Origin: an uncultured bacterium
GTDB lineage: Bacteria > Cyanobacteriota > Vampirovibrionia > Gastranaerophilales > Gastranaerophilaceae
Assembly: GCA_902801985.1 (NCBI GenBank)
Contig: CADCKD010000014.1
Coordinates: 45,525 to 109,524, forward strand
Direction: 5' to 3'
Length of the DNA: 64,000 nucleotides
Both the position numbers and the translations under genes were made by a program. Under the pieces are notes generated by a model. It did not search any database. It was not told the origin of the DNA and worked only from the letters and a program-made list of their open reading frames with translations. This document shows positions 1 through 64,000 of this stretch, in pieces; positions within the stretch are counted from its first letter, which is position 1; every line of letters begins with the position of its first letter.

Positions 1-216
1 ATTTATTTTTGTATCTTTGTAGTTAATTGCAATATTTTTGGAAAGAATGGTAATCCCTCTTTCTCTTTCTAAATCATTACTATCAAGTACTCGTTCTTCA
101 ACGTGTTGATTTTCCCTAAAGACTCCGGCTTGTTTCAATAAACAGTCAACAAGTGTTGTTTTACCGTGGTCAACGTGTGCTATTATCGCTATATTTCGAA
201 TGTTTTTTTCTGTCAT
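1..216 (-). CDS. typA: TypA/BipA ribosome-associated GTPase, N-terminal part
   Basis: The reading frame runs off the left edge of the window, so only the first 72 residues are visible. The protein starts [20 protein letters not shown], with the P-loop G1 motif AHVDHGKTT at residues 13-21, then a [21 protein letters not shown] stretch, the switch I/G2 signature typical of TypA/BipA rather than EF-G or LepA. TypA is a translational GTPase that binds the 70S ribosome and supports growth under stress and low temperature. The ATG at 214-216 is preceded on the minus strand by a GGCGGAAG ribosome binding site. Divergence from the next genes cannot be judged. The identification is secure for the family. 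Confidence 0.93.
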
Positions 217-327
217 ACTTCCGCCAATCAAATTTGTTTAGTGTATAAATTACACTTTTATAATAAAACAGACAATTTATTTTTTCAACACATAAAGTTT
301 GTATAAATATAAAATTTGTTAAAAATA

Positions 328-1707
328 TTATTCATCTTTATATGCAATATGTGAACAAGTAAGGCATATTATCCCGAATATTATTCCTACAAACATTGTG
401 TAGTGGTACGCAGATAAAAACGACAGAACTTCTCCTTTATGAGAAAGTATGTTTTTGAAGCTTTCAAATAATGTTATAGTTATTGCAACACCAAGTATAT
501 TCCCAAGATTTCTTGATAGTGACAGTATCCCGCTTGCAATACCCAGCTCTTCTTTTTTTACGCTTGTTATAATTGCGTTGTTAGATGGTGATTGGAAAAA
601 ACCGTTTCCGATTCCCATTATTATAGAAGCCAAAACGACCTCCCATAAAGGTGTTTTTGTGTTAAATGTTGTGAAAATTATTAGTGCAAATATGTAAATC
701 CCGGGGCCAATCTGTGTTAAGACTCTGCTCCCATGTTTTCCTGCGTAGCCGCCTGCAAATGGTGCAACAATTGAGGATGCAACCGAGTAAGGAAGTACTA
801 AAAGCCCTGTTATAAAGGCATTTAGCTGCAGAACTCCTTGTAAAAATAGCGGTAAAAGTATTGCATTAGTAAACATTGTCATATAAGAAGTCATAACTGC
901 TATATTCCCAAATGTAAATGCTTTAATTTTAAACATCTTAAAGTTAATCATAGGGTAATTTATCTTTTTGTCTCTAAAGTAAAAAAGCCCTCCAAAAATC
1001 AATGTTATAACTCCAAGAATTATTATTTGCAGGGATTTCCATCCCCAGTGGTGTCCTTCAGAAATTGCTAAAAGTAAAGCAAAGAGTGCAATTGAAAAAT
1101 AGATAAATCCTTTGTAATCAAATTTGAAATTCTTATGTGGAGAATATGAGGGTATAAGCTTGTAACTTAGTATTGCCCCGACAATTGCGAATGGCACTGA
1201 TGGTAAAAATATTGTTCTCCAGCCAAAAAAATGTATACACGCACCACCAACTGCAGGTCCGAGCAATCCTCCTACGGCAACTAATGATGCGTTTAATCCA
1301 AGAGCCCTTCCTCTATTTTCTCCTTTAAACATTGTGGCAATTGCTCCCGGACCGTTTGCAAGCATTATTGATGCGCCAAGAGCTTCAATACATCTTGAGA
1401 CTATCAGTAATTTAAAGTTCGGAGATAAATAGTTTAAAAAAGCTCCTATTCCAAAAATTAAAAAGCCTAATGAATAAATTTTATTTTTGGGAAATATATC
1501 CCCAAGTTTTCCAAAGAAAGGTAAAAACACGGTTAAAACAAGCATGTACGCAATTATTACCCATTGCACTTGATTTAAAGTTATGTTTAACCCTTTTGCA
1601 ATGGGGTAAAGAGCAAGCTGAACAGTACTTGAATCTAACATTCCCAAAAAATTGCCCAGTATAATAAGTATGCAAATTATCCACTTAATTCTAATATCTG
1701 AATCCAT
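328..1707 (-). CDS. MFS drug:H+ antiporter (DHA2/EmrB-QacA type)
   Basis: Integral inner-membrane exporter of 459 residues, nearly all hydrophobic helices and consistent with the 14-helix DHA2 subgroup. Visible family motifs are the D1-like LDSSTVQLALYPI (residues about 24-36), motif A GKLGDIFPKNK (66-76) in the first cytoplasmic loop, and the antiporter motif C GGLLGPAVGG (146-155) in helix 5. The long hydrophilic arm common in 12-helix transporters is absent. Proteins of this group export amphiphilic drugs or metabolites in exchange for protons; the substrate cannot be read from sequence. It is transcribed alone, towards typA, with an upstream region of about 150 bp shared with the divergent pilin-like operon. 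No adjacent TetR or MarR regulator is present. Confidence 0.85.
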   Translation of the reverse strand: MDSDIRIKWIICILIILGNFLGMLDSSTVQLALYPIAKGLNITLNQVQWVIIAYMLVLTVFLPFFGKLGDIFPKNKIYSLGFLIFGIGAFLNYLSPNFKLLIVSRCIEALGASIMLANGPGAIATMFKGENRGRALGLNASLVAVGGLLGPAVGGACIHFFGWRTIFLPSVPFAIVGAILSYKLIPSYSPHKNFKFDYKGFIYFSIALFALLLAISEGHHWGWKSLQIIILGVITLIFGGLFYFRDKKINYPMINFKMFKIKAFTFGNIAVMTSYMTMFTNAILLPLFLQGVLQLNAFITGLLVLPYSVASSIVAPFAGGYAGKHGSRVLTQIGPGIYIFALIIFTTFNTKTPLWEVVLASIIMGIGNGFFQSPSNNAIITSVKKEELGIASGILSLSRNLGNILGVAITITLFESFKNILSHKGEVLSFLSAYHYTMFVGIIFGIICLTCSHIAYKDE

Positions 1708-1819
1708 GACATAGTAATTCTATCATATAAAGTTTTGTGTAGTGTAAAGTTTTATTTAATATTGTTAAATCAATAATGGCTTTAACTGTAATATTTCCTT
1801 GTCAACGGGCTTTTTTATA

Positions 1820-1848
1820 TTGAAACTCATGTATAATTATGTTATAAT
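1820..1848 (+). promoter_or_regulatory. Sigma-70-type promoter for the pilin/S74 operon
   Basis: TTGAAA at 1820-1825 and a perfect TATAAT at 1843-1848 are separated by 17 bp. Transcription would begin near 1855. That leaves the ATG at 1863 almost leaderless, but places the GGAGG at 1873-1877 inside the transcript, which supports the in-frame TTG at 1884 as the real start of the downstream gene. Confidence 0.6.
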
Positions 1849-1883
1849 AAGAATATATTTTTATGAGGATACGGAGGATGATC

Positions 1884-4163
1884 TTGTCTACAAGGAAAGC
1901 TTTTTCACTAACTGAGTTATTGATTGTTTTGGTTATTGTTGCGGTTCTTTTTATGGCTGCTTTGCCTGTTGTGACAAAAAGAAAAGTAAATAACTATTTG
2001 AATAATGCTGTATGGAATTATGTCGAAGGTGATGACAACCGTAATGCATATTTTCACATAGGAAATGAAGAAGATAAAAAAGATAAGTCTGCTTCTGCGC
2101 TTATTGGGCTCAGTGATGCTGGTAAACATGGAAAGTTGACAGTGTATTCGAACTCCGAAGTTTGCAATAATGGTATTTGCAAGTCTGACAGTGATAAAAC
2201 TATCCAACGTCAAATTCAGTTCAGATACGGACAGGGAAACGGTACTTTTGCCGGGACGCTTTTTGCAGATAAGTACAACATGTTACTTGGCGGGCGTTAT
2301 GATAAATTTCTGAATGATAATTACAAAGATTATTATAATAATACCTCTGATGTGAATAAACAATATTATAACAAATATAATACTGTTTTAGGAATTGATA
2401 CCGCAGAAAATATTGATATGCTCGGTCGATCTGTTATTATTGGTAATAACAGTTTTACAGCTTATAACAATATAGAGGATTTAATCGGTAATACAAATTT
2501 GCTTCCTGAATCTTTCGACAAGGACAAATTTGCTGACTACGTAGAAGCGTATGCGAAGATTAGCAACTTCCAAAACTTGATTGCTATTGGTAATAATGTA
2601 TATTCGCGGGGGTTTGCAAATTTAGGCCTTGGTGAAAATCACGGGAATATTTTTATTGGGCATAATAGCGCAGGGATTTTAAACTCATTGTATGAAGTTA
2701 ACAAAGAAGAATTCGAAGATTCGAACTTTAAAGCCGATGATTACATGAACAAAAATAATACTATTGTCGGTTATAATGCTTTATCTTCCCGTGAAGAAAT
2801 AAAAAGAACTAAATACCAAGATAATGTTATTTTAGGTGCAAATACAGGAGGATATTACAGAGAAACTGGTGACAATTACTCTCCTGGCGGGTGGAATAAA
2901 ATTGCTCGAAATGTAATTATTGGATCTGAATATAAAAGTAATAATGCATCTGATAACGTTATTATAGGGTATGGTGCGTATGATAATAGCAACCTTTCAT
3001 TAGGTGGCGCTTACAAATATGATTCAGATCCGGGCATGAAGTATTTAACCGCAATAGGTTACGGTGCTTGTAATTCCATAGGTATCCCAACAGGTGATGC
3101 TGGTGCAAAGTTCCCTAGAACTTGTATTGGTGTTGGGTCTGCTCAAGTTGTTGGTGAATACTTTGAAGAAGGTTCACCATTTGAAAACGTAAATATTATT
3201 GCAGGCAATTATGCCTATCCTCAAGGGGATGAGCGTATATATATAGGGTCTTATTCCAATGCACGTGACGCAGTATCAGGTAACTCTAAAAGTGATAAAG
3301 GGTTCTTTGCAGGAAGAGCTCCAATAGAGATTCATAATGTACCAGAGTCTGGAGATGAAACTAAAATTGCAATGGGTCCTTCTGTAATATTAAATACTCA
3401 TCTTGTTGTGCGGGGTATGTATTATGATACTGTCGGAAGTCCTAATTATGACAAATCCGATCAAGTTCCGGAAAAAGTAACAGCATATCTTTATTCTTCC
3501 CCAGCTCAAGAAATAGAAGGATTTTATCCTGATCCTGATGAAGACAAAATGTGTGTCTTTAGAAGAAGCGATCGTACTCTAGGAGAGGCTTATGGTCCAT
3601 TCCCTTATAATTCAAATGATTCTGTTCCTTATGCATATTATTGTAATACAGCAACCCCTTTGAAGTTAAAATCGAAAATTTCTAATAATTTGCGTTATTA
3701 TGGCAATGGTATTACTGAAGAATACGCAGTGTCATATACGGACCTTATGGGCAAAAAAGATGAATATTTTCCAATGTTAAAATCATCTGATATAAGATTA
3801 AAAACTAATATTAGTGACAACAATGACGGATTGGATAAATTACTTCAGCTAAAACCATATAATTATACATACAAGGCGGACTTATTAGGTATCCCGCAGG
3901 TTGGTGTTATAGCTCAAGATTTGCAAAAAATCTTTCCTAATTCTGTTACAAAAGGAAAAGATGGGTTCTTAAGAATTCGCTGGGACGAAATGTTTTATGC
4001 AATGATTAATGCTATAAAAACACTTGGTGTAAAAATAGAAAAAATTGCTTCTGATATTTCCGGGTTGGAGATATCTACCTTGCAAATAAAAAATCAACAT
4101 AAGGCACTAAAAAAAGAAATTGTTAATCTTAATGCCAGAGCTGCCAGATTGGAGCGTAAATAA
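1884..4163 (+). CDS. Type IV pilin-like fibre protein with C-terminal S74 intramolecular chaperone
   Basis: A large secreted fibre-like protein of 759 residues from the TTG start (766 if started at ATG 1863). I chose TTG 1884 because GGAGG lies 6 nt upstream and the resulting leader STRKA|FSLTE is a short class III prepilin leader: cleavage after Ala, Phe at +1, Glu at +5, then a hydrophobic helix (LLIVLVIVAVLFMAAL). The central 550 residues contain irregular copies of an x-I-x-G motif (VIIGNNSF, IFIGHNSAG, TIVGYNAL, VIIGYGAYDN, TAIGYGAC), as in trimeric beta-helix or YadA-head-like fibres. The C-terminus carries a peptidase S74 domain with SDIRLK (Ser642 and Lys647 in the ATG 1863 numbering; subtract 7 for the TTG start), GVIAQDLQKIFPNSV and IRWDEMFYAMINAIK, then a coiled-coil tail. 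In phage tail spikes this domain assists trimerisation and cuts itself off at the Ser using the Ser-Lys dyad. The role here is inferred: a surface adhesin or pseudopilin tip. Confidence 0.8.
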   Translation: MSTRKAFSLTELLIVLVIVAVLFMAALPVVTKRKVNNYLNNAVWNYVEGDDNRNAYFHIGNEEDKKDKSASALIGLSDAGKHGKLTVYSNSEVCNNGICKSDSDKTIQRQIQFRYGQGNGTFAGTLFADKYNMLLGGRYDKFLNDNYKDYYNNTSDVNKQYYNKYNTVLGIDTAENIDMLGRSVIIGNNSFTAYNNIEDLIGNTNLLPESFDKDKFADYVEAYAKISNFQNLIAIGNNVYSRGFANLGLGENHGNIFIGHNSAGILNSLYEVNKEEFEDSNFKADDYMNKNNTIVGYNALSSREEIKRTKYQDNVILGANTGGYYRETGDNYSPGGWNKIARNVIIGSEYKSNNASDNVIIGYGAYDNSNLSLGGAYKYDSDPGMKYLTAIGYGACNSIGIPTGDAGAKFPRTCIGVGSAQVVGEYFEEGSPFENVNIIAGNYAYPQGDERIYIGSYSNARDAVSGNSKSDKGFFAGRAPIEIHNVPESGDETKIAMGPSVILNTHLVVRGMYYDTVGSPNYDKSDQVPEKVTAYLYSSPAQEIEGFYPDPDEDKMCVFRRSDRTLGEAYGPFPYNSNDSVPYAYYCNTATPLKLKSKISNNLRYYGNGITEEYAVSYTDLMGKKDEYFPMLKSSDIRLKTNISDNNDGLDKLLQLKPYNYTYKADLLGIPQVGVIAQDLQKIFPNSVTKGKDGFLRIRWDEMFYAMINAIKTLGVKIEKIASDISGLEISTLQIKNQHKALKKEIVNLNARAARLERK

Positions 4164-6355
4164 TGAGAAAAAATGTTATAAAAAAAGCTTTTACCTTGCT
4201 AGAGTTAATGGTCATTATGACTGTTATGACTATACTGCTTGCGGCTTTGTCTCCGATGTTTACAGGAAGAGCAAATCCTTCAAGCGATATTGTATGGCAT
4301 TATGTTCAAGGTGATAGAAGTGATAATGCATATTCAAATCCAATCAATTCTTATCTTAAATCAGGTTTTTATATTGGAATAGCTCCGGATCTTGTTGATA
4401 TGGCATTAATGGATACTGCAAGGGTTACAATTAGACCATCTCAAGTGTTTAACCAACCTCAGATGGAGTTAGGTTATCAAGGTGAAAAAGTTGCTACGAT
4501 TTTCGTAAACCCTGAGAATACATTATTTGGCAGTAGTTTTGAGGATATTATAACTAATGGCAGTACAAAACCCCTAAATAATAATAATGCTTATGGTAAT
4601 ACTGCCTATGGTATAGATGCGCTAAAATCAATAAAAAAAGCAAAAAGAAATACTGCAATAGGGTATGGTTCTGCTAGTGAGATAAAGGATCAGACTGATA
4701 ATACTATTATCGGAACGTGGAATTCTCCTTTGGTAATGGAAGATAGTTCGAATATGAATACTATCATTGGTAATTTTAGCGATAAAGACATACATATTGG
4801 TAGTGAAAATACAATTGTTGGAGACAATGATGGTGTAGAATCTGGTACAGATAATAAACAGAATACTTTAATTGGTAAAAATGCTGCTCCTAAGTTAAAT
4901 GCGATGAATAATACAATAATCGGTTCTTATGCCGCGCCAAATTTGACAACCGGAACCGGTAATACAATTATTGGTTCAGCGTCGTATAAAGATGCTGATG
5001 GAATAACTCATTACAGGCCATTGTCAAAAGGTAAAAACAATACATTGATAGGTGTAAATTCAGGTTTTGGTTTGGGTCCTGAAGCGGAAAATAAAACCTG
5101 TATCGGTTATGGTTCATGTCCAAAGATTGAGGGATCTGATTATGATAAATTAGGACTTTTAAATGATAAAGTCACTCGTGTTTTTATCGGCGGTCCCCCA
5201 AGACATGCAGATGCTTCTCAGGATTTCGGTGGTTATGCAGTTCTTGAGGTACATAATTCTCCAAATAAACATGCGTTAAGGCACGCTCTTGTTGGTGATA
5301 ATATAAAAGCTTACGATAGAAATAGTTTTATAATTAATAACGGCAAAGGGGACGAATCTGTTATTATAAATGGGAATTTGATTGTACGTGGTCAAACATA
5401 TTTGGGCGGTGTTCCTTCAGTGATTTTCCCCGATTATAATAGTAATCCTACAGCCTCAAATGCTAATAATAGCATGCCTTTATATGGTATGTCGTATGAT
5501 TGGGTCGGAACAGGTGAAAAATCAAAAGTTTTTTATGCAAAAGACGGTAACAAAATTGCTGATAGTGTATATGCTTCAAAAAAAGTCGGCGGGTATTCCC
5601 CATATTTAAATACTCCTGATAGTGGTGCTATACGGAGATCCACATATTACCATAAAGTTCATTGTACTTGTGCTCCGGAGCATACTTCGTATGATTGGTC
5701 TTCGGTTAAGTCAGCTGGTGGATATTCTGTTGCAGACATTATAAAATATCGTTCAGTTGATAATCCCAATCATTATAAAACTGTAAGAAATTTAATATAC
5801 TCTGATGAAAAAGGCTATACCGATGAATCTATAGGTGGTACTGGTATAGTGAAGTATAATACGAGTCTTTTGCTTGATAGTGTTGAGAGGGACTTGTATA
5901 CATATAATTTTGCGCATATCGGTAATCAAAATGGTTCATGTTGTCCATATTTGTATACATATAAGTCTACAACTTCTGATGCAAGATTAAAAAATATTGG
6001 CAAAGAGTTTACTGATGGTTTGGATAAGATAAAACAATTAAAAGTATTTAATTATACATTCAAATCTGACCCGAATAAGACTCATAATGTTGGTGTTATT
6101 GCGCAAGATTTGAAAAAAGTATTTCCAAACGCCGTATTTAAAGGTAAAGACGGATATTATTCTATTCGTTGGGATGAAATGTTCTATGCCGCAATTAATG
6201 CTGTTAAAGAAATAAATTCTCGAGTTGAAACTCTTGCAAATAGGGTTAATAAAGATATTGAAAGAGTAAAGGCCTTAAAAGCTGAAAATGCTCAACTGGC
6301 AAAGAAATTAGAAGAATTGGCAATTGAGCTGACTGCGCTTGAGAATAAAAAATAA
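4163..6355 (+). CDS. Second type IV pilin-like fibre protein with C-terminal S74 chaperone
   Basis: A 730-residue paralogue of the preceding gene and translationally coupled to it: the stop and start overlap as TAATG, with GGAGCG upstream. The prepilin leader is MRKNVIKKA|FTLLE, with cleavage predicted after Ala9, Glu14 at the conserved +5 position, and a hydrophobic helix to about residue 30. From about residue 145 to 330 there are regularly spaced NTxIG units (NTAIGYGSA, NTIIGTWN, NTIIGNFS, NTIVGDND, NTLIGKNA, NTIIGSYAA, NTLIGVNSG). The S74 domain begins at SDARLK (Ser605, Lys610), followed by GVIAQDLKKVFPNAV and IRWDEMFYAAINAVK, then a heptad-like tail (about 640-730). The Ser-Lys pair is spaced as in the upstream protein. 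The function is inferred as a partner fibre subunit, probably displayed by the type IV pilus or type II secretion machinery, whose genes are not in this window. Confidence 0.8.
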   Translation: MRKNVIKKAFTLLELMVIMTVMTILLAALSPMFTGRANPSSDIVWHYVQGDRSDNAYSNPINSYLKSGFYIGIAPDLVDMALMDTARVTIRPSQVFNQPQMELGYQGEKVATIFVNPENTLFGSSFEDIITNGSTKPLNNNNAYGNTAYGIDALKSIKKAKRNTAIGYGSASEIKDQTDNTIIGTWNSPLVMEDSSNMNTIIGNFSDKDIHIGSENTIVGDNDGVESGTDNKQNTLIGKNAAPKLNAMNNTIIGSYAAPNLTTGTGNTIIGSASYKDADGITHYRPLSKGKNNTLIGVNSGFGLGPEAENKTCIGYGSCPKIEGSDYDKLGLLNDKVTRVFIGGPPRHADASQDFGGYAVLEVHNSPNKHALRHALVGDNIKAYDRNSFIINNGKGDESVIINGNLIVRGQTYLGGVPSVIFPDYNSNPTASNANNSMPLYGMSYDWVGTGEKSKVFYAKDGNKIADSVYASKKVGGYSPYLNTPDSGAIRRSTYYHKVHCTCAPEHTSYDWSSVKSAGGYSVADIIKYRSVDNPNHYKTVRNLIYSDEKGYTDESIGGTGIVKYNTSLLLDSVERDLYTYNFAHIGNQNGSCCPYLYTYKSTTSDARLKNIGKEFTDGLDKIKQLKVFNYTFKSDPNKTHNVGVIAQDLKKVFPNAVFKGKDGYYSIRWDEMFYAAINAVKEINSRVETLANRVNKDIERVKALKAENAQLAKKLEELAIELTALENKK

Positions 6356-6371
6356 TTAATAATTAAAATAT

Positions 6372-6405
6372 AAAAAGTCCTCTTCAAAAAAGAGGACTTT
6401 TTTTG
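6372..6405 (+). terminator. Rho-independent terminator of the pilin/S74 operon
   Basis: AGTCCTCTT and AAGAGGACT form a 9-bp stem around a CAAAA loop, extended by A/T pairs and followed by a run of seven T, starting 20 bp after the second gene's stop. Confidence 0.9.
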
Positions 6406-6511
6406 TAACAAAATCTTAACATATCATCTTAAAATCCTAAAGTTTTTATAAAAAATGCCGATAACGTTATTACAGAAACTTTAAGGAAGACGAAAGGATA
6501 AAAGTTACAAA

Positions 6512-8569
6512 ATGGGATTGGCTGCATCACAAGCGAGATTATTAACCATTACTGCAAGACTTGCAGATAATGAATTACGCTCTCAAACCATTAATAATGC
6601 TAAGATGCGTTTGGCTACTCAAAGTGCCCAAGCAAGCGAAAAGTATGTTAATGCTTTGAACCAATCTGATATGATGTTTCAAAATACAATGCTTGACGGT
6701 ACATCTCAAAATCAACTTTTAACTTTCAATTCTCTAACCGCTTACAGCCCGTATAATACACAATATGGACTTGTAAATGCTGCAGGTTTAGCATTAGTAA
6801 GTGAAGCTGATGCGAATATGTTTGTTGCTTCAGGCGGTAATTGTGAAAAATTCTTAAAATTACACGGTCTTGAATGGCAATCAACATACTTTGATCATGT
6901 CAATAAAGATGAATTAAAGGCTGCTTTGGGAGATGACTATGGTGCTATATATGATAGCATTACGGCTAATGATTATAAGAGATATAGCCCGCAGCCGACT
7001 GATTTAGTCAGCTATTTAAGAGCGATATACGAACATTATGATGCATACGAAGGCTCTTTAGAATATGCAACATTCAGAACTGCTAGTCAAGGCTTTTTAT
7101 CTGAGTTGAAGTCTTCTTCTACCAGATATGAAACCTGGATTTTAGGTGCGCACGAGGATGAAAATGGCGGCAGACTTTCTACTGCGACTGTTATAAATAA
7201 TATTTTAGATAATTTTAAATATAATGCAAACCCAAACTATTGTACTCAGGTAAGTAGTCTGTCTGATAACGGAGCTGATGCAAAAAGAAAGGCTTTTCTT
7301 GCTTCTACTAATGATGAATGGACAGACTTATCTAAAGAATTTTTTGCCTATATATTGTTAAATGTTTCTGATGATTTTATAAATTACTGGCAGAACGACA
7401 ATTTAGCCGGTGTTATTAAAGGTATTTTAGGGTTAAATAATATGGAAATTGCTTCTTCGAATAATTATTATTATTTGAATGGTGATCAAAGAAACTCTGT
7501 ATTTACGATTTCTGATACTGATTTAACATATAATTTTCCCCCTGAAGATGGGGAATCTCCGAAATCTATAACATTTGTAAAAGACGGAGATGAGTATAAA
7601 ATAAACTCTTGTGTTGGTTTAACAAAATCTGAAGATGGCAAATATGCTTATATAGATGATGGTGATAACAGGGAGATATACACAATATCTAATAACCTCT
7701 TGATTGCATCATATGGCTATAAAGATGCAATGGAAGCATACTCTGATGCATTGGGTTCAATGTTGTATGGTTTAATAAATTGCCCTACTGTTTATATGAG
7801 CTGGAATGCTCGTTCAGGTTCATACATGAATGATCTATTGAGTGTTGTTTTTGGCGAACCTGAAAATGGTAATCCTTGGGAAAATATAAATAAATTCGCC
7901 GATTTATTAGGTGTTTCTGATTTCGATCGAACTTCGGACGAGAAGCTTTCTACTGTATTCATGAATATGCGTAAATTAGCTGATATAGAAGAAATGATGA
8001 AACTTTTCTATAATGCGGAGGGCTCTCTTAAAAATAGCGCGATTACTCCTTCCAAAGAATTCAAAAACTTAATGGACATGTACAGAGTTGATGCGTTGGT
8101 ATTTCTCTATGGCGAGCCAAAATACGCTTGGGTTGATACTAAAGATACCGGGAATACAGGTAATCCTGACACTAAAGCTCAATGGCTTACTAATTTGTTC
8201 GAAAGAATGAAAAAAGGTTATAGAGTATTAGAAGACGGTCTAGCTTCTTCTAATGATTGGATTGAGTATGCTCTTCAAAGCGGTTTAGTTACTTTAGAAC
8301 AAGTAGATTCAAGCAACAGATGGATTAATATCGATTATAAAACTTGCGCTGGCATTACAGAACAAACTGACCGTTCTGCTGCTGTTGCAAAAGCTGAAGC
8401 TGAATATAATCGTGCGATGAACGATATTAAACAAAAAGATAGTATTTTTGACCTTCAATTGAAAAATATCGATACAGAACACGCTTCACTTCAACAAGAG
8501 TATGATTCTATACAAAAAGTTATCAATAAAAATATTGAACGTACTATGAAGTTTGACCAAAACGGCTAA
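6512..8569 (+). CDS. MGxxASQAR-family protein, flagellin-like layout, unknown function
   Basis: 685 residues. The first 65 residues (MGLAASQARLLTITARLADN...) and the last 65 (from about AAVAKAEAEYNRAMNDIK to the C-terminus) are charged, Ala-rich and predicted helical coiled coils, while the middle 540 residues are acidic and irregular. The same end motifs occur in the protein at 18961-20004, whose middle is unrelated and much shorter. Conserved helical ends around a variable centre is the plan of flagellins and hook-type proteins, but I see no diagnostic flagellin motif and no signal peptide. It is probably a secreted or surface structural protein of the lineage; this is inference. An AAAGGAT at 6493-6499 lies 13 nt before the ATG. 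It stands alone between a terminator and a repeat array. Confidence 0.65.
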   Translation: MGLAASQARLLTITARLADNELRSQTINNAKMRLATQSAQASEKYVNALNQSDMMFQNTMLDGTSQNQLLTFNSLTAYSPYNTQYGLVNAAGLALVSEADANMFVASGGNCEKFLKLHGLEWQSTYFDHVNKDELKAALGDDYGAIYDSITANDYKRYSPQPTDLVSYLRAIYEHYDAYEGSLEYATFRTASQGFLSELKSSSTRYETWILGAHEDENGGRLSTATVINNILDNFKYNANPNYCTQVSSLSDNGADAKRKAFLASTNDEWTDLSKEFFAYILLNVSDDFINYWQNDNLAGVIKGILGLNNMEIASSNNYYYLNGDQRNSVFTISDTDLTYNFPPEDGESPKSITFVKDGDEYKINSCVGLTKSEDGKYAYIDDGDNREIYTISNNLLIASYGYKDAMEAYSDALGSMLYGLINCPTVYMSWNARSGSYMNDLLSVVFGEPENGNPWENINKFADLLGVSDFDRTSDEKLSTVFMNMRKLADIEEMMKLFYNAEGSLKNSAITPSKEFKNLMDMYRVDALVFLYGEPKYAWVDTKDTGNTGNPDTKAQWLTNLFERMKKGYRVLEDGLASSNDWIEYALQSGLVTLEQVDSSNRWINIDYKTCAGITEQTDRSAAVAKAEAEYNRAMNDIKQKDSIFDLQLKNIDTEHASLQQEYDSIQKVINKNIERTMKFDQNG

Positions 8570-8578
8570 GGGGGGGGG
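8570..8578 (+). repeat. Nine-G homopolymer directly after a stop codon
   Basis: Nine consecutive G directly follow the TAA stop (8567-8569) of the preceding gene. The tract lies outside the reading frame, so length changes would not alter that protein. It begins the tandem array described next. Confidence 0.8.
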
Positions 8579-8785
8579 TAAATGTTGCTACCAATGGTTA
8601 CGCAACTCTTGTAAATAGTTGCGTAAATTGAGGTAAATGTTGCTACCAATGGTTACGCAACTCTTGTGAATAGTTGCGTAATTGAGGTAAATACTTGCTA
8701 CCAATGGTTATGCAATTTTTGTGAATAATTGCGTAAATAGGGATAAATAATACTTACCGATAGTTACTCAATTTTGTGGTAAATA
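8577..8785 (+). repeat. Tandem 54-55 bp hairpin repeat array (three good units, one decayed)
   Basis: Units beginning GGTAAAT start at 8577, 8632, 8686 and 8741, with a last fragment at 8778. Each of the first three holds an inverted repeat of 10 bp arms with a 9-nt loop: TTACGCAACT/AGTTGCGTAA at 8598-8626 and 8653-8681, and TTATGCAATT/AATTGCGTAA at 8708-8736. In the third unit a C-G pair has become T-A by changes on both arms, and another has become a T-G wobble, so pairing is kept. Unit 4 has lost the stem. The array lies between the preceding gene and panD and has no T-run, so it is not a standard terminator. Confidence 0.8.
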
Positions 8786-8814
8786 TTCTTTCTGATAATT
8801 GAACCAGAATAATA

Positions 8815-8842
8815 TGTCATTGCGAGCATAGCGAAGCAATCC
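8815..8842 (+). repeat. Dispersed GCGAGC-GCGAAGC palindromic repeat
   Basis: The segment contains ATTGCGAGCATAGCGAAGCA, an imperfect palindrome of a type scattered in many bacterial genomes. Related GCGAG...GCGAAG cores occur here inside the interrupted tRNA copies at 11598-11686, 40551-40646 and beside 40940. The assignment is by eye only. The rest of 8786-8906 shows nothing except a small CTGCAT/ATGCAG hairpin near 8873-8889. Confidence 0.5.
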
Positions 8843-8906
8843 AGCTTTTTGATTTTTGCTCAATCTGAATTACTGCATCTTCTATGCAGAAAAATATATT
8901 TCCCCC

Positions 8907-8934
8907 TTTACCCCTTTTTTATTTGTTATATAAT
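8907..8934 (+). promoter_or_regulatory. Likely panD promoter
   Basis: TTTACC at 8907-8912, a 16-bp spacer and a perfect TATAAT at 8929-8934. The start site would fall near 8941, directly at the AGAGGGA ribosome binding site, giving a leader of only about 12 nt. Confidence 0.5.
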
Positions 8935-8952
8935 ATTTCAAGAGGGAATATT

Positions 8953-9309
8953 ATGTTATTAGAATTTTTATACTCCAAAATCCATAGAGCTACAGTTACG
9001 GATGCTAATCTTAATTATGTCGGTTCTATAACAATTGATGAAACCCTTTTAAATGCTGCAAATATGAAAGAGTGGCAAAAGGTTGAAATTCTGGATGTGA
9101 ATAATGGCGAAAGATTTCAAACTTATATTATTAAAGGTGAACCGAATTCAGGTTGTATATGTCTAAACGGAGCTGCGGCACGTAAAGTTCAACCGGGTGA
9201 TAAGGTAATTATTGTTACATATGCTCAAATGGAAGAAAAAGAAGCCCAAAATCATAAGCCGACAGTTGTTATTGTTGATGATAACAATAAAATAATTGAT
9301 AAAAAGTAA
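8953..9309 (+). CDS. panD: Aspartate 1-decarboxylase (pyruvoyl-dependent)
   Basis: 118-residue cytosolic enzyme that converts L-aspartate to beta-alanine for pantothenate and coenzyme A. The proenzyme self-cleaves between Gly24 and Ser25 to make the pyruvoyl cofactor. Here NYVGSITID places G24-S25 exactly, and Lys9, His11, Arg54, Thr57 and Tyr58 match the classical active-site positions. Length equals the family norm (about 115-130). The ATG at 8953 is chosen over an upstream in-frame ATG at 8884 because it has an AGAGGGA site at 8941-8947, gives the correct N-terminus ([15 protein letters not shown]), and follows the apparent promoter. No panB or panC lies nearby. Confidence 0.96.
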
Positions 9310-9332
9310 TACATTACCTTAATATATTTGAC

Positions 9333-9362
9333 CTTTTAGCTAAAAGTCGATATTCTTATAAT
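9333..9362 (+). promoter_or_regulatory. glnA promoter region with perfect palindrome
   Basis: A perfect 14-bp palindrome CTTTTAGCTAAAAG (9333-9346) overlaps where a -35 box would lie for the TATAAT at 9357-9362. Its position just upstream of glutamine synthetase makes it a candidate operator. It is not the NtcA consensus GTA-N8-TAC known from cyanobacterial glnA. It could also be a weak panD 3' hairpin, since it lies 24 bp past that stop. Confidence 0.35.
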
Positions 9363-9391
9363 GGTAGATTATTGTAAGAAAGAGGCTTGTT

Positions 9392-10756
9392 ATGACTGAA
9401 TTTACTCATAAAAGAGGAGATGGCAAAACATTTTCTAAGGATGATGTTAAGAGGCTTATCGGTGAATATAATATCAAATTTATTAAACTTCAATTCGTTG
9501 ATATAAACGGTCAGGTTAAGAATATAACTTTACCCTCTGAACAAATTGATAAGATATTGAATAATGAAATAATGCTGGATGGTTCGTCTATAAAAGGATT
9601 TAGAAGTATTGAAACTTCTGATATGTTTTTCCATCCTGATTTGACAAGTTTTCAAATTTTACCGTGGAGAGAGCATAATGGCGGGAATTCCGCCCGATTA
9701 ATATGTGATATTTACAACGTTGACGGGACTCCATTTGAGGGGTGCCCTAGATGTAATTTAAAACGGGTTATGCAGGCTGCTGAGAAAATGGGATTTTCTA
9801 TGAATATCGGTCCTGAAGCAGAATTTTTCTTATTTGCGAAAGATGAAAAAGGCAATATTACAACATCGACTCAGGATCATGCCGGATATTATGATGTTGG
9901 GCCTGAAGATTTGGGTGAAGATGTAAGAGCAGATATTGTTATGACTCTTAAAGAAATGGGTTTTGATATTGAAGCATCTCATCATGAGGTTGCGGATGGT
10001 CAGCATGAAATTGATTTCAAATATTCTGATATTTTAACCGCTGCAGATAATGTTGCGACATTCAGAGTCGCAGTTCGTGCAATTGCGGATAAGCATAACT
10101 TGCATGCAACCTTTATGCCAAAACCGATATATGGAATTAATGGTTCCGGTATGCACTGTAATATTTCGCTATTTAAAGACGGTGAGAATGCGTTTTATGA
10201 TGAAGATGCAGAATATCAATTGTCTGATATTGCAAAATACTCTGTTGGCGGTATGCTAAAACATGTTAAAAGCTTCACTGCAGTTACAAATCCATTGGTA
10301 AACAGCTACAAACGTTTGGTACCAGGATATGAAGCCCCTGTATATTTAGCTTGGTCTTTGGCAAATAGAAGTGCGTTGCTAAGAGTTCCTGCAAAGCGCG
10401 GCATTTCTACAAGGGTTGAACTTCGTTCTCCTGACCCTGCTTGTAATCCGTATTTGGCTTTTGCTGCTATTTTAGAAGCGTGCATGGACGGTATAAGAAA
10501 TAAGATTGATCCTCCTGCACCTGTTGAAAGTAATATATATAAATTGACTCCAAAAGAACGTAAAAAGCAGAGGATTGACTCTCTGCCCGGAAGTTTAGCT
10601 GAGGCGTTGGAACACATGGATAAATCTCTTGTAGTAAGAGCTGCATTAGGCGAACATATTTTTGGGGAATTTATGACTTCTAAAAAGAAAGAATGGGATT
10701 CATTCAGAACTTATGTCTCAAAATGGGAACTTGATAAGTATTTAGCTAGGTACTAA
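9392..10756 (+). CDS. glnA: Glutamine synthetase type I (GSI-alpha-like)
   Basis: Dodecameric cytosolic enzyme joining ammonia to glutamate with ATP, the main nitrogen-assimilation step. At 454 residues it matches the shorter GSI-alpha class; I see no adenylylation-loop insertion. The motifs appear in the usual order: DGSSIKGF (about 65-72), the metal-binding GPEAEFFLF (about 144-152), HEVADGQHEIDF (about 200-211), PIYGINGSGMHCNIS with the ammonia/glutamate-site residues (about 245-260), RLVPGYEAPVYLAWSLANRS (about 309-328) and VELRSPDPACNPYLAFAA (about 347-364). The ATG at 9392 is preceded by AAGAGG. It is monocistronic, bounded by its own terminator. Confidence 0.96.
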   Translation: MTEFTHKRGDGKTFSKDDVKRLIGEYNIKFIKLQFVDINGQVKNITLPSEQIDKILNNEIMLDGSSIKGFRSIETSDMFFHPDLTSFQILPWREHNGGNSARLICDIYNVDGTPFEGCPRCNLKRVMQAAEKMGFSMNIGPEAEFFLFAKDEKGNITTSTQDHAGYYDVGPEDLGEDVRADIVMTLKEMGFDIEASHHEVADGQHEIDFKYSDILTAADNVATFRVAVRAIADKHNLHATFMPKPIYGINGSGMHCNISLFKDGENAFYDEDAEYQLSDIAKYSVGGMLKHVKSFTAVTNPLVNSYKRLVPGYEAPVYLAWSLANRSALLRVPAKRGISTRVELRSPDPACNPYLAFAAILEACMDGIRNKIDPPAPVESNIYKLTPKERKKQRIDSLPGSLAEALEHMDKSLVVRAALGEHIFGEFMTSKKKEWDSFRTYVSKWELDKYLARY

Positions 10757-10775
10757 GTTTAAAAATAAATAAATT

Positions 10776-10807
10776 AAGCGGGTACTAAACGAAGTATCCG
10801 CTTTTAT
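10776..10807 (+). terminator. Rho-independent terminator of glnA
   Basis: AAGCGGGTAC pairs with GTATCCGCTT over 10 bp (one G-T wobble) around an 8-nt loop and is followed by TT then AT-rich sequence; it lies 20 bp after glnA. Confidence 0.8.
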
Positions 10808-10856
10808 CATTGCAATTAAAAATTCACTGTCTTATAATGTTTTGGGGAGAAAATCA

Positions 10857-11357
10857 ATGATTACACTACGAAAAGCAATAGATGATATTACAAAAACAGT
10901 ACGTGAGACCTCTAAAACTCAAGTGGGGGGACCATTTGGAGCATTTGTTTATAAGACAATATCAAAAGATGAAAATGATGAATATATTGAAATTATTGCA
11001 ACCGGAACAAATAGAGTTACAGACAGTCACGATCCAACTGCACACGCTGAAATTGTTGCGATAAGAAATGCTTGTAAGGTTTTAAATACCTATGACTTGT
11101 CTGATTATAGTATTTATGCGACAGGTTTCCCTTGTCCTATGTGTATGGGAGCTATTATTTGGGCAGGTATTAAAAATGCAGTTTATAGTCAAACATTAGA
11201 AGCTGCCGAAGATATTGGTTTCAAAGATAGAGAAATGTATGAAGGGGTATTTTCAAGTTATGTAGATAATAATAATTTTATTTCAGTTGCACGAATTCCT
11301 AATGCGGAATTGGATGATATTTATAATTCATATAAAAAAGAAGGTATTATTTATTAA
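10857..11357 (+). CDS. guaD: Nucleoside/base deaminase, guanine deaminase (GuaD)-like
   Basis: 166-residue zinc enzyme of the cytidine/deoxycytidylate deaminase fold. It has the catalytic HAEIVAIR (zinc His and proton-shuttle Glu) and PCPMCMGAI (two zinc Cys). The surrounding text DPTAHAE and the extended C-terminus after the Cys pair resemble the small guanine deaminases of the Bacillus type (guanine to xanthine) more than tRNA-adenosine deaminase TadA, but the substrate is not proved. The ATG at 10857 is preceded by GGGGAGA with a 6-nt gap; the upstream in-frame TTG (10842) would place the start before that site. It is a single gene between the glnA terminator and tRNA-Lys. Confidence 0.82.
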   Translation: MITLRKAIDDITKTVRETSKTQVGGPFGAFVYKTISKDENDEYIEIIATGTNRVTDSHDPTAHAEIVAIRNACKVLNTYDLSDYSIYATGFPCPMCMGAIIWAGIKNAVYSQTLEAAEDIGFKDREMYEGVFSSYVDNNNFISVARIPNAELDDIYNSYKKEGIIY

Positions 11358-11453
11358 TTTTCAAAAAGTAGATGCAGAACGGGTATAATCATCCATCATC
11401 CTTTTGCTTGCATTTTTCTATTGAGGTGCTAACATAGATATATCAAATGAAAT

Positions 11454-11526
<73 letters not shown>

Positions 11527-11590
11527 TTTTTAAAATAGAAGATTGAGAACCGAATAAAGGACGAGAACCCACAAAGCGAAAGCTTTGTCT

Positions 11591-11709
11591 GGTTCGAGCG
11601 CGAGTGAGCCGAGTGCGAAGTGCCGGTGCGGATTGTGGCAACAATGCGGCAGGGCACGAAGTCACGTTTATGGCGAACGAGCAAGAGAGTCCCACCGGGT
11701 CCATTTTTA
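11591..11709 (+). repeat. Interrupted second tRNA-Lys 3' end with repeat element in the T-loop
   Basis: GGTTCGA (11591-11597), the T-arm start, is followed by an 89-bp GC-richer insert (11598-11686) and then by an exact 23-bp copy (11687-11709) of the 3' end of the tRNA-Lys gene plus its T-run (original 11510-11532). The insert begins GCGCGAGTGAGCC. Its last 27 bp (11660-11686) align with the end of the insert near tRNA-Arg (minus strand, 40579-40551), with about 4 differences and one gap. Between tRNA-Lys and this copy (11527-11590) lies a small ACAAAGC/GCTTTGT hairpin. No gene is present in 11527-11752. Confidence 0.8.
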
Positions 11710-11752
11710 TTATGTTCAGAGAGTTTTATATTAGAAATTAAGGGGTATTATT

Positions 11753-13624
11753 ATGGTTTGCACGGTAGAGAAAGTATCTGATAAATGCAAAAGTGTAATC
11801 AAAAAAGCACTTAAGGCTTTAGGTAAGAAGAATTTTGTATTTATAATGCATAATGGTAGTTTCCCATCTTGTAGTGGAGAAAATACAGGCTTTGGTACGA
11901 TAAATTCAAATGGTGGCAGAAAATTTATAGAGTATGCTTCAGGTATATTCGATGGTATTCAGATGGGGCCGGCAGGAAAAACAAAATCTTCGGATGCTTC
12001 TCCTTATACCGGTACTATATTCTCAAATAATCCTTTATTTATAGACCTGAAAGAATTAACGACTTCAAAATGGCATAATATTTTACCTATTGAATTGTAT
12101 AATGCTATTGTTGCCGAAAATCCAAATAAAGATACGAATAAAACAAGTTATGCCTATATTATTAATCGTCAGCACGAAGCTCTTATGGTCGCGTATGAGA
12201 ATTTTATCAAATTAAATGATTTAAAGTTAAATAGTGAATTTGATTTGTTTAAACTTGAAAATAAATTCTGGCTAGATAATGATAGTCTGTATGAAGCTCT
12301 TTCTATCGAAAACGGCACTGATTATTGGCCAAATTGGAAAAATGATATAGATAAAAATTTATTAAATCCAAAATCTAATGAAGAGAAACTGCAATATGCT
12401 CAAAGAATTAACGAAATATCTTCAAAATATTCTAAAGAAATTGATGAATATAAGTTTGAACAATTTGTTTTGAGTATTCAAAATAGACAAACACGTGATT
12501 TTGCGGCTTCAAAAGGTATAAAAATGATTGCTGACAGACAAGTTGCATTCTCTGATCGTGACACTTGGGCGTATCAATCACTGTTTTTAGATGGCTGGTG
12601 TTTAGGATGCCCTCCTGATTATTTTTCAAAAGATGGTCAGGCTTGGGGGTTTCCTGTTATAAACCCTGAAAAATTGTATAATGATGATGGCTCTTTAGGT
12701 GAAGCTGGACTTTTAATGAAAGAATTATTTAAAAAAATGTTCAAAGAAAATCCGGGAGGTGTTCGTATTGACCATATTGTAGGTTTAATTGATCCTTGGG
12801 TTTATAAAAAAGGTAAAAAACCTATGCCTGAACAAGGTGCTGGAAGATTGTATTCTTCTCCTGAACATGATGAATTAAAGAAATTTGCGATTCCTTCAGT
12901 TGAAGATTTGGATATGTCAATGACTTCGGATAATGAAAAGCGTGTAAAATCCTTATCTGATGAACAAATAAAATTGTATGGAAGATTAATAGAAAAAATT
13001 GTAATTGCTGCCGCATTGGAAGAAGGTTTAACTAAAGATTCAATTGTTTGTGAAGATTTAGGAACTTTGACAAATCCTGTTGCTGCTGTTATGTCCAAAT
13101 ATGAACTTTTGGGTATGAGATTAACTCAGTTTACTGTTCCGACCGAACCAAGCGACCCATACAGATGTAAAAATATTACCGAGCATTCTTGGGCTATGGT
13201 TGGAACTCATGACAACAAACCAATTTCTTTATGGGCTAAAAATTTGAAAAATACTCACGAAGGTTATTTACACGTAAAAAATCTTGTTGAGGATTTATTT
13301 AAAGATGAACCTGATAAGGATTCGATAATCGTTCGAATGACTGCTGATGAGGAATTTTTAAAAGAAACAAAACTCGTTGAATTGTTCGCATGCAAAGCTG
13401 AAAACGTTCAAATATTCTTTACTGATTTCTTTAATATGAGTCAAACATATAATGTCCCCGGAACTTCAGGTGACAGAAATTGGAGTTTACGTTTGCCTGA
13501 TAATTTTGAGTCTATGGAGGTAATTAATTTGCCTTTAATTCTCAAAAAAGCTATAATAGCCAGAGGTAGTGAGTTTGCTCAAAATCATAAGGAATTATTA
13601 AATGAATTGGATGAAGTTCAATAA
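11753..13624 (+). CDS. malQ: 4-alpha-glucanotransferase (GH77, amylomaltase)
   Basis: 623-residue cytosolic enzyme that moves alpha-1,4-glucan segments between maltodextrins and releases glucose; it links glycogen or starch breakdown to glycolysis. The GH77 catalytic residues are visible: nucleophile Asp340 in GVRIDHIVGL, acid/base Glu434 in IVCEDLGT, and the transition-state Asp487 in VGTHDNKP. Other supports are FAASKGIKMIADRQVAFSDR (substrate loop) and GTSGDRNWSLRLP near the C-terminus. It is longer than compact bacterial amylomaltases (about 500), with an insertion around residues 120-240. The ATG has an AAGGGG site. The gene overlaps the next one by 23 nt. Confidence 0.9.
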   Translation: MVCTVEKVSDKCKSVIKKALKALGKKNFVFIMHNGSFPSCSGENTGFGTINSNGGRKFIEYASGIFDGIQMGPAGKTKSSDASPYTGTIFSNNPLFIDLKELTTSKWHNILPIELYNAIVAENPNKDTNKTSYAYIINRQHEALMVAYENFIKLNDLKLNSEFDLFKLENKFWLDNDSLYEALSIENGTDYWPNWKNDIDKNLLNPKSNEEKLQYAQRINEISSKYSKEIDEYKFEQFVLSIQNRQTRDFAASKGIKMIADRQVAFSDRDTWAYQSLFLDGWCLGCPPDYFSKDGQAWGFPVINPEKLYNDDGSLGEAGLLMKELFKKMFKENPGGVRIDHIVGLIDPWVYKKGKKPMPEQGAGRLYSSPEHDELKKFAIPSVEDLDMSMTSDNEKRVKSLSDEQIKLYGRLIEKIVIAAALEEGLTKDSIVCEDLGTLTNPVAAVMSKYELLGMRLTQFTVPTEPSDPYRCKNITEHSWAMVGTHDNKPISLWAKNLKNTHEGYLHVKNLVEDLFKDEPDKDSIIVRMTADEEFLKETKLVELFACKAENVQIFFTDFFNMSQTYNVPGTSGDRNWSLRLPDNFESMEVINLPLILKKAIIARGSEFAQNHKELLNELDEVQ

Positions 13625-14510
13625 ATATGCCAAGATATTCGCGATTGTTATAGTGCTGCTAATCGGTTCTGTTTCTTATGCTGATTATGCGACAGAGGCA
13701 AAGCTTGAATATAATAAAGGGGTTGATTTGTATCAACAAGGTCAGTTTGAGCGTGCAATTGAAGCGTTTAAATCTGCAACGCAACTTGATCCAAACTATA
13801 TAGATGCGTATTATAATTTGGGTGCATTGTTAGAATATTTAAAGCAAGATGAAGCTGCTTTGAATGCTTTTAAGCAAATAATATTAAGAAAGCCTGATGA
13901 TTATGAATCAGTTTATAAGGCTGCTGAAATAAGTAACAAACTTGGGGATACAGAAAAAGCAAGAATGTACCTGACTCTTATCCCTCAAGGTTCTGCGTAT
14001 GAAAATAAGGCTATTGAGTTGTTAGAGTCTATTGAAGAACCTAAACAAACACAACCTGCGGTTTCGACTCCATCTTCCCCTCAATCTTCATACAATAAAA
14101 GTGAATATGGAACTAATGCCGGTCAAGAGCCTTCGAATTTGATAAGCAATACAAATGGTGTTTATGAAAATATTCCAAGCCCAACAGGTATTGTTACTGA
14201 TAATAATGGAAATGTATATGTTGCAGGATTTTCAGATAATACTATTTATAAAATAGGGTCTGATAATAATAAAATTGTATTTATTAAGGATTCTAAAATT
14301 GATGGCCCGATTGGACTGGCTATTGACAGAGATGGGAATATTTATATTGCAAATTATAATAAAGACAACGTTTTAAAAGTAAGTAAATATGGAGAGATTA
14401 CAGAATTTATTTCAAATATAAGCAATCCGTATTGCATGCATATCAAGGGTAATTTGCTGTTTGTCTCTTCGCAAGGGGACAATTCTGTTATAAGAAGACG
14501 CTTGCATTAA
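13602..14510 (+). CDS. Exported TPR plus NHL/beta-propeller repeat protein
   Basis: 302 residues. An N-terminal signal peptide (hydrophobic IFAIVIVLLIGSVSYA, cleavage near residue 27) is followed by two to three TPR units (about 28-130; AYYNLGALLEYLKQDEAALNAFKQ is typical), a Pro/Ser/Gln-rich linker (about 140-185), and three NHL/SMP-30-like blades (PTGIVTDNNGNVYVAGFSDN, PIGLAIDRDGNIYIANYN and a last partial one). It is probably periplasmic or surface-attached and protein-binding; the partner is unknown. Only about three blades are too few for a closed propeller, so it may need a partner or be a shortened form. ATG 13602 is preferred over 13611 because AAGGA lies 8 nt upstream. It is coupled to malQ by overlap. 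Confidence 0.7.
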   Translation: MNWMKFNKYAKIFAIVIVLLIGSVSYADYATEAKLEYNKGVDLYQQGQFERAIEAFKSATQLDPNYIDAYYNLGALLEYLKQDEAALNAFKQIILRKPDDYESVYKAAEISNKLGDTEKARMYLTLIPQGSAYENKAIELLESIEEPKQTQPAVSTPSSPQSSYNKSEYGTNAGQEPSNLISNTNGVYENIPSPTGIVTDNNGNVYVAGFSDNTIYKIGSDNNKIVFIKDSKIDGPIGLAIDRDGNIYIANYNKDNVLKVSKYGEITEFISNISNPYCMHIKGNLLFVSSQGDNSVIRRRLH

Positions 14511-14515
14511 GATTA

Positions 14516-14533
14516 TTATCTTAATTAAGATAA
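14516..14533. repeat. Perfect 18-bp AT-rich palindrome upstream of the ECF sigma gene
   Basis: TTATCTTAATTAAGATAA reads the same on both strands. It sits between the TPR/NHL gene and the sigma gene, just before TTGACT (14536-14541). It may be an operator or a weak 3' hairpin of the upstream gene; there is no T-run. Confidence 0.4.
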
Positions 14534-14611
14534 AATTGACTGCATCCCCTATATCATATGCTGATATTTAAAATTAACTTATCCTTTAACATAGGTTTAA
14601 AGGAGACAGTT

Positions 14612-15208
14612 ATGGCAAATAATAGGTTACTCTATAAGAAGATGTCCATAGAAGAACTTGTTGTTCTTTCTCAGGGCGAAGATTTTAATGCCCTAGAAGA
14701 ACTTATACGTAGGATTCAAAAAGATGTTTTTGCGACCTTATCTTATATGTTAAAAAGCGCAGACAACCTTTCTGATTTGACCCAAGAAGTTTTATTAAAA
14801 GTTGCAAAAAATATTTCTAATCTTCAAAACCCTGCTTGCTTTAGCGGCTGGTTGAACCATATTGTTACAAATACATATTATGATTATTTGCGTAAATCCA
14901 AAAATAAGCCGGACATTGTTTCTTTGGAATATTCTTGTCCTTCTTTGGATTTTGAAATAAATATTGACATCCCTGATAAACGAAGTAAACCAATGGAAAA
15001 ATGTATTACATCTGAGTGTGAACAACAGATAAAAAAAGCTATACGTTCCTTGCCGGATGCCTTTAGAATTGCAATTATACTAAGAGAATTCCAGGGATTG
15101 TCTTATGAGCAGATTGCTAATACAACAAATTCAAGTATTGGTACGGTAAAATCAAGGATTTCCCGTGCCAGAGTTAAATTACATGATGTTTTAAAAAACT
15201 ATACTTAA
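14612..15208 (+). CDS. ECF-type RNA polymerase sigma factor
   Basis: 198 residues with only sigma regions 2 and 4, as in the extracytoplasmic-function group. Region 2 spans about residues 26-95, with DLTQEVLLKVAK (2.2, core binding) and SGWLNHIVTNTYYDYLRK (2.3-2.4). Region 4 is about 140-190 (LPDAFRIAIILREFQGLSYEQIA, then GTVKSRISRARVKL, the helix-turn-helix for the -35 element). ATG 14612 is chosen over an upstream in-frame ATG (14558) because AAAGGAGA lies just before it. The next gene is its likely anti-sigma factor, 14 bp downstream. Confidence 0.9.
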   Translation: MANNRLLYKKMSIEELVVLSQGEDFNALEELIRRIQKDVFATLSYMLKSADNLSDLTQEVLLKVAKNISNLQNPACFSGWLNHIVTNTYYDYLRKSKNKPDIVSLEYSCPSLDFEINIDIPDKRSKPMEKCITSECEQQIKKAIRSLPDAFRIAIILREFQGLSYEQIANTTNSSIGTVKSRISRARVKLHDVLKNYT

Positions 15209-15222
15209 GAAAAGAGGTAATA

Positions 15223-15747
15223 ATGAATAAAAGTCTTACTTGCAGCCAAGTTTTAGCTTTAATAAATTCATACGTCACAGGGAATATCAATTCCAAATTG
15301 AGAGAAGATGTGGAAAAACATATATCAAAGTGCCATTCCTGCCGCAAAAAAGTTGAAGATCTTACAAGGATATTGTTAAAATTCGATAATATTAATGAAG
15401 AAGTTGTAAAAGAAGAACAATTATCTCTAAATCCAAAACTTATGTCTAATTTGTCTGCTTATATTGATAATGAATTGCCGGCAGAAGAAAATATTAAAAT
15501 AAAAAAGATTACAATATCAAATCAGACCGCAAGAAAGCATTTAGAAAAAATGTATCAATTCCACAAACTTATGCAGTCTGCATATGCAAAGACAAAATCA
15601 AATTTAAAAACCGATTATTCAAAAGGAGTTATATCTTATTTGCAAAAAAGTGAAAATTATACGACTGTGTATTTTTACCGATTAATTATTCTTTTTAGCG
15701 TTTTAATTGTTGCAATTGTTGTTGGTTTTATATACTTATACTTTTAA
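15223..15747 (+). CDS. Zinc-binding anti-sigma factor, C-terminally membrane-anchored
   Basis: 174 residues. The N-terminus has the ZAS motif HxxxCxxC (His33, Cys37, Cys40; HISKCHSC), used to grip a partner ECF sigma factor. A second helical stretch (about 70-130) resembles the same fold without the zinc ligands. One transmembrane helix lies at the very C-terminus (LIILFSVLIVAIVVGFIYLYF, about 153-174) with essentially no periplasmic sensor domain, so any signal would have to come through the membrane helix or another protein. It is downstream of the sigma gene with a GAGG site. Its end overlaps the convergent gene 15736-16368 by 12 bp. Confidence 0.85.
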   Translation: MNKSLTCSQVLALINSYVTGNINSKLREDVEKHISKCHSCRKKVEDLTRILLKFDNINEEVVKEEQLSLNPKLMSNLSAYIDNELPAEENIKIKKITISNQTARKHLEKMYQFHKLMQSAYAKTKSNLKTDYSKGVISYLQKSENYTTVYFYRLIILFSVLIVAIVVGFIYLYF

Positions 15748-16368
15748 TTGTCCATTTGAAGGTGTAATTGGTCTTGCTAGTGTTTTTCTTATAGGGCAAT
15801 TCACCTTGTCGCCGTATAATGGATTGCATTGTACAGTAGGAGTATTCATTTTTGCGATATTATTTTTTTGTCGTTTTGATGCATATAAATTTCTTATGAG
15901 AGGTGTGATTAGGTTACATGATAAAATCGCTCCTAATGTTGTCCCTCCGACTTCAAGCCCCTGTGAGAACCAGTTATATGTGCTTTTTATGTTATCAGGT
16001 AATTTAAGTTTACTTATGTCAAATCCTGTTGTTCCGATTTTTTTAGCTAGATTCTTTTTAGAAAGAAAATCTTTTACAATAGGATGTATCCATCTTCCTG
16101 TTTTGCCAAGTCTTTTTGCTATTGCACAAAAAGATCTTGTAACCGCATAAAATGATAAAATGTTAACGCAAGCATCTGCGGCTTCTTGTGGAATTAAGAA
16201 CATTTTTTGTTCTTTTGGAATTTTATCATTTACAATGATTGCTGCAATTTGCGCTGCTGATGATAAAATCCAGCCGATAACACCGGTATGAACGAGCATT
16301 TTACCCATATTCCCGCTATATTTAGTGTATAATTTATCAAATATTGAAAGAGCTGCTTTATTATTCAT
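15736..16368 (-). CDS. Unknown membrane protein A of a tandem pair
   Basis: 210 residues, not recognised. It has hydrophobic segments at about 28-45 (TGVIGWILSSAAQIAAIIV), about 65-85 and about 145-160 (LGAILSCNLITPLIRNLY), with basic loops and a cysteine-bearing hydrophilic C-terminus. It starts 1 nt inside the stop of the upstream gene 16368-17003, so the two are translationally coupled. Both share a G-x(n)-(D/T)(A/P)PL-(T/I)(K/R)xL segment ahead of a basic tail, suggesting old duplication. Function cannot be inferred. Confidence 0.6.
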   Translation of the reverse strand: MNNKAALSIFDKLYTKYSGNMGKMLVHTGVIGWILSSAAQIAAIIVNDKIPKEQKMFLIPQEAADACVNILSFYAVTRSFCAIAKRLGKTGRWIHPIVKDFLSKKNLAKKIGTTGFDISKLKLPDNIKSTYNWFSQGLEVGGTTLGAILSCNLITPLIRNLYASKRQKNNIAKMNTPTVQCNPLYGDKVNCPIRKTLARPITPSNGQLKV

Positions 16369-17003
16369 TATTCTCCTCCTTTATTTGTTTCGCCTGTAAA
16401 AATATCCATTCTGGGGCAATCTAAGTATGGATTTTTAATTACAGCGTTATTTTTTATATCCAATTTTTTCATAAATTTATTTGTTAATAATTTAGTAAGC
16501 GGGGCGTCTATTAAGAAATTAGTGAATAACATTACGCCTAACCCTGCAATTGTTCCTATGGCATTTTTGTAGTGCTTAAGCCCATCAATTGTGACTTTCA
16601 CTCCTTTAGGGAATATCGCTGATTGTAGTTTGTTGATTATTTTCCCGGAATTATTGATAATAGGTTCTTTGGTCATATATTCAATGCCCTTTAGGCAGGC
16701 ATATCTAATAAAATATCCAGTAGTTGTACCGGCGATGATTTTGGCAAGTGTTCTTGCTACTGACACTTTTCTCGTTTTTTCGTCTACATTTTTATTATAT
16801 AAATCTATTAAAGGCTGCATTATAATGGCGGTTGCACCTAAAATAAGTCTGTTATTGTGCGGTGCGGCAAGGTGGTCACTTGTCCATTTTATTGCTTTTA
16901 ATACTCCCTCTTTTTTTACTGTGGCAGCAGGAATTTTACGTACAATTTTATCAATTGTCGTATTTGTCATATTAGATATAGATTTAATAGACATTCCACA
17001 CAT
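16368..17003 (-). CDS. Unknown membrane protein B of a tandem pair
   Basis: 211 residues, not recognised. Hydrophobic segments lie at about 55-70 (LILGATAIIMQPLIDLY), about 85-105 and about 168-190 (AIGTIAGLGVMLFTNFLID), followed by PLTKLLTNKFMKK. The start may be ATG 17003 or the in-frame ATG at 16994; AGGTGAAAG upstream fits either. It lies downstream of the glgC terminator, so it probably has its own promoter in 17004-17088, where the sequence is AT-rich without a clear -10/-35 pair. The predicted topology suggests an inner-membrane protein; the partner is likely the coupled downstream protein. Confidence 0.6.
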   Translation of the reverse strand: MCGMSIKSISNMTNTTIDKIVRKIPAATVKKEGVLKAIKWTSDHLAAPHNNRLILGATAIIMQPLIDLYNKNVDEKTRKVSVARTLAKIIAGTTTGYFIRYACLKGIEYMTKEPIINNSGKIINKLQSAIFPKGVKVTIDGLKHYKNAIGTIAGLGVMLFTNFLIDAPLTKLLTNKFMKKLDIKNNAVIKNPYLDCPRMDIFTGETNKGGE

Positions 17004-17088
17004 GAATACACACTTTCACCTAATACTATAAAAGTTTTTTTCATTAATTTTTTGCGTATTTTTTGTATTTCTTTCATAAAAATTTACA

Positions 17089-17128
17089 AAAAAAACAGGG
17101 TATAATTATTATACCCTGTTTTTTTTGA
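17089..17128 (-). terminator. Rho-independent terminator of glgC (reads both ways)
   Basis: AACAGGGTATAA and TTATACCCTGTT pair over 12 bp around a 2-nt centre, with A-runs upstream and T-runs downstream on both strands. It lies just past the glgC stop on the minus strand. Confidence 0.9.
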
Positions 17129-17141
17129 TATTCAAGTTTTA

Positions 17142-18377
17142 TTATAATATTGCTCCTTTCGGAACGACTGTTACTCCTCCTTCTGATACGTGGAATCCTC
17201 GTTTTAAGTCTTCATCTCTATCAAAACCAATCTTTGTATTTGGAGGAATGATTACATTCTTATCAATAATTGCTTTTCTAATTTGCGAATATCTACCGAC
17301 TTCAACATCTTCCATAAGAATACTGTCTGATACGCTTGAATAACTGTTAATTCTTACTTTTGGTGATAATACGCAGTGTGATAAGCCGCCACCTGAAATA
17401 ATACAACCTTCAGATACCATAGAATTAGTAGCCATACCTATTCTATCATCCTCTTCCCATACGAATTTCGCAGGAGGATAGTTGTAGTTAAATGTTCTTA
17501 AAGGCCACTCTTTTGAGTATAGATTTAATTCAGGAGAGTAGTCGAGCAAGTCCATATTCGCTTGCCAGTAAGCATCAATGCTTCCTACATCTCTCCAGTA
17601 TCCTCTTTCGCCCTGAGTCATTCCGGGGAAAGAATTGTCATTAAAATTATACACATAAATGTTTTTACCCTCGTTTAGCAGCATAGGGATAACATTTTTA
17701 CCAAAATCGTGTGAGGAATCTTCTTTTTTAGCATCTCTTGTTACGCTGTCCAAAAGAACTTCTTTATCGAAAATATAATTACCCATTGATGCTAAACAGT
17801 AATTAGGATTTCCCGGAATAGATTTAGGTCTGTATTGTGGTTTTTCAACAAAATTCACAAGACGCCAATTATCATCTACTTCCATAATTCCAAATTCGGA
17901 TGCTTCCTCTATCGGAATTGGAATCCCTGAAATTGTCAAGTCTGCTTTGTTTTCTTTATGGAAATCAAGCATCTGGGTAACAAGCATTTTATAAATGTGA
18001 TCTCCTCCAAATATGCAAACATACCTCGGATCTTCATCCTTTATATGAAAAATATTTTGGTATATTGCATCCGCAGTGCCTTTGTACCAATCGTTTCCTG
18101 TTCTCATTTGCGCAGGGCACAAATCAACATATTGATTTAAAAATGGAGATAGTGCCCAGCCACGAGTGATATGTCTGTTTAATGAATCAGATTTATACTG
18201 GGTTAATACTTTTATTTTGAAAAATCCCGAATTAATAAAATTATTGATAACAAAGTCAATAATTCTGTATCTGCCGCCAAAAGGTACTGCAGGTTTTGCC
18301 CTGTCTTTTGTTAAAGGGTATAACCTCTTACCTTCACCGCCGGCTAATATCATAACTAGTGTGTTATCTGCTGACAT
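17142..18377 (-). CDS. glgC: Glucose-1-phosphate adenylyltransferase
   Basis: 411-residue cytosolic enzyme making ADP-glucose from glucose-1-phosphate and ATP, the committed step of glycogen synthesis. The nucleotidyltransferase signature AGGEGKRLYPLT is at residues 12-23, followed by RAKPAVPFGGRYRIIDF. GDHIYKM holds the metal-binding Asp, EASEFGIMEVD and FVEKP contact the sugar phosphate, and the C-terminal third is a left-handed beta-helix (SYSSVSDSILMEDVEVG). Length matches the bacterial family (about 400-430). Start ATG 18377 has an AGAGGG site upstream. With malQ it implies a glycogen store; glgA, glgB and glgP are not in the window. Confidence 0.96.
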   Translation of the reverse strand: MSADNTLVMILAGGEGKRLYPLTKDRAKPAVPFGGRYRIIDFVINNFINSGFFKIKVLTQYKSDSLNRHITRGWALSPFLNQYVDLCPAQMRTGNDWYKGTADAIYQNIFHIKDEDPRYVCIFGGDHIYKMLVTQMLDFHKENKADLTISGIPIPIEEASEFGIMEVDDNWRLVNFVEKPQYRPKSIPGNPNYCLASMGNYIFDKEVLLDSVTRDAKKEDSSHDFGKNVIPMLLNEGKNIYVYNFNDNSFPGMTQGERGYWRDVGSIDAYWQANMDLLDYSPELNLYSKEWPLRTFNYNYPPAKFVWEEDDRIGMATNSMVSEGCIISGGGLSHCVLSPKVRINSYSSVSDSILMEDVEVGRYSQIRKAIIDKNVIIPPNTKIGFDRDEDLKRGFHVSEGGVTVVPKGAIL

Positions 18378-18494
18378 ATAAAGCCCTCTTTTTTACATAA
18401 AGATTATATAATAAATTAGAAAAATCGTCACTAATTCTAAATAACTAATTTTACATAATACATATTATTAACAGATAAGATGTATTATATGCAT

Positions 18495-18528
18495 GACCGC
18501 TTTCTTTGGGCGGTCAAAGAAAGCGGTC
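18495..18528. repeat. Perfect 14-bp inverted repeat, part of a palindromic region
   Basis: GACCGCTTTCTTTG and CAAAGAAAGCGGTC flank a 6-nt loop. No T-run follows on either strand, so it is not a standard terminator. It is the first of several palindromes that fill the gene-free stretch 18378-18960. Confidence 0.8.
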
Positions 18529-18562
18529 AGAAAGAAACCCGCGGTCTGGAGCTACGTTCGTT

Positions 18563-18651
18563 AATAAATTGTAATTACTCTGCCATAAGCTCGCAAACTC
18601 GCTACCGCTCAGACAATGCTCGCTTTGACTTTGCAGAGTAAAACATTTATT
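18563..18651. repeat. Large imperfect inverted repeat with GCGAGC-rich centre
   Basis: AATAAAT...ACTCTGC (18563-18583) pairs with GCAGAGT...ATTTATT (18633-18651). The 49-bp centre carries GCGAGC-type words when read on the minus strand, resembling the repeats near the tRNA genes. It contains no credible gene. Confidence 0.55.
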
Positions 18652-18674
18652 ACTCACTTCGCAAAAGACCGAAA

Positions 18675-18784
18675 TTATATAATGTAATATTGCGACCTCC
18701 GCGTAGCGAACAATAAATGTTACACGAGAGAATTTCAAAAGCGGAATTTGTTTGAGGGCTTTGCCCGAGTTATTCCGCTTGGGC
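18675..18784 (+). repeat. 110-bp dispersed repeat, copy 1
   Basis: Identical to 20184-20293 except for one base near its left end. It contains a nested hairpin: AAGCGGAAT and ATTCCGCTT outside, GGGC-TTT-GCCC inside. The two copies are direct repeats on either side of the gene 18961-20004. Confidence 0.9.
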
Positions 18785-18849
18785 AAAAACGACCTGTCTT
18801 ACAAGTCGTTGGAAAATCAATAGGAAAAAGGGAAAGGAAATCATTTATT

Positions 18850-18959
18850 AAGTTTGATAAGTTTGTTAGGTTTGATAGGTTTGTCAAGTTTGATAAATAT
18901 TTAAATTCATTAATGAATTTATCCAACTTAGCTAACTTATCGAACTCATCCAGCTTATC
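18850..18959. repeat. Converging 9-bp tandem repeats around a 20-bp palindrome
   Basis: Five nonamers of the form A(A/G)GTTTG(A/T)(T/C) run from 18850 to 18894. Four more of the reverse-complement form (ATCCAACTT-like) run from 18921 to 18956. The palindrome at 18902-18921 lies between the arms. The whole can fold as one long imperfect hairpin directly after the stop of the minus-strand gene at 18961. Confidence 0.75.
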
Positions 18960-18960
18960 A

Positions 18961-20004
18961 TTATGCGTTAAATGTTTTGAATGAAGATTCAACGTTTTTC
19001 TGGATAACTTTTTTAACTGCTTCCATTTCTGTATTTATTGCGTTTTCTTCAGTATCTAATTGTTTTAATTTTAATTCTAAGTTTTTATCTTGTACTTGAA
19101 TAATTTCAATTTTAGCGTTTACTTCTTGAATTTTCTTGTCATATTGTGCTTTATCAAAGTAGTATTTGTTCATTGCGTCGTTGTATGCAGCATCATCAGC
19201 AGTAGTTTTTGCTGTTAATTTGTATGTGATACCGTCTTCATTCTTTTCACAATCATCTTGAGAGTTGTAAATGATAATTGTTGTATATCTGCCTGATGTA
19301 TCTTGCTCAACTCTTGCATATTTGTTACGAATATCTTTTGTTACAGTTCCTTGACCGTATACATATGATTTGATGCCAGATGTTGACATATTATTGTCTG
19401 TATAATTTGCTGCTTCAATTTCTTTTTGGTTGTAAAATACTGGATAGTATGAACCATTCCCGTCTTTTTGATATCTAACAAGCCAATTAGTTGTATTACC
19501 GTATTTATTATGCAATATCTCTAAATATTTTGATTCTAGTGCTATTGCATCCTCATAATCCCCCTCGTTTAATGTTGATAAATAAGGATCTTTTTCTCTT
19601 CTGTCAGGAGTGTTACTCGTGAGATTATATAATGTTGTTGCACCTATGGCATATGTATAATTTGGAGCATCACCATTCCTTGTAACAATTACATTTCCGT
19701 TGGCATTGATTGTTTCACCAACTGTTTCTTGAAGATAGTTCATCAAGTATATACCCCCAGGTTGTGCGATTAGGGATGTAATAGTATTATTTTCTGTACC
19801 ATCTTCAAATGAATATGTAATCTTACAATAATCTGATGATGAAGGTGGGGTAGGTACAGTCATTGATGCCAACTGACTGTAATAGTTAGCTGATTCGTTG
19901 GACAAAGTTGTTCTTTGTTGGTTAATCTGTTGTCCTTCATATTCTGTATTAGTTTTACGAGCGGTTAAGCTTAAAAATCTTGCTTGTGATGCACTCATTC
20001 CCAT
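18961..20004 (-). CDS. MGxxASQAR-family protein, short form, unknown function
   Basis: 347 residues. It begins MGMSASQARFLSLTARKTNT and ends with a coiled coil from about residue 275 (DAMNKYYFDKAQYDKKIQEV through MEAVKKVIQKNVESSF), both matching the ends of the 685-residue protein at 6512-8569 (there VINKNIERTMKF). The middle (about 60-265) is an unrelated, Asn/Tyr/Thr-rich segment with no motif I recognise. There is no signal peptide or membrane helix. The ribosome binding site AAAGGAC lies before the ATG at 20004. The conserved ends suggest self-assembly like flagellin D0 helices; this is inference. It stands alone between copies of a 110-bp repeat. Confidence 0.65.
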   Translation of the reverse strand: MGMSASQARFLSLTARKTNTEYEGQQINQQRTTLSNESANYYSQLASMTVPTPPSSSDYCKITYSFEDGTENNTITSLIAQPGGIYLMNYLQETVGETINANGNVIVTRNGDAPNYTYAIGATTLYNLTSNTPDRREKDPYLSTLNEGDYEDAIALESKYLEILHNKYGNTTNWLVRYQKDGNGSYYPVFYNQKEIEAANYTDNNMSTSGIKSYVYGQGTVTKDIRNKYARVEQDTSGRYTTIIIYNSQDDCEKNEDGITYKLTAKTTADDAAYNDAMNKYYFDKAQYDKKIQEVNAKIEIIQVQDKNLELKLKQLDTEENAINTEMEAVKKVIQKNVESSFKTFNA

Positions 20005-20183
20005 AATGACTGTCCTTTCGTATTTTTTGATTTCCTATAAATCTCTTATCGGACAGTTTTGTTTTTTTCTTTAATTTTTTGATATGTTTTGTAACGATTT
20101 TGTTACATAAGTTCCTAAAAGTTAGTTATATAGCTGTATTTCATTTTTACATAATTAATATTATCAGAAAGTTATTACCGCTT

Positions 20184-20293
20184 TTATATAATGAAATATT
20201 GCGACCTCCGCGTAGCGAACAATAAATGTTACACGAGAGAATTTCAAAAGCGGAATTTGTTTGAGGGCTTTGCCCGAGTTATTCCGCTTGGGC
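20184..20293 (+). repeat. 110-bp dispersed repeat, copy 2
   Basis: Second copy of the repeat at 18675-18784, same orientation, one mismatch. It is followed by AT-rich and GCGGAGCGAC-containing sequence up to a further hairpin. The gene-free stretch 20005-20484 holds this repeat, the hairpins at 20344-20405, the secY terminator, and presumably the promoter of the gene ending at 20004. Confidence 0.9.
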
Positions 20294-20343
20294 GAGTGTT
20301 ACAATTTATTAGTAAGCGGAGCGACGGGAGAGAGTTTCTTTTC

Positions 20344-20405
20344 GTCTATTTTCTTGTCGGCACAAGAAAATAGACTGCGGGGTTCGGGGCAGCATTTGCC
20401 CCGAA
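20344..20405. repeat. Two adjacent perfect hairpins
   Basis: GTCTATTTTCTTGT/ACAAGAAAATAGAC (14-bp stem, loop CGGC, 20344-20375) is followed by TTCGGGGC/GCCCCGAA (8-bp stem, 20383-20405). The layout echoes the 14-bp stem at 18495-18528, although the sequences differ. Confidence 0.8.
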
Positions 20406-20430
20406 TTATATACATATAATATTAATTATG

Positions 20431-20467
20431 TACAAAAAAAGAGGATATGTTTAATATCCTCTCTTTT
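20431..20467 (-). terminator. Terminator of the rpsE-secY operon
   Basis: GAGGATAT/ATATCCTC form an 8-bp stem with a GTTTA loop. On the minus strand it is followed by seven T. It lies 18 bp past the secY stop. Confidence 0.88.
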
Positions 20468-20484
20468 TGTATGTTTATTTTGAA

Positions 20485-21825
20485 TTACTCTTTTAAGAAT
20501 GATTCGTAGTTCCTTGCAAGTAAATGAGAACGTACCTGGTTTATCAAATCAAGGGCAACACCAACCATGATGATTAATGATGTAGCTCCGATACCTTGTA
20601 ATGTCTCGATTTTGGTTATATAACTTGCAAATGACGGAACAAGTGCAATTATACCTAAACCAATAGCTCCAATGAATGTTGTTTTGGTTAATATCTTATC
20701 AATTGCTTCGGCCGTAGGTCTTCCCGGTTTGATCCCAGGAATAGATGAACCGTATTTTTTCAAATTGTCTGCAATATCCTTTGGCTGCATATTTGGCATA
20801 ATTGATGCATAGAAGAATGTTAATGCAATAATCAATGCCACATATATCAAGTAATATACTATTCCGTCAGGACTTAGGTATTGATTTAACTGAATGAATA
20901 GTGTTTTCATTGCAGGCGACTTAATATTATTCGCATTCCCAACAAGTGCTAAAACTGTTGAAGGGAATAACAAAATTGCAATCGCAAAGATAATAGGCAT
21001 TACACCGCCCGGATTTAACTTAAACGGTATGAATGAATTCATTCCGCCGTACACTTTGTTACCAATTTGTCTTTTAGGATTAACAATGATAACCTTACGT
21101 ACTGCTTCTTGCATAATTACAATTAAAACAGTTGCAGCCAAGAATATTGATAGTAATATAAATAATCCTAATTGCATTTGTGGGCTGGCTTTTACAAGCA
21201 TCCATGTTCTTGAGGCATATACAGGAATTCCTGATAAAATACCGCAAAAGATGATTAGCGAACCGCCATTACCGATACCGTTTTCTGTAATTAATTCAGA
21301 TATCCACATAACAAGAACCGCACCGGCTGTTAATATACAAATAGAATTTATATAGAAAGCCAATGGGTTTACCGAAGGTATAACTGCTCCAGGCAAATGA
21401 TGCAAATAAAGCATAAATATAAATGCCTGGAATATACCTAGTATTACGGTAAATATTCTTGTGTATTGTGATAATTTGCGTCTCCCTTCCTCTCCTTCTT
21501 CTTTTTGTAATTTTTCCAATGAAGGAATAACTACCGAAAGAAGCTGCACGATGATGGAAGATGTGATAAAAGGTCCGATACCTAAAGCTAATATAGATAC
21601 TTTTCCTAATGCGCCCCCTGTAAACAAATCAAGGAAGCCAATTATGTTGTTACCGCTTGCAATATTTGAGAATATTTGGTTGTTTATACCGTATAGAGGC
21701 ATTTGAACCCCAAATCTCCACACTGCAATCATTAAAAAAGTAAATATAATTTTTTGCTTAAGTCCGGATGCATGCCACATTGACATTAAGTCTTCTGTGG
21801 ATGGTGCCTTCATTCCTTGTGCCAT
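20485..21825 (-). CDS. secY: Protein translocase subunit SecY
   Basis: 446-residue, ten-helix channel of the SecYEG translocon in the inner membrane, exporting unfolded preproteins with SecA and inserting membrane proteins. Diagnostic segments are FGVQMPLYGIN (helix 1), GGALGKVSILALGIGPFITSSI (plug and helix 2 region), ENGIGNGGSLIIFCGILSGIP (helix 5), PKRQIGNKVYGG (cytoplasmic loop), KLNPGGVMPIIFA (helix 7) and PGIKPGRPTAEAI (cytoplasmic loop 5). The stop of rplO and the ATG of secY overlap as TAATG. adk, map and infA, its usual followers, are absent; a terminator and a repeat region follow instead. Confidence 0.97.
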   Translation of the reverse strand: MAQGMKAPSTEDLMSMWHASGLKQKIIFTFLMIAVWRFGVQMPLYGINNQIFSNIASGNNIIGFLDLFTGGALGKVSILALGIGPFITSSIIVQLLSVVIPSLEKLQKEEGEEGRRKLSQYTRIFTVILGIFQAFIFMLYLHHLPGAVIPSVNPLAFYINSICILTAGAVLVMWISELITENGIGNGGSLIIFCGILSGIPVYASRTWMLVKASPQMQLGLFILLSIFLAATVLIVIMQEAVRKVIIVNPKRQIGNKVYGGMNSFIPFKLNPGGVMPIIFAIAILLFPSTVLALVGNANNIKSPAMKTLFIQLNQYLSPDGIVYYLIYVALIIALTFFYASIMPNMQPKDIADNLKKYGSSIPGIKPGRPTAEAIDKILTKTTFIGAIGLGIIALVPSFASYITKIETLQGIGATSLIIMVGVALDLINQVRSHLLARNYESFLKE

Positions 21826-22274
21826 TATACTAACTCAACCTTTCCGCCTGCTGCTTCAATTTTTTCTTTAGCTGATGGTGTAACATATACAGCTTTTACT
21901 GTTACAGCTTTTTTAATTTCACCTTTACCTAATACTCTCAGCCCAACACAAGATGGGTGCAAAGTAAGTTTTTCTTTTAATGTTTCAAATGATACTTCTT
22001 TAAGTTTTAATGCATCTAATCTGCCTACGTTAATTTGTGCATAATTGTCTTTTGAGTATACTTGGAAACCTTTTAATTTAGGTAATCTTCTGTATGCAGG
22101 CATTTGTCCGCCTTCAAAACCTCTTTTTGAAGAGTTCCCAGATCTTTGTCCTTCACCGTTATGACCGCGGCAAGATGTTTTACCTCTTCCTGAAGAACGT
22201 CCTCTGCCTACTCTTTTGATTTTAGATGTAGAACCTGCAGCAGGTCTTAAATCTTCTAATGTTATATTTGACAT
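21825..22274 (-). CDS. rplO: 50S ribosomal protein L15
   Basis: 149 residues, normal for bacterial L15. The basic, Gly-rich N-terminal extension (GRGRSSGRGKTSCRGHNGEG at about 23-42), which threads into 23S rRNA, and the FEGGQMPAYRRLPKLKGF stretch are clear family marks. It is third in the rpsE-rpmD-rplO-secY block and coupled to secY by stop/start overlap. A GAAGGAAA site precedes the ATG. Confidence 0.97.
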   Translation of the reverse strand: MSNITLEDLRPAAGSTSKIKRVGRGRSSGRGKTSCRGHNGEGQRSGNSSKRGFEGGQMPAYRRLPKLKGFQVYSKDNYAQINVGRLDALKLKEVSFETLKEKLTLHPSCVGLRVLGKGEIKKAVTVKAVYVTPSAKEKIEAAGGKVELV

Positions 22275-22325
22275 TTTATTTCCTTCTTTCTTTGTACTTT
22301 ATATCATTATGTGCTTGTATGGCAA

Positions 22326-22517
22326 CTATTTTACAATCTCTACAAGATGAGATACTTTGTTTACCATACCTAAAATTGTTGGAGTTGAAGTGTGTTCAAC
22401 TACTTGATCTTTTTTTGTTAAACCTAAACTTTTAACAACTTTACGTTGTGTCTCAGGTCTGCCAATTAAACTTTTTACAAGCTTAATTTGAATTTTTTCT
22501 GATTTTTTATTTGCCAT
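22326..22517 (-). CDS. rpmD: 50S ribosomal protein L30
   Basis: 63 residues, the usual length for bacterial L30. IQIKLVKSLIGRPETQRK followed by SLGLTKKDQVVEHTSTPTIL is the family signature. It lies between rpsE and rplO, the standard position. Many cyanobacteria lack rpmD, so its presence sets this genome apart from typical photosynthetic relatives (general knowledge, not tested here). Confidence 0.95.
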   Translation of the reverse strand: MANKKSEKIQIKLVKSLIGRPETQRKVVKSLGLTKKDQVVEHTSTPTILGMVNKVSHLVEIVK

Positions 22518-22552
22518 TTTTTTATTCCTTATAAATTATTATTACTTTTAAC

Positions 22553-23191
22553 TTAGTTTAAAAATTCTGCCATTGTAAGTCCGCGTTTTGCAGCAACATC
22601 TTTGAAAGATGACAAAGATTTTAAAGCTTCTAATGTTGCGTTTGCAGCGTTCAAAGGAGCTTTTGAACCTAATGATTTTGCTAAGATGTTTTCAATACCT
22701 GCAAGTTCTAAAACTGAACGAACTGCACCACCGGCAATAATACCTGTACCTTGTGAAGCAGGTCTTAACATTACACATCCTGCACCTGATTTTGCTTGAA
22801 CAGGGTGTGGAATTGTTGTTTTGAAAATAGGTACTGTAATAACATTTTTTCTGCCGTCAGCAATAGCTTTTTGGATAGCAATAATAACTTCTGATGCCTT
22901 TGCACAACCTACGCCAACTTGACCTTTTTTGTTACCAACAATAACAATAGCTCTGAATGATAATTTCTTACCACCTTTAACAACTTTTGTTACACGACTG
23001 ATTTGAACAACGTTTTCAGTCCATTCTGATTGTGGTTTTTCTTCTGTTGTTTCAATTTTTTGCTTTCTAGCACGGCCGCGTCTGCCTTTTGCAGGTTTAG
23101 CTTCTGCTTCTGTTTCTGCTACTGCTTCAGTTTCTGCTGATGTTTCTTCAACTTTAACTTCTTCAGCCTTTAATTCTTCATTGTTTTCCAT
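22553..23191 (-). CDS. rpsE: 30S ribosomal protein S5 with acidic/basic N-terminal extension
   Basis: 212 residues against a usual 165-175. The first 50 residues are an extension rich in Glu, Ala and then Lys/Arg ([20 protein letters not shown]), followed by the S5 double-stranded RNA-binding domain ([20 protein letters not shown]) and the C-terminal domain ([20 protein letters not shown]). S5 takes part in decoding accuracy and in the mRNA entry path. It opens a block whose usual upstream partner rplR (L18) is missing; rmlA is its upstream neighbour here. GAAAGG lies before the ATG. Confidence 0.96.
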
Positions 23192-23352
23192 TGATTTTTA
23201 CCTTTCATAAAATTAATTAAATAACTTTTTTGAGAATTACTATTCTCGGCTATATTGTAAAATACGTCAAAATAAAGCTTCTTTTGCCAAGTTATGAGTC
23301 AATATACTTGGAAGCTATTTGAAATCGTATTTTGTTAACTTCTGACAGTATA

Positions 23353-23381
23353 ATTCTATCAGTAAGAAAAATAAAAATCAA
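23353..23381 (-). promoter_or_regulatory. Likely promoter of the rpsE operon
   Basis: On the minus strand TTGATT (23381-23376), a 17-bp spacer and TAGAAT (23358-23353). The leader would be about 155 nt, long enough for autogenous ribosomal-protein control, but I could not identify a known r-protein leader fold. The rest of 23192-23352 is AT-rich without other clear features. Confidence 0.45.
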
Positions 23382-23402
23382 GTAAAATTTGATATAAAAT
23401 TC

Positions 23403-24293
23403 TTATACTGTAATTTTTTGTTCCGTTGAATCTATAATTTCTTGTACATATTTATAATATGAACTTTTATTTTCAAAAGGTTTGATATTTTCTCTAAGCT
23501 GCTGCGGCGAGATAAATCCTTTGTGTAATGCGATTTCTTCTATACACGCAATTTGTTCTCCTTTATTGCGCTCTATTGCGGAAACAAAATTGCTGGCTTC
23601 AAGCATAGCATCTTGTGTGCCGGCGTCAAGCCATGAAAATCCGCGCCCTAAGATTTCTACATTTAATTTCCCCTTTTCAAGGTAAATTTTATTCAAATCG
23701 GTTATCTCAAGTTCTCCTCTTGCAGATAGGTGAAGTGTTTTTGCATATTCACAAACATGTTTATCGTAAAAATATAATCCTGTTACTGCATAATTTGATT
23801 TTGGCTTTTGCGGTTTTTCTTCTAAGGAAATTGCCTTGCCGTTTTTATCAAATTCTACCACACCGAATCTTTCCGGGTCATGAACCCTATATCCGAATAC
23901 GGTTGCACCTTGATTGTTTTCAATAGCATGTTTCATAAGAGATGAAAAACCGAAACCGTGGAAAATGTTATCTCCAAGAATTAGAGCAATATCTTCTCCG
24001 CCGATAAAATCTTCTCCTATTAATAGTGCATCGGCGATGCCTTTTTGGACATATTGAATTTTATACTCAATATTCATTCCAATTTGAGAGCCGTCGCCAA
24101 GGAGCTTTTTAAAGTTATCTATATCTGTTTTGCTTGTTATAATTAAAACATCTCTAATCCCTGCGAGCATTAGTGTCGACAAAGGATAATATATCATTGG
24201 CTTATCATATATTGGTAATAAAATCTTTGATATTGGTTGTGATGCCGGATATAGTCTTGTTCCTGCTCCTGCAGCAAGTATAATTCCTTTCAT
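23403..24293 (-). CDS. rmlA: Glucose-1-phosphate thymidylyltransferase
   Basis: 296 residues, family-typical length. It makes dTDP-glucose, the precursor of dTDP-rhamnose and other deoxysugars of surface polysaccharides. The N-terminal GAGTRLYP (residues 9-16) with SKILLPIYDKPMIYYPLS is the RmlA signature. LGDNIFHG (metal-binding Asp), VVEFDKNGKAISLEEKP (thymidine-sugar pocket) and YFYDKHV follow in the correct order. It is 3 nt downstream of the MsbA-like exporter and so probably cotranscribed with it. rmlB, rmlC and rmlD are not in the window. Confidence 0.94.
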   Translation of the reverse strand: MKGIILAAGAGTRLYPASQPISKILLPIYDKPMIYYPLSTLMLAGIRDVLIITSKTDIDNFKKLLGDGSQIGMNIEYKIQYVQKGIADALLIGEDFIGGEDIALILGDNIFHGFGFSSLMKHAIENNQGATVFGYRVHDPERFGVVEFDKNGKAISLEEKPQKPKSNYAVTGLYFYDKHVCEYAKTLHLSARGELEITDLNKIYLEKGKLNVEILGRGFSWLDAGTQDAMLEASNFVSAIERNKGEQIACIEEIALHKGFISPQQLRENIKPFENKSSYYKYVQEIIDSTEQKITV

Positions 24294-24296
24294 TTC

Positions 24297-26141
24297 CTAT
24301 AAAGCTCCTATTGTTGATTCTTCTTCAGTATCTTGTTTTTTGAATTGCATTTCGTATAAAGTTTTGTATTCCCCTTCAGGAATGGACATAAGTTCTTCGT
24401 GCGTTCCAAGCTCTACAAGTTCTCCTTCATTTATAACTGCAATTCTGTTTGCATTTTTAATTGTAGATAATCTGTGGGCAATAATAAAGACGGTTCTATT
24501 TTTCATCAAGTTATCCATTGCTTTTTGAACAATCGCTTCCGATTCGTTATCAAGAGCGGATGTTGCTTCGTCAAGTATAACAATTGGAGCATTTCTAAGC
24601 ATTGCTCTTGCTATTGCGACACGTTGTCTTTGACCTCCGGATAGTGTTAATCCTCTTTCTCCAAGCATAGATTCTAAACCATCAGGTAAATCCGCAATCA
24701 TTTCTTGTAAGTGTGCAGATTCTATTGCCTGTCTAAGTTCTTGCTCAGATGCAGACGGATTACCCATCATAATATTTTCTCTAATTGTTCCTGAGAATAA
24801 GAAATTATCTTGGAATACCATTGAAATATTTTGCCTTAATGATTCTATTGTATATTCTCTTATATCTGTTCCATCAAACTTTATTGCACCAGACTTTATG
24901 TCATAAAATCTTGGCAGAAGGTTAACAAGAGTAGATTTTCCCCCGCCGGAATTACCAACGATAGCAAGAGTTTCATTCTTTTTAACTTCTAAATTTAGGT
25001 TCTTTAAAACAGGATGATTCGGAATATATTCAAATTCTACATTTTCAAATTTTATAGATTCATTCAGGCCTTTAAGTTCTCTGGCATTAGGAGAGTCTTT
25101 AATCTCCGGTTCTAAATCAAATAATTCAAATATACGTCCCATCGCTACAAAGATATTTTGGATACCTGTAAGTGTGTTTCCTAAAGTTTTAACAGGTTTA
25201 TATAAAAGTAATAAAGATGTTACAAACGACGCAAAACTTCCTGCTGTCATTTGGCCTGAATTAATTAAGTATGTCCCGACCCCGAGTACTGTTGCTATCC
25301 CAAAAGAAGCAATCAAATACATTAAAGGTGACATCCAACCGGATCTTTTATATAATGACATTCCGACATTGTATGATTCCCAAGTTTGGTCCTTAAAATA
25401 TTTATTTTGTCTTTCTTGAAGACCATATGCGGCCATAACCTTGTTGCCATTGTATGTTTCGTTAATATTCGTTGTAATATTACCGCCTATTACCATGTTT
25501 TTGTTTGATGCTGCTTTAATTCTTTTTCTAATCAATGCAACCGGTAAAAATGCAACACAGAGTACTACAACACCTATTATTGCAAGTTTCCATGAACTGT
25601 ATAACATTACGGCAATCAGACCTAATGCCCCAAATAAACTTGTAGTAATAGTTTTGATATTGTCAACGATACCTGCGGAAGCTGTTCCGGGGTCTCCCAT
25701 ATATCTTGAAATTATTATACCTGATGAATTTTCATCAAAAAATTGAGGGTGCATGTGTATTAATCGTTCAAATAAGTCAAATTTCACATCATTTGTTATA
25801 TGTGCGCTTGTCCAACTTGAAAGATAACCGTTTGTGTATCTTAAAACTCCTTGTATTGCCGCAAATAAGATTACACCGATTGGTAATATTACAGCCATTT
25901 GGACGCTTGTTATTACAAATGGGTGATTTAGTAAAGAAAATTCAAATGATTTTCCTCCTATTACGTAATCCATGTACGGTTTTAGCGCGAATGCCGTAAC
26001 ACCGTCCAGCAAGCCCAACGGAATTGCAACTAAAAATCCTAAGATTATTCTAAACATGTATGGCTTTATATATGGCCATATTCTTGATAATAACCATCCG
26101 TATTTAAATGAGTTTTGAGCTGTAGTAGCGCTTAATTTCAT
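24297..26141 (-). CDS. ABC exporter, MsbA-like fused permease-ATPase
   Basis: 614 residues. An N-terminal six-helix membrane domain (about 30-320) is fused to an ABC ATPase: Walker A GNSGGGKS (396-403), Q-loop VFQDN, signature LSGGQ (500-504), Walker B IVILDE (520-525) and the switch His in IIAHRLSTIKNA. Such half-transporters work as homodimers and flip lipids, lipid A-core or drugs across the inner membrane. The neighbours rmlA and csaB favour an envelope glycolipid substrate, but multidrug export cannot be excluded. Its ATG at 26141 is 78 nt from csaB. Confidence 0.85.
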   Translation of the reverse strand: MKLSATTAQNSFKYGWLLSRIWPYIKPYMFRIILGFLVAIPLGLLDGVTAFALKPYMDYVIGGKSFEFSLLNHPFVITSVQMAVILPIGVILFAAIQGVLRYTNGYLSSWTSAHITNDVKFDLFERLIHMHPQFFDENSSGIIISRYMGDPGTASAGIVDNIKTITTSLFGALGLIAVMLYSSWKLAIIGVVVLCVAFLPVALIRKRIKAASNKNMVIGGNITTNINETYNGNKVMAAYGLQERQNKYFKDQTWESYNVGMSLYKRSGWMSPLMYLIASFGIATVLGVGTYLINSGQMTAGSFASFVTSLLLLYKPVKTLGNTLTGIQNIFVAMGRIFELFDLEPEIKDSPNARELKGLNESIKFENVEFEYIPNHPVLKNLNLEVKKNETLAIVGNSGGGKSTLVNLLPRFYDIKSGAIKFDGTDIREYTIESLRQNISMVFQDNFLFSGTIRENIMMGNPSASEQELRQAIESAHLQEMIADLPDGLESMLGERGLTLSGGQRQRVAIARAMLRNAPIVILDEATSALDNESEAIVQKAMDNLMKNRTVFIIAHRLSTIKNANRIAVINEGELVELGTHEELMSIPEGEYKTLYEMQFKKQDTEEESTIGAL

Positions 26142-26219
26142 AGTATCCCCTTTTGATAATGTGTATGTATATAAATTATATTATAAATATTCTTTTATTG
26201 CTCTGTATTAATCTTATTT

Positions 26220-27245
26220 TTACATTTCTTTGTTTGTTATTTCTTCAAAGTGTGTCCAATCAAATACTTTTTTCTTTGCTTTTTTAGTTATAGCCTCGCT
26301 ATTTTCGCTTTTTAGTTCTGCGATAGCATCTTTTATTTCAGTATTAAAGTTTAGTATCGGCAAGCCGAATTCTTTTGCTATTTTTTCAACTTTAATGTCA
26401 TAATTTATCGCAAGAATTTTAGTTTTTGTTAATAAGCCTATGATAATTGCATGAAATCTCATTGCTATCATGTATTCTGCTTGAGAAATTCTTTCTATTA
26501 TTTGGCTGTTTGTTAAGCCTTGAAAGATTTCTGTTTTGATATCAGGGTTCAACATTTTAATATTTTTTTCAAATTCTTTGCATATTTCAAGGTCTATTTC
26601 ATCTTGAAAAGAATAAATTTCGATTTTGTAGTCTTTAAATTCTATGTTTATTTGATGGGCAAGTCTGTCAATAAAATCTGCCGTTATACCCTTGCAGTTT
26701 CTTAGTTGGACCGCAACGGTTTTAGTTTTATTCTCAATGCCCGGAATATTTATGGAAAATATCGGGTCACATAATAAATCAGCTTTTATGCCGCTATTTG
26801 TAAGTAGTTTGTAACTGTTTTTATCTCGAACACTCACATATTTGCAATGTTTTATAAATTGAAGTGCAATAAATCTTGATATTGGGTTTTGAATTGGTCC
26901 TATGCCTTGTGCAAATATAATTACAGTTTTATTAAACAGTAATCCTATAAAGATGATAAATAAGTAATAATATAGACTTTTAGCGCTCGTAACATCCTGT
27001 AATAAGCTGCCGCCGCCTGAGATTACAATGTCGGAATTAAAAATTGTTCTAATGATTTCTTTTATGTTGAATGTGTAGATGCTGTTTATTTCTTTGTATT
27101 GTGACATTGTATATTCAGGATTAGACGAAATTACTGTTATATTGTGATTATCATTTTGTAATTTTTTAACAAGAACATCCAAAATTGCTTCGTCCCCGAA
27201 GTTTTTAAATCCAAAATATCCTGATAATACGCACTTTTTACTCAT
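26220..27245 (-). CDS. csaB: CsaB-type polysaccharide pyruvyl transferase
   Basis: 341 residues. The N-terminal GYFGFKNFGDEAILDVLV (about 9-26) and the mid-protein GGGSLLQD, FAQGIGPI and VSVRDKNS motifs identify the pyruvyl transferase family, a GT-B-like fold. CsaB uses phosphoenolpyruvate to put ketal-linked pyruvate on a secondary cell-wall polymer, which in many bacteria is the anchor for SLH-domain outer or S-layer proteins. C-terminal AMRFHAIIIGLL matches the family. Start and the kdgK stop overlap as TAATG, so it is in one operon with kdgK and eda. SLH proteins are not in this window. Confidence 0.87.
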   Translation of the reverse strand: MSKKCVLSGYFGFKNFGDEAILDVLVKKLQNDNHNITVISSNPEYTMSQYKEINSIYTFNIKEIIRTIFNSDIVISGGGSLLQDVTSAKSLYYYLFIIFIGLLFNKTVIIFAQGIGPIQNPISRFIALQFIKHCKYVSVRDKNSYKLLTNSGIKADLLCDPIFSINIPGIENKTKTVAVQLRNCKGITADFIDRLAHQINIEFKDYKIEIYSFQDEIDLEICKEFEKNIKMLNPDIKTEIFQGLTNSQIIERISQAEYMIAMRFHAIIIGLLTKTKILAINYDIKVEKIAKEFGLPILNFNTEIKDAIAELKSENSEAITKKAKKKVFDWTHFEEITNKEM

Positions 27246-28192
27246 TATACGGCCTCAGATTTATATATATTATAAACTTCATCGTAGTGTGGAATGGATT
27301 TTATTGCTCCAATCCCTTGAGCTTGTAACCCCGCATCAATAGAGGCGATTTTAGCTGCTTCTGTCGCATTGTATCCATTTGCCGTGGCATGCAAGAATGC
27401 ACCGTTGAATGCATCCCCTGATGAGGTTGTATCTACAATATTTTGAGTATAAAATTTGATAAATGTAATATTATTGTTGTTGCTTACATAATATCCGTTA
27501 TTTGAGCCTGATTTTATTATTACGGTACTAATTCCCATATCATTGAGGTGTTTCATGATGTTTTCAAGCGAATCGATACTAAATATGCTTTTGGTATCAT
27601 ATTTTTCGCTTAAAAACAATATATCCGTATAAGGTGCAATTTCATTAAAATATTCTTTTGCATCTTCAGGGTTGCTGATAAGAGAGGAATAATTAGGGTC
27701 GTATGAAGTCGTAACTCCGTTTTCTCTTGCAATTTTGAATGCGTGTCGCACTGCTTCATTGGAAGACATTGATAATGATTGCGTTACACCTGAAGCGTAT
27801 ATTATTTTTGAAGATTTTATGTATTCTTCGTTGATATCTTGAATTGATAATTGAGATGGTGCTATTTTTTTGCGGTAGTGAGTGAATTCTTTTTCATGCA
27901 CGGAAGATCTTGATACAATGTATATTCCGTTTTGATAATCAACTGTTCTTACATAATCGATGTTTAGTCCTTCGTTTTCCCAGCTTGTTAATAAATAATC
28001 TTTAAACGGGTCATTACCTACGCATGTTATAAAACCTACCGAAGAATTCAATCTTCTTGCCGCTACTGCAGTTACTAATGAATCCCCTCCGTAGTATTTG
28101 TGCAAACATTCAGAATCCTTTAATTTCTGATTGGTAGAAAACTCTATAAGACTTTCTCCGATTGTAATTAGGTCGTATTTCTTGTCCGGCAT
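27245..28192 (-). CDS. kdgK: PfkB-family sugar kinase, probable 2-keto-3-deoxygluconate kinase
   Basis: 315 residues of the ribokinase/PfkB fold. It starts with YDLITIGESLIEFS, has the YYGGDSLVTAVAARRL sugar-binding stretch, and near the C-terminus DTTSSGDAFNGAFL, with the catalytic Asp in the anion-hole motif GDAF. Family members phosphorylate various sugars; the immediately downstream-read partner eda (KDPG aldolase) argues strongly for 2-keto-3-deoxygluconate as substrate. eda ends 3 nt upstream of this start. Together they take KDG, for example from uronates, to pyruvate and glyceraldehyde-3-phosphate. Confidence 0.83.
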   Translation of the reverse strand: MPDKKYDLITIGESLIEFSTNQKLKDSECLHKYYGGDSLVTAVAARRLNSSVGFITCVGNDPFKDYLLTSWENEGLNIDYVRTVDYQNGIYIVSRSSVHEKEFTHYRKKIAPSQLSIQDINEEYIKSSKIIYASGVTQSLSMSSNEAVRHAFKIARENGVTTSYDPNYSSLISNPEDAKEYFNEIAPYTDILFLSEKYDTKSIFSIDSLENIMKHLNDMGISTVIIKSGSNNGYYVSNNNNITFIKFYTQNIVDTTSSGDAFNGAFLHATANGYNATEAAKIASIDAGLQAQGIGAIKSIPHYDEVYNIYKSEAV

Positions 28193-28195
28193 AAT

Positions 28196-28804
28196 CTACC
28201 TCAAACTCTCTAACAGTTTTTTCGTGCGATTAGTAATTTCTGAGTATGAAGACGCATTAGCTGTCAGATGTCTGCCTATTCCTACCGCAACAGCCCCTGC
28301 GTCAATATATTGTTTTACTTCTTCAAGTTTTACATCTCCTTGCGGAATTATATTCAAAAATGGCATGGGTCTGAGCATGTTTTCAATATATTCAACTCCG
28401 CCAAGAGCAGTCGCAGGATATACTTTTACTAATGGTATTCTTGCTTTCCATGCTTCGTATGCTTCATTTGCTGTTGAAGTTCCGGCAATTAGCGGCAATT
28501 GTCTGTCTTTTGATATTTTTACCAAATTCATTTGGAATATAGGTGAAGATAGAATCTTTGCGCCGCAATTTATTGCTGTTTCAGCTTGAATTGTTGTTAT
28601 AATTCCTCCTGCACATATTATAGCTTCTTTTGAGAGCGCTTCAATTGTGTTGAATACTTTGGGGTTCTCAACTGTAATTTCTACTATATCAAGTCCGCCG
28701 TCAATAATTGCTTTTGCAATATCTGCAGCTGTTTGCGGATCTTGGTTTCTAATAATCGGAAACACTTTGTTTTGTGATAGTTTTTTTATTAAGTTAATAT
28801 TCAT
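28196..28804 (-). CDS. eda: 2-keto-3-deoxy-6-phosphogluconate aldolase
   Basis: 202-residue trimeric class I aldolase. It has the conserved Glu in IVEITVENP, GAGTV-like CAGGIITT, the Schiff-base Lys in LVKVYPATALGG, and PFLNIIPQGDV. It splits KDPG to pyruvate and glyceraldehyde-3-phosphate, and may also act on 4-hydroxy-2-oxoglutarate. First gene of the eda-kdgK-csaB operon, divergent from the adenylate cyclase. No 6-phosphogluconate dehydratase (edd) is present in the window, so a uronate or KDG route is more likely than a full Entner-Doudoroff pathway. Confidence 0.92.
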   Translation of the reverse strand: MNINLIKKLSQNKVFPIIRNQDPQTAADIAKAIIDGGLDIVEITVENPKVFNTIEALSKEAIICAGGIITTIQAETAINCGAKILSSPIFQMNLVKISKDRQLPLIAGTSTANEAYEAWKARIPLVKVYPATALGGVEYIENMLRPMPFLNIIPQGDVKLEEVKQYIDAGAVAVGIGRHLTANASSYSEITNRTKKLLESLR

Positions 28805-28867
28805 AATTTTACCTTTTTTGGAATTTATTATATCATAAATTAATAATTTGGCAGGGAGAGATATTTT

Positions 28868-30826
28868 ATGAAAAATTTACAGAATAAGTTATTTTATTTT
28901 AAATCTTTTCTGTTTTATATAGTTTTAATTCTTATAACGTTGTTTTTTTCGTCAATATTGATTGAAGAATATGCGAACAGTTTTTTAATATCGTTTTTTG
29001 CCTCCAGAAAGCCTATATCAAGTGATATTATGGAAGTCGTTGTTGATGATTACTCCATTCAGAAGTATAAATGGGAAAAAGATACGTATGCGGATTTGTT
29101 GAATTATTTTTCAACGTATACGCAAGCGAAAGTCATAGGATTTGACTTTACACCTACAACTTTTGGAACTGAAGTTTCCGAATCGGAAAAGAAATTTATT
29201 TCACAAGTAAATAAAATGGATAATTTGGTTTTCGGTTTTGCCCCTGAACGTGTAATTAATGATGAAGATGAGGAACTTTTAAAAGATTTTAAAAAACATT
29301 CATTAAATATTGATTTACAAACTGATATTCGTCCTTCATATTTTAATGGGATAAAAAGTGCGTCTTCAGCCTTGCGTGATGCTACAAAGAATTACGGTTC
29401 TGTTCGTGTGGATCAGACTTCAAGCTCAGGGACGCTGATTGATATTCCAAATATTGTTCAAATAAAGGATAATTATTATCCGTCGCTTGGTTTTAAAATG
29501 TACTTGCTTGCAAATAGTACGAATGATGTTGTTTTAGGACCAAATTATTTATATGTTCCGAAGACAAATTTAAAACTGAAATACATATGGAGCGGCGGTT
29601 CGTTTTATAATTTTGTAAGATATTATAGGCAGGGAATTGACGGTTATACATACCCAATGATTCATGCTTCTCAGATAATTGATACTTATGCAATGCTAAA
29701 GGCAGGCATTACTCCTAAAAATCATCCTGAATTATATGATTATAAAAATGGGAAGCTCGTTGATCCCGCAATATTTAAAGACAAAGCAATATTTGTCGGA
29801 GCTAATATTACAGGTCCGTCACAGGATATTTTAAAAACTCCGATGTTAATACGCCATCCTGGTGTTGATATTCACGCAACAGTTTACAATAATTTAATGA
29901 GCGGTCATACTTTAGAGTTTATTGGTTTAGGGCTGGCATTTTTAATTTTTGTATTATTATGTGCCGCAACTTTTGCAATCATATTAAGAATGCACTTTAT
30001 TCAAGGTTTGATTTTAATTTTAGGTCTTGATATTTGCTATTTAATATGTGTATTTTTTGCGGCATCAAATGGATATTTGGTAAGTTATGCCACCCCTGTT
30101 ATGTGCCAATTTGTAACGGCTGTTTTTGCATATTCATTCAAATTTTTAACTGAAAGCCGTAATAAAGAAAAAATTAAAAATGCGATGGGTAAATATTTAT
30201 CTCAAGACATTATGAAAAATGTTGTGAAAAATATTGATGATTTGAAACTTGGCGGAAAAAGAGCCGTTGTTACTGTTCTTTTTTCTGATATAAGAGGTTT
30301 CACCAGCATGAGCGAGAAAATGAGCGCTGAAGAAGTATCTGCGATTTTGAATGAATATTTTGGTGAAATGGAACCGATTATTACCAAATATAACGGTGTT
30401 ATAAATAAGTTTATCGGTGATGCAATTATGGCTATATTCGGAGAGCCTATTCAAGATGATAATCACCCCCAAAATGCCGTAAAATGCGCTTATGAAATGT
30501 TAAAGCGTGTAGAATATCTTCGCGAAAAGTGGATATTTGAAGGTAAACCTAAATTTGACATCGGTATTGGCATCAACACCGGTGAAGTTTTTATTGGTAA
30601 TATTGGTACAGAAACAAGAATGGAATATACTGTGATTGGTGATACTGTAAACCTTGCAAGCAGGATTGAAGGCTACAACAAAGTATATAAAACAAATTTG
30701 CTTGTAAGTACCTCAACATATTCGTATATTTCTGAAATTGCTGATGTTATTAAGATTAAAGAAGTTCAAATCAGAGGCAAGGCTAAAAAAATGGATATAT
30801 ATGAAGTTTTGAGAATAAAAAGGTAA
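28868..30826 (+). CDS. CHASE2-domain class III adenylate cyclase
   Basis: 652 residues. One N-terminal transmembrane helix (about 12-30), an extracytoplasmic CHASE2 sensor (about 45-345), three transmembrane helices (about 350-425), then a cytoplasmic class III cyclase domain (about 450-650). The two metal-binding Asp are Asp474 (LFSDIRGFT) and Asp518 (FIGDAIMAIFG). The Lys in INKFIGD and the YTVIGDTVNLASRIE segment (Asp/Thr, then Asn and Arg of the transition state) point to ATP rather than GTP as substrate. It makes cAMP in response to an unknown external cue; no CRP-like receptor is in the window. An AGGGAGAG site precedes the ATG. Confidence 0.9.
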   Translation: MKNLQNKLFYFKSFLFYIVLILITLFFSSILIEEYANSFLISFFASRKPISSDIMEVVVDDYSIQKYKWEKDTYADLLNYFSTYTQAKVIGFDFTPTTFGTEVSESEKKFISQVNKMDNLVFGFAPERVINDEDEELLKDFKKHSLNIDLQTDIRPSYFNGIKSASSALRDATKNYGSVRVDQTSSSGTLIDIPNIVQIKDNYYPSLGFKMYLLANSTNDVVLGPNYLYVPKTNLKLKYIWSGGSFYNFVRYYRQGIDGYTYPMIHASQIIDTYAMLKAGITPKNHPELYDYKNGKLVDPAIFKDKAIFVGANITGPSQDILKTPMLIRHPGVDIHATVYNNLMSGHTLEFIGLGLAFLIFVLLCAATFAIILRMHFIQGLILILGLDICYLICVFFAASNGYLVSYATPVMCQFVTAVFAYSFKFLTESRNKEKIKNAMGKYLSQDIMKNVVKNIDDLKLGGKRAVVTVLFSDIRGFTSMSEKMSAEEVSAILNEYFGEMEPIITKYNGVINKFIGDAIMAIFGEPIQDDNHPQNAVKCAYEMLKRVEYLREKWIFEGKPKFDIGIGINTGEVFIGNIGTETRMEYTVIGDTVNLASRIEGYNKVYKTNLLVSTSTYSYISEIADVIKIKEVQIRGKAKKMDIYEVLRIKR

Positions 30827-30857
30827 AAAAAATCCTCCGGTAATGGAGGATTTTTTC
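30827..30857. terminator. Bidirectional terminator between the cyclase and yajQ genes
   Basis: AATCCTCC/GGAGGATT form an 8-bp stem with a GGTAAT loop, flanked by A-run and T-run, so it serves both converging genes. Confidence 0.9.
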
Positions 30858-31358
30858 TTATCTGTAATTCGTAAATTGCAGCGGATAATCGTATGCGTCA
30901 TCATTTTTTCTTAAAAGTTGTATAACTTCTTGTAGATCATCTTTACTTTTGCCGGAAACTCTGACTTGTTCCCCTTGAATTGAAGCCTGAACTTTAAGTT
31001 TTGAATTTTTGATATCAGCAACAATTTTTTTTGCTAAATCTTGTGTTAAACCTTTTCTTAACTTGAATACTTGTCTGACATTCCCTCCAAGTGCATTTTC
31101 TATTCCTTGCGGATCAAGTATTTTTAAACTGAGATTTCTTTTTGAAAATTTTGATTGAATGATGTCGACAATATTTCTTAGTTTCATTTCATCTTCTGTT
31201 GTTATAGTGATTGATTTGTCAGCGTCAAGATCTATTTGAGAATTTGAATTTTTAAAATCAAATCTTGATGTCAGTTCTCTGCGAACTTGGTCTACTGCGT
31301 TAACCATTTCTTGCCTGTCAAACTCAGATACAATATCAAAGCTGCAATCTTTTGCCAT
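30858..31358 (-). CDS. YajQ-family nucleotide-binding protein
   Basis: 166 residues, full length for the family. It starts MAKDCSFDIVSEFDRQEMVNAVDQ, has FDFKNSN, the LRKGLTQDLAKKIV segment, and ends VQASIQGEQVRVSGKSKDDLQEVIQLL. YajQ proteins have two ferredoxin-like domains; some bind cyclic di-GMP and alter transcription, others bind nucleic acids. It is cytosolic. AAGGAGGG 8 nt before the ATG is one of the strongest ribosome binding sites in the window, suggesting high expression. Confidence 0.92.
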   Translation of the reverse strand: MAKDCSFDIVSEFDRQEMVNAVDQVRRELTSRFDFKNSNSQIDLDADKSITITTEDEMKLRNIVDIIQSKFSKRNLSLKILDPQGIENALGGNVRQVFKLRKGLTQDLAKKIVADIKNSKLKVQASIQGEQVRVSGKSKDDLQEVIQLLRKNDDAYDYPLQFTNYR

Positions 31359-31400
31359 AATTAACCCTCCTTATTTTTTAATAATTATAATAGAAACTAA

Positions 31401-31434
31401 TGCAAAAAGAAAGGTAGGATTTTGTTCCTACCTA
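31401..31434 (-). terminator. Terminator of the gene at 31466-31840
   Basis: AGGTAGGA/TCCTACCT (31412-31433) form an 8-bp stem. Read on the minus strand it is followed by TTCTTTTT. Confidence 0.75.
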
Positions 31435-31465
31435 TTACACACTATCTATTTCTATTACGGGGAAA

Positions 31466-31840
31466 TTATTTTTTAAACTTTGCTTTTATCTTACTCCCTA
31501 TGTTTTTTCCTGTGTTAACGACTTTGCTGCCAAGTTTTTTTGCTAAGTCGACAATTTTTCCTGCGATTTTGCCGCTTTTTTTGTAGATAAATAACCCGCC
31601 AAGCGCTACCGCTCCAAGGAGTAATACTTTTGAAATAAAATTGCTTTCTCTTTGTGCTTTACTTGGTTTAAAAGTGTCTTTTGATGGCTGCCCCGGGTTG
31701 ATTTGTGTTCCGGATAAAGCAGGGGCTCCTGCATACGGTATATCTGTTGACATTGTAGGATACATTTGATTTATCATAGAGTACCCAATGTCTTCTACCA
31801 TTGCCGGATTTCTTAAATTGTACTGAATGCTTTGATCCAT
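31466..31840 (-). CDS. Small single-pass membrane protein, unknown
   Basis: 124 residues, not recognised. The first 65 residues are polar and Pro/Gln/Met-rich with no signal peptide. One transmembrane helix (KVLLLGAVALGGLFIYK, about 71-87) is followed by a strongly basic, Gly/Lys-rich tail (GSKVVNTGKNIGSKIKAKFKK) likely to lie against membrane or nucleic acid. It is monocistronic with its own terminator and lies divergent from the small gene at 31956. No function is proposed. Confidence 0.6.
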   Translation of the reverse strand: MDQSIQYNLRNPAMVEDIGYSMINQMYPTMSTDIPYAGAPALSGTQINPGQPSKDTFKPSKAQRESNFISKVLLLGAVALGGLFIYKKSGKIAGKIVDLAKKLGSKVVNTGKNIGSKIKAKFKK

Positions 31841-31955
31841 AAAATAACCTACATTAACCTTACATATATATAAAGTTTTTTAGAGGTAAAATATTTACTT
31901 TTTTGTTAAATTTTGCTTTAATATTCTTAACATAAGAAAAGAAAGAGAGTTTTAT

Positions 31956-32252
31956 ATGAATATGTTTAAACGTTGGTATGATGCGGATGCTGTTGTTTCA
32001 AAGGTAATAAATGACTTAGAGAAATCGAATGAAAAAGTTCAAATTGCATGCGCAGAATATATTATCGATTTAATGAAAGATGTTGAGCTAAAAGATTTGA
32101 CTTTGGATGATCAATTTAACTACATTATGCGCAGATGGTACGATAAAAATATTAAAGTATCTCATGCAATAGAATATTTGCGTCTTTGCCCTGATGATAT
32201 AAGACGTGAAACTGCATTAAAAGTCCAAAAATATTTAAAACAAATTTCTTAA
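31956..32252 (+). CDS. Small helical protein with an internal repeat, unknown
   Basis: 98 residues, mostly charged helix. Two similar halves are visible: RWYDADAVVSKVI (residues 6-18) and RWYDKNIKVSHAI (residues 59-71), each followed by a helical stretch ending in a Leu/Lys-rich segment. This is a short HEAT-like or four-helix arrangement. The upstream GAAAGAGAG is a fair ribosome binding site. It begins a run of same-strand genes continuing to the radical SAM gene. No function is known to me. Confidence 0.6.
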   Translation: MNMFKRWYDADAVVSKVINDLEKSNEKVQIACAEYIIDLMKDVELKDLTLDDQFNYIMRRWYDKNIKVSHAIEYLRLCPDDIRRETALKVQKYLKQIS

Positions 32253-32303
32253 CATATTAGACAAAACCTCAAATATGGTATTTAATTGTATTGGAGGGAT
32301 ATT

Positions 32304-32654
32304 TTGTCTGAAGAGATTAACAAAAACGTCATAGATTTGTTCTCCGGCAACAAAGATAAAAGTCGTTTATCTGCTGATGTGCAAAAAAAGATTCGTTTTT
32401 ATGCCGGTTTTAATTATGTTAAACGCAAAAAAGATGACAACGGCAATCCTTTGAGAAAAGATTATTTGTTAAAGTATGCTTCAAAATGTCATTATATGGT
32501 TTCTGTAATGAGAGAGATTGATGGTGAAACTGTGTTGTATACATACGATGTTCCAAATGATGATTTGTTTAAATTTATGAAGTCATTTGATGAAAATACT
32601 TTAGACGGAACAATAGTTGAAATCGACAAATATTTCCCGGATGAAATAGTGTAG
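32304..32654 (+). CDS. Small conserved-looking cytosolic protein, unknown
   Basis: 116 residues, not recognised. The start is taken as TTG 32304 because GGAGGG at 32293-32298 sits 5 nt before it; the upstream in-frame TTG (32286) would precede that site. The sequence (MSEEINKNVIDLFSG...) is hydrophilic with mixed alpha/beta character and no membrane segment or cysteine cluster. It ends 15 nt before the radical SAM gene and is probably in its operon. Confidence 0.6.
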   Translation: MSEEINKNVIDLFSGNKDKSRLSADVQKKIRFYAGFNYVKRKKDDNGNPLRKDYLLKYASKCHYMVSVMREIDGETVLYTYDVPNDDLFKFMKSFDENTLDGTIVEIDKYFPDEIV

Positions 32655-32669
32655 TTTGAAAGTTTGAAA

Positions 32670-35186
32670 ATGTGTTTTTTTCAGAAATATAATAGTAGTT
32701 TGCATAAATGTTTTAAGCCATATCAGTATGTAGGCGGTGAATTCTTATCTCATAATAAAAATTTTGATGATGCCGCTGTTCGTTTTGCAATGGCATTCCC
32801 TGATAAATACGAAATAGGTATTTCAAATTTGGGGGTGCGTATTTTATATGAACTTATCAATAAAGAACAACATTATATGTGTGATAGAGTTTATGCTCCG
32901 GAAACGGATTTTACCCCTGAACCTTTGTATGCATTGGAATCAAAACGTGCTTTGAAAGATTTTGATGTTGTAGGTTTTTCGCTACAATATGAAATGTCAT
33001 ATCCGACAGTATTGAAAATGCTCGAAATGTCAGGAATCCCGTATAAGAATTCCGAACGCAGTGATAGTGACCCTATTATTGTTGCAGGCGGACCTTGTGC
33101 ATTCAATCCTTTGCCAATGGCCGATTTTATAGATGTATTTTTGATTGGTGACGGAGAAGACTCTATTATAGAAGCTTGTAAAATTATTGAGGAAACAAAA
33201 GGACTTCCTCGCCAAGAACGCATTAATCGTTTATGTGAAGGTGACAAATCAGGAAGGTGGTCAGCTTCTGTTGGTGGATATGTTACTAAACGAATAGCAC
33301 AGCTAAAAAAAGAAACTGCAGCAATATCTTATCCTATCCCATTTTCGTCTTCTGTTCAGGATAGGGCTGTTGTTGAAATTCGCAGAGGCTGTGGAAGAAT
33401 GTGCAGATTTTGTCAGCCGGGACATGTAACTTTGCCTGTTCGTGAACGAGAAGCCGAAGAAATTATTGAAATTTCAAAAGAGCTTGTAAATAATACAGGG
33501 TATGATGAATATTCGTTGCTTTCTTTATCTTCAAACGATTACGCAAATATAAAAGAAGTAATAAAAGAATTAGCTTTGGATTTTAATGAGAAAAAAGTTT
33601 CGGTGACACTCCCAAGCCAACGTATAGACGGATTTAACTTAGAACTTGCGAATTTAGTCCAGAGCGTTCGCAAATCTACCATGACGTTAGCTCCGGAGGC
33701 AGGAAGCCAAAGGCTTAGAGATGTTATAAAGAAAAATATTACTCAAGACCAAATTTTGGATGCTGTTTTGACTTTGTATGAAAACGGATGGTCAAGAGTT
33801 AAATTGTATTTTATATGCGGGCTCCCGACAGAAACGATTGAAGATATGGACGAAATGGCGAATTTGCTTTCGAGTATTCGTTATCGTTCAAAATTGCTTA
33901 AAAAGGAAAAAGATTTAAAGCATTCTTTGGACTTAACATGTACACTGTCTATATTTGTGCCAAAACCGTTTACTCCTTTCCAGTGGTGTTCTCAAATGCC
34001 GCTTGATGAAGTTAAAGCTCATATTGATTATTTAATGGAACGTGTTTCCCGTATAAAGGCTGTGAAAATAAATTATAGCGACAAGTATTTGTCTTGGCTT
34101 GAAGCTGTTTTAACCCGTGGAGACAGTAATTTATGTGCGTATATTGAAGCGTTATATAAAAAAGGTGTTTATCTTGCTTCTTGGGGAGAACATTTTAATA
34201 AAAATCTTTGGTTTGAAACTGCAAGTGAATTGGGGATAGAATTAGAATCTATGGCTCAAAAAAGTTATGATTTAAAATCTGAACTTCCTTGGGATTTTAT
34301 AGATGTTGGCATAAATAAAGAATGGCTGCAAGATGAATATAAAAAGGCTTTTGAGGTTGATGAGAATTCTGCTCATGTCGTGCCTACTTGTCAAACACAA
34401 TGTGTAAATTGCGGTGTTTGTTCTCATTTTGGAGTTAAGAAGGTGATGGCAAAGCCTTTTGTTGCATCTGATAAAGCTCAAATTTTATCTAAACAAAAAC
34501 GACATATAGAAGATTTAAATCAAAAAGATGTAAAAGAAACATACAGATATAGAGTAAAATTGACAAAAGTAGGGATTTTGCGATATTTTTCTCATTTAGA
34601 TTGGCAAAATACTTTTTTAAAGGCACTAGCCAGAACTGATTTAAAAGTTGCTTTTTCTTATGGTTATAATCCAAAAATGAAAGTATCTATGGGTATTGCT
34701 CTTCCTCTATTCAGTGAGAGTATATGTGAACTGGTTGATATTTATTTGTGGGAAGATTCACCTACTGATAAAGTTAAGTCTGAGCTTAATAAAGTTTTAC
34801 CAAAAGAAGCTGAAATTCTTTCTGTAAATAAAATTGATAAAACTCTTCCGTCTATTGAAGATACTGCATATTGGGCAGAATATAAAATAGGTATTTTTGA
34901 TAAAACACTTTACGATTTTGAAAAATTTGTATATAATACTAATAAAGTTTTGGACTCAGATGAGATTTTAATCGAGAAAAAAACTAAAAAAGGTTTAACA
35001 AAAACAATAGATATTAAAACTTCAATCGGGAAATATAGATTTGAAGATGAAAATCTATTTATAGTATTAAAGACAGGTAAAGGTGTTCCGTTGAGAGCAG
35101 ATACTTTAATGAATTTGATTGCTCCCGATGTAATATTTGATATTACTCGCACAAAATTTTTGACGGAATCTTTGCACGAATTATAG
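32670..35186 (+). CDS. B12-binding-like radical SAM protein fused to DUF2344
   Basis: 838 residues from ATG 32670 (an in-frame TTG lies 6 nt upstream; neither has a strong ribosome binding site). An N-terminal cobalamin-binding-like domain (about 20-200; VGFSLQYEMSYPTVLKML, IVAGGPCAFNPLPMADF) is followed by a radical SAM core with the [4Fe-4S] motif CGRMCRFC (Cys241, Cys245, Cys248) and TLAPEAGSQRLR. A Cys-rich segment (CQTQCVNCGVC, about 580) comes next. The C-terminal DUF2344 domain (YRVKLTKVGILRYFSHLDWQ onward) is the type usually encoded next to RNase E/G. The reaction is unknown. The neighbour at 35201 is indeed rne/rng, 14 nt downstream. Confidence 0.85.
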   Translation: MCFFQKYNSSLHKCFKPYQYVGGEFLSHNKNFDDAAVRFAMAFPDKYEIGISNLGVRILYELINKEQHYMCDRVYAPETDFTPEPLYALESKRALKDFDVVGFSLQYEMSYPTVLKMLEMSGIPYKNSERSDSDPIIVAGGPCAFNPLPMADFIDVFLIGDGEDSIIEACKIIEETKGLPRQERINRLCEGDKSGRWSASVGGYVTKRIAQLKKETAAISYPIPFSSSVQDRAVVEIRRGCGRMCRFCQPGHVTLPVREREAEEIIEISKELVNNTGYDEYSLLSLSSNDYANIKEVIKELALDFNEKKVSVTLPSQRIDGFNLELANLVQSVRKSTMTLAPEAGSQRLRDVIKKNITQDQILDAVLTLYENGWSRVKLYFICGLPTETIEDMDEMANLLSSIRYRSKLLKKEKDLKHSLDLTCTLSIFVPKPFTPFQWCSQMPLDEVKAHIDYLMERVSRIKAVKINYSDKYLSWLEAVLTRGDSNLCAYIEALYKKGVYLASWGEHFNKNLWFETASELGIELESMAQKSYDLKSELPWDFIDVGINKEWLQDEYKKAFEVDENSAHVVPTCQTQCVNCGVCSHFGVKKVMAKPFVASDKAQILSKQKRHIEDLNQKDVKETYRYRVKLTKVGILRYFSHLDWQNTFLKALARTDLKVAFSYGYNPKMKVSMGIALPLFSESICELVDIYLWEDSPTDKVKSELNKVLPKEAEILSVNKIDKTLPSIEDTAYWAEYKIGIFDKTLYDFEKFVYNTNKVLDSDEILIEKKTKKGLTKTIDIKTSIGKYRFEDENLFIVLKTGKGVPLRADTLMNLIAPDVIFDITRTKFLTESLHEL

Positions 35187-35200
35187 TAAAGGAAAGATTT

Positions 35201-36943
35201 ATGAGTAACGACAGAAACAAAAACACAAATCAAGTTGTTGAAAAAAAGATTGTAATTGCAGAACGTGATAACATCGCTGCAATTTTAGAAAACAAAAAAG
35301 TAACAGATTTCTTTATTCAAAGAGGGGATGTATTGTTAGGAGATGTATATTTAGCATCTGTTGATAATATTTTACCTAGTATTGATGCTGCATTTGTTAA
35401 TGTTGGCAGCGATAAAATGGGCTTTTTGCATGCTGAAGATGTTATGGGTAAAGGAACATTAAAAGAAAAACTTTCTCCAAAACAGAAAATAGTAGTTCAA
35501 GTTGTTAAAGAACCTACAGGGCATAAAGGCCCGAGAATTACTACAGAAATAAGTTTGCCCGGCAGATTTTTAGTACTTATGCCTTATGAACCCGGTGTAA
35601 GTGTTAGTAAAAAGATCGAGAACTCCCGTGAAAGAGCAAGATTAAAAGCGATAATTAACCTTATAAAACCTGTTGGCGTGGGCGTAATTATACGTACTGA
35701 GGCTGAAGGACAATCTGAAGCTGATATTCAGGAAGATTTGGAAATTCTATTAGAAAAATGGAATAATATTATAACTTCAGCTGAAACACTTGAAGCTCCA
35801 AGTTTAATATATAGAGATCAAGATTTACTCTATAAAGTTATCAGGGAAGCATGTACGGAAGATGTGTCTGAAATTATTGTAGATACGCCGTTTGCTTTAA
35901 ACAGAGTACAAAATATTCTGCAAAATTGGCATATTGCAAAAGATACTAAAGTCACTCTATACAAAGGCACAGATCCTCTGCTGATTGCGATGGATATTCA
36001 CAAAGAAATTAAAGCAGCTTTGAATGTCAAAGTTAATATGCCATCAGGCGGGTACTTGTATATACAGCAAACAGAAGCTTTAACTGTAATTGATGTTAAT
36101 AGCGGTAAATTTATAAGTTCGGCTACTCAAGATGAAACTATTTTGAAGACAAATCTTGAGGCAGTTCACGAAATTGCGCGTCAATTACGTTTAAGAAATA
36201 TTGGTGGTATGGTTATAGTTGACTTTATAGATATGACTTCCAGAGCTGATAAACTTGCAATGCTTGAAGAATTAGAGATAGCTCTTGAAGCTGATAAGGC
36301 TAAGCCTCAAGTTGGTCAACTTTCTGATTTGGGCTTAGTCGAGTTGACTCGTCACAGGCAAGGTCAGTCTTTAGCAGAAATATTTACCAAAAAATGCCCA
36401 CATTGCCAAGGTTCAGGATGTTCAGTTATTGATTTCAACTTTGCAACTCCTGTTGCGGAAGGTGAATATCGAGCTAAGGCTGCAAAGGTTAAATTACCGT
36501 CAGGAGCATTTAAGAAAAATAATAAATTCAACAAAAATAATGCGCAATCTCAGGTTCAACCACAACAACAAGAACCTGAACAAATTCAAAAATCTGCTAT
36601 TGAAACAGAGCCATCTGTAAATGCTGAGGCTGAGATTGTTAAAAAAGAAACTAATAAAAAATCTAAGAAAAACAGATTTGACAAATCTAAAAAATCAGAA
36701 GTTAAAGCAGAGCTAAAGGAAGTTGTTGAAGAGGCTGAAATGCAGGATATTCCGGCGGAAGTCAAAGAGGAAAAACCAAAGAAAACAAGAAGAAAATCAA
36801 AGGCTAATGATGCTCCTGCAAAAGTTGAAAATGCTCAAGTTGTGGCAGAGCCTGAAGAAACAAAAGAACCGCCTAAAAAGACAAGACGTCCAAATAGAGG
36901 TTCTTCTAAAAAATCTAAAACTACAAAAAAGGTTGAGGAATAA
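35201..36943 (+). CDS. Ribonuclease E/G family endoribonuclease
   Basis: 580 residues. An S1-like RNA-binding region (about 40-120) precedes the RNase H-like and DNase I-like catalytic core: VIDVNSGKF and IVDFIDM carry the two metal-binding Asp. CPHCQGSG is the zinc-link that joins dimers. The last 140 residues are low-complexity Lys/Glu/Arg-rich, like the RNA-binding or scaffold tail of RNase E, but shorter than the proteobacterial one. It acts in mRNA decay and rRNA/tRNA maturation. It follows the radical SAM/DUF2344 gene and leads into two small membrane-protein genes. Confidence 0.92.
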   Translation: MSNDRNKNTNQVVEKKIVIAERDNIAAILENKKVTDFFIQRGDVLLGDVYLASVDNILPSIDAAFVNVGSDKMGFLHAEDVMGKGTLKEKLSPKQKIVVQVVKEPTGHKGPRITTEISLPGRFLVLMPYEPGVSVSKKIENSRERARLKAIINLIKPVGVGVIIRTEAEGQSEADIQEDLEILLEKWNNIITSAETLEAPSLIYRDQDLLYKVIREACTEDVSEIIVDTPFALNRVQNILQNWHIAKDTKVTLYKGTDPLLIAMDIHKEIKAALNVKVNMPSGGYLYIQQTEALTVIDVNSGKFISSATQDETILKTNLEAVHEIARQLRLRNIGGMVIVDFIDMTSRADKLAMLEELEIALEADKAKPQVGQLSDLGLVELTRHRQGQSLAEIFTKKCPHCQGSGCSVIDFNFATPVAEGEYRAKAAKVKLPSGAFKKNNKFNKNNAQSQVQPQQQEPEQIQKSAIETEPSVNAEAEIVKKETNKKSKKNRFDKSKKSEVKAELKEVVEEAEMQDIPAEVKEEKPKKTRRKSKANDAPAKVENAQVVAEPEETKEPPKKTRRPNRGSSKKSKTTKKVEE

Positions 36944-37249
36944 ATGAGAAATATTACATTTAAAAAGCTTGCATATATTCTGATGGGGCTATATCTTTTA
37001 GCCCCTCAGGTAGTTTTTGCAAAATCGACTTTACCGGCAGAATTTAAGGTAGTTTTTGCTAAATTTTCTGTTGGGATGATTGGTGTCGCCGTATTTTCAT
37101 TTTTAATATACTTCGCTTTGGTCTTGTATAATAAATTTTTTGTTGCTCCCCATATCAAAAATGAAGAAATACGCAGAAATTCATTGAATTCTCCGAGAGA
37201 TAAAGATGAGGCTATCTCTAATTTTATTATGAAAAATAGGTTAAAATAA
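36944..37249 (+). CDS. Small two-helix membrane protein, unknown
   Basis: 101 residues directly abutting the RNase E/G stop. A signal-like N-terminal helix (about 9-26, ending VVFAKS) and a second helix (about 44-68, VGMIGVAVFSFLIYFALVLY) lead to a charged cytosolic tail (APHIKNEEIRRNSLNSPRDKDE). It could be a membrane tether or assembly factor for the small prepilin encoded 2 bp downstream; that is conjecture. No family is recognised. Confidence 0.6.
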   Translation: MRNITFKKLAYILMGLYLLAPQVVFAKSTLPAEFKVVFAKFSVGMIGVAVFSFLIYFALVLYNKFFVAPHIKNEEIRRNSLNSPRDKDEAISNFIMKNRLK

Positions 37250-37251
37250 TT

Positions 37252-37470
37252 ATGAAAAAAGCATTTGGTATTCTTGAGATTTTAATAGTTGTAGTGATTA
37301 TTTGCGCAGTATATTTTATGGCGGGTAAAAAAAATCCTGTTGAAGATTATGCTCAATCTGTGAAACAAACACAAACAACAAAGCAGCAAATTAATGTTGA
37401 ACTTGATAATTTGCAAAAACAAATTGACAAAAGCAGAGAGCTTAATACTCGTATGCCGGAGGATTATTAA
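37252..37470 (+). CDS. Minimal type IV prepilin-like protein
   Basis: 72 residues. MKKA|FGILEILIVVVIICAV has every mark of a class III leader: two Lys, Ala4 before the cut, Phe at +1, Glu9 at +5, and a 20-residue hydrophobic helix. The mature protein would be only about 68 residues: the helix and a Gln/Lys coiled-coil stalk (VKQTQTTKQQINVELDNLQK), with no globular head. This would suit a minor pseudopilin or an assembly adaptor rather than a major pilin. It sits between the RNase E/G operon and the serine dehydratase; its stop and the sdaAB start overlap as TAATG. Confidence 0.7.
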   Translation: MKKAFGILEILIVVVIICAVYFMAGKKNPVEDYAQSVKQTQTTKQQINVELDNLQKQIDKSRELNTRMPEDY

Positions 37471-38138
37471 TGTCAAATCCAAGTCTTTTTGATATCATTT
37501 CCCCTATTATGATTGGTCCTTCAAGTTCACACACCGCAGGTGCTGTGAGGTTAGGTTTACTTGCAAGAAATATTTTTGGTGAAACTCCACAAGAAGTTAC
37601 TTTTAAGTTATACAATTCCTATGCCTCAACAGGAAAAGGTCACGGAACAGATAAAGGCTTGCTTGCAGGAATTTTGGGACTAAAGGTTGATGATATAAGA
37701 ATTCGCCATATATTTGATTCTAAGTTATCTCAATCTTTAAAATATAATTTTGAATTCATACAAGACTTTAGCAGGCACCCAAATGCTGTTGATATGTATT
37801 TAAAAGGATCTCATGAAATGTTTATTTCGGGTGATTCAGTCGGAGCCGGCGAAATTGTTATTACCAGAATAAATTCTTTCAATGTTTCATTAACTGGAGA
37901 ATATAATACTTTAATTCTTGTATACCGGGATAAACCGGGGATGATTTCTGCTGTTACTTCAATGTTTCAATCTAAAAAATTAAATATAGCATCGTTGGAT
38001 TGTGATAGAAATGCAAGGGGTAAAGAAGCATCGATGGTGATTTGTGTTGACGGGGACTTAGATGACGGCGTTGTAAATTCTATCAGAGAAATGAAAGATG
38101 TTTATTTTGTTACTTATGTAAGAAAGTTAGAAAAATAA
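37470..38138 (+). CDS. sdaAB: L-serine dehydratase, iron-sulfur-dependent, beta subunit
   Basis: 222 residues. SPIMIGPSSSHTAGAVRLG at about 10-28 and GTDKGLLAGILG are signatures of the beta chain; the last 75 residues form an ACT-like domain (LILVYRDKPGMISAVTSMFQ), a possible serine-binding regulatory site. With the alpha chain it deaminates serine to pyruvate and ammonia, a common fermentative route. It precedes sdaAA by 2 bp, the usual two-gene arrangement of Gram-positive and gut anaerobes. Confidence 0.92.
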   Translation: MSNPSLFDIISPIMIGPSSSHTAGAVRLGLLARNIFGETPQEVTFKLYNSYASTGKGHGTDKGLLAGILGLKVDDIRIRHIFDSKLSQSLKYNFEFIQDFSRHPNAVDMYLKGSHEMFISGDSVGAGEIVITRINSFNVSLTGEYNTLILVYRDKPGMISAVTSMFQSKKLNIASLDCDRNARGKEASMVICVDGDLDDGVVNSIREMKDVYFVTYVRKLEK

Positions 38139-38140
38139 TT

Positions 38141-39022
38141 ATGAACAGTAATATACATACATTTGAACGTTTAAAAGAATTGTGCGCAGAAAGAAATATG
38201 CGCATATATGAAATTGCTCAGGAGTATATGTCAGTTTCTAATGATATACCAATAAAGGAAGTCAGGGAATTCACATTAAAAAGTTTAAATGCCATGAAAG
38301 ATGCTATAAAATGCGGACTTGCTTCAAATGAGCCTTCGTATAGCGGAATGTGCGGAAATGATTGCGGCAAAGTTCAAATAGCATTCGATCTTCATCCTCC
38401 GATGTTTGGCGGTTTATTTGCAAATATTATTAAATATGCACTTGCAACTTCTGAAGAAAATGTCCGTATGGGTCGTATTGTGGCTTGCCCAACTGCAGGT
38501 TCTTGCGGAATTTTACCATCTGTTATTGTTGCGGTTAGTGAATATAAAAATTATTCTGAGGAAGAACAAATTAATGCATTAATTACAGGCGGAGAAATTG
38601 GCAGAGTTATTTCTCAAAAACTTTCCTTAGCAGGTGCTGTTGCGGGTTGTCAGGCTGAATGCGGCGTTGCTTCAGCTATGGCTGCGGCTGCTGTTTGCCA
38701 GCTTCGTGGTGGTACAGTTCCTCAAGTTATAAGTGCTGTTGCGTTAGCATTGAAAAATATTTTAGGTTTGACTTGTGATCCGGTTGCTGGACTTGTTGAA
38801 GTTCCGTGCGTAAAGCGAAATCCGTTTCTTGCGGTGCATGCAATTACAGCATGTGAACTTGCCCTGGCAAATGTAAAATCTGTAATACCGCCTGATGAAG
38901 TCGTAGATGCGATGGCGCAAATCGGTTCTTTAATGTCACCTATGCTAAAAGAAAGTTCTCAAGCAGGTCTTGCAACAACTAAAACAGGACTTAAAATAAA
39001 GAAAAAATTATTTAAAAATTAA
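38141..39022 (+). CDS. sdaAA: L-serine dehydratase, iron-sulfur-dependent, alpha subunit
   Basis: 293 residues, normal length. The catalytic subunit binds an oxygen-labile [4Fe-4S] cluster through conserved Cys, seen here in GMCGNDCGK, CPTAGSCGILPSVI, GCQAECG and GLTCDPVAGLVEVPC. It is cytosolic. It is the last gene of a same-strand run starting at 31956 and is followed by a terminator. The oxygen sensitivity of this enzyme class fits an anaerobic host. Confidence 0.94.
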   Translation: MNSNIHTFERLKELCAERNMRIYEIAQEYMSVSNDIPIKEVREFTLKSLNAMKDAIKCGLASNEPSYSGMCGNDCGKVQIAFDLHPPMFGGLFANIIKYALATSEENVRMGRIVACPTAGSCGILPSVIVAVSEYKNYSEEEQINALITGGEIGRVISQKLSLAGAVAGCQAECGVASAMAAAAVCQLRGGTVPQVISAVALALKNILGLTCDPVAGLVEVPCVKRNPFLAVHAITACELALANVKSVIPPDEVVDAMAQIGSLMSPMLKESSQAGLATTKTGLKIKKKLFKN

Positions 39023-39032
39023 CAAAAAGAAT

Positions 39033-39055
39033 GACCTCTATTGAGGTCTTTTTTT
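39033..39055 (+). terminator. Rho-independent terminator after sdaAA
   Basis: GACCTC/GAGGTC form a 6-bp stem with a TATT loop and are followed by seven T, 10 bp past the stop. Confidence 0.85.
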
Positions 39056-39214
39056 ACGATTGTGCATATAGTATATAAGAAGGATAAGAGGATTAGTACT
39101 ATTACGTATGTAGTAGGATACTATTTTTTAATTAAAATGTCAAGCAAATATTAAAAATGTAATAATACTTAACATGTTTTGTTATAATTCCCTCAAATCA
39201 TTCACTATGTTATT

Positions 39215-39847
39215 TTACAAATAGTGTATAATATTTTCTGCTATTAATTTTGAATCCCTATTGTATTTGTTTTCGTAGAAGATTTCTTCTCCGATTTTTT
39301 CAAATATGTATTCAATATCGTTTATTGATTTGCCATTTTCTATCAGTGTGACAAGAATATCGCGAATTTCATAATTTGTAAGTGTATTACAAATATTGTA
39401 GATAAGGTATTCGTTTCCTGTTCTTGCACTATCTACATATTTTTCTATGATTTTATTGCTAAATAAATTTTTTAAATTTGAATTTACAGTAACATTCAAT
39501 GCATTATTTAGTTCTTTATTGACATATTCTTCTGTTGGAATTACAAATTCGTGATATGTTTCATTTCCATGAACTTTTATTATAAGTTCGTTTTCTTGTA
39601 AATCTTTGTTTTGGATAATGTTTGTTAACGGCAAAATAAATCCGTTTTTTCTCATGGTATTTTCTCTGAATTCTTCTATTGCAGTGCACATGTATTCTGC
39701 ATATTGAGCAAGATCATCTCCAATTTCTATTTTTATAATTTCTTCGCCAAGCTGGTTAAAGAGCTGATTAACTTTTTCTTCAGCTCCTAATCTTATGCTT
39801 TTACCACTATCTTTACTGCCAAATATCTTAATAAATAAATCCAACAT
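39215..39847 (-). CDS. Stand-alone FlhA/SctV C-terminal-like domain protein (tentative)
   Basis: 210 residues, cytosolic, with no membrane helix. The order of elements recalls the cytoplasmic domain of the type III export gate FlhA/SctV: IEIGDDLAQYA (cf. the IELGYGLIPL strand), RENTMRKNGFILPLTNIIQNKD (cf. R..LGFVVPPV.IRDN), LQENELIIKVHGNETYHEFV (cf. L.PNEYRI.I.G.EVA), and a C-terminal ILVTLIENGKSINDIEYIFEKI (cf. VL..LL.E.VSIRDL..ILE.L). The match is by eye and the membrane half is absent. It may be a regulator, a chaperone-docking platform or a remnant. It lies alone, divergent from 39941. Confidence 0.55.
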   Translation of the reverse strand: MLDLFIKIFGSKDSGKSIRLGAEEKVNQLFNQLGEEIIKIEIGDDLAQYAEYMCTAIEEFRENTMRKNGFILPLTNIIQNKDLQENELIIKVHGNETYHEFVIPTEEYVNKELNNALNVTVNSNLKNLFSNKIIEKYVDSARTGNEYLIYNICNTLTNYEIRDILVTLIENGKSINDIEYIFEKIGEEIFYENKYNRDSKLIAENIIHYL

Positions 39848-39940
39848 ATCTATTCTTTAATGTTTTTTTTCGCTTTGTCAAAAATTCTTAGCAAAAAAAA
39901 TTTTTTGAGTTTTTATATAATTACACAAGGAGATATAAGT

Positions 39941-40321
39941 ATGCAAATTCAACCTACAAATTCTAATGCTAGTTTCAAGGGTTTACACAGATTAGAGTGT
40001 CATTCTTTTGTAAAAGGTATTACAGAACATTGTTATACAAAAAGACATTATTATCCTTTTATGGATGAATCACAAGATAAGGTAAATAAAGTAATTGATT
40101 ATTTTACATTTACTACTTCTTATTCACCTGATCAAACAGGCGGTTTTTTCTGGATTGACCACAACAAAGTAAAATTAGAAAAGAGACTTCCTATTACAAG
40201 AAATCATTGGAAAAAATATTTAAAAGAACGTGGAGTAAAGCAAACTAGTCTTGTCCGTAAGGTTGAGGACATATTAAGATGTTATCATTTGGAACATTAT
40301 ATTATTGCTAAATCTAAGTAA
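39941..40321 (+). CDS. Small protein with N-terminal SFKG motif, unknown
   Basis: 126 residues starting at ATG 39941, which has AAGGAG 8 nt upstream (an in-frame upstream start at 39860 lacks one). The N-terminus MQIQPTNSNASFKGLHR carries a short Asn-rich stretch ending in FKG, which I have the impression recurs at protein N-termini in gut relatives; this could not be checked. The rest is hydrophilic with aromatic clusters (HCYTKRHYYPF, GGFFWIDHNK) and basic helices. No catalytic motif is recognised. Confidence 0.6.
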   Translation: MQIQPTNSNASFKGLHRLECHSFVKGITEHCYTKRHYYPFMDESQDKVNKVIDYFTFTTSYSPDQTGGFFWIDHNKVKLEKRLPITRNHWKKYLKERGVKQTSLVRKVEDILRCYHLEHYIIAKSK

Positions 40322-40502
40322 GTCTAATTTAAAGAGGAATAATTTGCTATATTTGCACTAAATATTTTTATATATTAAGCATTTATAAAAGAAAAAGAGG
40401 GAAGTCTTACCTCGAAGATGGATGGATCAAAGAATGTTGTTATTGGTATGAAAGATAATAAAAAAATAATTTCCCAAATGAATAAGTGATAAAAAATAAT
40501 TT

Positions 40503-40531
40503 AAAAAGACAGGTTTTATACCTGTCTTTTT
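40503..40531. terminator. Bidirectional terminator-type hairpin, attached to the broken tRNA-Arg 3' end
   Basis: AAAAAGACAGGT/ACCTGTCTTTTT form a 12-bp stem with a TTTAT loop. Read on the minus strand it directly follows the duplicated tRNA-Arg 3' end, in the same position as the hairpin at 40695-40715 behind the intact tRNA. Confidence 0.8.
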
Positions 40532-40655
40532 ATTTACGCCCGAAGAGATTGTCTTGAGTCGCTCGCAATAAACGGGACTACGCATTTTGCTTTTAGTGGC
40601 AAAAAGCCACACGCAAAATCTGCTTCGCCCTCTGCTCGCTTCTCGCTCGAACTCC
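40531..40655 (-). repeat. Interrupted second tRNA-Arg 3' end with repeat element in the T-loop
   Basis: Read on the minus strand: GGAGTTCGA (40655-40647, T-arm start), a 96-bp insert (40646-40551), then AATCTCTTCGGGCGTAAATA (40550-40531), an exact 20-bp copy of the intact tRNA-Arg 3' end (40738-40719). The insert begins GCGAGAAGCGAGC and holds a nested hairpin (ATTTTGC/GCAAAAT with GTGGC/GCCAC inside, 40584-40619). Its end (40579-40551) is homologous to the end of the insert beside tRNA-Lys. Confidence 0.8.
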
Positions 40656-40694
40656 GAAACGGAGACTCTTATCATTATTCAAACATAAATAAAC

Positions 40695-40715
40695 AGACAC
40701 CCACGAAGGGTGTCT
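40695..40715 (-). terminator. Terminator of tRNA-Arg
   Basis: AGACACCC/GGGTGTCT form an 8-bp stem with a 5-nt loop. On the minus strand it follows the tRNA 3' end by 7 nt and is followed by GTTTATTT. Confidence 0.8.
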
Positions 40716-40722
40716 ATTTATT

Positions 40723-40796
<74 letters not shown>

Positions 40797-40808
40797 ATAA
40801 ATTATTCA

Positions 40809-40814
40809 ATTATA
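40809..40814 (-). promoter_or_regulatory. -10 box of tRNA-Arg
   Basis: A perfect TATAAT on the minus strand, 12 bp before the tRNA 5' end. A clear -35 box is not seen in the repeat-derived sequence upstream. Confidence 0.45.
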
Positions 40815-40939
40815 TGTCTTGTGATAACGACTCCGCTCGGAAAACCTGCTCATCTTGCTTCCGCAAGTTGACACCGTTTTCCTCGACTCCACCTCGCGGA
40901 CCATGTCCGCTTCGGCTTGTCTCATCGCTCGCCGCAGGG

Positions 40940-40977
40940 CAGCTGAGCTACGGGCGCATATTATATTCAATTGTGTG
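40940..40977 (-). repeat. Duplicated tRNA-Arg 5' end and promoter flank, broken in the D-loop
   Basis: Read on the minus strand, GCGCCCGTAGCTCAGCTG repeats the first 18 nt of tRNA-Arg (intact copy 40796-40779). The flank upstream (TTGAATATAATAT) also resembles the intact promoter. At the D-loop it breaks into a GC-rich stretch (GGCGAGCGATGAGACAAGCC...) that runs about 120 bp to the intact promoter and contains GGAAAAC/GTTTTCC and CTTGC/GCAAG hairpins. The remainder of 40322-41076 shows no gene. Confidence 0.75.
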
Positions 40978-41076
40978 TAATGAAACCTTACTTTCTTATA
41001 TTAAAAAAAACATATTCTTTTTTCAAGAGCTCAAATTATCTTTTATCTGTAATATAATTTTCTTGGGAGAATATTT

Positions 41077-41280
41077 ATGCCTTTAAAAATTACTCAAAGA
41101 GAATATGAGGTTGCAAGTTACTTAGTTCAAGGGCTTACTAATTATGAAATTTCACATACATTGGGAATAAGTACTCATATGGTAAAAATATATATTGCGA
41201 ATTTACTGCAAAAATTTGATGCAAAAAATAGAACTCAGTTGGCTTATTTATTAGGTAAAAATAATGTTATTCGCTCGTAA
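41077..41280 (+). CDS. Stand-alone LuxR/GerE-type helix-turn-helix protein
   Basis: 67 residues comprising almost only the GerE DNA-binding fold: ITQREYEVASYLVQGLTNYEISHTL, GISTHMVKIYIANLLQKF (recognition helix with the usual TxxVKxxxxNLLxK pattern) and NRTQLAYLL. There is no receiver, PAS or autoinducer domain, so activity would be set by expression or by a partner. A TATAAT lies at 41053-41058 and TTGGGAG precedes the ATG. Similar GerE-only proteins exist (spore regulator GerE is 74 residues). The target is unknown; the amidase operon starts 51 bp downstream. Confidence 0.82.
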   Translation: MPLKITQREYEVASYLVQGLTNYEISHTLGISTHMVKIYIANLLQKFDAKNRTQLAYLLGKNNVIRS

Positions 41281-41285
41281 CATTT

Positions 41286-41314
41286 TTGATTTACACATGT
41301 TCATGAAGTATAAT
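41286..41314 (+). promoter_or_regulatory. Promoter of the amidase-murI operon
   Basis: TTGATT at 41286-41291 and TATAAT at 41309-41314 are spaced by 17 bp; AGGGAA follows 6 bp later and the ATG is at 41332. Confidence 0.6.
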
Positions 41315-41331
41315 TTACTTAGGGAATTATT

Positions 41332-43197
41332 ATGAGAAAATTGTTATTTAAATTTTTATATACATTTGCTTTTATTTTGATGTTTACTGTTTCTGTTTTT
41401 GCTCAAGGCACTATTTATGTGTCTTCTGTCAATTATGACAATTCTTCTTCATTTTTAGTCCTAAATTCTGTTGATACAAGTGATGTATCATTTGATTCAA
41501 AGCCGATAAAAACGGTCTTGACTGAAGAAAATAAAGTTTTACTTGATATCCCAAATACATATTTAAATTTTCAAGAAAAAAGTATGCTTATTAAGTCAAA
41601 AGATATTAGTGCTATAAATTTATTCCAGCTTTCTAAAAGCCCTGAAATTGCCAGAGTTGAAGTAACTTATAACCCTCCATTTAATCCGAATAATATTACT
41701 TTGAAGAAATCGGGCAACACTCTTTTTATTTCATTTTCAAGACCTGTGCTGTCTAATTACTATTTCCAAAATGTTTATACGGAAGCAAAATTAACTCCGT
41801 ATGTAGAAAATATAGAAGTCCAAAATAAAGTTACATCCTCGGAAGATACCACTTTAGGACAAATTAATTCTGCATTTAATGTTTTAGATAATGATGAAAG
41901 AAATTTTATATATACCAAAAATAATATTATTATGACTTCAAAATATTATATTGATAATATTGTACTTAAATCGGGTGTTCCGGTTATTTCAGGGATTGGA
42001 ACTTACTCTGTTTCAAAACCTATATATTTATCAAATCCTTCAAGGGTTGTTTTTGACATCCCAAATGCAATTGTAAATTCTGCATTGCATAATAAAGAAT
42101 TTACGTTTGACAGTTCTGAAACTATTAAAATTGCGCAGTTTGATCATAATACTGCAAGAGTAGTTATAAATACTTCTAATCCTGAGAGTTATCAGCCTGT
42201 TATGTATGGTGATACTCAAAGGCTTGCTTTTTATAATACAGAAAAGCGAAATATAAAAAGTTTATTCAAAACTTCTGTTAACATGACAGGTGTTAAGTAT
42301 GAGAATACAATATCAAATGTTTCTTCAGTTAAATTTATGTTTAATGCGCCACTTGTTTTTTCTATAAATCGCACACGAGATAATTTCGAAATCTATTTAT
42401 ATAACCTTGGGAATTATTCAGATGACGCGGTGTATAGCGAATTAAAGATGACACCATTTAAGGATGTAAAAATATTAGATATTAGAAATTCCGGTACTGT
42501 ATTAAAGTTTCCTGCAGAGAGTGCTGATATTATGGATGTATATTTAGGTTCTGATGGAAAAACTTTGAGAATTAAACAAAAATTCGCAGATCCGAATAAA
42601 GTTTTAGAGGCCCCTATCATGACTAAAGAGGTTGTTGTACAACCTGTTATTCCGGATAGGGACAATTCTAAAAAGTATGTTGTTATTGATGCGGGGCATG
42701 GCGGTACTGATTATGGTGCAATAAGAAATAGCGTTAATGAAAAAGATATAACTCTTGATGTTGCAAAAAAAGTTGAAAAACTTTTGACTAAAAAAGGTTA
42801 TGTTGTTGCTATGACAAGGGATGAAGATGTTTATGTGTCATTAGAAGACAGAGTAGAAGCAAGTGAATTGTTTTATCCCGATGTATTTGTAAGTATTCAC
42901 GTAAATTCAAGCAACAGCGAATCCCCTAATGGTATTGAGACACATTATTATAAGGATAATAGTCTGCATCTTGCAAAATGCATACACGCATCATTGCTAA
43001 ATAATATTAGTGCTCATGATAGAGGCTTGTTTAAGTCTAAGTTTTATGTTATAAATCATACGACTGCTCCTGCAGTATTAGTCGAAATGGGATTTTTATC
43101 AAATCCAAATGAGAGGGCACAAATTGTGACTGAGTCAAGAAAGTCTAACACTGCAAAAGCTATAGTAGAGGGTATAGATGAGTATTTTAAAAAATAA
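41332..43197 (+). CDS. N-acetylmuramoyl-L-alanine amidase with AMIN-like domains
   Basis: 621 residues. A signal peptide (cleavage near residue 25, VFAQG) is followed by about 420 residues of beta-rich repeats of AMIN type (peptidoglycan targeting; visible starts near 95 VEVTYNPP and 205 IDNIVLKSGVPVISG). Then a catalytic Amidase_3 domain starts at KYVVIDAGHGGTDYGAIRNS, with zinc His and Glu in DAGHGG and NEKDITLDVAKKVE, His in VSIHVNSS and the catalytic Glu in LVEMGFLSN. It cleaves the stem peptide from muramic acid in the periplasm, typically for daughter-cell separation. Its end overlaps murI by 20 nt. Confidence 0.9.
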   Translation: MRKLLFKFLYTFAFILMFTVSVFAQGTIYVSSVNYDNSSSFLVLNSVDTSDVSFDSKPIKTVLTEENKVLLDIPNTYLNFQEKSMLIKSKDISAINLFQLSKSPEIARVEVTYNPPFNPNNITLKKSGNTLFISFSRPVLSNYYFQNVYTEAKLTPYVENIEVQNKVTSSEDTTLGQINSAFNVLDNDERNFIYTKNNIIMTSKYYIDNIVLKSGVPVISGIGTYSVSKPIYLSNPSRVVFDIPNAIVNSALHNKEFTFDSSETIKIAQFDHNTARVVINTSNPESYQPVMYGDTQRLAFYNTEKRNIKSLFKTSVNMTGVKYENTISNVSSVKFMFNAPLVFSINRTRDNFEIYLYNLGNYSDDAVYSELKMTPFKDVKILDIRNSGTVLKFPAESADIMDVYLGSDGKTLRIKQKFADPNKVLEAPIMTKEVVVQPVIPDRDNSKKYVVIDAGHGGTDYGAIRNSVNEKDITLDVAKKVEKLLTKKGYVVAMTRDEDVYVSLEDRVEASELFYPDVFVSIHVNSSNSESPNGIETHYYKDNSLHLAKCIHASLLNNISAHDRGLFKSKFYVINHTTAPAVLVEMGFLSNPNERAQIVTESRKSNTAKAIVEGIDEYFKK

Positions 43198-43978
43198 TTC
43201 TCCGATTGGTTTTTTCGATTCAGGTGTCGGGGGTCTAACGGTATTAAAAAGGTTAAAAGAACTTTTACCTAATGAGAATATTATATTTTATGGCGATAGT
43301 GCTCATGTACCTTATGGTGAAAAAACTGAAGAGGAGTTGCTATCTTATGCCAAGAACATTCTTGCATTTTTTGCCGGAAAAGACTGCAAGGCAGTTGTTA
43401 TGGCATGCAACACAACATCTTCATTAATTTATAATGATATAAAGGGTTTATATGATTTCAAATTATATCCTGTTGTTCAATCTGTTGCGCAAGTTATAGC
43501 CCAATTGCCTATAAAAAGGTTAGGTGTTTTTGCGACAAAAGCCACAATTGAATCAAATGCTTATCCGAATGAAATACATAAATATAGAGAAGATATGCAA
43601 ATTTTTGGTCAGTATTGCCCAAATTGGGTAAAAATCGTTGAAGCAAATACTGTTGAGAACCCTGAAAGTGTATTAGATATAAAAGATAATTTAAATAAAA
43701 TGCTTGAAAATAATCCGGAAAAAATTATTCTCGGGTGCACTCATTACCCTTATTTATTGGGAATTTTGTCAAAGTACGCCCCTGAGGACATGTTTATTGA
43801 TCCGTCTATAAGTTTTGCAAAATTTATAAAAGATGACTTAACAGAGTGTAATTTATTAAATAAGGGCAACGATTTGCCTACGGAAGAATTTTATGTAAGT
43901 GCAAGCCCTTCCTTGTTTAAAGAGGCCGCTGCAAGGTTCTATAAACTTAAGGAAAATCCGATTTTAATAGAATTTTAA
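43178..43978 (+). CDS. murI: Glutamate racemase
   Basis: 266-residue cytosolic enzyme producing D-glutamate for peptidoglycan. The two catalytic cysteines are Cys77 (MACNTTSS) and Cys187 (GCTHYPYL); the N-terminal IGFFDSGVGGLTVL and YGDSAHVPYGEK are family signatures. It overlaps the amidase gene upstream, so the two are translationally linked, and converges on the DUF3326 gene with a 4-nt overlap of ends. Confidence 0.95.
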   Translation: MSILKNNSPIGFFDSGVGGLTVLKRLKELLPNENIIFYGDSAHVPYGEKTEEELLSYAKNILAFFAGKDCKAVVMACNTTSSLIYNDIKGLYDFKLYPVVQSVAQVIAQLPIKRLGVFATKATIESNAYPNEIHKYREDMQIFGQYCPNWVKIVEANTVENPESVLDIKDNLNKMLENNPEKIILGCTHYPYLLGILSKYAPEDMFIDPSISFAKFIKDDLTECNLLNKGNDLPTEEFYVSASPSLFKEAAARFYKLKENPILIEF

Positions 43979-44949
43979 ATGAGCTCAAGAATTTCTTCAT
44001 AAGTTTCAGCAATTTGTATATTTGAGTCCATAAATAATTTTTCTTTTGTTATATCAAGTTCTGTTTTATTTTCTAAAACGGCAAAGATTTTAATTTTTCT
44101 TTTTAAAGCCTCATATACCGGAATTGAGCCAAGTGAATTATATGGCATAATAAGATAATCCAAGTTAGAAATATTTATTCCTTCATTTTTGTTTGTTGTA
44201 ATAAGCGGTGCTTGAGAAAGTCCAAGAAGTATACAAGGTAAAAATGTAGGTGTTATGTATTCAGAAGCCGCTTTTGGATTGATTAAATCCGGATATATCT
44301 GATAATCAATAAAAGCAGGAGAATGTGCACATGGTATTTTGAATTTTTTTGAAATATCGTGTGATATTATTGCTTCAACTCCTCCAACGGGGTCAACTCC
44401 TTGACCGCTTGCGTATTCTTCGTTTTGGTTATCATCTTTGAATAAACATACAATAGCAATTGCATTGCAGCCTTTATTAATAAGATTTTTGCATGCTTTT
44501 TCTACTGTTGAAATATTGTTTACTGTCCCTGTTGAAATGCCTTCATTTGTTACAAAAAATTCTACTCCTGCGTTTTCTTCAGTAATTTCGTATGAGTGTA
44601 TATTTACTCCGTAAACTGTTTGGACGGCATTTTGGGTATTTATATGTACATTAAGTACATCCTGCGGTATAGCTTTATCATAGATTATTCCAACTTTGTT
44701 GTTGTATGAAGGGCAAAGATTTATTTCATCCTTAAAAAAGCTGTCTAAGGTGTAGCCCTCAGTATATAGCATATTGTCTGTAATTCCTGAAAAACAACCG
44801 GCATTTACGACATTGGGATTTACTATTAATTTAGATTTTTTGGCAAATTTTCTTGCATATACTGAAGCATCGCCGGCATACCCCCCTATCGATGCTCCAA
44901 CGCCTGTCGGTACTATAAAAGCTCCAAGTTTTTCATTGTTATATGCCAT
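43975..44949 (-). CDS. DUF3326-family protein
   Basis: 324 residues. FIVPTGVGASIGGYAGDA at about 12-29, LIVNPNVVNAGCFSG and SGQGVDPVGGVEAIISH match the DUF3326 family as I remember it, known mainly from cyanobacteria and plant plastids and of unknown biochemical role. No signal peptide or membrane helix; the Gly-rich start suggests a Rossmann-like nucleotide or cofactor site. Its start overlaps the end of the upstream amidase gene by 11 nt, making a two-gene operon. Confidence 0.75.
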   Translation of the reverse strand: MAYNNEKLGAFIVPTGVGASIGGYAGDASVYARKFAKKSKLIVNPNVVNAGCFSGITDNMLYTEGYTLDSFFKDEINLCPSYNNKVGIIYDKAIPQDVLNVHINTQNAVQTVYGVNIHSYEITEENAGVEFFVTNEGISTGTVNNISTVEKACKNLINKGCNAIAIVCLFKDDNQNEEYASGQGVDPVGGVEAIISHDISKKFKIPCAHSPAFIDYQIYPDLINPKAASEYITPTFLPCILLGLSQAPLITTNKNEGINISNLDYLIMPYNSLGSIPVYEALKRKIKIFAVLENKTELDITKEKLFMDSNIQIAETYEEILELI

Positions 44950-46309
44950 TTAAAAACCTTTCTATACCTTTGATTATACCATCAGTAATTTTATCTTGAT
45001 AGCTTTGTGTTATCAGTTTAGAATTCTCTTCCGGGTCAATCATATAACCTGCTTCAATTAAAATACTTATAGCTTCTGTATTTCTTACGACGGCAAAACT
45101 CTCAGCTTTTATTTTGCCGTTTGTATTTCCTGTTTTTTCATTTATAGAATTTAATATAATCTGAGATAGCTCTTTTGCTTGTGGGTAAAAGTAGTAGATT
45201 TCAGTACCTGTTATATTTTTGTCTAATAGCGTATCAGGGAGAGCATTTGCGTGTATGCTTATAAATATTTGAGAATTATTATCGTTTGCGATTTTTACCC
45301 TGTCTTGCAATGATACAAATTTATCACTATTTCTTGTCATTATGACGTTTGCACCTAATGCTTTAAGTTTAGATTCAAGCATTTGAGCAACTTTTAGGTT
45401 AAAGTCTTTTTCTTTATCCCCAAGACATCCTGCTGTGCCGCGTTCACTTCCTCCGTGTCCGGGGTCAAGTGTAATTGTTAAATCTTTAATATTATTTGTG
45501 AAATTTTTTATTTTTATGACTAATTCGTCATCGGCATTGTATTTTGCGCTGTAACCAAGTTTTTTATTTGCTGGAATATGAAGTTCATAACGCCCAAAAG
45601 GATATAATTCTTCATTTAGACCGTATATGACAAGATCATATCCGGTATTATTCTCAGATAGTACGTATGGCAGCTTACTTGAGAGTTTAAATGTAAAAGT
45701 TTCTTCTTTTGAGTCGATTTTATGATCTGATGAAATTAGCAGAGATTCTTCATTTATTTTGTCCAAGCATACCTCTGTATTTACTTTAGAAATCCATGCG
45801 TAGTCATCTCTTGAAAGCTGAACCTTATAAAAGTCTTTGTATTCCCCAATTGCCTTTAATTGAATCCCTTGAGACAGGTGCTGCAATCTGTTTAACCCGG
45901 CATCAACAGGCGTAGAGCGAAGCGGGACATTATCATTTTTGGTTATTATAGCAATAGGAGTTTCATATATTGTTTGAGGCGGATCATAGTTGGTATTGTT
46001 TGTATAATTTCTTGTTATTTTGTATGTTTTAACTTCCTCTCCATTAGAAATTGTAAATATGTTTTCTCCATATTTCAAGCATACAGGATGTTTGAAACCT
46101 CCGCTGGGGTGGATGTTTACTTTTTCTCCGTTTATTGTTAAATTATTATGTTTCTTTTCATTTCCAATGAACGCAGTAATCGGAGAATTGATTTTTACAT
46201 TTTGCGAAGAGGGGTATACAATTTCTGCTGCTTGTACGTTTAATATTGACAGCATAGGTATAAATAATATAGTCAATAAATCTCTTCTCATAACTTTATA
46301 ATACAACAT
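44939..46309 (-). CDS. Second N-acetylmuramoyl-L-alanine amidase, SH3-bearing
   Basis: 456 residues. A signal peptide (about 9-27, ending NVQAA) is followed by beta-rich domains. An SH3-like segment (about 115-185; NVPLRSTPVDAGLNRLQHLSQG, YAWISKV) precedes a C-terminal Amidase_3 domain starting LTITLDPGHGGSERG, with IFISIHANALPD and ILIEAGYMIDPEEN carrying zinc and catalytic residues. It acts on peptidoglycan in the periplasm. Start may be ATG 46309 or the in-frame ATG 46291; neither has a strong ribosome binding site. It differs from the amidase at 41332 in its targeting domains. Confidence 0.88.
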   Translation of the reverse strand: MLYYKVMRRDLLTILFIPMLSILNVQAAEIVYPSSQNVKINSPITAFIGNEKKHNNLTINGEKVNIHPSGGFKHPVCLKYGENIFTISNGEEVKTYKITRNYTNNTNYDPPQTIYETPIAIITKNDNVPLRSTPVDAGLNRLQHLSQGIQLKAIGEYKDFYKVQLSRDDYAWISKVNTEVCLDKINEESLLISSDHKIDSKEETFTFKLSSKLPYVLSENNTGYDLVIYGLNEELYPFGRYELHIPANKKLGYSAKYNADDELVIKIKNFTNNIKDLTITLDPGHGGSERGTAGCLGDKEKDFNLKVAQMLESKLKALGANVIMTRNSDKFVSLQDRVKIANDNNSQIFISIHANALPDTLLDKNITGTEIYYFYPQAKELSQIILNSINEKTGNTNGKIKAESFAVVRNTEAISILIEAGYMIDPEENSKLITQSYQDKITDGIIKGIERFLNGI

Positions 46310-46388
46310 TTATTCTTTTTCGTAAATTTATTTAATATATGTGATATTTACCTGTCGTTATGATAAAATTTAATTGTAGGGGATATGT

Positions 46389-48152
46389 ATGAAAAGAGAG
46401 TACATAAAGGACAATAATATAAAACGCACTCGCCATTGTAATAATGTTTCAGGATGGATGGAAATATTATATGCTGTGCTTGTTGTTATTTTGCTTATTC
46501 ACTTATTTGTACTTCAAGTCTTTGATTTCCACAGATATCGCGAAAGAGGGAAAATGCAGCGTGCAAGTCACGATTTTGCATTAAGGGGTGATATTTATGA
46601 TAGAAATGGCATAAAACTCGCAACTGATAGGATTTATTATAATATTTATGCTCGTCCTGTTGATTACTCTAAACGTGAAAATCCGCAAAAGATTGCAGAA
46701 TTATTTTCTCCTGTGCTAAATATACCAGAACAAACTCTATATAAGACTTTGTCAAACAAAAATATTAAAGTTATTGCTGTAAAGAAGAATGTAGACCGTG
46801 ATACTGCGGAAAAAATAATGAAAATTATTGCCCATAATAACTTTAGGTCAATTTCATTAGACAAAAAAGACGAAAGAGATTATCCGCAAGGTGTTTTTGC
46901 GTCTCATGTTCTTGGTTTCTTCAACGCTGATGCAGAGGTATCAAATGGGGTTGAACTTTCCGCTAAAGACAAGTTGGAGCATGTTGTTAAAACGACCGCT
47001 TACCAACAAACTCGTGACGGAAAAATTATTTATAATTTCTCAACTGATCCTGTTGCTCCTACTACAAATCCAAAAGGACAAGATGTATATTTAACTATTG
47101 ATGCTGCAATTCAGCATGTATGCGAAAAAGAACTTACAAAAATGATTGCTGAAAAGGATGCACTCAGAGGTTCTGTTATTGTTATGAACCCTAAAAACGG
47201 GGAAATTCTTGCTTATGCGGTTTATCCTACTTATGATCCGAATAATTTCCAAAAAGCATCAAATACTCAAATTAAAAATTGGACGCTGACTGATGTTTAT
47301 CCTCCGGGCTCTACATTCAAAATTATTACTGTAACAAGTGCTATGGAACTTGGTAAAATCAATGAGCATTCAACAATCCAAGACCAAGGGCGTATAAAAT
47401 TCGGCAATTATACAATTGAAAACTATGACTATAAACAAAAAGGTGCTCCAGGCAATATAAATTTGGTGTACTTATTTGAACATTCAAGTAATATAGGGTC
47501 TGTTAATGTCGGTTATTTGATGACTCATAATGAGTTTTATGGAATGCTAAAGAAATTTGGCTTTGGGGAAAAATCGGGTATTGATTTGCCCGGAGAGTCT
47601 TCAGGTTTACTCGCATCTCCAAACTATTGGGATAAAGGTTTGCATATGACAATGTCATACGGGTATGGGACGTCTGTTTCTATAATGCAGATGGTTTCTG
47701 CGGTTTCTGCTCTTGCCAATAACGGAGTTCGCGTTACACCGCACGTAATAAAATATTCCCCTGAAGAAGAAGCAGAAAAAATTAAACGTGTGCAGACTAT
47801 ATCTCCTGAAACAGCCAAAATAATTACTAAATTACTTGTTCAAAGTGTTAATAACGGGAAATCTACAATAAAATCGGATAAATATAATATTGCAGCTAAA
47901 ACAGGAACATCCAGAAAACCTTTAGAACATGGCAGCGGATATTCAGGAGCTATGTATACTTCAACTATCGGTTTTTTACCTGCTGATGATCCGAAAGTTT
48001 TGATATATGTTGTTGTAGATAGTGCAAAAAAAGGTGCAGTTTGGGGGAATACCGTTGCGGGGCCTGTATTCCATGAGGTATCAGAGCAGGTCGCTCGTAT
48101 TCTTGATATCAAACCGGATAAAATTCAAGCAAAGTCGAATAATAAGATATAG
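46389..48152 (+). CDS. ftsI: Class B penicillin-binding protein (FtsI/PBP2-like transpeptidase)
   Basis: 587 residues. A short cytosolic tail and one membrane helix (about 25-45) anchor it. A dimerisation domain (RGDIYDRNGIKLATD) precedes the transpeptidase: SxxK at Ser308-Thr-Phe-Lys311, SSN in the middle (EHSSNIGS), and KTG at Lys504-Thr-Gly506. It cross-links peptidoglycan in the periplasm. Its position 12 bp before murE is the normal dcw-cluster order and argues for septal FtsI over elongation PBP2. The surrounding mraZ, mraW, ftsL, murF and mraY are missing here. Confidence 0.9.
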   Translation: MKREYIKDNNIKRTRHCNNVSGWMEILYAVLVVILLIHLFVLQVFDFHRYRERGKMQRASHDFALRGDIYDRNGIKLATDRIYYNIYARPVDYSKRENPQKIAELFSPVLNIPEQTLYKTLSNKNIKVIAVKKNVDRDTAEKIMKIIAHNNFRSISLDKKDERDYPQGVFASHVLGFFNADAEVSNGVELSAKDKLEHVVKTTAYQQTRDGKIIYNFSTDPVAPTTNPKGQDVYLTIDAAIQHVCEKELTKMIAEKDALRGSVIVMNPKNGEILAYAVYPTYDPNNFQKASNTQIKNWTLTDVYPPGSTFKIITVTSAMELGKINEHSTIQDQGRIKFGNYTIENYDYKQKGAPGNINLVYLFEHSSNIGSVNVGYLMTHNEFYGMLKKFGFGEKSGIDLPGESSGLLASPNYWDKGLHMTMSYGYGTSVSIMQMVSAVSALANNGVRVTPHVIKYSPEEEAEKIKRVQTISPETAKIITKLLVQSVNNGKSTIKSDKYNIAAKTGTSRKPLEHGSGYSGAMYTSTIGFLPADDPKVLIYVVVDSAKKGAVWGNTVAGPVFHEVSEQVARILDIKPDKIQAKSNNKI

Positions 48153-48164
48153 AGGAGAATAATA

Positions 48165-49640
48165 ATGAAGCTAGATGAACTTATTGAGTATTTGAAATAT
48201 AAAGATTTAATCAATTTTAAGAATGTTGAAATCTCCGGTATTTCATACAATTCACAAACAACAAAAAATGGGGATATATTTATATGTTTGGTAGGTGAAC
48301 ATGCCGATGGCCATTTATACGCTCAAGATGCTATTTCTCACGGAGCAGTGGCTTTGCTTGTCGAACATAAAGTTGAAGGAGTAAATGTTCCTCAAATTCA
48401 AGTATCATCCACAAGATTGCAAATTGCTGATATCGCGGACAGATTTTATTCAAGTCCTTCAAAGGGAATAAATTTAATTGGTGTTACCGGTACTAACGGA
48501 AAGACAACTGTTACCCATTTAATTCAAAAAATTATTGAAGAAAATTCGCAAAAATGCGCTCTGATTGGTACTTTGGGATATAAATTATCTTCAACAAGCG
48601 AATACAGAAATGCGAAGCATACCACACCTCAAGCTCCTGAATTGCAAGCAACTTTGAGAATGATAAAAGATATTGAAAAAATCGATAACGTAGTTATGGA
48701 AGTAAGTTCTCACGCTTTGGAACAAAACCGTGTTGGCGGTTGCCGCTTCAATGGTGCTGTTTTTACAAATTTAACTCAGGATCACTTAGATTATCATATA
48801 ACTATGGATAATTATTTTAAAGCCAAGGCTCTACTTTTTCAAAGACTCCAAGAAGGGTGTTTTGCTGTAATTAATATTGATGATGAATACGGTGATAAAT
48901 TTTTAAGTGAAGTTCCGGATGGGGTTAATAAATTAACCTACGGTATCAAAAAAGACGCCGATGTAATGGCAAAAGATGTTAATTTCTCTTTAAATGGTGC
49001 AGAATTTACATTGGCATATGCCGATAAAATATACCCCGTAAATCTTCACATGAACGGAATGTTCAGTGTATACAATGTTTTAGCGGCTATAACTTCTGCA
49101 ATTGCAATGGGTATTGATATAAACATCGCACTAAAAGCATTGCAAAATGTCCACGGAGTTGCTGGTCGATTTGAGGTTGTTAATAAAAAGCCTCTTGTTA
49201 TTGTTGATTATGCTCATACTCCTGACGGTCTTGAAAATGTTTTAAAAGCCGCACGGGAAATTACTCCTGAAAATGGAAAACTTATATGCTTATTTGGTTG
49301 CGGTGGAGATCGAGATGCTACGAAACGTCCAAAAATGGGTGCAATTGCACAAAAATTGGCAGATAAAATAATTATTACAAGTGATAATCCGAGAAGTGAA
49401 AACCCTCAACAGATTATTACTGATATAATTGCCGGTCTAAAATCGGTTGATCCTGAAATAGTGACTGTTGAACCTGATAGGGGCCAAGCAATTTCTATGT
49501 TGAAGAATATTGCAGAAAACAATGATGTGGTTGTAATTGCAGGTAAAGGACATGAAGATTATCAAATTTTAGCTGACAGAACAATTCATTTTGATGATAG
49601 AGAGGAAGCAAGAAAAGTTTTTGCAGGTAGTGTTATCTAA
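48165..49640 (+). CDS. murE: UDP-N-acetylmuramoyl-tripeptide synthetase (meso-DAP-adding)
   Basis: 491 residues, cytosolic. ATP-binding GVTGTNGKTTVTH (about 104-116), HTTPQAPELQ (UDP-MurNAc site) and the DNPRSENP motif (about 412) that marks the meso-diaminopimelate-specific enzymes. It ligates the third amino acid to UDP-MurNAc-L-Ala-D-Glu. Located in an ftsI-murE pair with a GAGGAGAA ribosome binding site. The DAP specificity is consistent with a Gram-negative-type wall. Confidence 0.95.
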   Translation: MKLDELIEYLKYKDLINFKNVEISGISYNSQTTKNGDIFICLVGEHADGHLYAQDAISHGAVALLVEHKVEGVNVPQIQVSSTRLQIADIADRFYSSPSKGINLIGVTGTNGKTTVTHLIQKIIEENSQKCALIGTLGYKLSSTSEYRNAKHTTPQAPELQATLRMIKDIEKIDNVVMEVSSHALEQNRVGGCRFNGAVFTNLTQDHLDYHITMDNYFKAKALLFQRLQEGCFAVINIDDEYGDKFLSEVPDGVNKLTYGIKKDADVMAKDVNFSLNGAEFTLAYADKIYPVNLHMNGMFSVYNVLAAITSAIAMGIDINIALKALQNVHGVAGRFEVVNKKPLVIVDYAHTPDGLENVLKAAREITPENGKLICLFGCGGDRDATKRPKMGAIAQKLADKIIITSDNPRSENPQQIITDIIAGLKSVDPEIVTVEPDRGQAISMLKNIAENNDVVVIAGKGHEDYQILADRTIHFDDREEARKVFAGSVI

Positions 49641-49657
49641 ACTAAATAGAGGTGTTT

Positions 49658-50578
49658 ATGATTACAAAATTAATGATTGAACAGCATTTTCATGGTGCTT
49701 ATGGTGTTGATTTCAACCGGGCTAATGTTAAAGATGTTTTAGATGTCGCCCATAAAATTAAAAAAGAAGGTGTTGGCGGAATTTTTCCGACTCTTGTAAC
49801 TGATACATTAGAAAATACTAAAAAACAGATAAAAGTAATTAAAGAAGCGGCGCAAAAGCAAACCTCAGATTGTGCAAAAATATTAGGAATTCATTTAGAG
49901 GGTATATTTATAAATCCTGAGAAGAAAGGAATACACAATCCTGCGCATTTGTTAGAACCAACAATTGAAAACTTTAAAAAAGTTGCTGATGAATTCGTAA
50001 AAATTGTTACTCTTGCACCTGAATTGTGTAAAATTTCAGCTTTAGGTGAAAATTTGATGTCATATCTCAGAAAATTAGGAGTTAAAGTGCAAGCAGGACA
50101 CTGTCTTGGCGCAGATTTAGAAGGATGCGATGGGGTAACTCATTTGTTTAATGCCATGGGTGGAATCACACATAGGAGCAGATCTACCGCTTTAAGTGCC
50201 TTGGTAAATGATGATATATATACTGAGGTTATTGCAGATGGTGTTCATTTGAGTGATGATGCATTGAAACTTGTTTTTAAATCTAAGCCGGCAGATAAAA
50301 TTTTGCTTGTTTCTGATGCTTTACCTTGCACCCATAGTGATATAAAGGAATTTACTTTTGCAGATGAAAAAGTTTTTTTTGACGGTACAAGGGCTGCTTC
50401 TGCTCAAGGAACTCTGGCAGGGAGTACAAAACTTTTACCTGATATCGTAAAAGTTTTGGCTCAGAAGAATCTTTTCAATCCAAAGTTTATTGATAATCCG
50501 TATAAATATCATAAAATAGATATTCCAGGCTCTATTGAGTGGGATGAAAGTTACAATGTTGTAAAGGTTAAAGATTAA
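49658..50578 (+). CDS. nagA: Short N-acetylglucosamine-6-phosphate deacetylase
   Basis: 306 residues, against about 380 for typical NagA. Visible motifs are the metal-site [10 protein letters not shown] at the very start (about 9-18), the metal-binding Glu in [15 protein letters not shown], the His in [10 protein letters not shown] and THLFNAMGG, and the catalytic Asp in LLVSDALP. The usual N-terminal beta-sandwich is missing and the C-terminal part after LAGST is compressed. It removes acetate from GlcNAc-6-P to give GlcN-6-P, the reverse feed of glmS. ATG 49658 has GAGG 5 nt upstream. It overlaps ilvD as TAATG. Confidence 0.83.
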
Positions 50579-52233
50579 TGCGAAGTGATAATATAAAAAA
50601 AGGTATTGCTCATACTCCCCACAGGGGGTTGTTAATGGCAGCAGGGGTCAGCAGGAGAAATATGGATGCCCCTTTTATAGGTATAGCAAGTTCATTTACG
50701 GACTTAGTTCCAGGTCATGCCGGTATGCGTGATTTGGAACGTCAAATTGAAAAAGGGATTCATACCGGAGGTGGACAGGCTTTTATTTTTGGTGTTCCTG
50801 CCGTTTGTGACGGAATAGCTATGGGACATAACGGAATGAGATATTCTCTTCCGTCAAGAGATTTAATAGCCGATTGTATAGAAACAATGGCTGAGGGACA
50901 TCAACTTGATGGTCTTGTTCTGCTGTCTAATTGTGATAAAATTACTCCTGCAATGCTTATTGCGGCTGTTCGTTTGAATGTTCCTACTATAATCGTGACT
51001 GCTGGTCCTATGCTTGAGGGCGAAAGCCGGTGTGCAAAGCTTACAATGATTAAGGGGTCGTTTGAGGCTGTAGGTAAATTCCGTAATGGAGAAATTGATG
51101 AGCAAAGATTGTTGGAATTGGAGGAAGAATCTTGTCCTACAGTAGGTTCATGTCAAGGGATGTATACAGCAAATACTATGGCCTGTCTTACCGAAGCTAT
51201 GGGTATGAGTTTGCCTTTGTGTGCGACTTCTGCCGCTGTGTCTTCTAAAAAGAAACGTATCGCTTTTGATTCCGGAGTCAGAATTGTCGAGCTCGTGAAA
51301 AATAATATAACTCCTCGGCAAATTATTGATAGAGAAACATTGATAAATGCCATTATTTGCGATCTTGCTATGGGCGGAAGTACAAATTCTATAATGCATC
51401 TTCTGGCAATTGCAAATGCGGCTTCTATTGACCTTAAAATTGATGACTTTGATATTTGGGGAAAGAAAGTGCATCAAATATTAAAACTCGATCCTGCTGC
51501 AAATCCTACAATGACAGATTTTCATTATGCAGGTGGTGTTCCGGCGTTATTAAAAGCTCTGATAGAAGCAAAAGTCGGTATGAAAGATAAAATGACTGTC
51601 AGCGGATTGTCTGTTTATGATATTGCGAGCAATGCTTTCATTAATAGAGAATTGATACATTCTTATTCTGCGCCGGTTACAAAAGAACCCGGGTTAGGAA
51701 TTCTTTATGGTAATATTGCACCTGACGGGTGCGTAACTAAAATCTCCGGTATTGATTCATCTTGTTATCATTTTGAAGGTAAGGCTAAATGTTTTGATTG
51801 CGAAGAGGAAGCTATGTCTGCATTAGAGAATGATAAAATAAAAGATGGTGATGTCATTGTTATCAGGTATGAAGGTCCAAAAGGCGGTCCCGGAATGAGA
51901 GAAATGCTTGCTCCGACTTCTTTGCTTGTTGGAAAAGGTTTAGGTAAAACTGTTGCTCTTATTACAGATGGAAGATTTTCCGGAGGAACGCGAGGAATTT
52001 GCATAGGGCACGTTTGTCCGGAGGCTGCAAATGGAGGGAATATTGCGCTTATTGAAAATGGTGATATTATACAAATCGATGTAGAAAATCGAGCAATAAA
52101 TGTTGTTGTTTCTGACGATGAGTTACAAAATCGTAGAAATAGTTTAAAACCTTTTGTATCAAAATGTAATTCAGGATACCTTGCAAAGTATGCCAAAACT
52201 GTTCAAGACGCATCGCACGGAGCTATTGTATGA
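50578..52233 (+). CDS. ilvD: Dihydroxy-acid dehydratase
   Basis: 551 residues, full length. It makes the 2-keto acids of valine, leucine and isoleucine from dihydroxy acids using an Fe-S cluster and Mg. Signatures: the Cys in [20 protein letters not shown], the Cys in [16 protein letters not shown], and [20 protein letters not shown] near the C-terminus. The phosphogluconate dehydratase Edd is related but longer (about 600) and differs at these places. It sits between nagA and uppS with overlapping ends (TAATG and a 4-nt overlap), an unusual position for an ilv gene. Confidence 0.95.
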
Positions 52234-52916
52234 CAAATAATATAAGACATATAGCAATAATAATGGACGGTAATAGACGCTGGGCAAAAGAGCGTAATTT
52301 GCCGTCTGCAGCAGGTCATAAAAAAGGTGTTGATGCCCTTAGGAATGTTGTACGTGCGTGTGATGATATTGGTATAAAATATTTAACTGTGTATGCTTTT
52401 TCTACTGAAAATTGGAATAGAAAAAAAGAAGAAGTTGATTTTTTGATGGATTTAGTTGCTGTGACATTGAAAAATGATCTTGATGAAATGCATGAAGAAG
52501 GTGTAAAAATAACTTTTATTGGTGATGCTTCAAAATTAAGCAAAAAATTGCAGGAAGTAACTAAAGATGCTGAAAATAAAACTAAAAATAATAAAGGTGT
52601 AAACTTGCAAATTGCACTCAATTATGGATCTCGTGATGAAATAGTTAATGCTGTAAAACAAATCATTGGCTCAGGTATTAATTCTGACGAAATTACTCAG
52701 GAAGTTATTTCTAAATATCTTTACACTGCCGGCATGCCTGATCCGGATATTTTAATAAGAACAGGTGGAGAAAAACGTTTATCAAATTATTTATTATGGC
52801 AAATTGCATATTCTGAAGTTATTGTTGTAGATAAATATTGGCCTGATTTTGGCAAGTCTGATCTTCAAAATTGTATTGATGAGTTTAATAACAGGAATCG
52901 CAGATATGGAAAATAA
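52230..52916 (+). CDS. uppS: Isoprenyl transferase (undecaprenyl diphosphate synthase type)
   Basis: 228 residues. The pyrophosphate-site [11 protein letters not shown] (Asp13), [37 protein letters not shown] and [19 protein letters not shown] are the cis-prenyltransferase regions I to V. It makes the C55 lipid that carries peptidoglycan and surface glycan units. It overlaps ilvD by 4 nt and rdgB by 11 nt. Confidence 0.95.
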
Positions 52917-53490
52917 TTTAAAAATTGTTTTTGCTACAGGTAATGCTCATAAAGTTCATGAGGTAAACGAGATTGCAAAAGGCTCAGGTATAGAATTTAT
53001 ATTACCTGATGAAGGTTTTGATCCGATAGAAGATGGAGAAACTTTTATACAAAACTCTTATATAAAAGCAAAAGATGCTGCGATTTTATCAAATAATTTG
53101 TCTTTAGCTGATGATTCAGGTTTGTGTGTGGAAGCTTTAGATGGTGCTCCAGGGATTTATTCTGCAAGATATGATTCTACACCTCAAAAAAGAATAGACA
53201 AGTTGCTAACTAATCTTGCCCCATTCGGTAATAGAAAGGCAAAATTTGTTTGTGCTATGACTCTTGTAGATAATAAAGGTGAAATCATTCATCAAGTTGT
53301 CGGAGAATGCAAAGGGGCGATTGCTGAAAAACAATCAGGAACGAATGGTTTTGGCTATGACCCTGTATTCATACCTGAAGGTTATGACATTACAATTGCA
53401 CAAATGCCTGAAAATCTAAAAAATAAGATATCCCACAGAGGAAAAGCATTAAGAATGATGATTGAGTTTATCAAAAATAATATAATGTAA
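52906..53490 (+). CDS. rdgB: Non-canonical purine NTP pyrophosphatase (RdgB/HAM1)
   Basis: 194 residues from ATG 52906 (AGGAA 8 nt upstream; a longer frame to 52849 adds unsupported residues). KIVFATGNAHKVHEV at the N-terminus binds triphosphate; LADDSGLCVEALDGAPGIYSARY and GTNGFGYDPVFIPEG are the substrate and metal signatures. It hydrolyses dITP, XTP and ITP, keeping them out of DNA and RNA. It overlaps uppS by 11 nt. Confidence 0.95.
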   Translation: MENNLKIVFATGNAHKVHEVNEIAKGSGIEFILPDEGFDPIEDGETFIQNSYIKAKDAAILSNNLSLADDSGLCVEALDGAPGIYSARYDSTPQKRIDKLLTNLAPFGNRKAKFVCAMTLVDNKGEIIHQVVGECKGAIAEKQSGTNGFGYDPVFIPEGYDITIAQMPENLKNKISHRGKALRMMIEFIKNNIM

Positions 53491-53501
53491 TTGAGGATAA
53501 T

Positions 53502-54620
53502 GTGAAAAAATATTTTATTGTAAGTTTAATTATAGTAATTTCTTTGATAGTGGCTCGTTTTTTGTATTCCGGAATTAAAGGAACTTTAATTTCTAAGTCA
53601 AAAAATAAAACAGTTGTCCCGAATGTAAGTATTTATACCGTAAAAAATGAAAATGTTGTTCGGAGTTTTGAGGCATCTGGCAGAGTAGTGTCTAAGTATC
53701 AGGTAAGCATAATCGCCCGAGTTGCAGGATATTTGCAAAAGAGTTATTTTGATGAAGGCAGTTATGTAAAAGCGGGGGATACTCTTTTTTTAATAGAGCC
53801 CGATGAATATAAAAATAGTGCAGATATTGCAGGTGCAGATATAAAGAATATTAAAGCTCAACTTGAATATGCCAATAAGCAATTAGAACGTGCAAAAGAG
53901 CTTGTTAAAAATGATTTTATCGCAAAAGCAAAGTATGATGAACTTCTTGCAAACCGTGATGCATTGCAAGCAAGGTTGAAAGCTGCTGATTCTACATATG
54001 TAGACAGAAAGCGAAATTTGAGTTATACGCATATAAAAGCTCCTGTCGATGGCAGAATTGGAACAATTGATGTGACCGTGGGGAATTATGTCAGTCCTTC
54101 CTCAGGTTCTTTAACGACAATCAATAGTACAAATCCTATCTACGTTACTTTCCCTCTTTCTGCTGACAATTACCATAAAATTACCTCTTTGGATAAAAAA
54201 TCAGATGTAAAGCGTAAAGTTGAATTATATTTTAATAATGGCGAAAAATATAAATTTGATGGTGTTCAAGATTTTTCTGACAACGAAGTTAATGAAAGTA
54301 CGGGGACAGTCACTTTACGGGCGACATTTCAAAACCCCGAAAACAGGCTTCTTCACGGTCAGCTTGTAAAGGTCAAAATATATGCTGCTTCAGGTGATAA
54401 TGTTCCTGTCGTTCCGATTACTGCCGTACAAGAAAATCAAGAGGGAAAATATGTTTATGTATTGGATAATGATAATATACCCCATTTAACATATATCAAA
54501 GTTGATTCAAAAGCAGGCTATAATTGGATTGTAAAAAGTGGATTGAAATCCGGTGATATTATTGTAAATAATGGTGCAATAAAAGTTATTCCTAATAAGC
54601 CTGTAAATATTATTAAATAG
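53502..54620 (+). CDS. RND efflux periplasmic adaptor (membrane fusion protein)
   Basis: 372 residues starting at GTG 53502 with GAGG upstream. One N-terminal membrane helix (about 4-21) rather than a lipobox Cys; then a lipoyl-like half-domain (VVRSFEASGRVVSKYQVSII), a helical hairpin (about 105-160), the second lipoyl half (RNLSYTHIKAPVDGRIG) and beta-barrel (LHGQLVKVKIY). It links the inner-membrane pump encoded downstream to the outer-membrane channel. First gene of a three-gene efflux operon. Confidence 0.92.
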   Translation: MKKYFIVSLIIVISLIVARFLYSGIKGTLISKSKNKTVVPNVSIYTVKNENVVRSFEASGRVVSKYQVSIIARVAGYLQKSYFDEGSYVKAGDTLFLIEPDEYKNSADIAGADIKNIKAQLEYANKQLERAKELVKNDFIAKAKYDELLANRDALQARLKAADSTYVDRKRNLSYTHIKAPVDGRIGTIDVTVGNYVSPSSGSLTTINSTNPIYVTFPLSADNYHKITSLDKKSDVKRKVELYFNNGEKYKFDGVQDFSDNEVNESTGTVTLRATFQNPENRLLHGQLVKVKIYAASGDNVPVVPITAVQENQEGKYVYVLDNDNIPHLTYIKVDSKAGYNWIVKSGLKSGDIIVNNGAIKVIPNKPVNIIK

Positions 54621-54659
54621 TTTATTTTCGTATTCTTATTTCTTCAGTAAAGGTTAATA

Positions 54660-57600
54660 GTGTCTCAAAATACAAACAATATTTTTATACATCGCCCCAG
54701 GTTGGCTATTGTAATTTCGCTTGCAATTGTGTTTGCAGGTCTGCTTGTGATGCTAAAATTACCATTAGAAGAATATCCTTCTATAACCCCTCCGCAGGTT
54801 GTTATTAGTGCAACATATGCCGGTGCAAGCTCTGATGTTATTGAATCAACTATTGCAACTCCTGTTGAATCGCAAATAAATGGGGTAGAGAATTTAATTT
54901 ATATGAGTTCAAATTCTCAGAATGGTTCATATAAATTAACCTTATATTTTGAGGTAGGTACAGATCCAGATATGGCAGTTATAAATGTCCAAAATGAGTT
55001 ACAACTTGTAACTCCTCGTTTACCCGAAGAAGTTCGCCGGTATGGATTGTCGGTAAAAAAAACTACAGGTGGACCGGGATTACTTTTAATATCGGTAAAT
55101 TCTCCAAATAATACATACGATAATTTATTCATATCAAACTACGCTGATGTTTATATTAAGGACGAACTTGCGCGTATTAAAGGTGTTGGAGAGGTTGGAG
55201 TATTTGGGGCTTCAAATTATTCAATGCGGATATGGCTTGATGGCGAAAAAATGGCAAAATACAAACTTTCTGTTTCCGATGTAATAAAAGCAGTTCAAGA
55301 CCAAAATTCACAAAATCCTGCCGGTGATCTTGGTGTTGAACCAATGAAAGAAAATCAATTGATAAAAATTACTATGAGAACAAAAGGTAGGCTAAAAACA
55401 GAGGAAGAATTTGAGAATATTGTAATAAAATCCCTTACTAGCGGTGCAAAGATAAAAGTTAGTGATGTAGCAAAAGTTGAACTTGGCGCGGAAAGTTATT
55501 CAAATTTTTCAAGAATTAGCGGGAAAAATGCCTCTATTATAACGGTTAGTCAATTGCCTGATGCGAATGCAATTGATTTATCTAATAGGATAAAAAAACG
55601 CTTAGAAGAGTTGAGTAAGACATTCCCGAACGATATTGAGTATAAAATTCAACATGATGAAACAGAATTTGTTCAAGAGTCAATAAAAGAGGTCATTCAT
55701 GCTGTAATTCTTGCAATATTGTTAGTCGGAGGGGTTACTTATCTGTTTTTAGGTTCGTTAAGAGCTGCTGCAATTCCGTTCCTCGCAATACCTGTTTCAT
55801 TAATCGGCGTATTTATTTTTATGAAATTTTTGGGATTTTCGATAAATTTATTGATACTATTTGGCTTGGTACTTGCAGTCGGTCTTGTTGTGGATGATGC
55901 GATTGTCGTTCTTGAAAATACACAACGGCATATTCAAGAAGGTAAAAATGCAGTTGAAGCTACGGAAATTACGATGAAAGAAGTATTTGGAGCTGTTATT
56001 GCAACATCACTTGTTCTTATGGCAGTATTTGTTCCGGTTTCATTTTTAGGTGGAATTACCGGTAGGATGTTTAATCAATTTGCATTATGTATTTCGACTT
56101 CAATCGCATTGTCAACTCTTGTTGCTCTTACTCTTGCTCCTGCTCTGTGTGCTACAATTTTAAGAGTTGGAGATGATAATGAGCCTAAATTTATAAAAAT
56201 ATTCAATAATTATTTTGAAAATTTTAAGGGTGTATATATTAAAATTACAAATTTCTTTATTAATTCCAAATTAAATACTTTGATTTTTTTATGTGTATTA
56301 ATTATACTAGTCATTTTTCTATTTATACTTATCCCTTCAGGTTTTTTACCGCAAGAAGACAGAGGTGCGTTATTTACTCAACTGCAATTACCAGAAGGTG
56401 CAACATCGTATAGAACAGATGTGTTATCAAAACAAATTGAGCAGGAAATTCTAAAAATCCCGGGAGTTGCAGATACTATTACTCTTGTAGGTATGAATGG
56501 TGAAAATACTGCGTTTATAGTCTCGGATTTACTTCCTTGGAGTAAGCGCAAGAAAAAATCGATGTCTGCATCTTCTATTTTGCAAGTGTTAAATATGAAA
56601 TATTCCAGATTCTCTGATGCTACCGTTGCGAGTTTTTCTCCTCCTGCAATTTCGGGATTGGGTATGTTTGGAGGCTTTGAATATCAGCTGCTAGATAAAG
56701 GTGCTCATACGGATGAAGAATTCTTTAATCAAGCAATAAAACTCATACAGACCGGACTTTTGAATCCTAAAATATCTATGCTCTATACCTCATATACGAT
56801 TAATCTTCCGCAATTACAGATAGATGTAGATGTCGATAAAGCTTTGGCTCAAGGGGTAGATATTTCAGAAATATATATGGCAATAAACGCGTATTTTGCG
56901 AAATATTATATAAATGATTTCAATAAGTTAGGCAGAGTATATCGAGTTTATCTTCAAGGGGATTCAGAATATAGAAGCCAAATTTCCGATTTAAACAAAA
57001 TATATGTTAAAAATAAAAAAGGCGAAATGGTTCCGCTTAGCGAGGTCATTACATATAAAGATGTTGTAGGTCCTTATGTTAAAACAAGATTTAATATGTA
57101 TCCTTCAATAACGATAAATGGGATGTCAAGAGCAAATGTAAGCTCCGGCGATGCTATGAATACTATGGAAAAAATTTCTGAAAAAATTCTTCCAAAAGAT
57201 ATGGGCTTTGAATGGTCAGGTACAGCTTATCAAGAAAAACACTCATCCGGACAAATTCTTCCTATTCTAGGTATGTCATTAGTTTTTGTGTTTTTATTTC
57301 TTGTTGGGCTGTATGAGAGTTGGTTTTTACCGATAAGTGTATTGATGATTATTCCTGTTGCTATTTTCGGAGCGCTTTTCTTTCAATATATTCTTGGTTT
57401 TTCTTTGGATATTTATTCTCAAATCGGTTTAGTTATGTTAATGGGGCTTAGTGCTAAGCAAGCAATTTTAATTGTCGAATTTGCAAAGGATGCTCACAGA
57501 AACGGAAAACCCGTAAAAGAGGCAGCTGTGCAAGCCGCCTCACTGAGATTTCGCGCAGTAATGATGACAAATATATCGTTTATTTTAGGGCTATTACCAT

Positions 57601-57770
57601 TAATATTTGCAAGCGGAGCCGGTGCACGTTCAAGGCATTCAGTCGGGATAACCGTTTTTGGTGGAATGTTTGTTGTAGCTTTTGTGGGCTCGTTTCTTGT
57701 TCCAGCTTTCTATGTATTAATTGAGGATTTTAAATCGCTTTTATCGGCAAAATTGAGGAATAACTCATGA
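54660..57770 (+). CDS. RND multidrug efflux pump, HAE1 (AcrB) type
   Basis: 1036 residues, normal for AcrB. It starts at GTG 54660. Twelve membrane helices in two halves, with large periplasmic loops. The proton-relay pair Asp412-Asp413 lies in helix 4 (GLVVDDAIVVLEN), and the relay Lys is in GLSAKQAIL in helix 10. FIHRPRLAIVISLAIVFAG begins helix 1. This HAE1 group pumps drugs, detergents or bile salts; the DD motif rules out the heavy-metal HME group. It is coupled to the outer-membrane gene by a 4-nt overlap. Confidence 0.94.
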   Translation: MSQNTNNIFIHRPRLAIVISLAIVFAGLLVMLKLPLEEYPSITPPQVVISATYAGASSDVIESTIATPVESQINGVENLIYMSSNSQNGSYKLTLYFEVGTDPDMAVINVQNELQLVTPRLPEEVRRYGLSVKKTTGGPGLLLISVNSPNNTYDNLFISNYADVYIKDELARIKGVGEVGVFGASNYSMRIWLDGEKMAKYKLSVSDVIKAVQDQNSQNPAGDLGVEPMKENQLIKITMRTKGRLKTEEEFENIVIKSLTSGAKIKVSDVAKVELGAESYSNFSRISGKNASIITVSQLPDANAIDLSNRIKKRLEELSKTFPNDIEYKIQHDETEFVQESIKEVIHAVILAILLVGGVTYLFLGSLRAAAIPFLAIPVSLIGVFIFMKFLGFSINLLILFGLVLAVGLVVDDAIVVLENTQRHIQEGKNAVEATEITMKEVFGAVIATSLVLMAVFVPVSFLGGITGRMFNQFALCISTSIALSTLVALTLAPALCATILRVGDDNEPKFIKIFNNYFENFKGVYIKITNFFINSKLNTLIFLCVLIILVIFLFILIPSGFLPQEDRGALFTQLQLPEGATSYRTDVLSKQIEQEILKIPGVADTITLVGMNGENTAFIVSDLLPWSKRKKKSMSASSILQVLNMKYSRFSDATVASFSPPAISGLGMFGGFEYQLLDKGAHTDEEFFNQAIKLIQTGLLNPKISMLYTSYTINLPQLQIDVDVDKALAQGVDISEIYMAINAYFAKYYINDFNKLGRVYRVYLQGDSEYRSQISDLNKIYVKNKKGEMVPLSEVITYKDVVGPYVKTRFNMYPSITINGMSRANVSSGDAMNTMEKISEKILPKDMGFEWSGTAYQEKHSSGQILPILGMSLVFVFLFLVGLYESWFLPISVLMIIPVAIFGALFFQYILGFSLDIYSQIGLVMLMGLSAKQAILIVEFAKDAHRNGKPVKEAAVQAASLRFRAVMMTNISFILGLLPLIFASGAGARSRHSVGITVFGGMFVVAFVGSFLVPAFYVLIEDFKSLLSAKLRNNS

Positions 57771-59170
57771 TAAGAAAAATTCTAATATTTTTATTTATTA
57801 TTTTAACACTTCAGCCTGCATACTCCCTTCCAAAGTGGAATGAAAAGGATATTATTAATAATCCTGAAGGTATACTTAAAAATCTTGAAAGCGATCCGCA
57901 TGATGTAATTTCCGGTTCAGTAGAAAAGAATATTGAAATGACTTTAGGCAATTGCATACAAATATCATTGGGTAATAATCCTCAGATAAATGAAGCTTTT
58001 CAAAATATTCTGATTGCAGACTCAAAATTGAAGCAAATATGGTCAAATTTCTTCCCTGTTTTATCTTGGCAAACAAGTTATACACACATAAAACAACTTC
58101 AATTATCTGATGCATTTGGCAGAAATTTGCAATTTGACTATTATTTGCTTGGACAAATCAGTCTTACTCAACTTATTTATGATTTTGGTATTACTCAAAA
58201 CAAAGCAACAATTCAACGTCTTCAATATGAGAGTAACCGTAAAATTTTTATTGAAACCGTAAATAATGTTATTGCTCAAACTAAAAAAGCATATTATAAC
58301 GTTTTATATGCAATAGAAAAGGTTAATGTCGCAGAAAACACCGTCGAAAAGTATGAGGATTTTTACAGGCAAGCAAAAGCCTTTTATGATATTGGACTTA
58401 ACCCAAAGGTTGATGTAACAATAGCTCTTTCAAATCTGAGCACATCAAAAATTGAACTTATTCGTGCAAAAGCTGAGGTAAACAAGGCGATTGCCGAGCT
58501 AAATAATATTATGGGGGTTCCGTATATAAGTAAATATTCTCTAAAAGGAAAACTTGAATACATTCCGGTTAATATTACCTTTGAAGAAGCAGTCACTATA
58601 GCAAATGATTCTCGCCCTGATTTAGAAAATGCAAAAATTCTTGTAGAACAGTCAAGACAAAATTTAAAACTTACTAAAAAAGCATATTTCCCAATAATTG
58701 ATGCAGAAGGGCAATACCAACGAGGGGGTAAACATTGGACTTCAAACGATGGTTTTAATATCGGTTTATTTTTAAATTTTTATAATTTAAATGGTGCACT
58801 AATAAACAATCAAATAAAAGAAGCTAGATACATGTATGATAAACAACTTGCTGCAGCTCAAAAAACACAAAATGATGTCTATTTAGAAATTCAGAAAGCA
58901 TTTTTAACTCTCAACGAAAAAAGTAATCAGATTCCGGTGTCACTAATACAAATGAAACAAGCACAAGAGAATTATGATTTGTCGTATGGCAGATATAGAG
59001 TTGGAGAAGCATCACCAATTGAACTTCGAGAAGCTGAAAATACCCTCAGAAATACAAAACTTACATATTTTGCTTCTCTTTTTGAATATAATAGTGCCCG
59101 TGCTGAACTTGAAAGGTCAATTGGTAAAAATATTAGTAATACCAATGAAATTATTGAATTTAATAAATAG
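57767..59170 (+). CDS. TolC-like outer-membrane efflux channel
   Basis: 467 residues. Signal peptide (about 1-21, LTLQPAYS); two OEP repeats, each a long coiled-coil hairpin (about 55-250 and 265-460), as in TolC/OprM. DFGITQNKATIQRL, YRVGEASPIELREAENTL and ARAELERSIGKN are typical. No lipobox is seen, so it is probably inserted without a lipid anchor. Third gene of the efflux operon; it shows that the cell has an outer membrane. Confidence 0.92.
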   Translation: MIRKILIFLFIILTLQPAYSLPKWNEKDIINNPEGILKNLESDPHDVISGSVEKNIEMTLGNCIQISLGNNPQINEAFQNILIADSKLKQIWSNFFPVLSWQTSYTHIKQLQLSDAFGRNLQFDYYLLGQISLTQLIYDFGITQNKATIQRLQYESNRKIFIETVNNVIAQTKKAYYNVLYAIEKVNVAENTVEKYEDFYRQAKAFYDIGLNPKVDVTIALSNLSTSKIELIRAKAEVNKAIAELNNIMGVPYISKYSLKGKLEYIPVNITFEEAVTIANDSRPDLENAKILVEQSRQNLKLTKKAYFPIIDAEGQYQRGGKHWTSNDGFNIGLFLNFYNLNGALINNQIKEARYMYDKQLAAAQKTQNDVYLEIQKAFLTLNEKSNQIPVSLIQMKQAQENYDLSYGRYRVGEASPIELREAENTLRNTKLTYFASLFEYNSARAELERSIGKNISNTNEIIEFNK

Positions 59171-59268
59171 TTAAGAAATGTTAACATTCGTATTTACAAA
59201 AAAGCAATTTTTTTCTGTTTGTATACTTTATATATATGTAAGATATATTAAGAGAGAAGAGAGATATA

Positions 59269-59511
59269 ATGTTAGCATCACAAGGACAACAATTTGGAAC
59301 ACTTATTAGACCATCTAAAAGAAGATGTGCTAATAAAGAATTTAAATATTTAGAAGCAAAAGACAGAAGAATGAGATTTAATAATGCTCAAGACCCGATT
59401 TATTATGTTTTTGACTGTATCGAAAACAGACCGGTTTCAACTTTGGCAAAAGAGTTTGTAAAAGATTCTGTCTTTGAAGTTATAAATTTCGTATCAAAAG
59501 TTGTTGGATAA
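59269..59511 (+). CDS. Small basic protein, unknown
   Basis: 80 residues, not recognised. It is rich in Arg/Lys (RPSKRRCANKEFKYLEAKDRR) in the first half and ends in a short amphipathic helix (VKDSVFEVINFVSKVVG). It has an AGAGAGA ribosome binding site and its own terminator 50 bp later, so it is likely a real monocistronic gene. Nothing suggests a function. Confidence 0.6.
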   Translation: MLASQGQQFGTLIRPSKRRCANKEFKYLEAKDRRMRFNNAQDPIYYVFDCIENRPVSTLAKEFVKDSVFEVINFVSKVVG

Positions 59512-59559
59512 TCAATAGGATAAAAGAAAAAGGAATATAGGAAAAGGATAGGATATAAT

Positions 59560-59583
59560 AAGCGGCATAAAAGCCGCTTTTTT
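59560..59583. terminator. Bidirectional terminator between the small gene and GH38
   Basis: AAGCGGC/GCCGCTT form a 7-bp stem with an ATAAAA loop followed by T6. It also lies directly after the stop of the converging GH38 gene. Confidence 0.85.
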
Positions 59584-59588
59584 ATTGC

Positions 59589-61649
59589 TTAAAATATTAT
59601 CGTCTGAGGATAAACTTCTTCTACGTATCCTGCCCAATCTTTTACGTTAAAAAATCCGACTGAAAATTCTGCGATGTTTTCTCCTAATTGTTGTGCTTCA
59701 GGCACTCTGATTGGCGGTCCGGCAGGAGTTGTTCTTGCAGGATTATCCGGGTTTGAAATAATACCTATACTTCTCAAGATTGTAATGGAGAAAGAATTTT
59801 TATATACTTCATACTCGTTTAATCCTTTTGTAATGACACCAAAACCGTTTGTCCATGCAAAGCGTTGCATTGGAGCGGTATTTGTCATTGCTTCTTGACC
59901 TTTTTCTGTTGGAAGATTTTCTCTTATATTGTAGTTTGAATCAAATTTACGTTTTATTAATTCATTCATGTCTTCTGATTGTACTTCTGAAACTTTTTTA
60001 GGTAAATTAAATCGAACTTGCCATAGCTTATTAGTCATAAGATTAGACCATTTTATTTTAAAATTAAGGAGTTTTGATTGTTTGTTAAGATATACAATTA
60101 CAGGGAAAAATGAGGTGTCAATTCTAATTGCGGCTCTCAAATTTCCATCCATAATTACAGAGGCACTTTTAATTTGTGCAATTTCTCCTTCGTCATTTCT
60201 ATCAGGACCATAATTGTATGTATCGCCTAAATCTTTGTAGCGGACAAACTCTATAAAATTCTTATAACATTTATTTTTGTCATATAAATTTATTTTACCG
60301 TCTTTCACTTCTATTTTAATTTTTGAATTTGAAAGCTCTGTTGTTGTAACTTTTAAGTCATTTTTCTCTTTTGTATGATGAAATTCTTTTAATAGTGTAT
60401 AAAGAGTTTTATAGTCCTCTGTAACAGGAATTTTAGACGTGTCATAAAGAAGATTTGATGAAAATCCTTGTCTTGAAGATATTACTTGAGTATTTGGTTC
60501 TATCTCATCTCTTTCTACTTCTATAAGTTTATACTTATTATAGTTATCAAAGCTTACTGATATATTTTTATCTTGAGTTAATCGTATTTCCTCAATAATG
60601 GTATTAGCAATTTGTAAAATTTTGTTATATCTAACAATATTTTCCTGGTGAACTTCATCTGTTGAACAGCCGCATATACTGTCATGTGCTTGATTTTGTA
60701 ACAATAATTTGTATGCGTAATCAATTGTTTGCGAATAATTATTGCCAAAATTAAACTGAACTTTATTAGCCAAATCAAGCAAATACGAGCACTTGGTATT
60801 TAATTGTTTTAGCTTAATTCTTGCAGAGTATGAACCCGGTAATATGAATGTCTTTGTATTATCCCTTAATTCCGAATTGTATTTTGTCCTAAATTTTACT
60901 TTGTCAAAATAATCAAATAAAGAACCTAATTTAATCTCGTAATCAGGTAGCAATTTATTTACTGCACAAATTTGTTCTTGAATATCACAAGGTACATCTA
61001 AATGATCCGCACCTATAGGTAAAAGTAAAGTATTACCTGACTTTTTAGCTATTTTATCTAAATTAGATTTTAAAAATTCCGCTTTTTCTTCTATTGATTT
61101 TGTAGAAGAAAAAATATCCATAAAGTAGCCGCGGACAAGATTTACGGTATTTACTCCGTCGAATTTAAATTCAGAAGGCAGATCACCTACACCGCGCCAC
61201 ACAACGGCTTTATCTATTTCATATTCTTTTAAAATATTTGGGACATTCACGCTATGCCCAAATGTATCTGCCAAATATCCGATAAAATCAGTACAACCAA
61301 ACTCTTTAGCAATTTTCATACCAATTTCAAGGTTTTTTCTAAAGCAGATACCATCGGTTAAAAATTCATCAACCAGACAGTAAAATGGTCCTATAAAAAG
61401 TTTTTTCTCTTTGATAAACTCTCTTATTAAACCTTCTTTTTCCGGACGAAGCTTAAGATAATCAAGCAAAGCAGCTACTTGCCCGTCAAAATAGAATGAC
61501 GGAATTTTATCTTCTTGTAAAAGCTCTAAAACATTATCAAAAACTCTCAAGAGTCTGAGTCTGAAAACTTCATACTCCCTGTACCATTCTCTATCCCAAT
61601 GTGAATGCAGGTATGCAATAACCTCTTTTTTACCATTAGCCCTAATCAT
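59589..61649 (-). CDS. GH38 family alpha-mannosidase
   Basis: 686 residues. The catalytic domain starts at once: HSHWDREWYREYEVFRLRLL (zinc ligands His17 and Asp19), and YLADTFGHS holds the nucleophile and zinc ligand Asp128. NQAHDSICGCSTDEVH (with zinc His) belongs to the mid domain, and QRFAWTNGFGVITKGLNEYE to the C-terminal beta-sandwich. No signal peptide, so cytosolic. It is shorter than most (about 850-1000), lacking part of the C-terminal sandwich. Probable role: cutting alpha-mannosides from dietary or host glycans or mannosylglycerate. No transporter or PTS gene flanks it. The ribosome binding site is weak. Confidence 0.88.
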   Translation of the reverse strand: MIRANGKKEVIAYLHSHWDREWYREYEVFRLRLLRVFDNVLELLQEDKIPSFYFDGQVAALLDYLKLRPEKEGLIREFIKEKKLFIGPFYCLVDEFLTDGICFRKNLEIGMKIAKEFGCTDFIGYLADTFGHSVNVPNILKEYEIDKAVVWRGVGDLPSEFKFDGVNTVNLVRGYFMDIFSSTKSIEEKAEFLKSNLDKIAKKSGNTLLLPIGADHLDVPCDIQEQICAVNKLLPDYEIKLGSLFDYFDKVKFRTKYNSELRDNTKTFILPGSYSARIKLKQLNTKCSYLLDLANKVQFNFGNNYSQTIDYAYKLLLQNQAHDSICGCSTDEVHQENIVRYNKILQIANTIIEEIRLTQDKNISVSFDNYNKYKLIEVERDEIEPNTQVISSRQGFSSNLLYDTSKIPVTEDYKTLYTLLKEFHHTKEKNDLKVTTTELSNSKIKIEVKDGKINLYDKNKCYKNFIEFVRYKDLGDTYNYGPDRNDEGEIAQIKSASVIMDGNLRAAIRIDTSFFPVIVYLNKQSKLLNFKIKWSNLMTNKLWQVRFNLPKKVSEVQSEDMNELIKRKFDSNYNIRENLPTEKGQEAMTNTAPMQRFAWTNGFGVITKGLNEYEVYKNSFSITILRSIGIISNPDNPARTTPAGPPIRVPEAQQLGENIAEFSVGFFNVKDWAGYVEEVYPQTIIF

Positions 61650-61765
61650 ATTGTAATACTATCACTATATTACCCAATTGTCTAATATTTTAACAATACC
61701 ATGTGAGGGAATGTAATATTTCTCAATAGTTAATATTATAAAAATGTTGTTTAGGAGTGTTTATA

Positions 61766-62083
61766 ATGTTTAAATTTATTGCCATGATTGCTATTTTTGC
61801 ATTCACATCAAATATTGTTTTATCAAATGAAAATACTTATTATAATGACAATTATTTTCAAGAAAACCAAACCTATTGTGCACCAAAAGAGAGTTTTATA
61901 ACTAAAATTAAAAATTCTTTATTCGGACAGCCGACAGGATATACCCCGCAAATTGAACCGTCACCATACTTAAATAGTTTTGGTCCTTCATACATGCGTG
62001 GATTTTACGGCAGAAACGGCTGGGCGGATCACAATATTTACAGTCCAACTGTTACCGGCTTAGGGGCACATATTTTAGATTAA
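61766..62083 (+). CDS. Small exported protein, unknown
   Basis: 105 residues from ATG 61766, chosen because AGGAG lies 9 nt upstream (an in-frame GTG at 61757 overlaps that site). Signal peptide (FKFIAMIAIFAFTSNIVLS, cleavage near residue 20); the mature part is Tyr/Asn/Gly-rich (NTYYNDNYFQENQTY, MRGFYGRNGWADHNIYSP). It has one Cys and no motif I recognise. Likely periplasmic or surface. Confidence 0.6.
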   Translation: MFKFIAMIAIFAFTSNIVLSNENTYYNDNYFQENQTYCAPKESFITKIKNSLFGQPTGYTPQIEPSPYLNSFGPSYMRGFYGRNGWADHNIYSPTVTGLGAHILD

Positions 62084-62167
62084 AATGTAAAAAATATATA
62101 AAGTTCTATAAAAGTTTGTATTTTGATGTTACCATATAACATATAATATTTGATGGAGAGATTAAGT

Positions 62168-64000
62168 ATGTGTGGTATCGTTGGATATGTAGGATCAAAA
62201 TCAGCTGTTGAAATTTTGCTTGACGGATTAGAACAGCTAGAATACAGAGGATATGATTCTTCAGGAATAGCTTTAAAATGTAATGATTCAATAAATGTAT
62301 ATAAAGCAGTAGGCAAGTTAAAAAATCTACGTGAGGTTTTAAGTAATCATACACAAGAAGTTAACGGCGCAAATATTGGGATTGGACATATCCGTTGGGC
62401 TACTCATGGCGCTCCTACTGTTGTGAATGCACATCCACATACTTGCAATTGCGGAAACTTAGTTGTTGTTCACAACGGAATTATTGAAAATTATAAAGAA
62501 TTAAAAGAAAAATTGGAAGCGTTAGGGTGTGAATTTCGTTCTCAGACTGATACTGAAACTGTTGCACATCTTGTTGCTCAAAAATATGCACAAACAAAAG
62601 ATTTAACAAAAGCTGTTCAATTGGCGACAAAAGAAATTGAGGGAGCTTATGCTCTTGCAATCATGCATAATGATGAACCGGATAAACTTGTTATAACAAA
62701 AAGAAATGCTCCGCTTGTTGTTGGGATTGGGGAAAAAGAATATTATGCAGCATCAGATATTCCTGCATTTATCAAACATACAAACAAGGCAGTATATTTA
62801 TCAGATAACCAAGTTGCCACAATTACAAAAGATTCATTGGTAATCGAAGACGAAAACGGAAATAATGTCCCACTAAAAATTGAACAATTGCCTTGGGAAT
62901 CAGTTGCTTTAAGCAAAATGGGCTACAAGCATTTCATGCTTAAGGAAATACACGAGCAGCCTGACGTAATTCGTAATATTTTATCCGGCAAATTACATAC
63001 ATCACTTGCCCCTGTAGAGCTTGCTGAGGTTATGCTTACAAAAGAATCTTTAAAAGAATTAAACAGAATTCAAATTATTGCTTGCGGAACATCTTTACAT
63101 GCCGCAATGATTGGGAAATACATTATTGAAGATTTTTGCTCAATCCCAGTGGATGTTGAAGCTTCAAGCGAATATATTTACAGAAAAACTGTTACAGATG
63201 ATAAAACATTAGTAATTGGTGTTTCTCAGTCAGGTGAAACAGCCGATACCTTGACAGCTATTAAGCAAGCAAAATCACGCGGCTCTCACATTCTGATTAT
63301 TACAAACCGCCCTGATAGCGCAATGGCAAGAGAAGCTGATAGCTTGTTATCTGTTAATGCAGGTATTGAAGTTTCTGTTGCTGCAACAAAATCATATATT
63401 GCACAATTAATTTCTTTCTATTTGCTTGCTGTATATATGGCAGAAATAAAAGGTTCAAAGGATGCGAATTATTTAACAAAATTCAAATCGGATATGCTTT
63501 TATTGCCTCAAAAAATTGAAGAAATCCTTGCTCATAAGGAAGTTATTCAAAATTGTGCAAGAAAATACTCCGGCACAAGAGATTTTATTTATATAGCAAG
63601 AGGTATAAATTATCCTACGGCTTTAGAAGGAGCATTAAAATTAAAAGAGATAAGTTATATTAATGCTACAGGATATCCTGCGGGAGAATTAAAACATGGG
63701 CCAATTGCCATGCTTGATGACACTATGCCTGTTCTTTCCGTTCTAATGAAAGGCAATGTTTATGAAAAAATTCTTTCAAACAGTGAAGAAGCAAGAGCTC
63801 GTAATGCGCGTATGATTGCTTTAACAAATTCTACGGATGAGAAATTGAATGATTTATTTGATTTTATAATAAAAGTTCCGGATGTAAATGAGCTGTTATC
63901 GCCAATAATATCTATAGTACCTTTGCAGCTTATAGCGTATTATATCGCCGAATTTTTAGGAAAAGATGTCGATCAGCCTAGAAACTTGGCAAAATCAGTT
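62168..64000 (+). CDS. glmS: Glutamine-fructose-6-phosphate aminotransferase, nearly complete
   Basis: 611 residues are visible and the frame runs off the right edge a few residues before the expected end; the last visible residues RNLAKSV normally precede a 2-3 residue tail. Cys2 at the start (MCGIVGYVG) is the glutaminase nucleophile; LEQLEYRGYDSSGIAL and HIRWATHGAPTVVNAHPH are the N-terminal domain. The two SIS isomerase domains follow (CGTSLHAAMIGKYI; VSQSGETADTLTAI; EISYINATGYPAGELKHGPIA). It makes glucosamine-6-phosphate for peptidoglycan. A GGAGAG site and TATAAT (62142-62147) precede it. I saw no glmS ribozyme signature in the 84-bp leader. Confidence 0.95.
   Translation, partial: MCGIVGYVGSKSAVEILLDGLEQLEYRGYDSSGIALKCNDSINVYKAVGKLKNLREVLSNHTQEVNGANIGIGHIRWATHGAPTVVNAHPHTCNCGNLVVVHNGIIENYKELKEKLEALGCEFRSQTDTETVAHLVAQKYAQTKDLTKAVQLATKEIEGAYALAIMHNDEPDKLVITKRNAPLVVGIGEKEYYAASDIPAFIKHTNKAVYLSDNQVATITKDSLVIEDENGNNVPLKIEQLPWESVALSKMGYKHFMLKEIHEQPDVIRNILSGKLHTSLAPVELAEVMLTKESLKELNRIQIIACGTSLHAAMIGKYIIEDFCSIPVDVEASSEYIYRKTVTDDKTLVIGVSQSGETADTLTAIKQAKSRGSHILIITNRPDSAMAREADSLLSVNAGIEVSVAATKSYIAQLISFYLLAVYMAEIKGSKDANYLTKFKSDMLLLPQKIEEILAHKEVIQNCARKYSGTRDFIYIARGINYPTALEGALKLKEISYINATGYPAGELKHGPIAMLDDTMPVLSVLMKGNVYEKILSNSEEARARNARMIALTNSTDEKLNDLFDFIIKVPDVNELLSPIISIVPLQLIAYYIAEFLGKDVDQPRNLAKSV

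Follow-up and report, generated by a model that had tools for sequence, protein, structure and literature searches.

Modular type IV pilins carry grafted adhesive domains (PMC8179133, PMC10191384). In the 2021 survey by Raynaud et al. (PMC8179133), the combination of a prepilin signature with an S74 signature (IPR012902-IPR030392) is one of the 15 commonest architectures of modular pilins, and a peptidase activity is proposed for it. Those S74 domains that have been characterized act as intramolecular chaperones, gathering three chains and then excising themselves from their own chain by means of a Ser-Lys pair (PMC10769870). In the Bdellovibrio fibre Bd3182, which is about 40 Å wide, S74 autocleavage is abolished by the mutation S782A (PMC10769870). 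TcpB and CofB are large minor pilins that are trimeric at the pilus tip (PMC9565799). Our literature searches for IPR030392 returned only Raynaud et al. and phage papers, and no description of such pili in Gastranaerophilales came up when the order was searched together with pilin or adhesin.

The window, i.e., the whole stretch of 64,000 nucleotides analyzed here, lies on contig C14 of a 2.1 Mb genome (G000, 99.9% complete). Its source is an uncultured bacterium of the gut that is related to cyanobacteria but not photosynthetic. The S74 proteins of this genome match contigs named Candidatus Gastranaerophilales or Melainabacteria.

Architecture of genes A and B

The sequence-only reading had proposed a three-part build for two adjacent genes of the window, here called A and B: a prepilin leader, then a repeat body, and S74 at the C-terminus. 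Our analysis confirmed this build, since leader and repeat body are present in each gene and the C-terminal S74 domain has a strong Pfam score in both. The features are as follows (residues of A are counted from the ATG at 1863).

1820..1848, plus strand: sigma-70-like promoter by consensus, TTGAAA-17-TATAAT with an extended -10 (TG before the -10), matching 11 of 12 consensus positions
1884..4163, plus strand: gene A (leader, repeats, S74), 766 aa if begun at ATG 1863 (1863-4163); orthologue clade A in the genus, support 100/94
1884..1901, plus strand: leader peptide of A, MSTRKA, with the cut predicted before F14; E18 is the +5 Glu
2343..3152, plus strand: repeat body of A, x-[IV]-[IL]-G motifs
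3423..3776, plus strand: hypervariable distal domain of A, residues 521-638, with Cys564 and Cys594
3786..3947, plus strand: S74 domain of A, with Ser642 (3786-3788) and Lys647 (3801-3803)
3981..4157, plus strand: C-terminal helix of A (coiled coil), residues 707-765 in the model; it would leave with S74
4163..6355, plus strand: gene B (leader, repeats, S74), 730 aa; orthologue clade B, support 99/94
4163..4189, plus strand: leader peptide of B, MRKNVIKKA, with the cut predicted before F10; E14 is the +5 Glu
4583..5197, plus strand: repeat body of B, NTxIG with a period of about 17
5399..5965, plus strand: hypervariable distal domain of B, residues 413-601, with Cys501, Cys503, Cys593, and Cys594
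5975..6136, plus strand: S74 domain of B, with Ser605 (5975-5977) and Lys610 (5990-5992)
6170..6349, plus strand: C-terminal helix of B (coiled coil), residues 670-729 in the model
6372..6402, no strand assigned: terminator-like hairpin of 14 pairs, flanked on either strand by U/A-rich sequence, which the tool placed on the minus strand; the frequency of terminator matches is not above that in shuffled sequences

The stop codon of A and the start codon of B share one base (TAATG; 4163 belongs to both ORFs), in agreement with the overlap described earlier. TTG 1884, which lies 6 nt 3' of GGAGG, is a likelier start of A than ATG 1863.

The S74 profile (PF13884, cut-off 22 bits) matched A at residues 642-695 with 59.5 bits (E = 4e-16) and B at residues 605-658 with 57.6 bits (E = 1.5e-15), both E-values being far below 1e-3, and a C-terminal match above the curated cut-off is a mark of the peptidase S74/intramolecular chaperone group. 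The Ser and Lys that had been singled out, five residues apart in SDIRLK of A and SDARLK of B, occupy invariant columns among the relatives, and Ser-x4-Lys is kept in all 79 S74 ORFs of the window's family (three of these were missed by the script, and their SDxxxK was seen on inspection by eye). Whole-protein phmmer comparison of A with the PDB was uninformative, whereas profile searches were informative: the S74 profile aligned with MyRF in its autocleaving chaperone domain (7dc3, 6e-11) and with three phage chains, namely a putative tail fibre (8jov), the tip of a long tail fibre (6f45), and a neck appendage (3gud), and the motif was in register.

Alternatively, the S74 domain could be a peptidase with other proteins as its substrates, in which case the pili would carry an enzyme; this is how the 2021 survey reads the prepilin-S74 combination. 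The name and annotation of the domain and the peptidase activity given there (PMC8179133) are in line with this, but the S74 domains characterized so far act on their own chain (PMC10769870), the coiled coil and the C-terminal position of S74 match those of phage fibres, and the most variable part of A and B is the domain that would remain after the cut. We regard an enzyme-bearing pilus as very improbable.

NTxIG-type motifs occur 8 times in A and 11 times in B, as compared with 0.41 and 0.47 expected by chance (maximum 3 and 4 in 2000 shuffles), i.e., an enrichment of about 20 times, and those of B are mostly 16-19 residues apart. The repeats of A and B themselves reached no Pfam family. The repeats of relatives match YadA_head, down to 3e-20, and several relatives carry N_methyl, YadA_head, and S74 in one chain, all above cut-off. 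A domain that is not particular to pilus biology is found on the same chain as the leader, being PF13884 in A and B and also YadA_head in relatives.

Comparison with 11-12 genus-level orthologues revealed a marked difference in conservation along the chain. The mean identity of the distal domain was 15% in A (11 orthologues) and 22% in B (12 orthologues), as against 61% and 63%, respectively, in S74. The leader and helix showed 68% identity in A and 54% in B, the N-cap and repeats 30-35%, and the coiled coil 44% in A and 58% in B. In these alignments, conserved ends enclose a variable distal domain, a pattern that is seen in receptor-binding fibres. What would stay at the fibre end is the most variable part, and the conserved S74 domain would be shed if it works as in its relatives.

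AlphaFold2 monomer models, built from alignments of 28 and 34 rows, were poor (mean pLDDT 54.6 and 52.4), and Foldseek found no match for them in the PDB at E <= 0.001. The model of B showed regular strands in the repeat body (pLDDT mostly about 60-80), and the C-terminal helices were modelled with a pLDDT of about 62-81 in A and 60-82 in B. At the N-terminus, the low-confidence models contain a helix of only about 18-22 residues and no canonical pilin head. Because of this short modelled helix and the lack of a visible head, A and B may not pack like a pilin.

Prepilin leader, pilus machinery, and a proposed mechanism

The leaders read MSTRKA/FSLTE in A (from TTG 1884) and MRKNVIKKA/FTLLE in B, the slash marking the predicted cut. 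In a single-protein scan, the N_methyl scores of A and B (20.8 and 21.8 bits) straddled the cut-off of 21.2 bits; in the genome scan, both exceeded it (26.2 and 26.1 bits). With the +5 Glu invariant in both genes, the results showed that the proposed prepilin leaders are recognized as such. The outcomes that would have refuted the sequence-only reading, namely no S74 match at E below 1e-3, loss of the Ser-Lys pair in most orthologues, and unrecognized leaders, did not occur. A class III (prepilin) signal with a +5 Glu is a mark of modular type IV pilins, and it is present in both proteins. The style of the leader, KKxA/F[ST]LxE, is common to many of the 23 prepilin-type genes of the source genome.

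Two observations on leaders elsewhere may be added. Upstream of the window on the same contig, an ORF (L063:5968-8667) encodes an 899-aa protein with the prepilin leader GFTVAE, devoid of S74 or any other strong Pfam domain, which is another large modular pilin. In some S74-pilin copies (L084:315-3374, L095:2272-4521, and L110:4569-6629), about 110-210 in-frame codons lie between the apparent ribosome-binding site and the leader; these expansions are made of dispersed repeats (VILNLFQDL, HPELVSGS) that recur in many other loci.

A stretch of 4 kb in the source genome (C4:41.0-44.9 kb) encodes its only secretin together with a PilB-type ATPase and a PilC-type platform protein; PilT-type ATPases and one A24 prepilin peptidase are also encoded in the genome. 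Among the family genomes that are at least 90% complete, a secretin was found in 50 of the 50 that bear S74. The four secretin-less genomes of this completeness are all without S74; they represent two genera only, and a joint loss of secretin and S74 was set aside on that account. The A24 peptidase gave no match in three fairly complete S74-bearing genomes (G003, G008, and G051), and the model scores weakly in this clade.

We searched the surroundings of A and B for pilus genes and found none. This would suit a reading in which the leader is a membrane anchor or export signal only, so that a trimeric S74 fibre never enters a pilus but is either released or kept at the inner membrane by its anchor, and works as a cell-surface or periplasmic fibre like the mosaic adhesive trimeric (MAT) proteins of Bdellovibrio. 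The short helix and the headless models would fit it as well, and MAT fibres do reach the surface with an ordinary signal peptide (PMC10769870). Arguing in the other direction, the leader is universal in intact members (see below), although any signal peptide would do for export, and in a diderm an anchor in the inner membrane alone would leave the fibre unexposed. The invariance of the +5 Glu also speaks against a mere anchor; this residue matters for filament assembly, not for membrane anchoring. Taken together, a leader that serves for anchoring or export only seems to us rather unlikely.

The explanation that we favour, and consider probable, is that A and B are modular minor pilins with a grafted phage-type trimeric fibre, located at the tip of a pilus or pseudopilus, matured by S74, and binding a target. 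The pilus-tip fibre of the sequence-only reading is thus the best reading here, too. The mechanism that we infer would have five steps. (i) The prepilin would enter the inner membrane so that its body faces the periplasm, and its leader of about 6-9 residues would be cut off before Phe by the prepilin peptidase. (ii) Three chains would join via the S74 chaperone and the coiled coil and wind their repeats into a trimeric beta fibre, as the S74 domain and the homology to YadA_head suggest. (iii) The folded chains would cut themselves just before Ser (residue 642 of A and 605 of B) by the Ser-Lys pair, as has been proven for other S74 proteins, so that about 125 residues would be shed in the periplasm and the distal domain exposed. 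(iv) The three short N-terminal helices would cap the pilus or pseudopilus, and the fibre would be pushed through the secretin. (v) The hypervariable distal domain would bind a target, e.g., host mucus, another cell, or a food fibre; that it binds a target at all is suggested by its variability.

Distribution of the fusion and sets of three paralogues

S74 was found in 59 of the 117 genomes of the window's family, representing 23 of 41 genera. The 79 family S74 ORFs came from 60 loci plus the window; in nine of them the 5' part is lost at the end of a contig, and a further one encodes a protein of another, phage-like kind. The leader is present in all remaining 69 (69/69). In two sister families of the order (L142 and L143), each with three S74 genes in a row, the leader is present in 6/6 S74 ORFs. 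A profile search of the GTDB collection gave 78 loci on contigs with Gastranaerophilales-type names, where 86 of 89 uncut S74 ORFs have it, and the three leaderless ones start mid-body, as broken genes would. The leader was absent from 84 of 84 uncut viral S74 ORFs and from all 11 S74 ORFs of other members of the phylum. The survey of this order that had been proposed thus revealed the fusion order-wide, and the fusion of leader and S74 is a fixed feature of the order.

The phage-like protein (L117:2470-3282; 270 aa, S74 domain, no leader) resembles the DNA pilot protein of small single-stranded DNA phages and is probably a prophage S74 protein in the same clade.

These data bear on whether A and B are remnants or captures of prophage tail fibre genes that play no part in a pilus. 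The matches of the S74 part in PHROG are almost all tail fibres, and there are genomes with many copies, often at contig ends, both of which would fit such an origin. Against it, three copies are kept in almost the whole genus, viral S74 ORFs lack the leader, no phage genes are recognizable around A and B, and even the best matches in phages extend over no more than 23% of the protein, with 28-39% identity. The order-wide conservation of the fusion largely refutes this explanation, which we judge the least probable of all those considered. An origin from a prophage in place was ruled out by the same absence of recognizable phage genes nearby and the limited phage matches. Carriage on a plasmid was rejected as well, only distant S74-domain matches having been found.

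The source genome has exactly three S74 genes over the cut-off. The third one, C (L064:11409-13583, minus strand), also has the leader and the dyad. In the genus sample, which comprised the window genome and 16 S74-bearing relatives, nearly all have exactly three S74 genes (three have four); one further genome is without S74. The gene order in the genus relatives (L065) is an MFS gene, A, B, a small gene, metK, C (convergent), valS, and a gene whose product starts with MGLAASQAR (the names metK and valS are by-eye readings of the sequence), so that C lies one or two genes away from the A-B pair. The window genome does not keep this block intact. The break lies just downstream of B (6355/6512), where the MGLAASQAR gene comes next, and metK, C, and valS are on contig C23. 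Compared with L065, the window genome has thus been rearranged just downstream of B.

The MGLAASQAR gene belongs to a family of 317-711 aa proteins starting with MG[LM][AS]ASQARxLxxTAR, found near S74 genes and elsewhere in these genomes. Copies are at 6512-8569 and 18961-20004 (minus strand) of the window, L065:16820-18955, and L071:13271-14224, and the two window proteins have no Pfam match.

Tandem operons of three S74 genes occur in genera g25 (four genomes) and g28 and in families f2 and f3, and no tandem arrays of two or four overlapping or abutting S74 genes were seen except the A-B pair of the window's genus. Other lineages have a single S74-pilin copy. The sequence-only reading had described a coupled two-gene system; this part did not hold, because the genome has a third paralogue elsewhere and the relatives keep sets of three.

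A tree built from the leader and S74 groups the paralogues by lineage (support 96/86 for the window's genus, g1; 100/97 for g25; 100/99 for g28; 99/95 for f3; and 93/80 for f2), and within g1 each of the clades A, B, and C is kept across genomes. A single ancestral triplet for g1 and g25 was rejected for the grouping of A of g1 with gene 1 of g25 (AU p 0.0014). Position-by-position orthology of the f2 and f3 triplets was compatible with the data (p 0.11-0.22). Given these two results, either the set of three would have arisen several times, or gene conversion would homogenize the domains within each lineage.

Some genomes (G020, G161, and G328) have as many as 11-12 S74-pilin copies scattered over them, often near the ends of contigs; the fibre genes may thus have been duplicated recently or be mobile.

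Since S74 domains work as trimers and the genes come in sets of three, an obvious hypothesis is that A, B, and C (or genes 1-2-3 of the operons) form an obligate heterotrimer, in which three prepilins would co-fold via S74 into one fibre with three faces and cap the pilus. Three-chain sets would then have arisen separately in several lineages from single-copy homotrimers. The GspI-J-K trio, which caps the type II secretion pseudopilus, offers a model for such a cap. The other possibility within the favoured pilus-tip explanation is that A, B, and C are separate homotrimers with three different targets, i.e., a repertoire and not a complex. In the single-copy lineages, any trimer must be a homotrimer, so homotrimers are possible, and the distal domains differ between paralogues; a repertoire does not, however, require that sets of exactly three recur in several lineages. 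We consider the repertoire an evenly balanced proposition and the heterotrimer a doubtful one. With the sets of three, it can be tested directly whether S74 domains are able to assemble heterotrimers.

Comparison with known systems

Phage S74 tail spikes and fibres (K1F endosialidase, T5 fibre) and the myelin regulatory factor MyRF share with A and B the S74 Ser-x4-Lys and the coiled coil that follows it. Unlike A and B, the phage proteins have no prepilin leader and are assembled in the cytoplasm on the virion, and MyRF is a eukaryotic membrane-bound transcription factor that likewise has no such leader. YadA-type trimeric autotransporters have YadA_head repeats in common with several relatives of A and B, but A and B gave no match to their C-terminal outer-membrane anchor domain; the C-terminus consists of S74 and the coiled coil, and the N-terminus has the prepilin leader.

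TcpB and CofB (PMC9565799) resemble A and B, as read here, in their large size for minor pilins, in their trimeric state at the pilus tip, and in binding a ligand at that place. They differ in being type IVb homotrimers with beta-repeat and H-type-lectin-like domains and without S74; A and B showed no Pfam or solved-structure match to these domains. The MAT fibres of Bdellovibrio bacteriovorus (PMC10769870) are also bacterial and not phage-borne, have many paralogues, carry a C-terminal S74 domain with SDxxxK in 13 of 21 cases, and have a variable adhesive region at the fibre tip. Their N-terminus differs: they have a signal peptide and a conserved beta-rich N-terminal domain of about 130 aa, and no pilin leader is described for them, whereas in A and B a prepilin leader takes the place of the ordinary MAT-type signal peptide.

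Modular type IV pilins are like A and B in having both InterPro signatures on one chain, a non-pilus module on a prepilin N-terminus, and an expected place at the tip (PMC8179133). The small pilin head of Streptococcus sanguinis PilB is not seen in the low-confidence models of A and B. The parts of A and B had been called ones not normally seen together. The three-part build itself stands, but the pairing of leader and S74 is not unprecedented, since Raynaud et al. list it (PMC8179133). Beyond what is described there, A and B have a variable distal domain, and their relatives have YadA-type repeats. As far as the literature that we found goes, four points are new: that S74 is read as a trimeric-fibre chaperone, that the fusion is fixed throughout the order, that the distal domain is variable, and that sets of exactly three recur.

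If the favoured reading is true, a phage-type fibre whose chaperone removes itself has become a fixed part of the pilus machinery in one order of uncultured gut bacteria, and pilus tips would be made there in a novel manner. The hypervariable domain exposed after the predicted cut would be a candidate for attachment in the animal gut, a subject on which we found no literature. In the survey, IPR012902-IPR030392 is a database count read as a peptidase (PMC8179133); here, S74 would be the self-removing chaperone of a trimeric fibre, and the peptidase label of a common modular-pilin architecture would be corrected.

Follow-up and report, generated by a model that had tools for sequence, protein, structure and literature searches.

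What is the short, GC-rich sequence that sits in the T-loop of a partial second copy of tRNA-Lys, beside the intact gene, and how did it get there? An earlier note on the window (the whole stretch of DNA that was analysed, 64,000 nucleotides) had described GGTTCGA, an 89-bp insert and, behind it, the tRNA-Lys 3' end repeated exactly over 23 bp, and had read the insert either as a small non-coding mobile element tied to tRNA T-loops or as the remnant of an integrase substrate. The arrangement itself was described correctly: GGTTCGA lies at 11591-11597 and the insert at 11598-11686, the copied end is identical to that of the intact gene, and the break, TTCG^A, falls within the T-loop, at the position corresponding to 11509/11510 in the intact tRNA-Lys. 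The GC content of the insert is 61%, versus 33.5% for the window. The sole tRNA genes of the window, as detected by ARAGORN, are tRNA-Lys(CTT) and tRNA-Arg(ACG), and the features around both of them are listed in Table 1.

Table 1. Features of the tRNA-Lys and tRNA-Arg loci (positions in the window)
Feature	Position	Strand	Basis
tRNA-Lys(CTT), intact	11453..11527	+	ARAGORN; Rfam tRNA, 73.9 bits
Inverted T-arm copy, GGACGAGAACCCAC	11559..11572	+	Sequence; complements the tRNA-Lys T-arm except for the central GA
Left hairpin, CAAAGC-GAAA-GCTTTG, then T5' copy, TCTGGTTCG	11572..11596	+	Sequence
Type A element body (AGCG...GCAAGAG)	11597..11687	+	Match of covariance model R1 at 11591-11693, E 9e-21; covariation
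Exact 23-bp copy of the tRNA-Lys 3' end plus TTTTA	11687..11709	+	Identical to 11510-11532
tRNA-Arg(ACG), intact	40722..40797	-	ARAGORN
Left hairpin with T5' copy of the tRNA-Arg element, GATAAGAGTCTCCGTTTCGGAGTTCG	40648..40673	-	Sequence
Type A element body, AGCGAGAAGCGAGC...GCGACTCAAGAC	40551..40647	-	R1 match at 40545-40653, E 4e-31
Exact 17-bp copy of the tRNA-Arg 3' end, AATCTCTTCGGGCGTAA	40534..40550	-	Sequence
Exact 19-bp repeat of the tRNA-Arg 5' end, TGCGCCCGTAGCTCAGCTG, lying upstream of intact tRNA-Arg	40940..40958	-	Sequence
Second GC-rich element, flanked by the 5' copy and intact tRNA-Arg	40798..40939	-	Sequence reading

The tRNA-Arg locus (40534-40673) has the same layout as the tRNA-Lys locus, and there the tRNA 5' end is duplicated as well, upstream of the gene. 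This 5'-end copy had been overlooked, as had the fact that the tRNA-Lys insert begins further to the left, with the inverted T-arm and hairpin at 11559-11596. The second tRNA-Arg element, too, has CAAGAC as its last motif, with an A after it. A covariance model built for the insert family, with a seed alignment that includes both window copies, has exactly two matches in the window, one beside each tRNA gene. Because the model matches both inserts, the similarity between them is significant and spans the whole structure; thus, the homology claimed earlier is real, although it is not confined to the last 27 bp. In Rfam 15, no credible match to the element was found, and the only window matches at the gathering score were to tRNA.

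Occupied loci have a common order. After the tRNA come a trailer, which often includes a terminator, the inverted T-arm, a small hairpin and the T5' copy with TTCG at its end; the body follows, then the tRNA 3' end beginning with the A of the T-loop, and finally another trailer. The gene-free body is ~90-110 bp long, and the whole unit ~190-200 bp. The sequence of the inverted T-arm depends on the locus: across 41 elements from 19 tRNA types, arms agreed more closely with the tRNA of their own locus than under permutation (2/5000 permutations for H-T5, 0/5000 for rcT5 and 0/5000 for c3). Its centre is GA, whereas a true reverse complement would give TC; therefore, a tandem G.A mismatch with the T-loop would form. 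A first alignment of all element types together gave poor columns, and the model was built on type A alone. Type A bodies share one fold across different tRNAs and species, with short helices parted by tandem G.A mismatches, a variable terminal stem and the conserved ends AGCG...AAGAC. In a covariation test of a named structure on 21 type A sequences, 85% of the cells were paired (71 +/- 1 in shuffles and 33-45% with slid partners), and 62 cells were double-changed, versus 16 +/- 3 in shuffles. Two base pairs of helix P1 switch between Watson-Crick and tandem G.A, which suggests that the G.A steps function as pairs. Of the two strands, the one with GA is more stable in 21/21 type A bodies when folded as RNA and in 20/21 when folded as DNA.

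The source genome is a 2.14-Mb MAG (G000), in which sequence reading covered the stretches around tRNA genes and matches. Using tRNA genes with flanks extracted from this genome and two congeners, we found the gene's own 3' end copied downstream in 38 of 127 cases (15/50, 18/41 and 5/36 in the three genomes), at a distance of 57-342 bp, and its own 5' end copied upstream in 20 of 134 (9/55, 9/42 and 2/37). As controls, 3' ends of another tRNA yielded 4, 1 and 0 copies in the three genomes, the 4 copies being possibly due to shared isoacceptor ends, and reversed 3' ends yielded none. In copies of types A and B, the 3'-side break falls at TTCG^A with few exceptions, the A being preceded by CAAGAC at the end of the insert. 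The covariance model has 12 matches with E < 1e-6 in the source genome. Eight of them are located just downstream of tRNA genes, and one is behind tmRNA (L293; the tmRNA was confirmed by ARAGORN and Rfam). Of the other three, one body lies in the T-loop of a partial copy of tRNA-Met that lacks an inverted T-arm (L287), one is on a copy of the tRNA-His 3' end well away from the gene (L291), and one is an orphan (L295). Strong matches are present in 41/46 congeners and in 143/192 genomes of the order (29/45 genera); a literature search found no description of such elements in Gastranaerophilales.

The tRNA-Lys locus also allows comparison of orthologous sites between congeners. The element adjoins a gene that we take to be malQ, and the named relatives that share the malQ-like neighbour are Gastranaerophilales (Candidatus Melainabacteria), a gut-dwelling group akin to the cyanobacteria. 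The site upstream of malQ is occupied in ~15 congeners, and in most others the tRNA runs straight into the malQ leader; L065, L072 and L109 look like partly deleted scars. Hence, occupied and unoccupied orthologous sites, as expected of a MITE-like non-autonomous element, coexist at this locus. It should be noted that part of the distribution may be explained by vertical inheritance or by recombination among strains.

Other element types also occur. Type B (GTTCGGCGGATTTTG...AAAATCCAAGAC) is found on the top strand at Tyr, Lys-TTT and Gly tRNAs; type B bodies at L016, L018 and L028 (GGATTTTG...CAAAATCC ends) have type A junctions on both sides and a different sequence between them. Type C also occupies T-loops, but reversed: its inverted arm has TC/TC, and in 7/7 cases the bottom strand is the more stable. 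Type D (ACTCTGCCG...GAGAGG) occupies D-loops of 5' copies and, reversed, the anticodon loop of a partial tRNA-Met; at L059, it is nested inside type A. In another genome (G004, L303), two copies of the insert family are located in the loop of a non-tRNA palindrome, CTTCTGGG/AGCGACC...GGTCAAGAC/AGAGGGTGCCCAAAG. Based on this palindrome and on the L287 site, the body is the apparent mobile unit and hairpin loops its apparent target. At tRNA-Asn (L302), a copy is flanked by an exact 85-bp direct repeat, which suggests a recent event and a local duplication of the terminator/trailer. The arrays at L308/L316 have a nearly identical 91-bp repeat and different bodies, and L320 combines a nearly identical hairpin and body with three unrelated terminators.

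Several further observations were made at tRNA loci. A repeat type with the form GAGCAGAGCCA...CGACAATTATG...GGAGGTGGTGGCGTTTA is found in tandem and at tRNA-Arg(CCT) and tRNA-Ile (L299, source-genome C4:5717-6048; L050; L037). At L005, L020, L056 and other loci, an TTTTAACAGGACATTTGGTCGGAAG element lies behind several tRNA genes. A tRNA array at L046 (source-genome C1:50500-60500) is phage- or element-borne by appearance; for two of its tRNA genes, the tRNA model fits only if the anticodon arm is allowed an insert of ~45 nt (inserts at C1:57674-57918), which may be an intron. Contig ends lie a few to a few hundred bases from tRNA genes in G018 (C4, C5, C10, C22, C26, C27, C67, C68 and C83) and likewise in the source genome (C13, C17 and C4), as if tRNA-adjacent arrays break assemblies of these genomes.

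The explanation that we favour, with chances that we put at about even, is that the insert is a short, gene-free, non-autonomous mobile element that would enter hairpin loops as folded single-stranded DNA and would be tolerated beside a duplicated tRNA end. Mobility, as the earlier note had proposed, is supported by related dispersed copies, occupied and unoccupied orthologous sites, the conserved fold, insertion in a palindrome loop, and arrays. Under this model, the information of the element would lie in its single-strand fold, and it would enter loops that become exposed as single strands, e.g., during replication, with cutting and joining performed by a putative enzyme supplied in trans. 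At tRNA genes, an outcome would survive only if an intact tRNA remained. The partial duplication could stem from a double fold-back, or template switch, at the T-arm, which is palindromic; the predicted product is tRNA, 3' end plus trailer, inverted T-arm, hairpin and second T-arm, with the element in the loop. Three observations speak against this explanation. No mobilising gene was found, as Y1_Tnp (PF01797), RVT_1 and IS110 are all absent from the source genome; the centre of the inverted T-arm is GA, whereas a double fold-back should have left TC there; and the L320 units with unrelated terminators are not accounted for by local duplication. A more specific role for the inverted T-arm, that of a target guide pairing with both sides of the insertion point in its own tRNA around the fixed GA core, appears quite improbable.

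Because fold-back explains neither the GA centre nor the differing terminators in arrays, the main rival is an integrative cassette, which we consider possible but unlikely. In this case, the whole unit (tRNA 3' end, terminator, inverted T-arm, hairpin and body), likened to islands and integron cassettes, would recombine site-specifically into the T-loop, bringing its own tRNA 3' end, with a recombinase acting in trans. Such a cassette would fit the intact tRNA that is always upstream, the arrays at tRNA-Val, tRNA-His and tRNA-Gln, in which the units differ in bodies or terminators, and the 99% identity of the tRNA part of the units compared to just 74% for the trailer (the other-locus baseline is 59%). 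However, the base A alone is common to both sides of the crossover (AAGAC/A versus TTCG/A in nearly all type A and B copies), so no identity core of several bp spans the junctions, and conservative recombinases need an overlap longer than one base. In addition, a single family uses ~20 different tRNAs, tmRNA and a non-tRNA palindrome, related types are found in D-loops and one anticodon loop, both strands and orientations are used, and none of the ~200-bp units carries an integrase gene. The same junctions and the same breadth of targets leave the integrase-substrate remnant of the earlier note unsupported. Islands, phages and satellites that integrate into tRNA genes by means of tyrosine recombinases (T-loop attB class) resemble the present loci in the T-loop break, the 3' end repeated behind the insert and the intact upstream tRNA; they differ in having an integrase and a common core, in contrast to the ~100-bp body found here at ~20 tRNAs. 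Tyrosine integrases (Phage_integrase) are present in 4/4 genomes tested, outside the units; ordinary tRNA integration is nevertheless disfavoured because of the one-base crossover and the breadth of targets. Integron cassettes and attC sites share with the element a strand-specific folded site with mismatches, a variable tip and tandem units, but the element has no cargo gene (the "cargo" would be the tRNA end), and, by inspection, RYYYAAC and GTTRRRY boxes were not seen at the body ends, which are AGCG and AAGAC. In Caldiarchaeum, an archaeal tRNA gene was disrupted by a mobile element (PMC3293823); there, too, a tRNA fragment lies beside an intact tRNA, but that element is 1.8 kb long with a recombinase gene and introns, whereas the present one is gene-free and intron-less.

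An improbable alternative is that the element is a functional RNA or cis element retained at tRNA ends, acting in termination, 3' processing, as a nucleoid boundary or as antisense RNA. The strong structural covariation, the adjacency to tRNA and tmRNA genes and the occurrence in many congeners are consistent with such a role. Conversely, the same gene is found with or without the element among congeners, the element sits past the terminator, body types are unrelated and occur on both strands, and copies appear to degrade into scars (L065, L072). It is unlikely that a transcript from the tRNA promoter is the functional form, since strand stability follows the element (the GA strand in type A, the bottom strand in type C), so that type C places the stable strand antisense to the tRNA.

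That the elements are REP/REPIN-like palindromes moved by a RAYT (Y1) transposase appears very unlikely, even though REP and REPIN elements with RAYT (PMC3116915, PMC8266576) are the closest functional analogues. Both are short, non-coding, folded, dispersed and probably non-autonomous, and the present element likewise forms a palindrome in its single-strand fold. Genomes with Y1_Tnp carry more copies (8.5 versus 5.1, p 0.036, uncorrected for relatedness). On the other hand, the source genome has no Y1_Tnp, and a type A copy was present in only 2 of the 20 Y1 loci retrieved. Among the 10 Y1 loci read, several have their own repeats (GTAGGGTAGACT..., GTTGGGCA...) beside the gene, and cognate type A ends were not found at the RAYT genes read. 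RAYT-like genes at L321, L324, L326, L328 and other Y1_Tnp loci are flanked by GTAGGGTAGACT..AGTCTACC, GTTGGGCA..TGCCCAAC or GTAGGGTGCAA repeats, which are probably the REPs of those genes. The element also differs from REPs and REPINs in its length of ~107 nt, its several helices with tandem G.A, the lack of a GTAG or CGTC tag rule, and its location in tRNA loops beside duplicated tRNA ends. CGTC-tagged REPs are similar in that they have no known transposase (PMC3733652), and the right end of the element, ...GGCGAGCGAAGCAAGACAATCC, resembles the CATTGCGAGCG...GAAGCAATCC repeats of the source genome. A dispersed palindrome pair, CATTGCGAGCG...GAAGCAATCCAG, which resembles CGTC-type REPs, was seen at L005, L020, L056 and other loci. 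Thus, the element works most like a REP or MITE, without a cognate RAYT and with a different size, fold and target.

Other candidate mobilisers were rejected. Reverse transcriptase (RVT_1) is also absent from 31/46 congeners, including the copy-rich G024, and its association with copies is not significant. The IS110 DEDD transposase of bridge-RNA systems is present in 3/46 congeners. No autonomous partner with common terminal inverted repeats was found, the left end of the element being locus-specific rather than a constant inverted repeat. A phage origin was dismissed after no match was found among 50,697 phage records. The one IMG/VR contig found, which is filed as viral (L270, 3300027542_000775), carries tRNA-Ala with an element in what is apparently host flank and, further along, a second element with an apparent tRNA-Val 3' copy.

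Least probable of all is that there is no mobile element and that replication template switching at palindromic tRNA arms created partial tandem duplications: the inverted T-arm and its locus specificity fit fold-back synthesis, but the arm centre is GA rather than the templated TC, and this process explains the tRNA duplication and not the body, since bodies of one family recur at many loci and in a non-tRNA palindrome.

If the favoured explanation of a folded, loop-entering element is correct, these sequences would be very small folded elements of a class that spans the lineage and occupies the loops of tRNAs, tmRNA and palindromes. If the guide role of the inverted T-arm were true, this would be a minimal, gene-free, re-addressed mobile element that chooses structured loops by base pairing. 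The finding would bear on why assemblies of these gut bacteria are interrupted at tRNA genes, and on the identity of the enzyme that mobilises REP-like repeats lacking a transposase, an open question in the literature (PMC3733652). The elements would remodel tRNA loci without killing the tRNA, which bears on the origin of partial, split and permuted tRNA genes.
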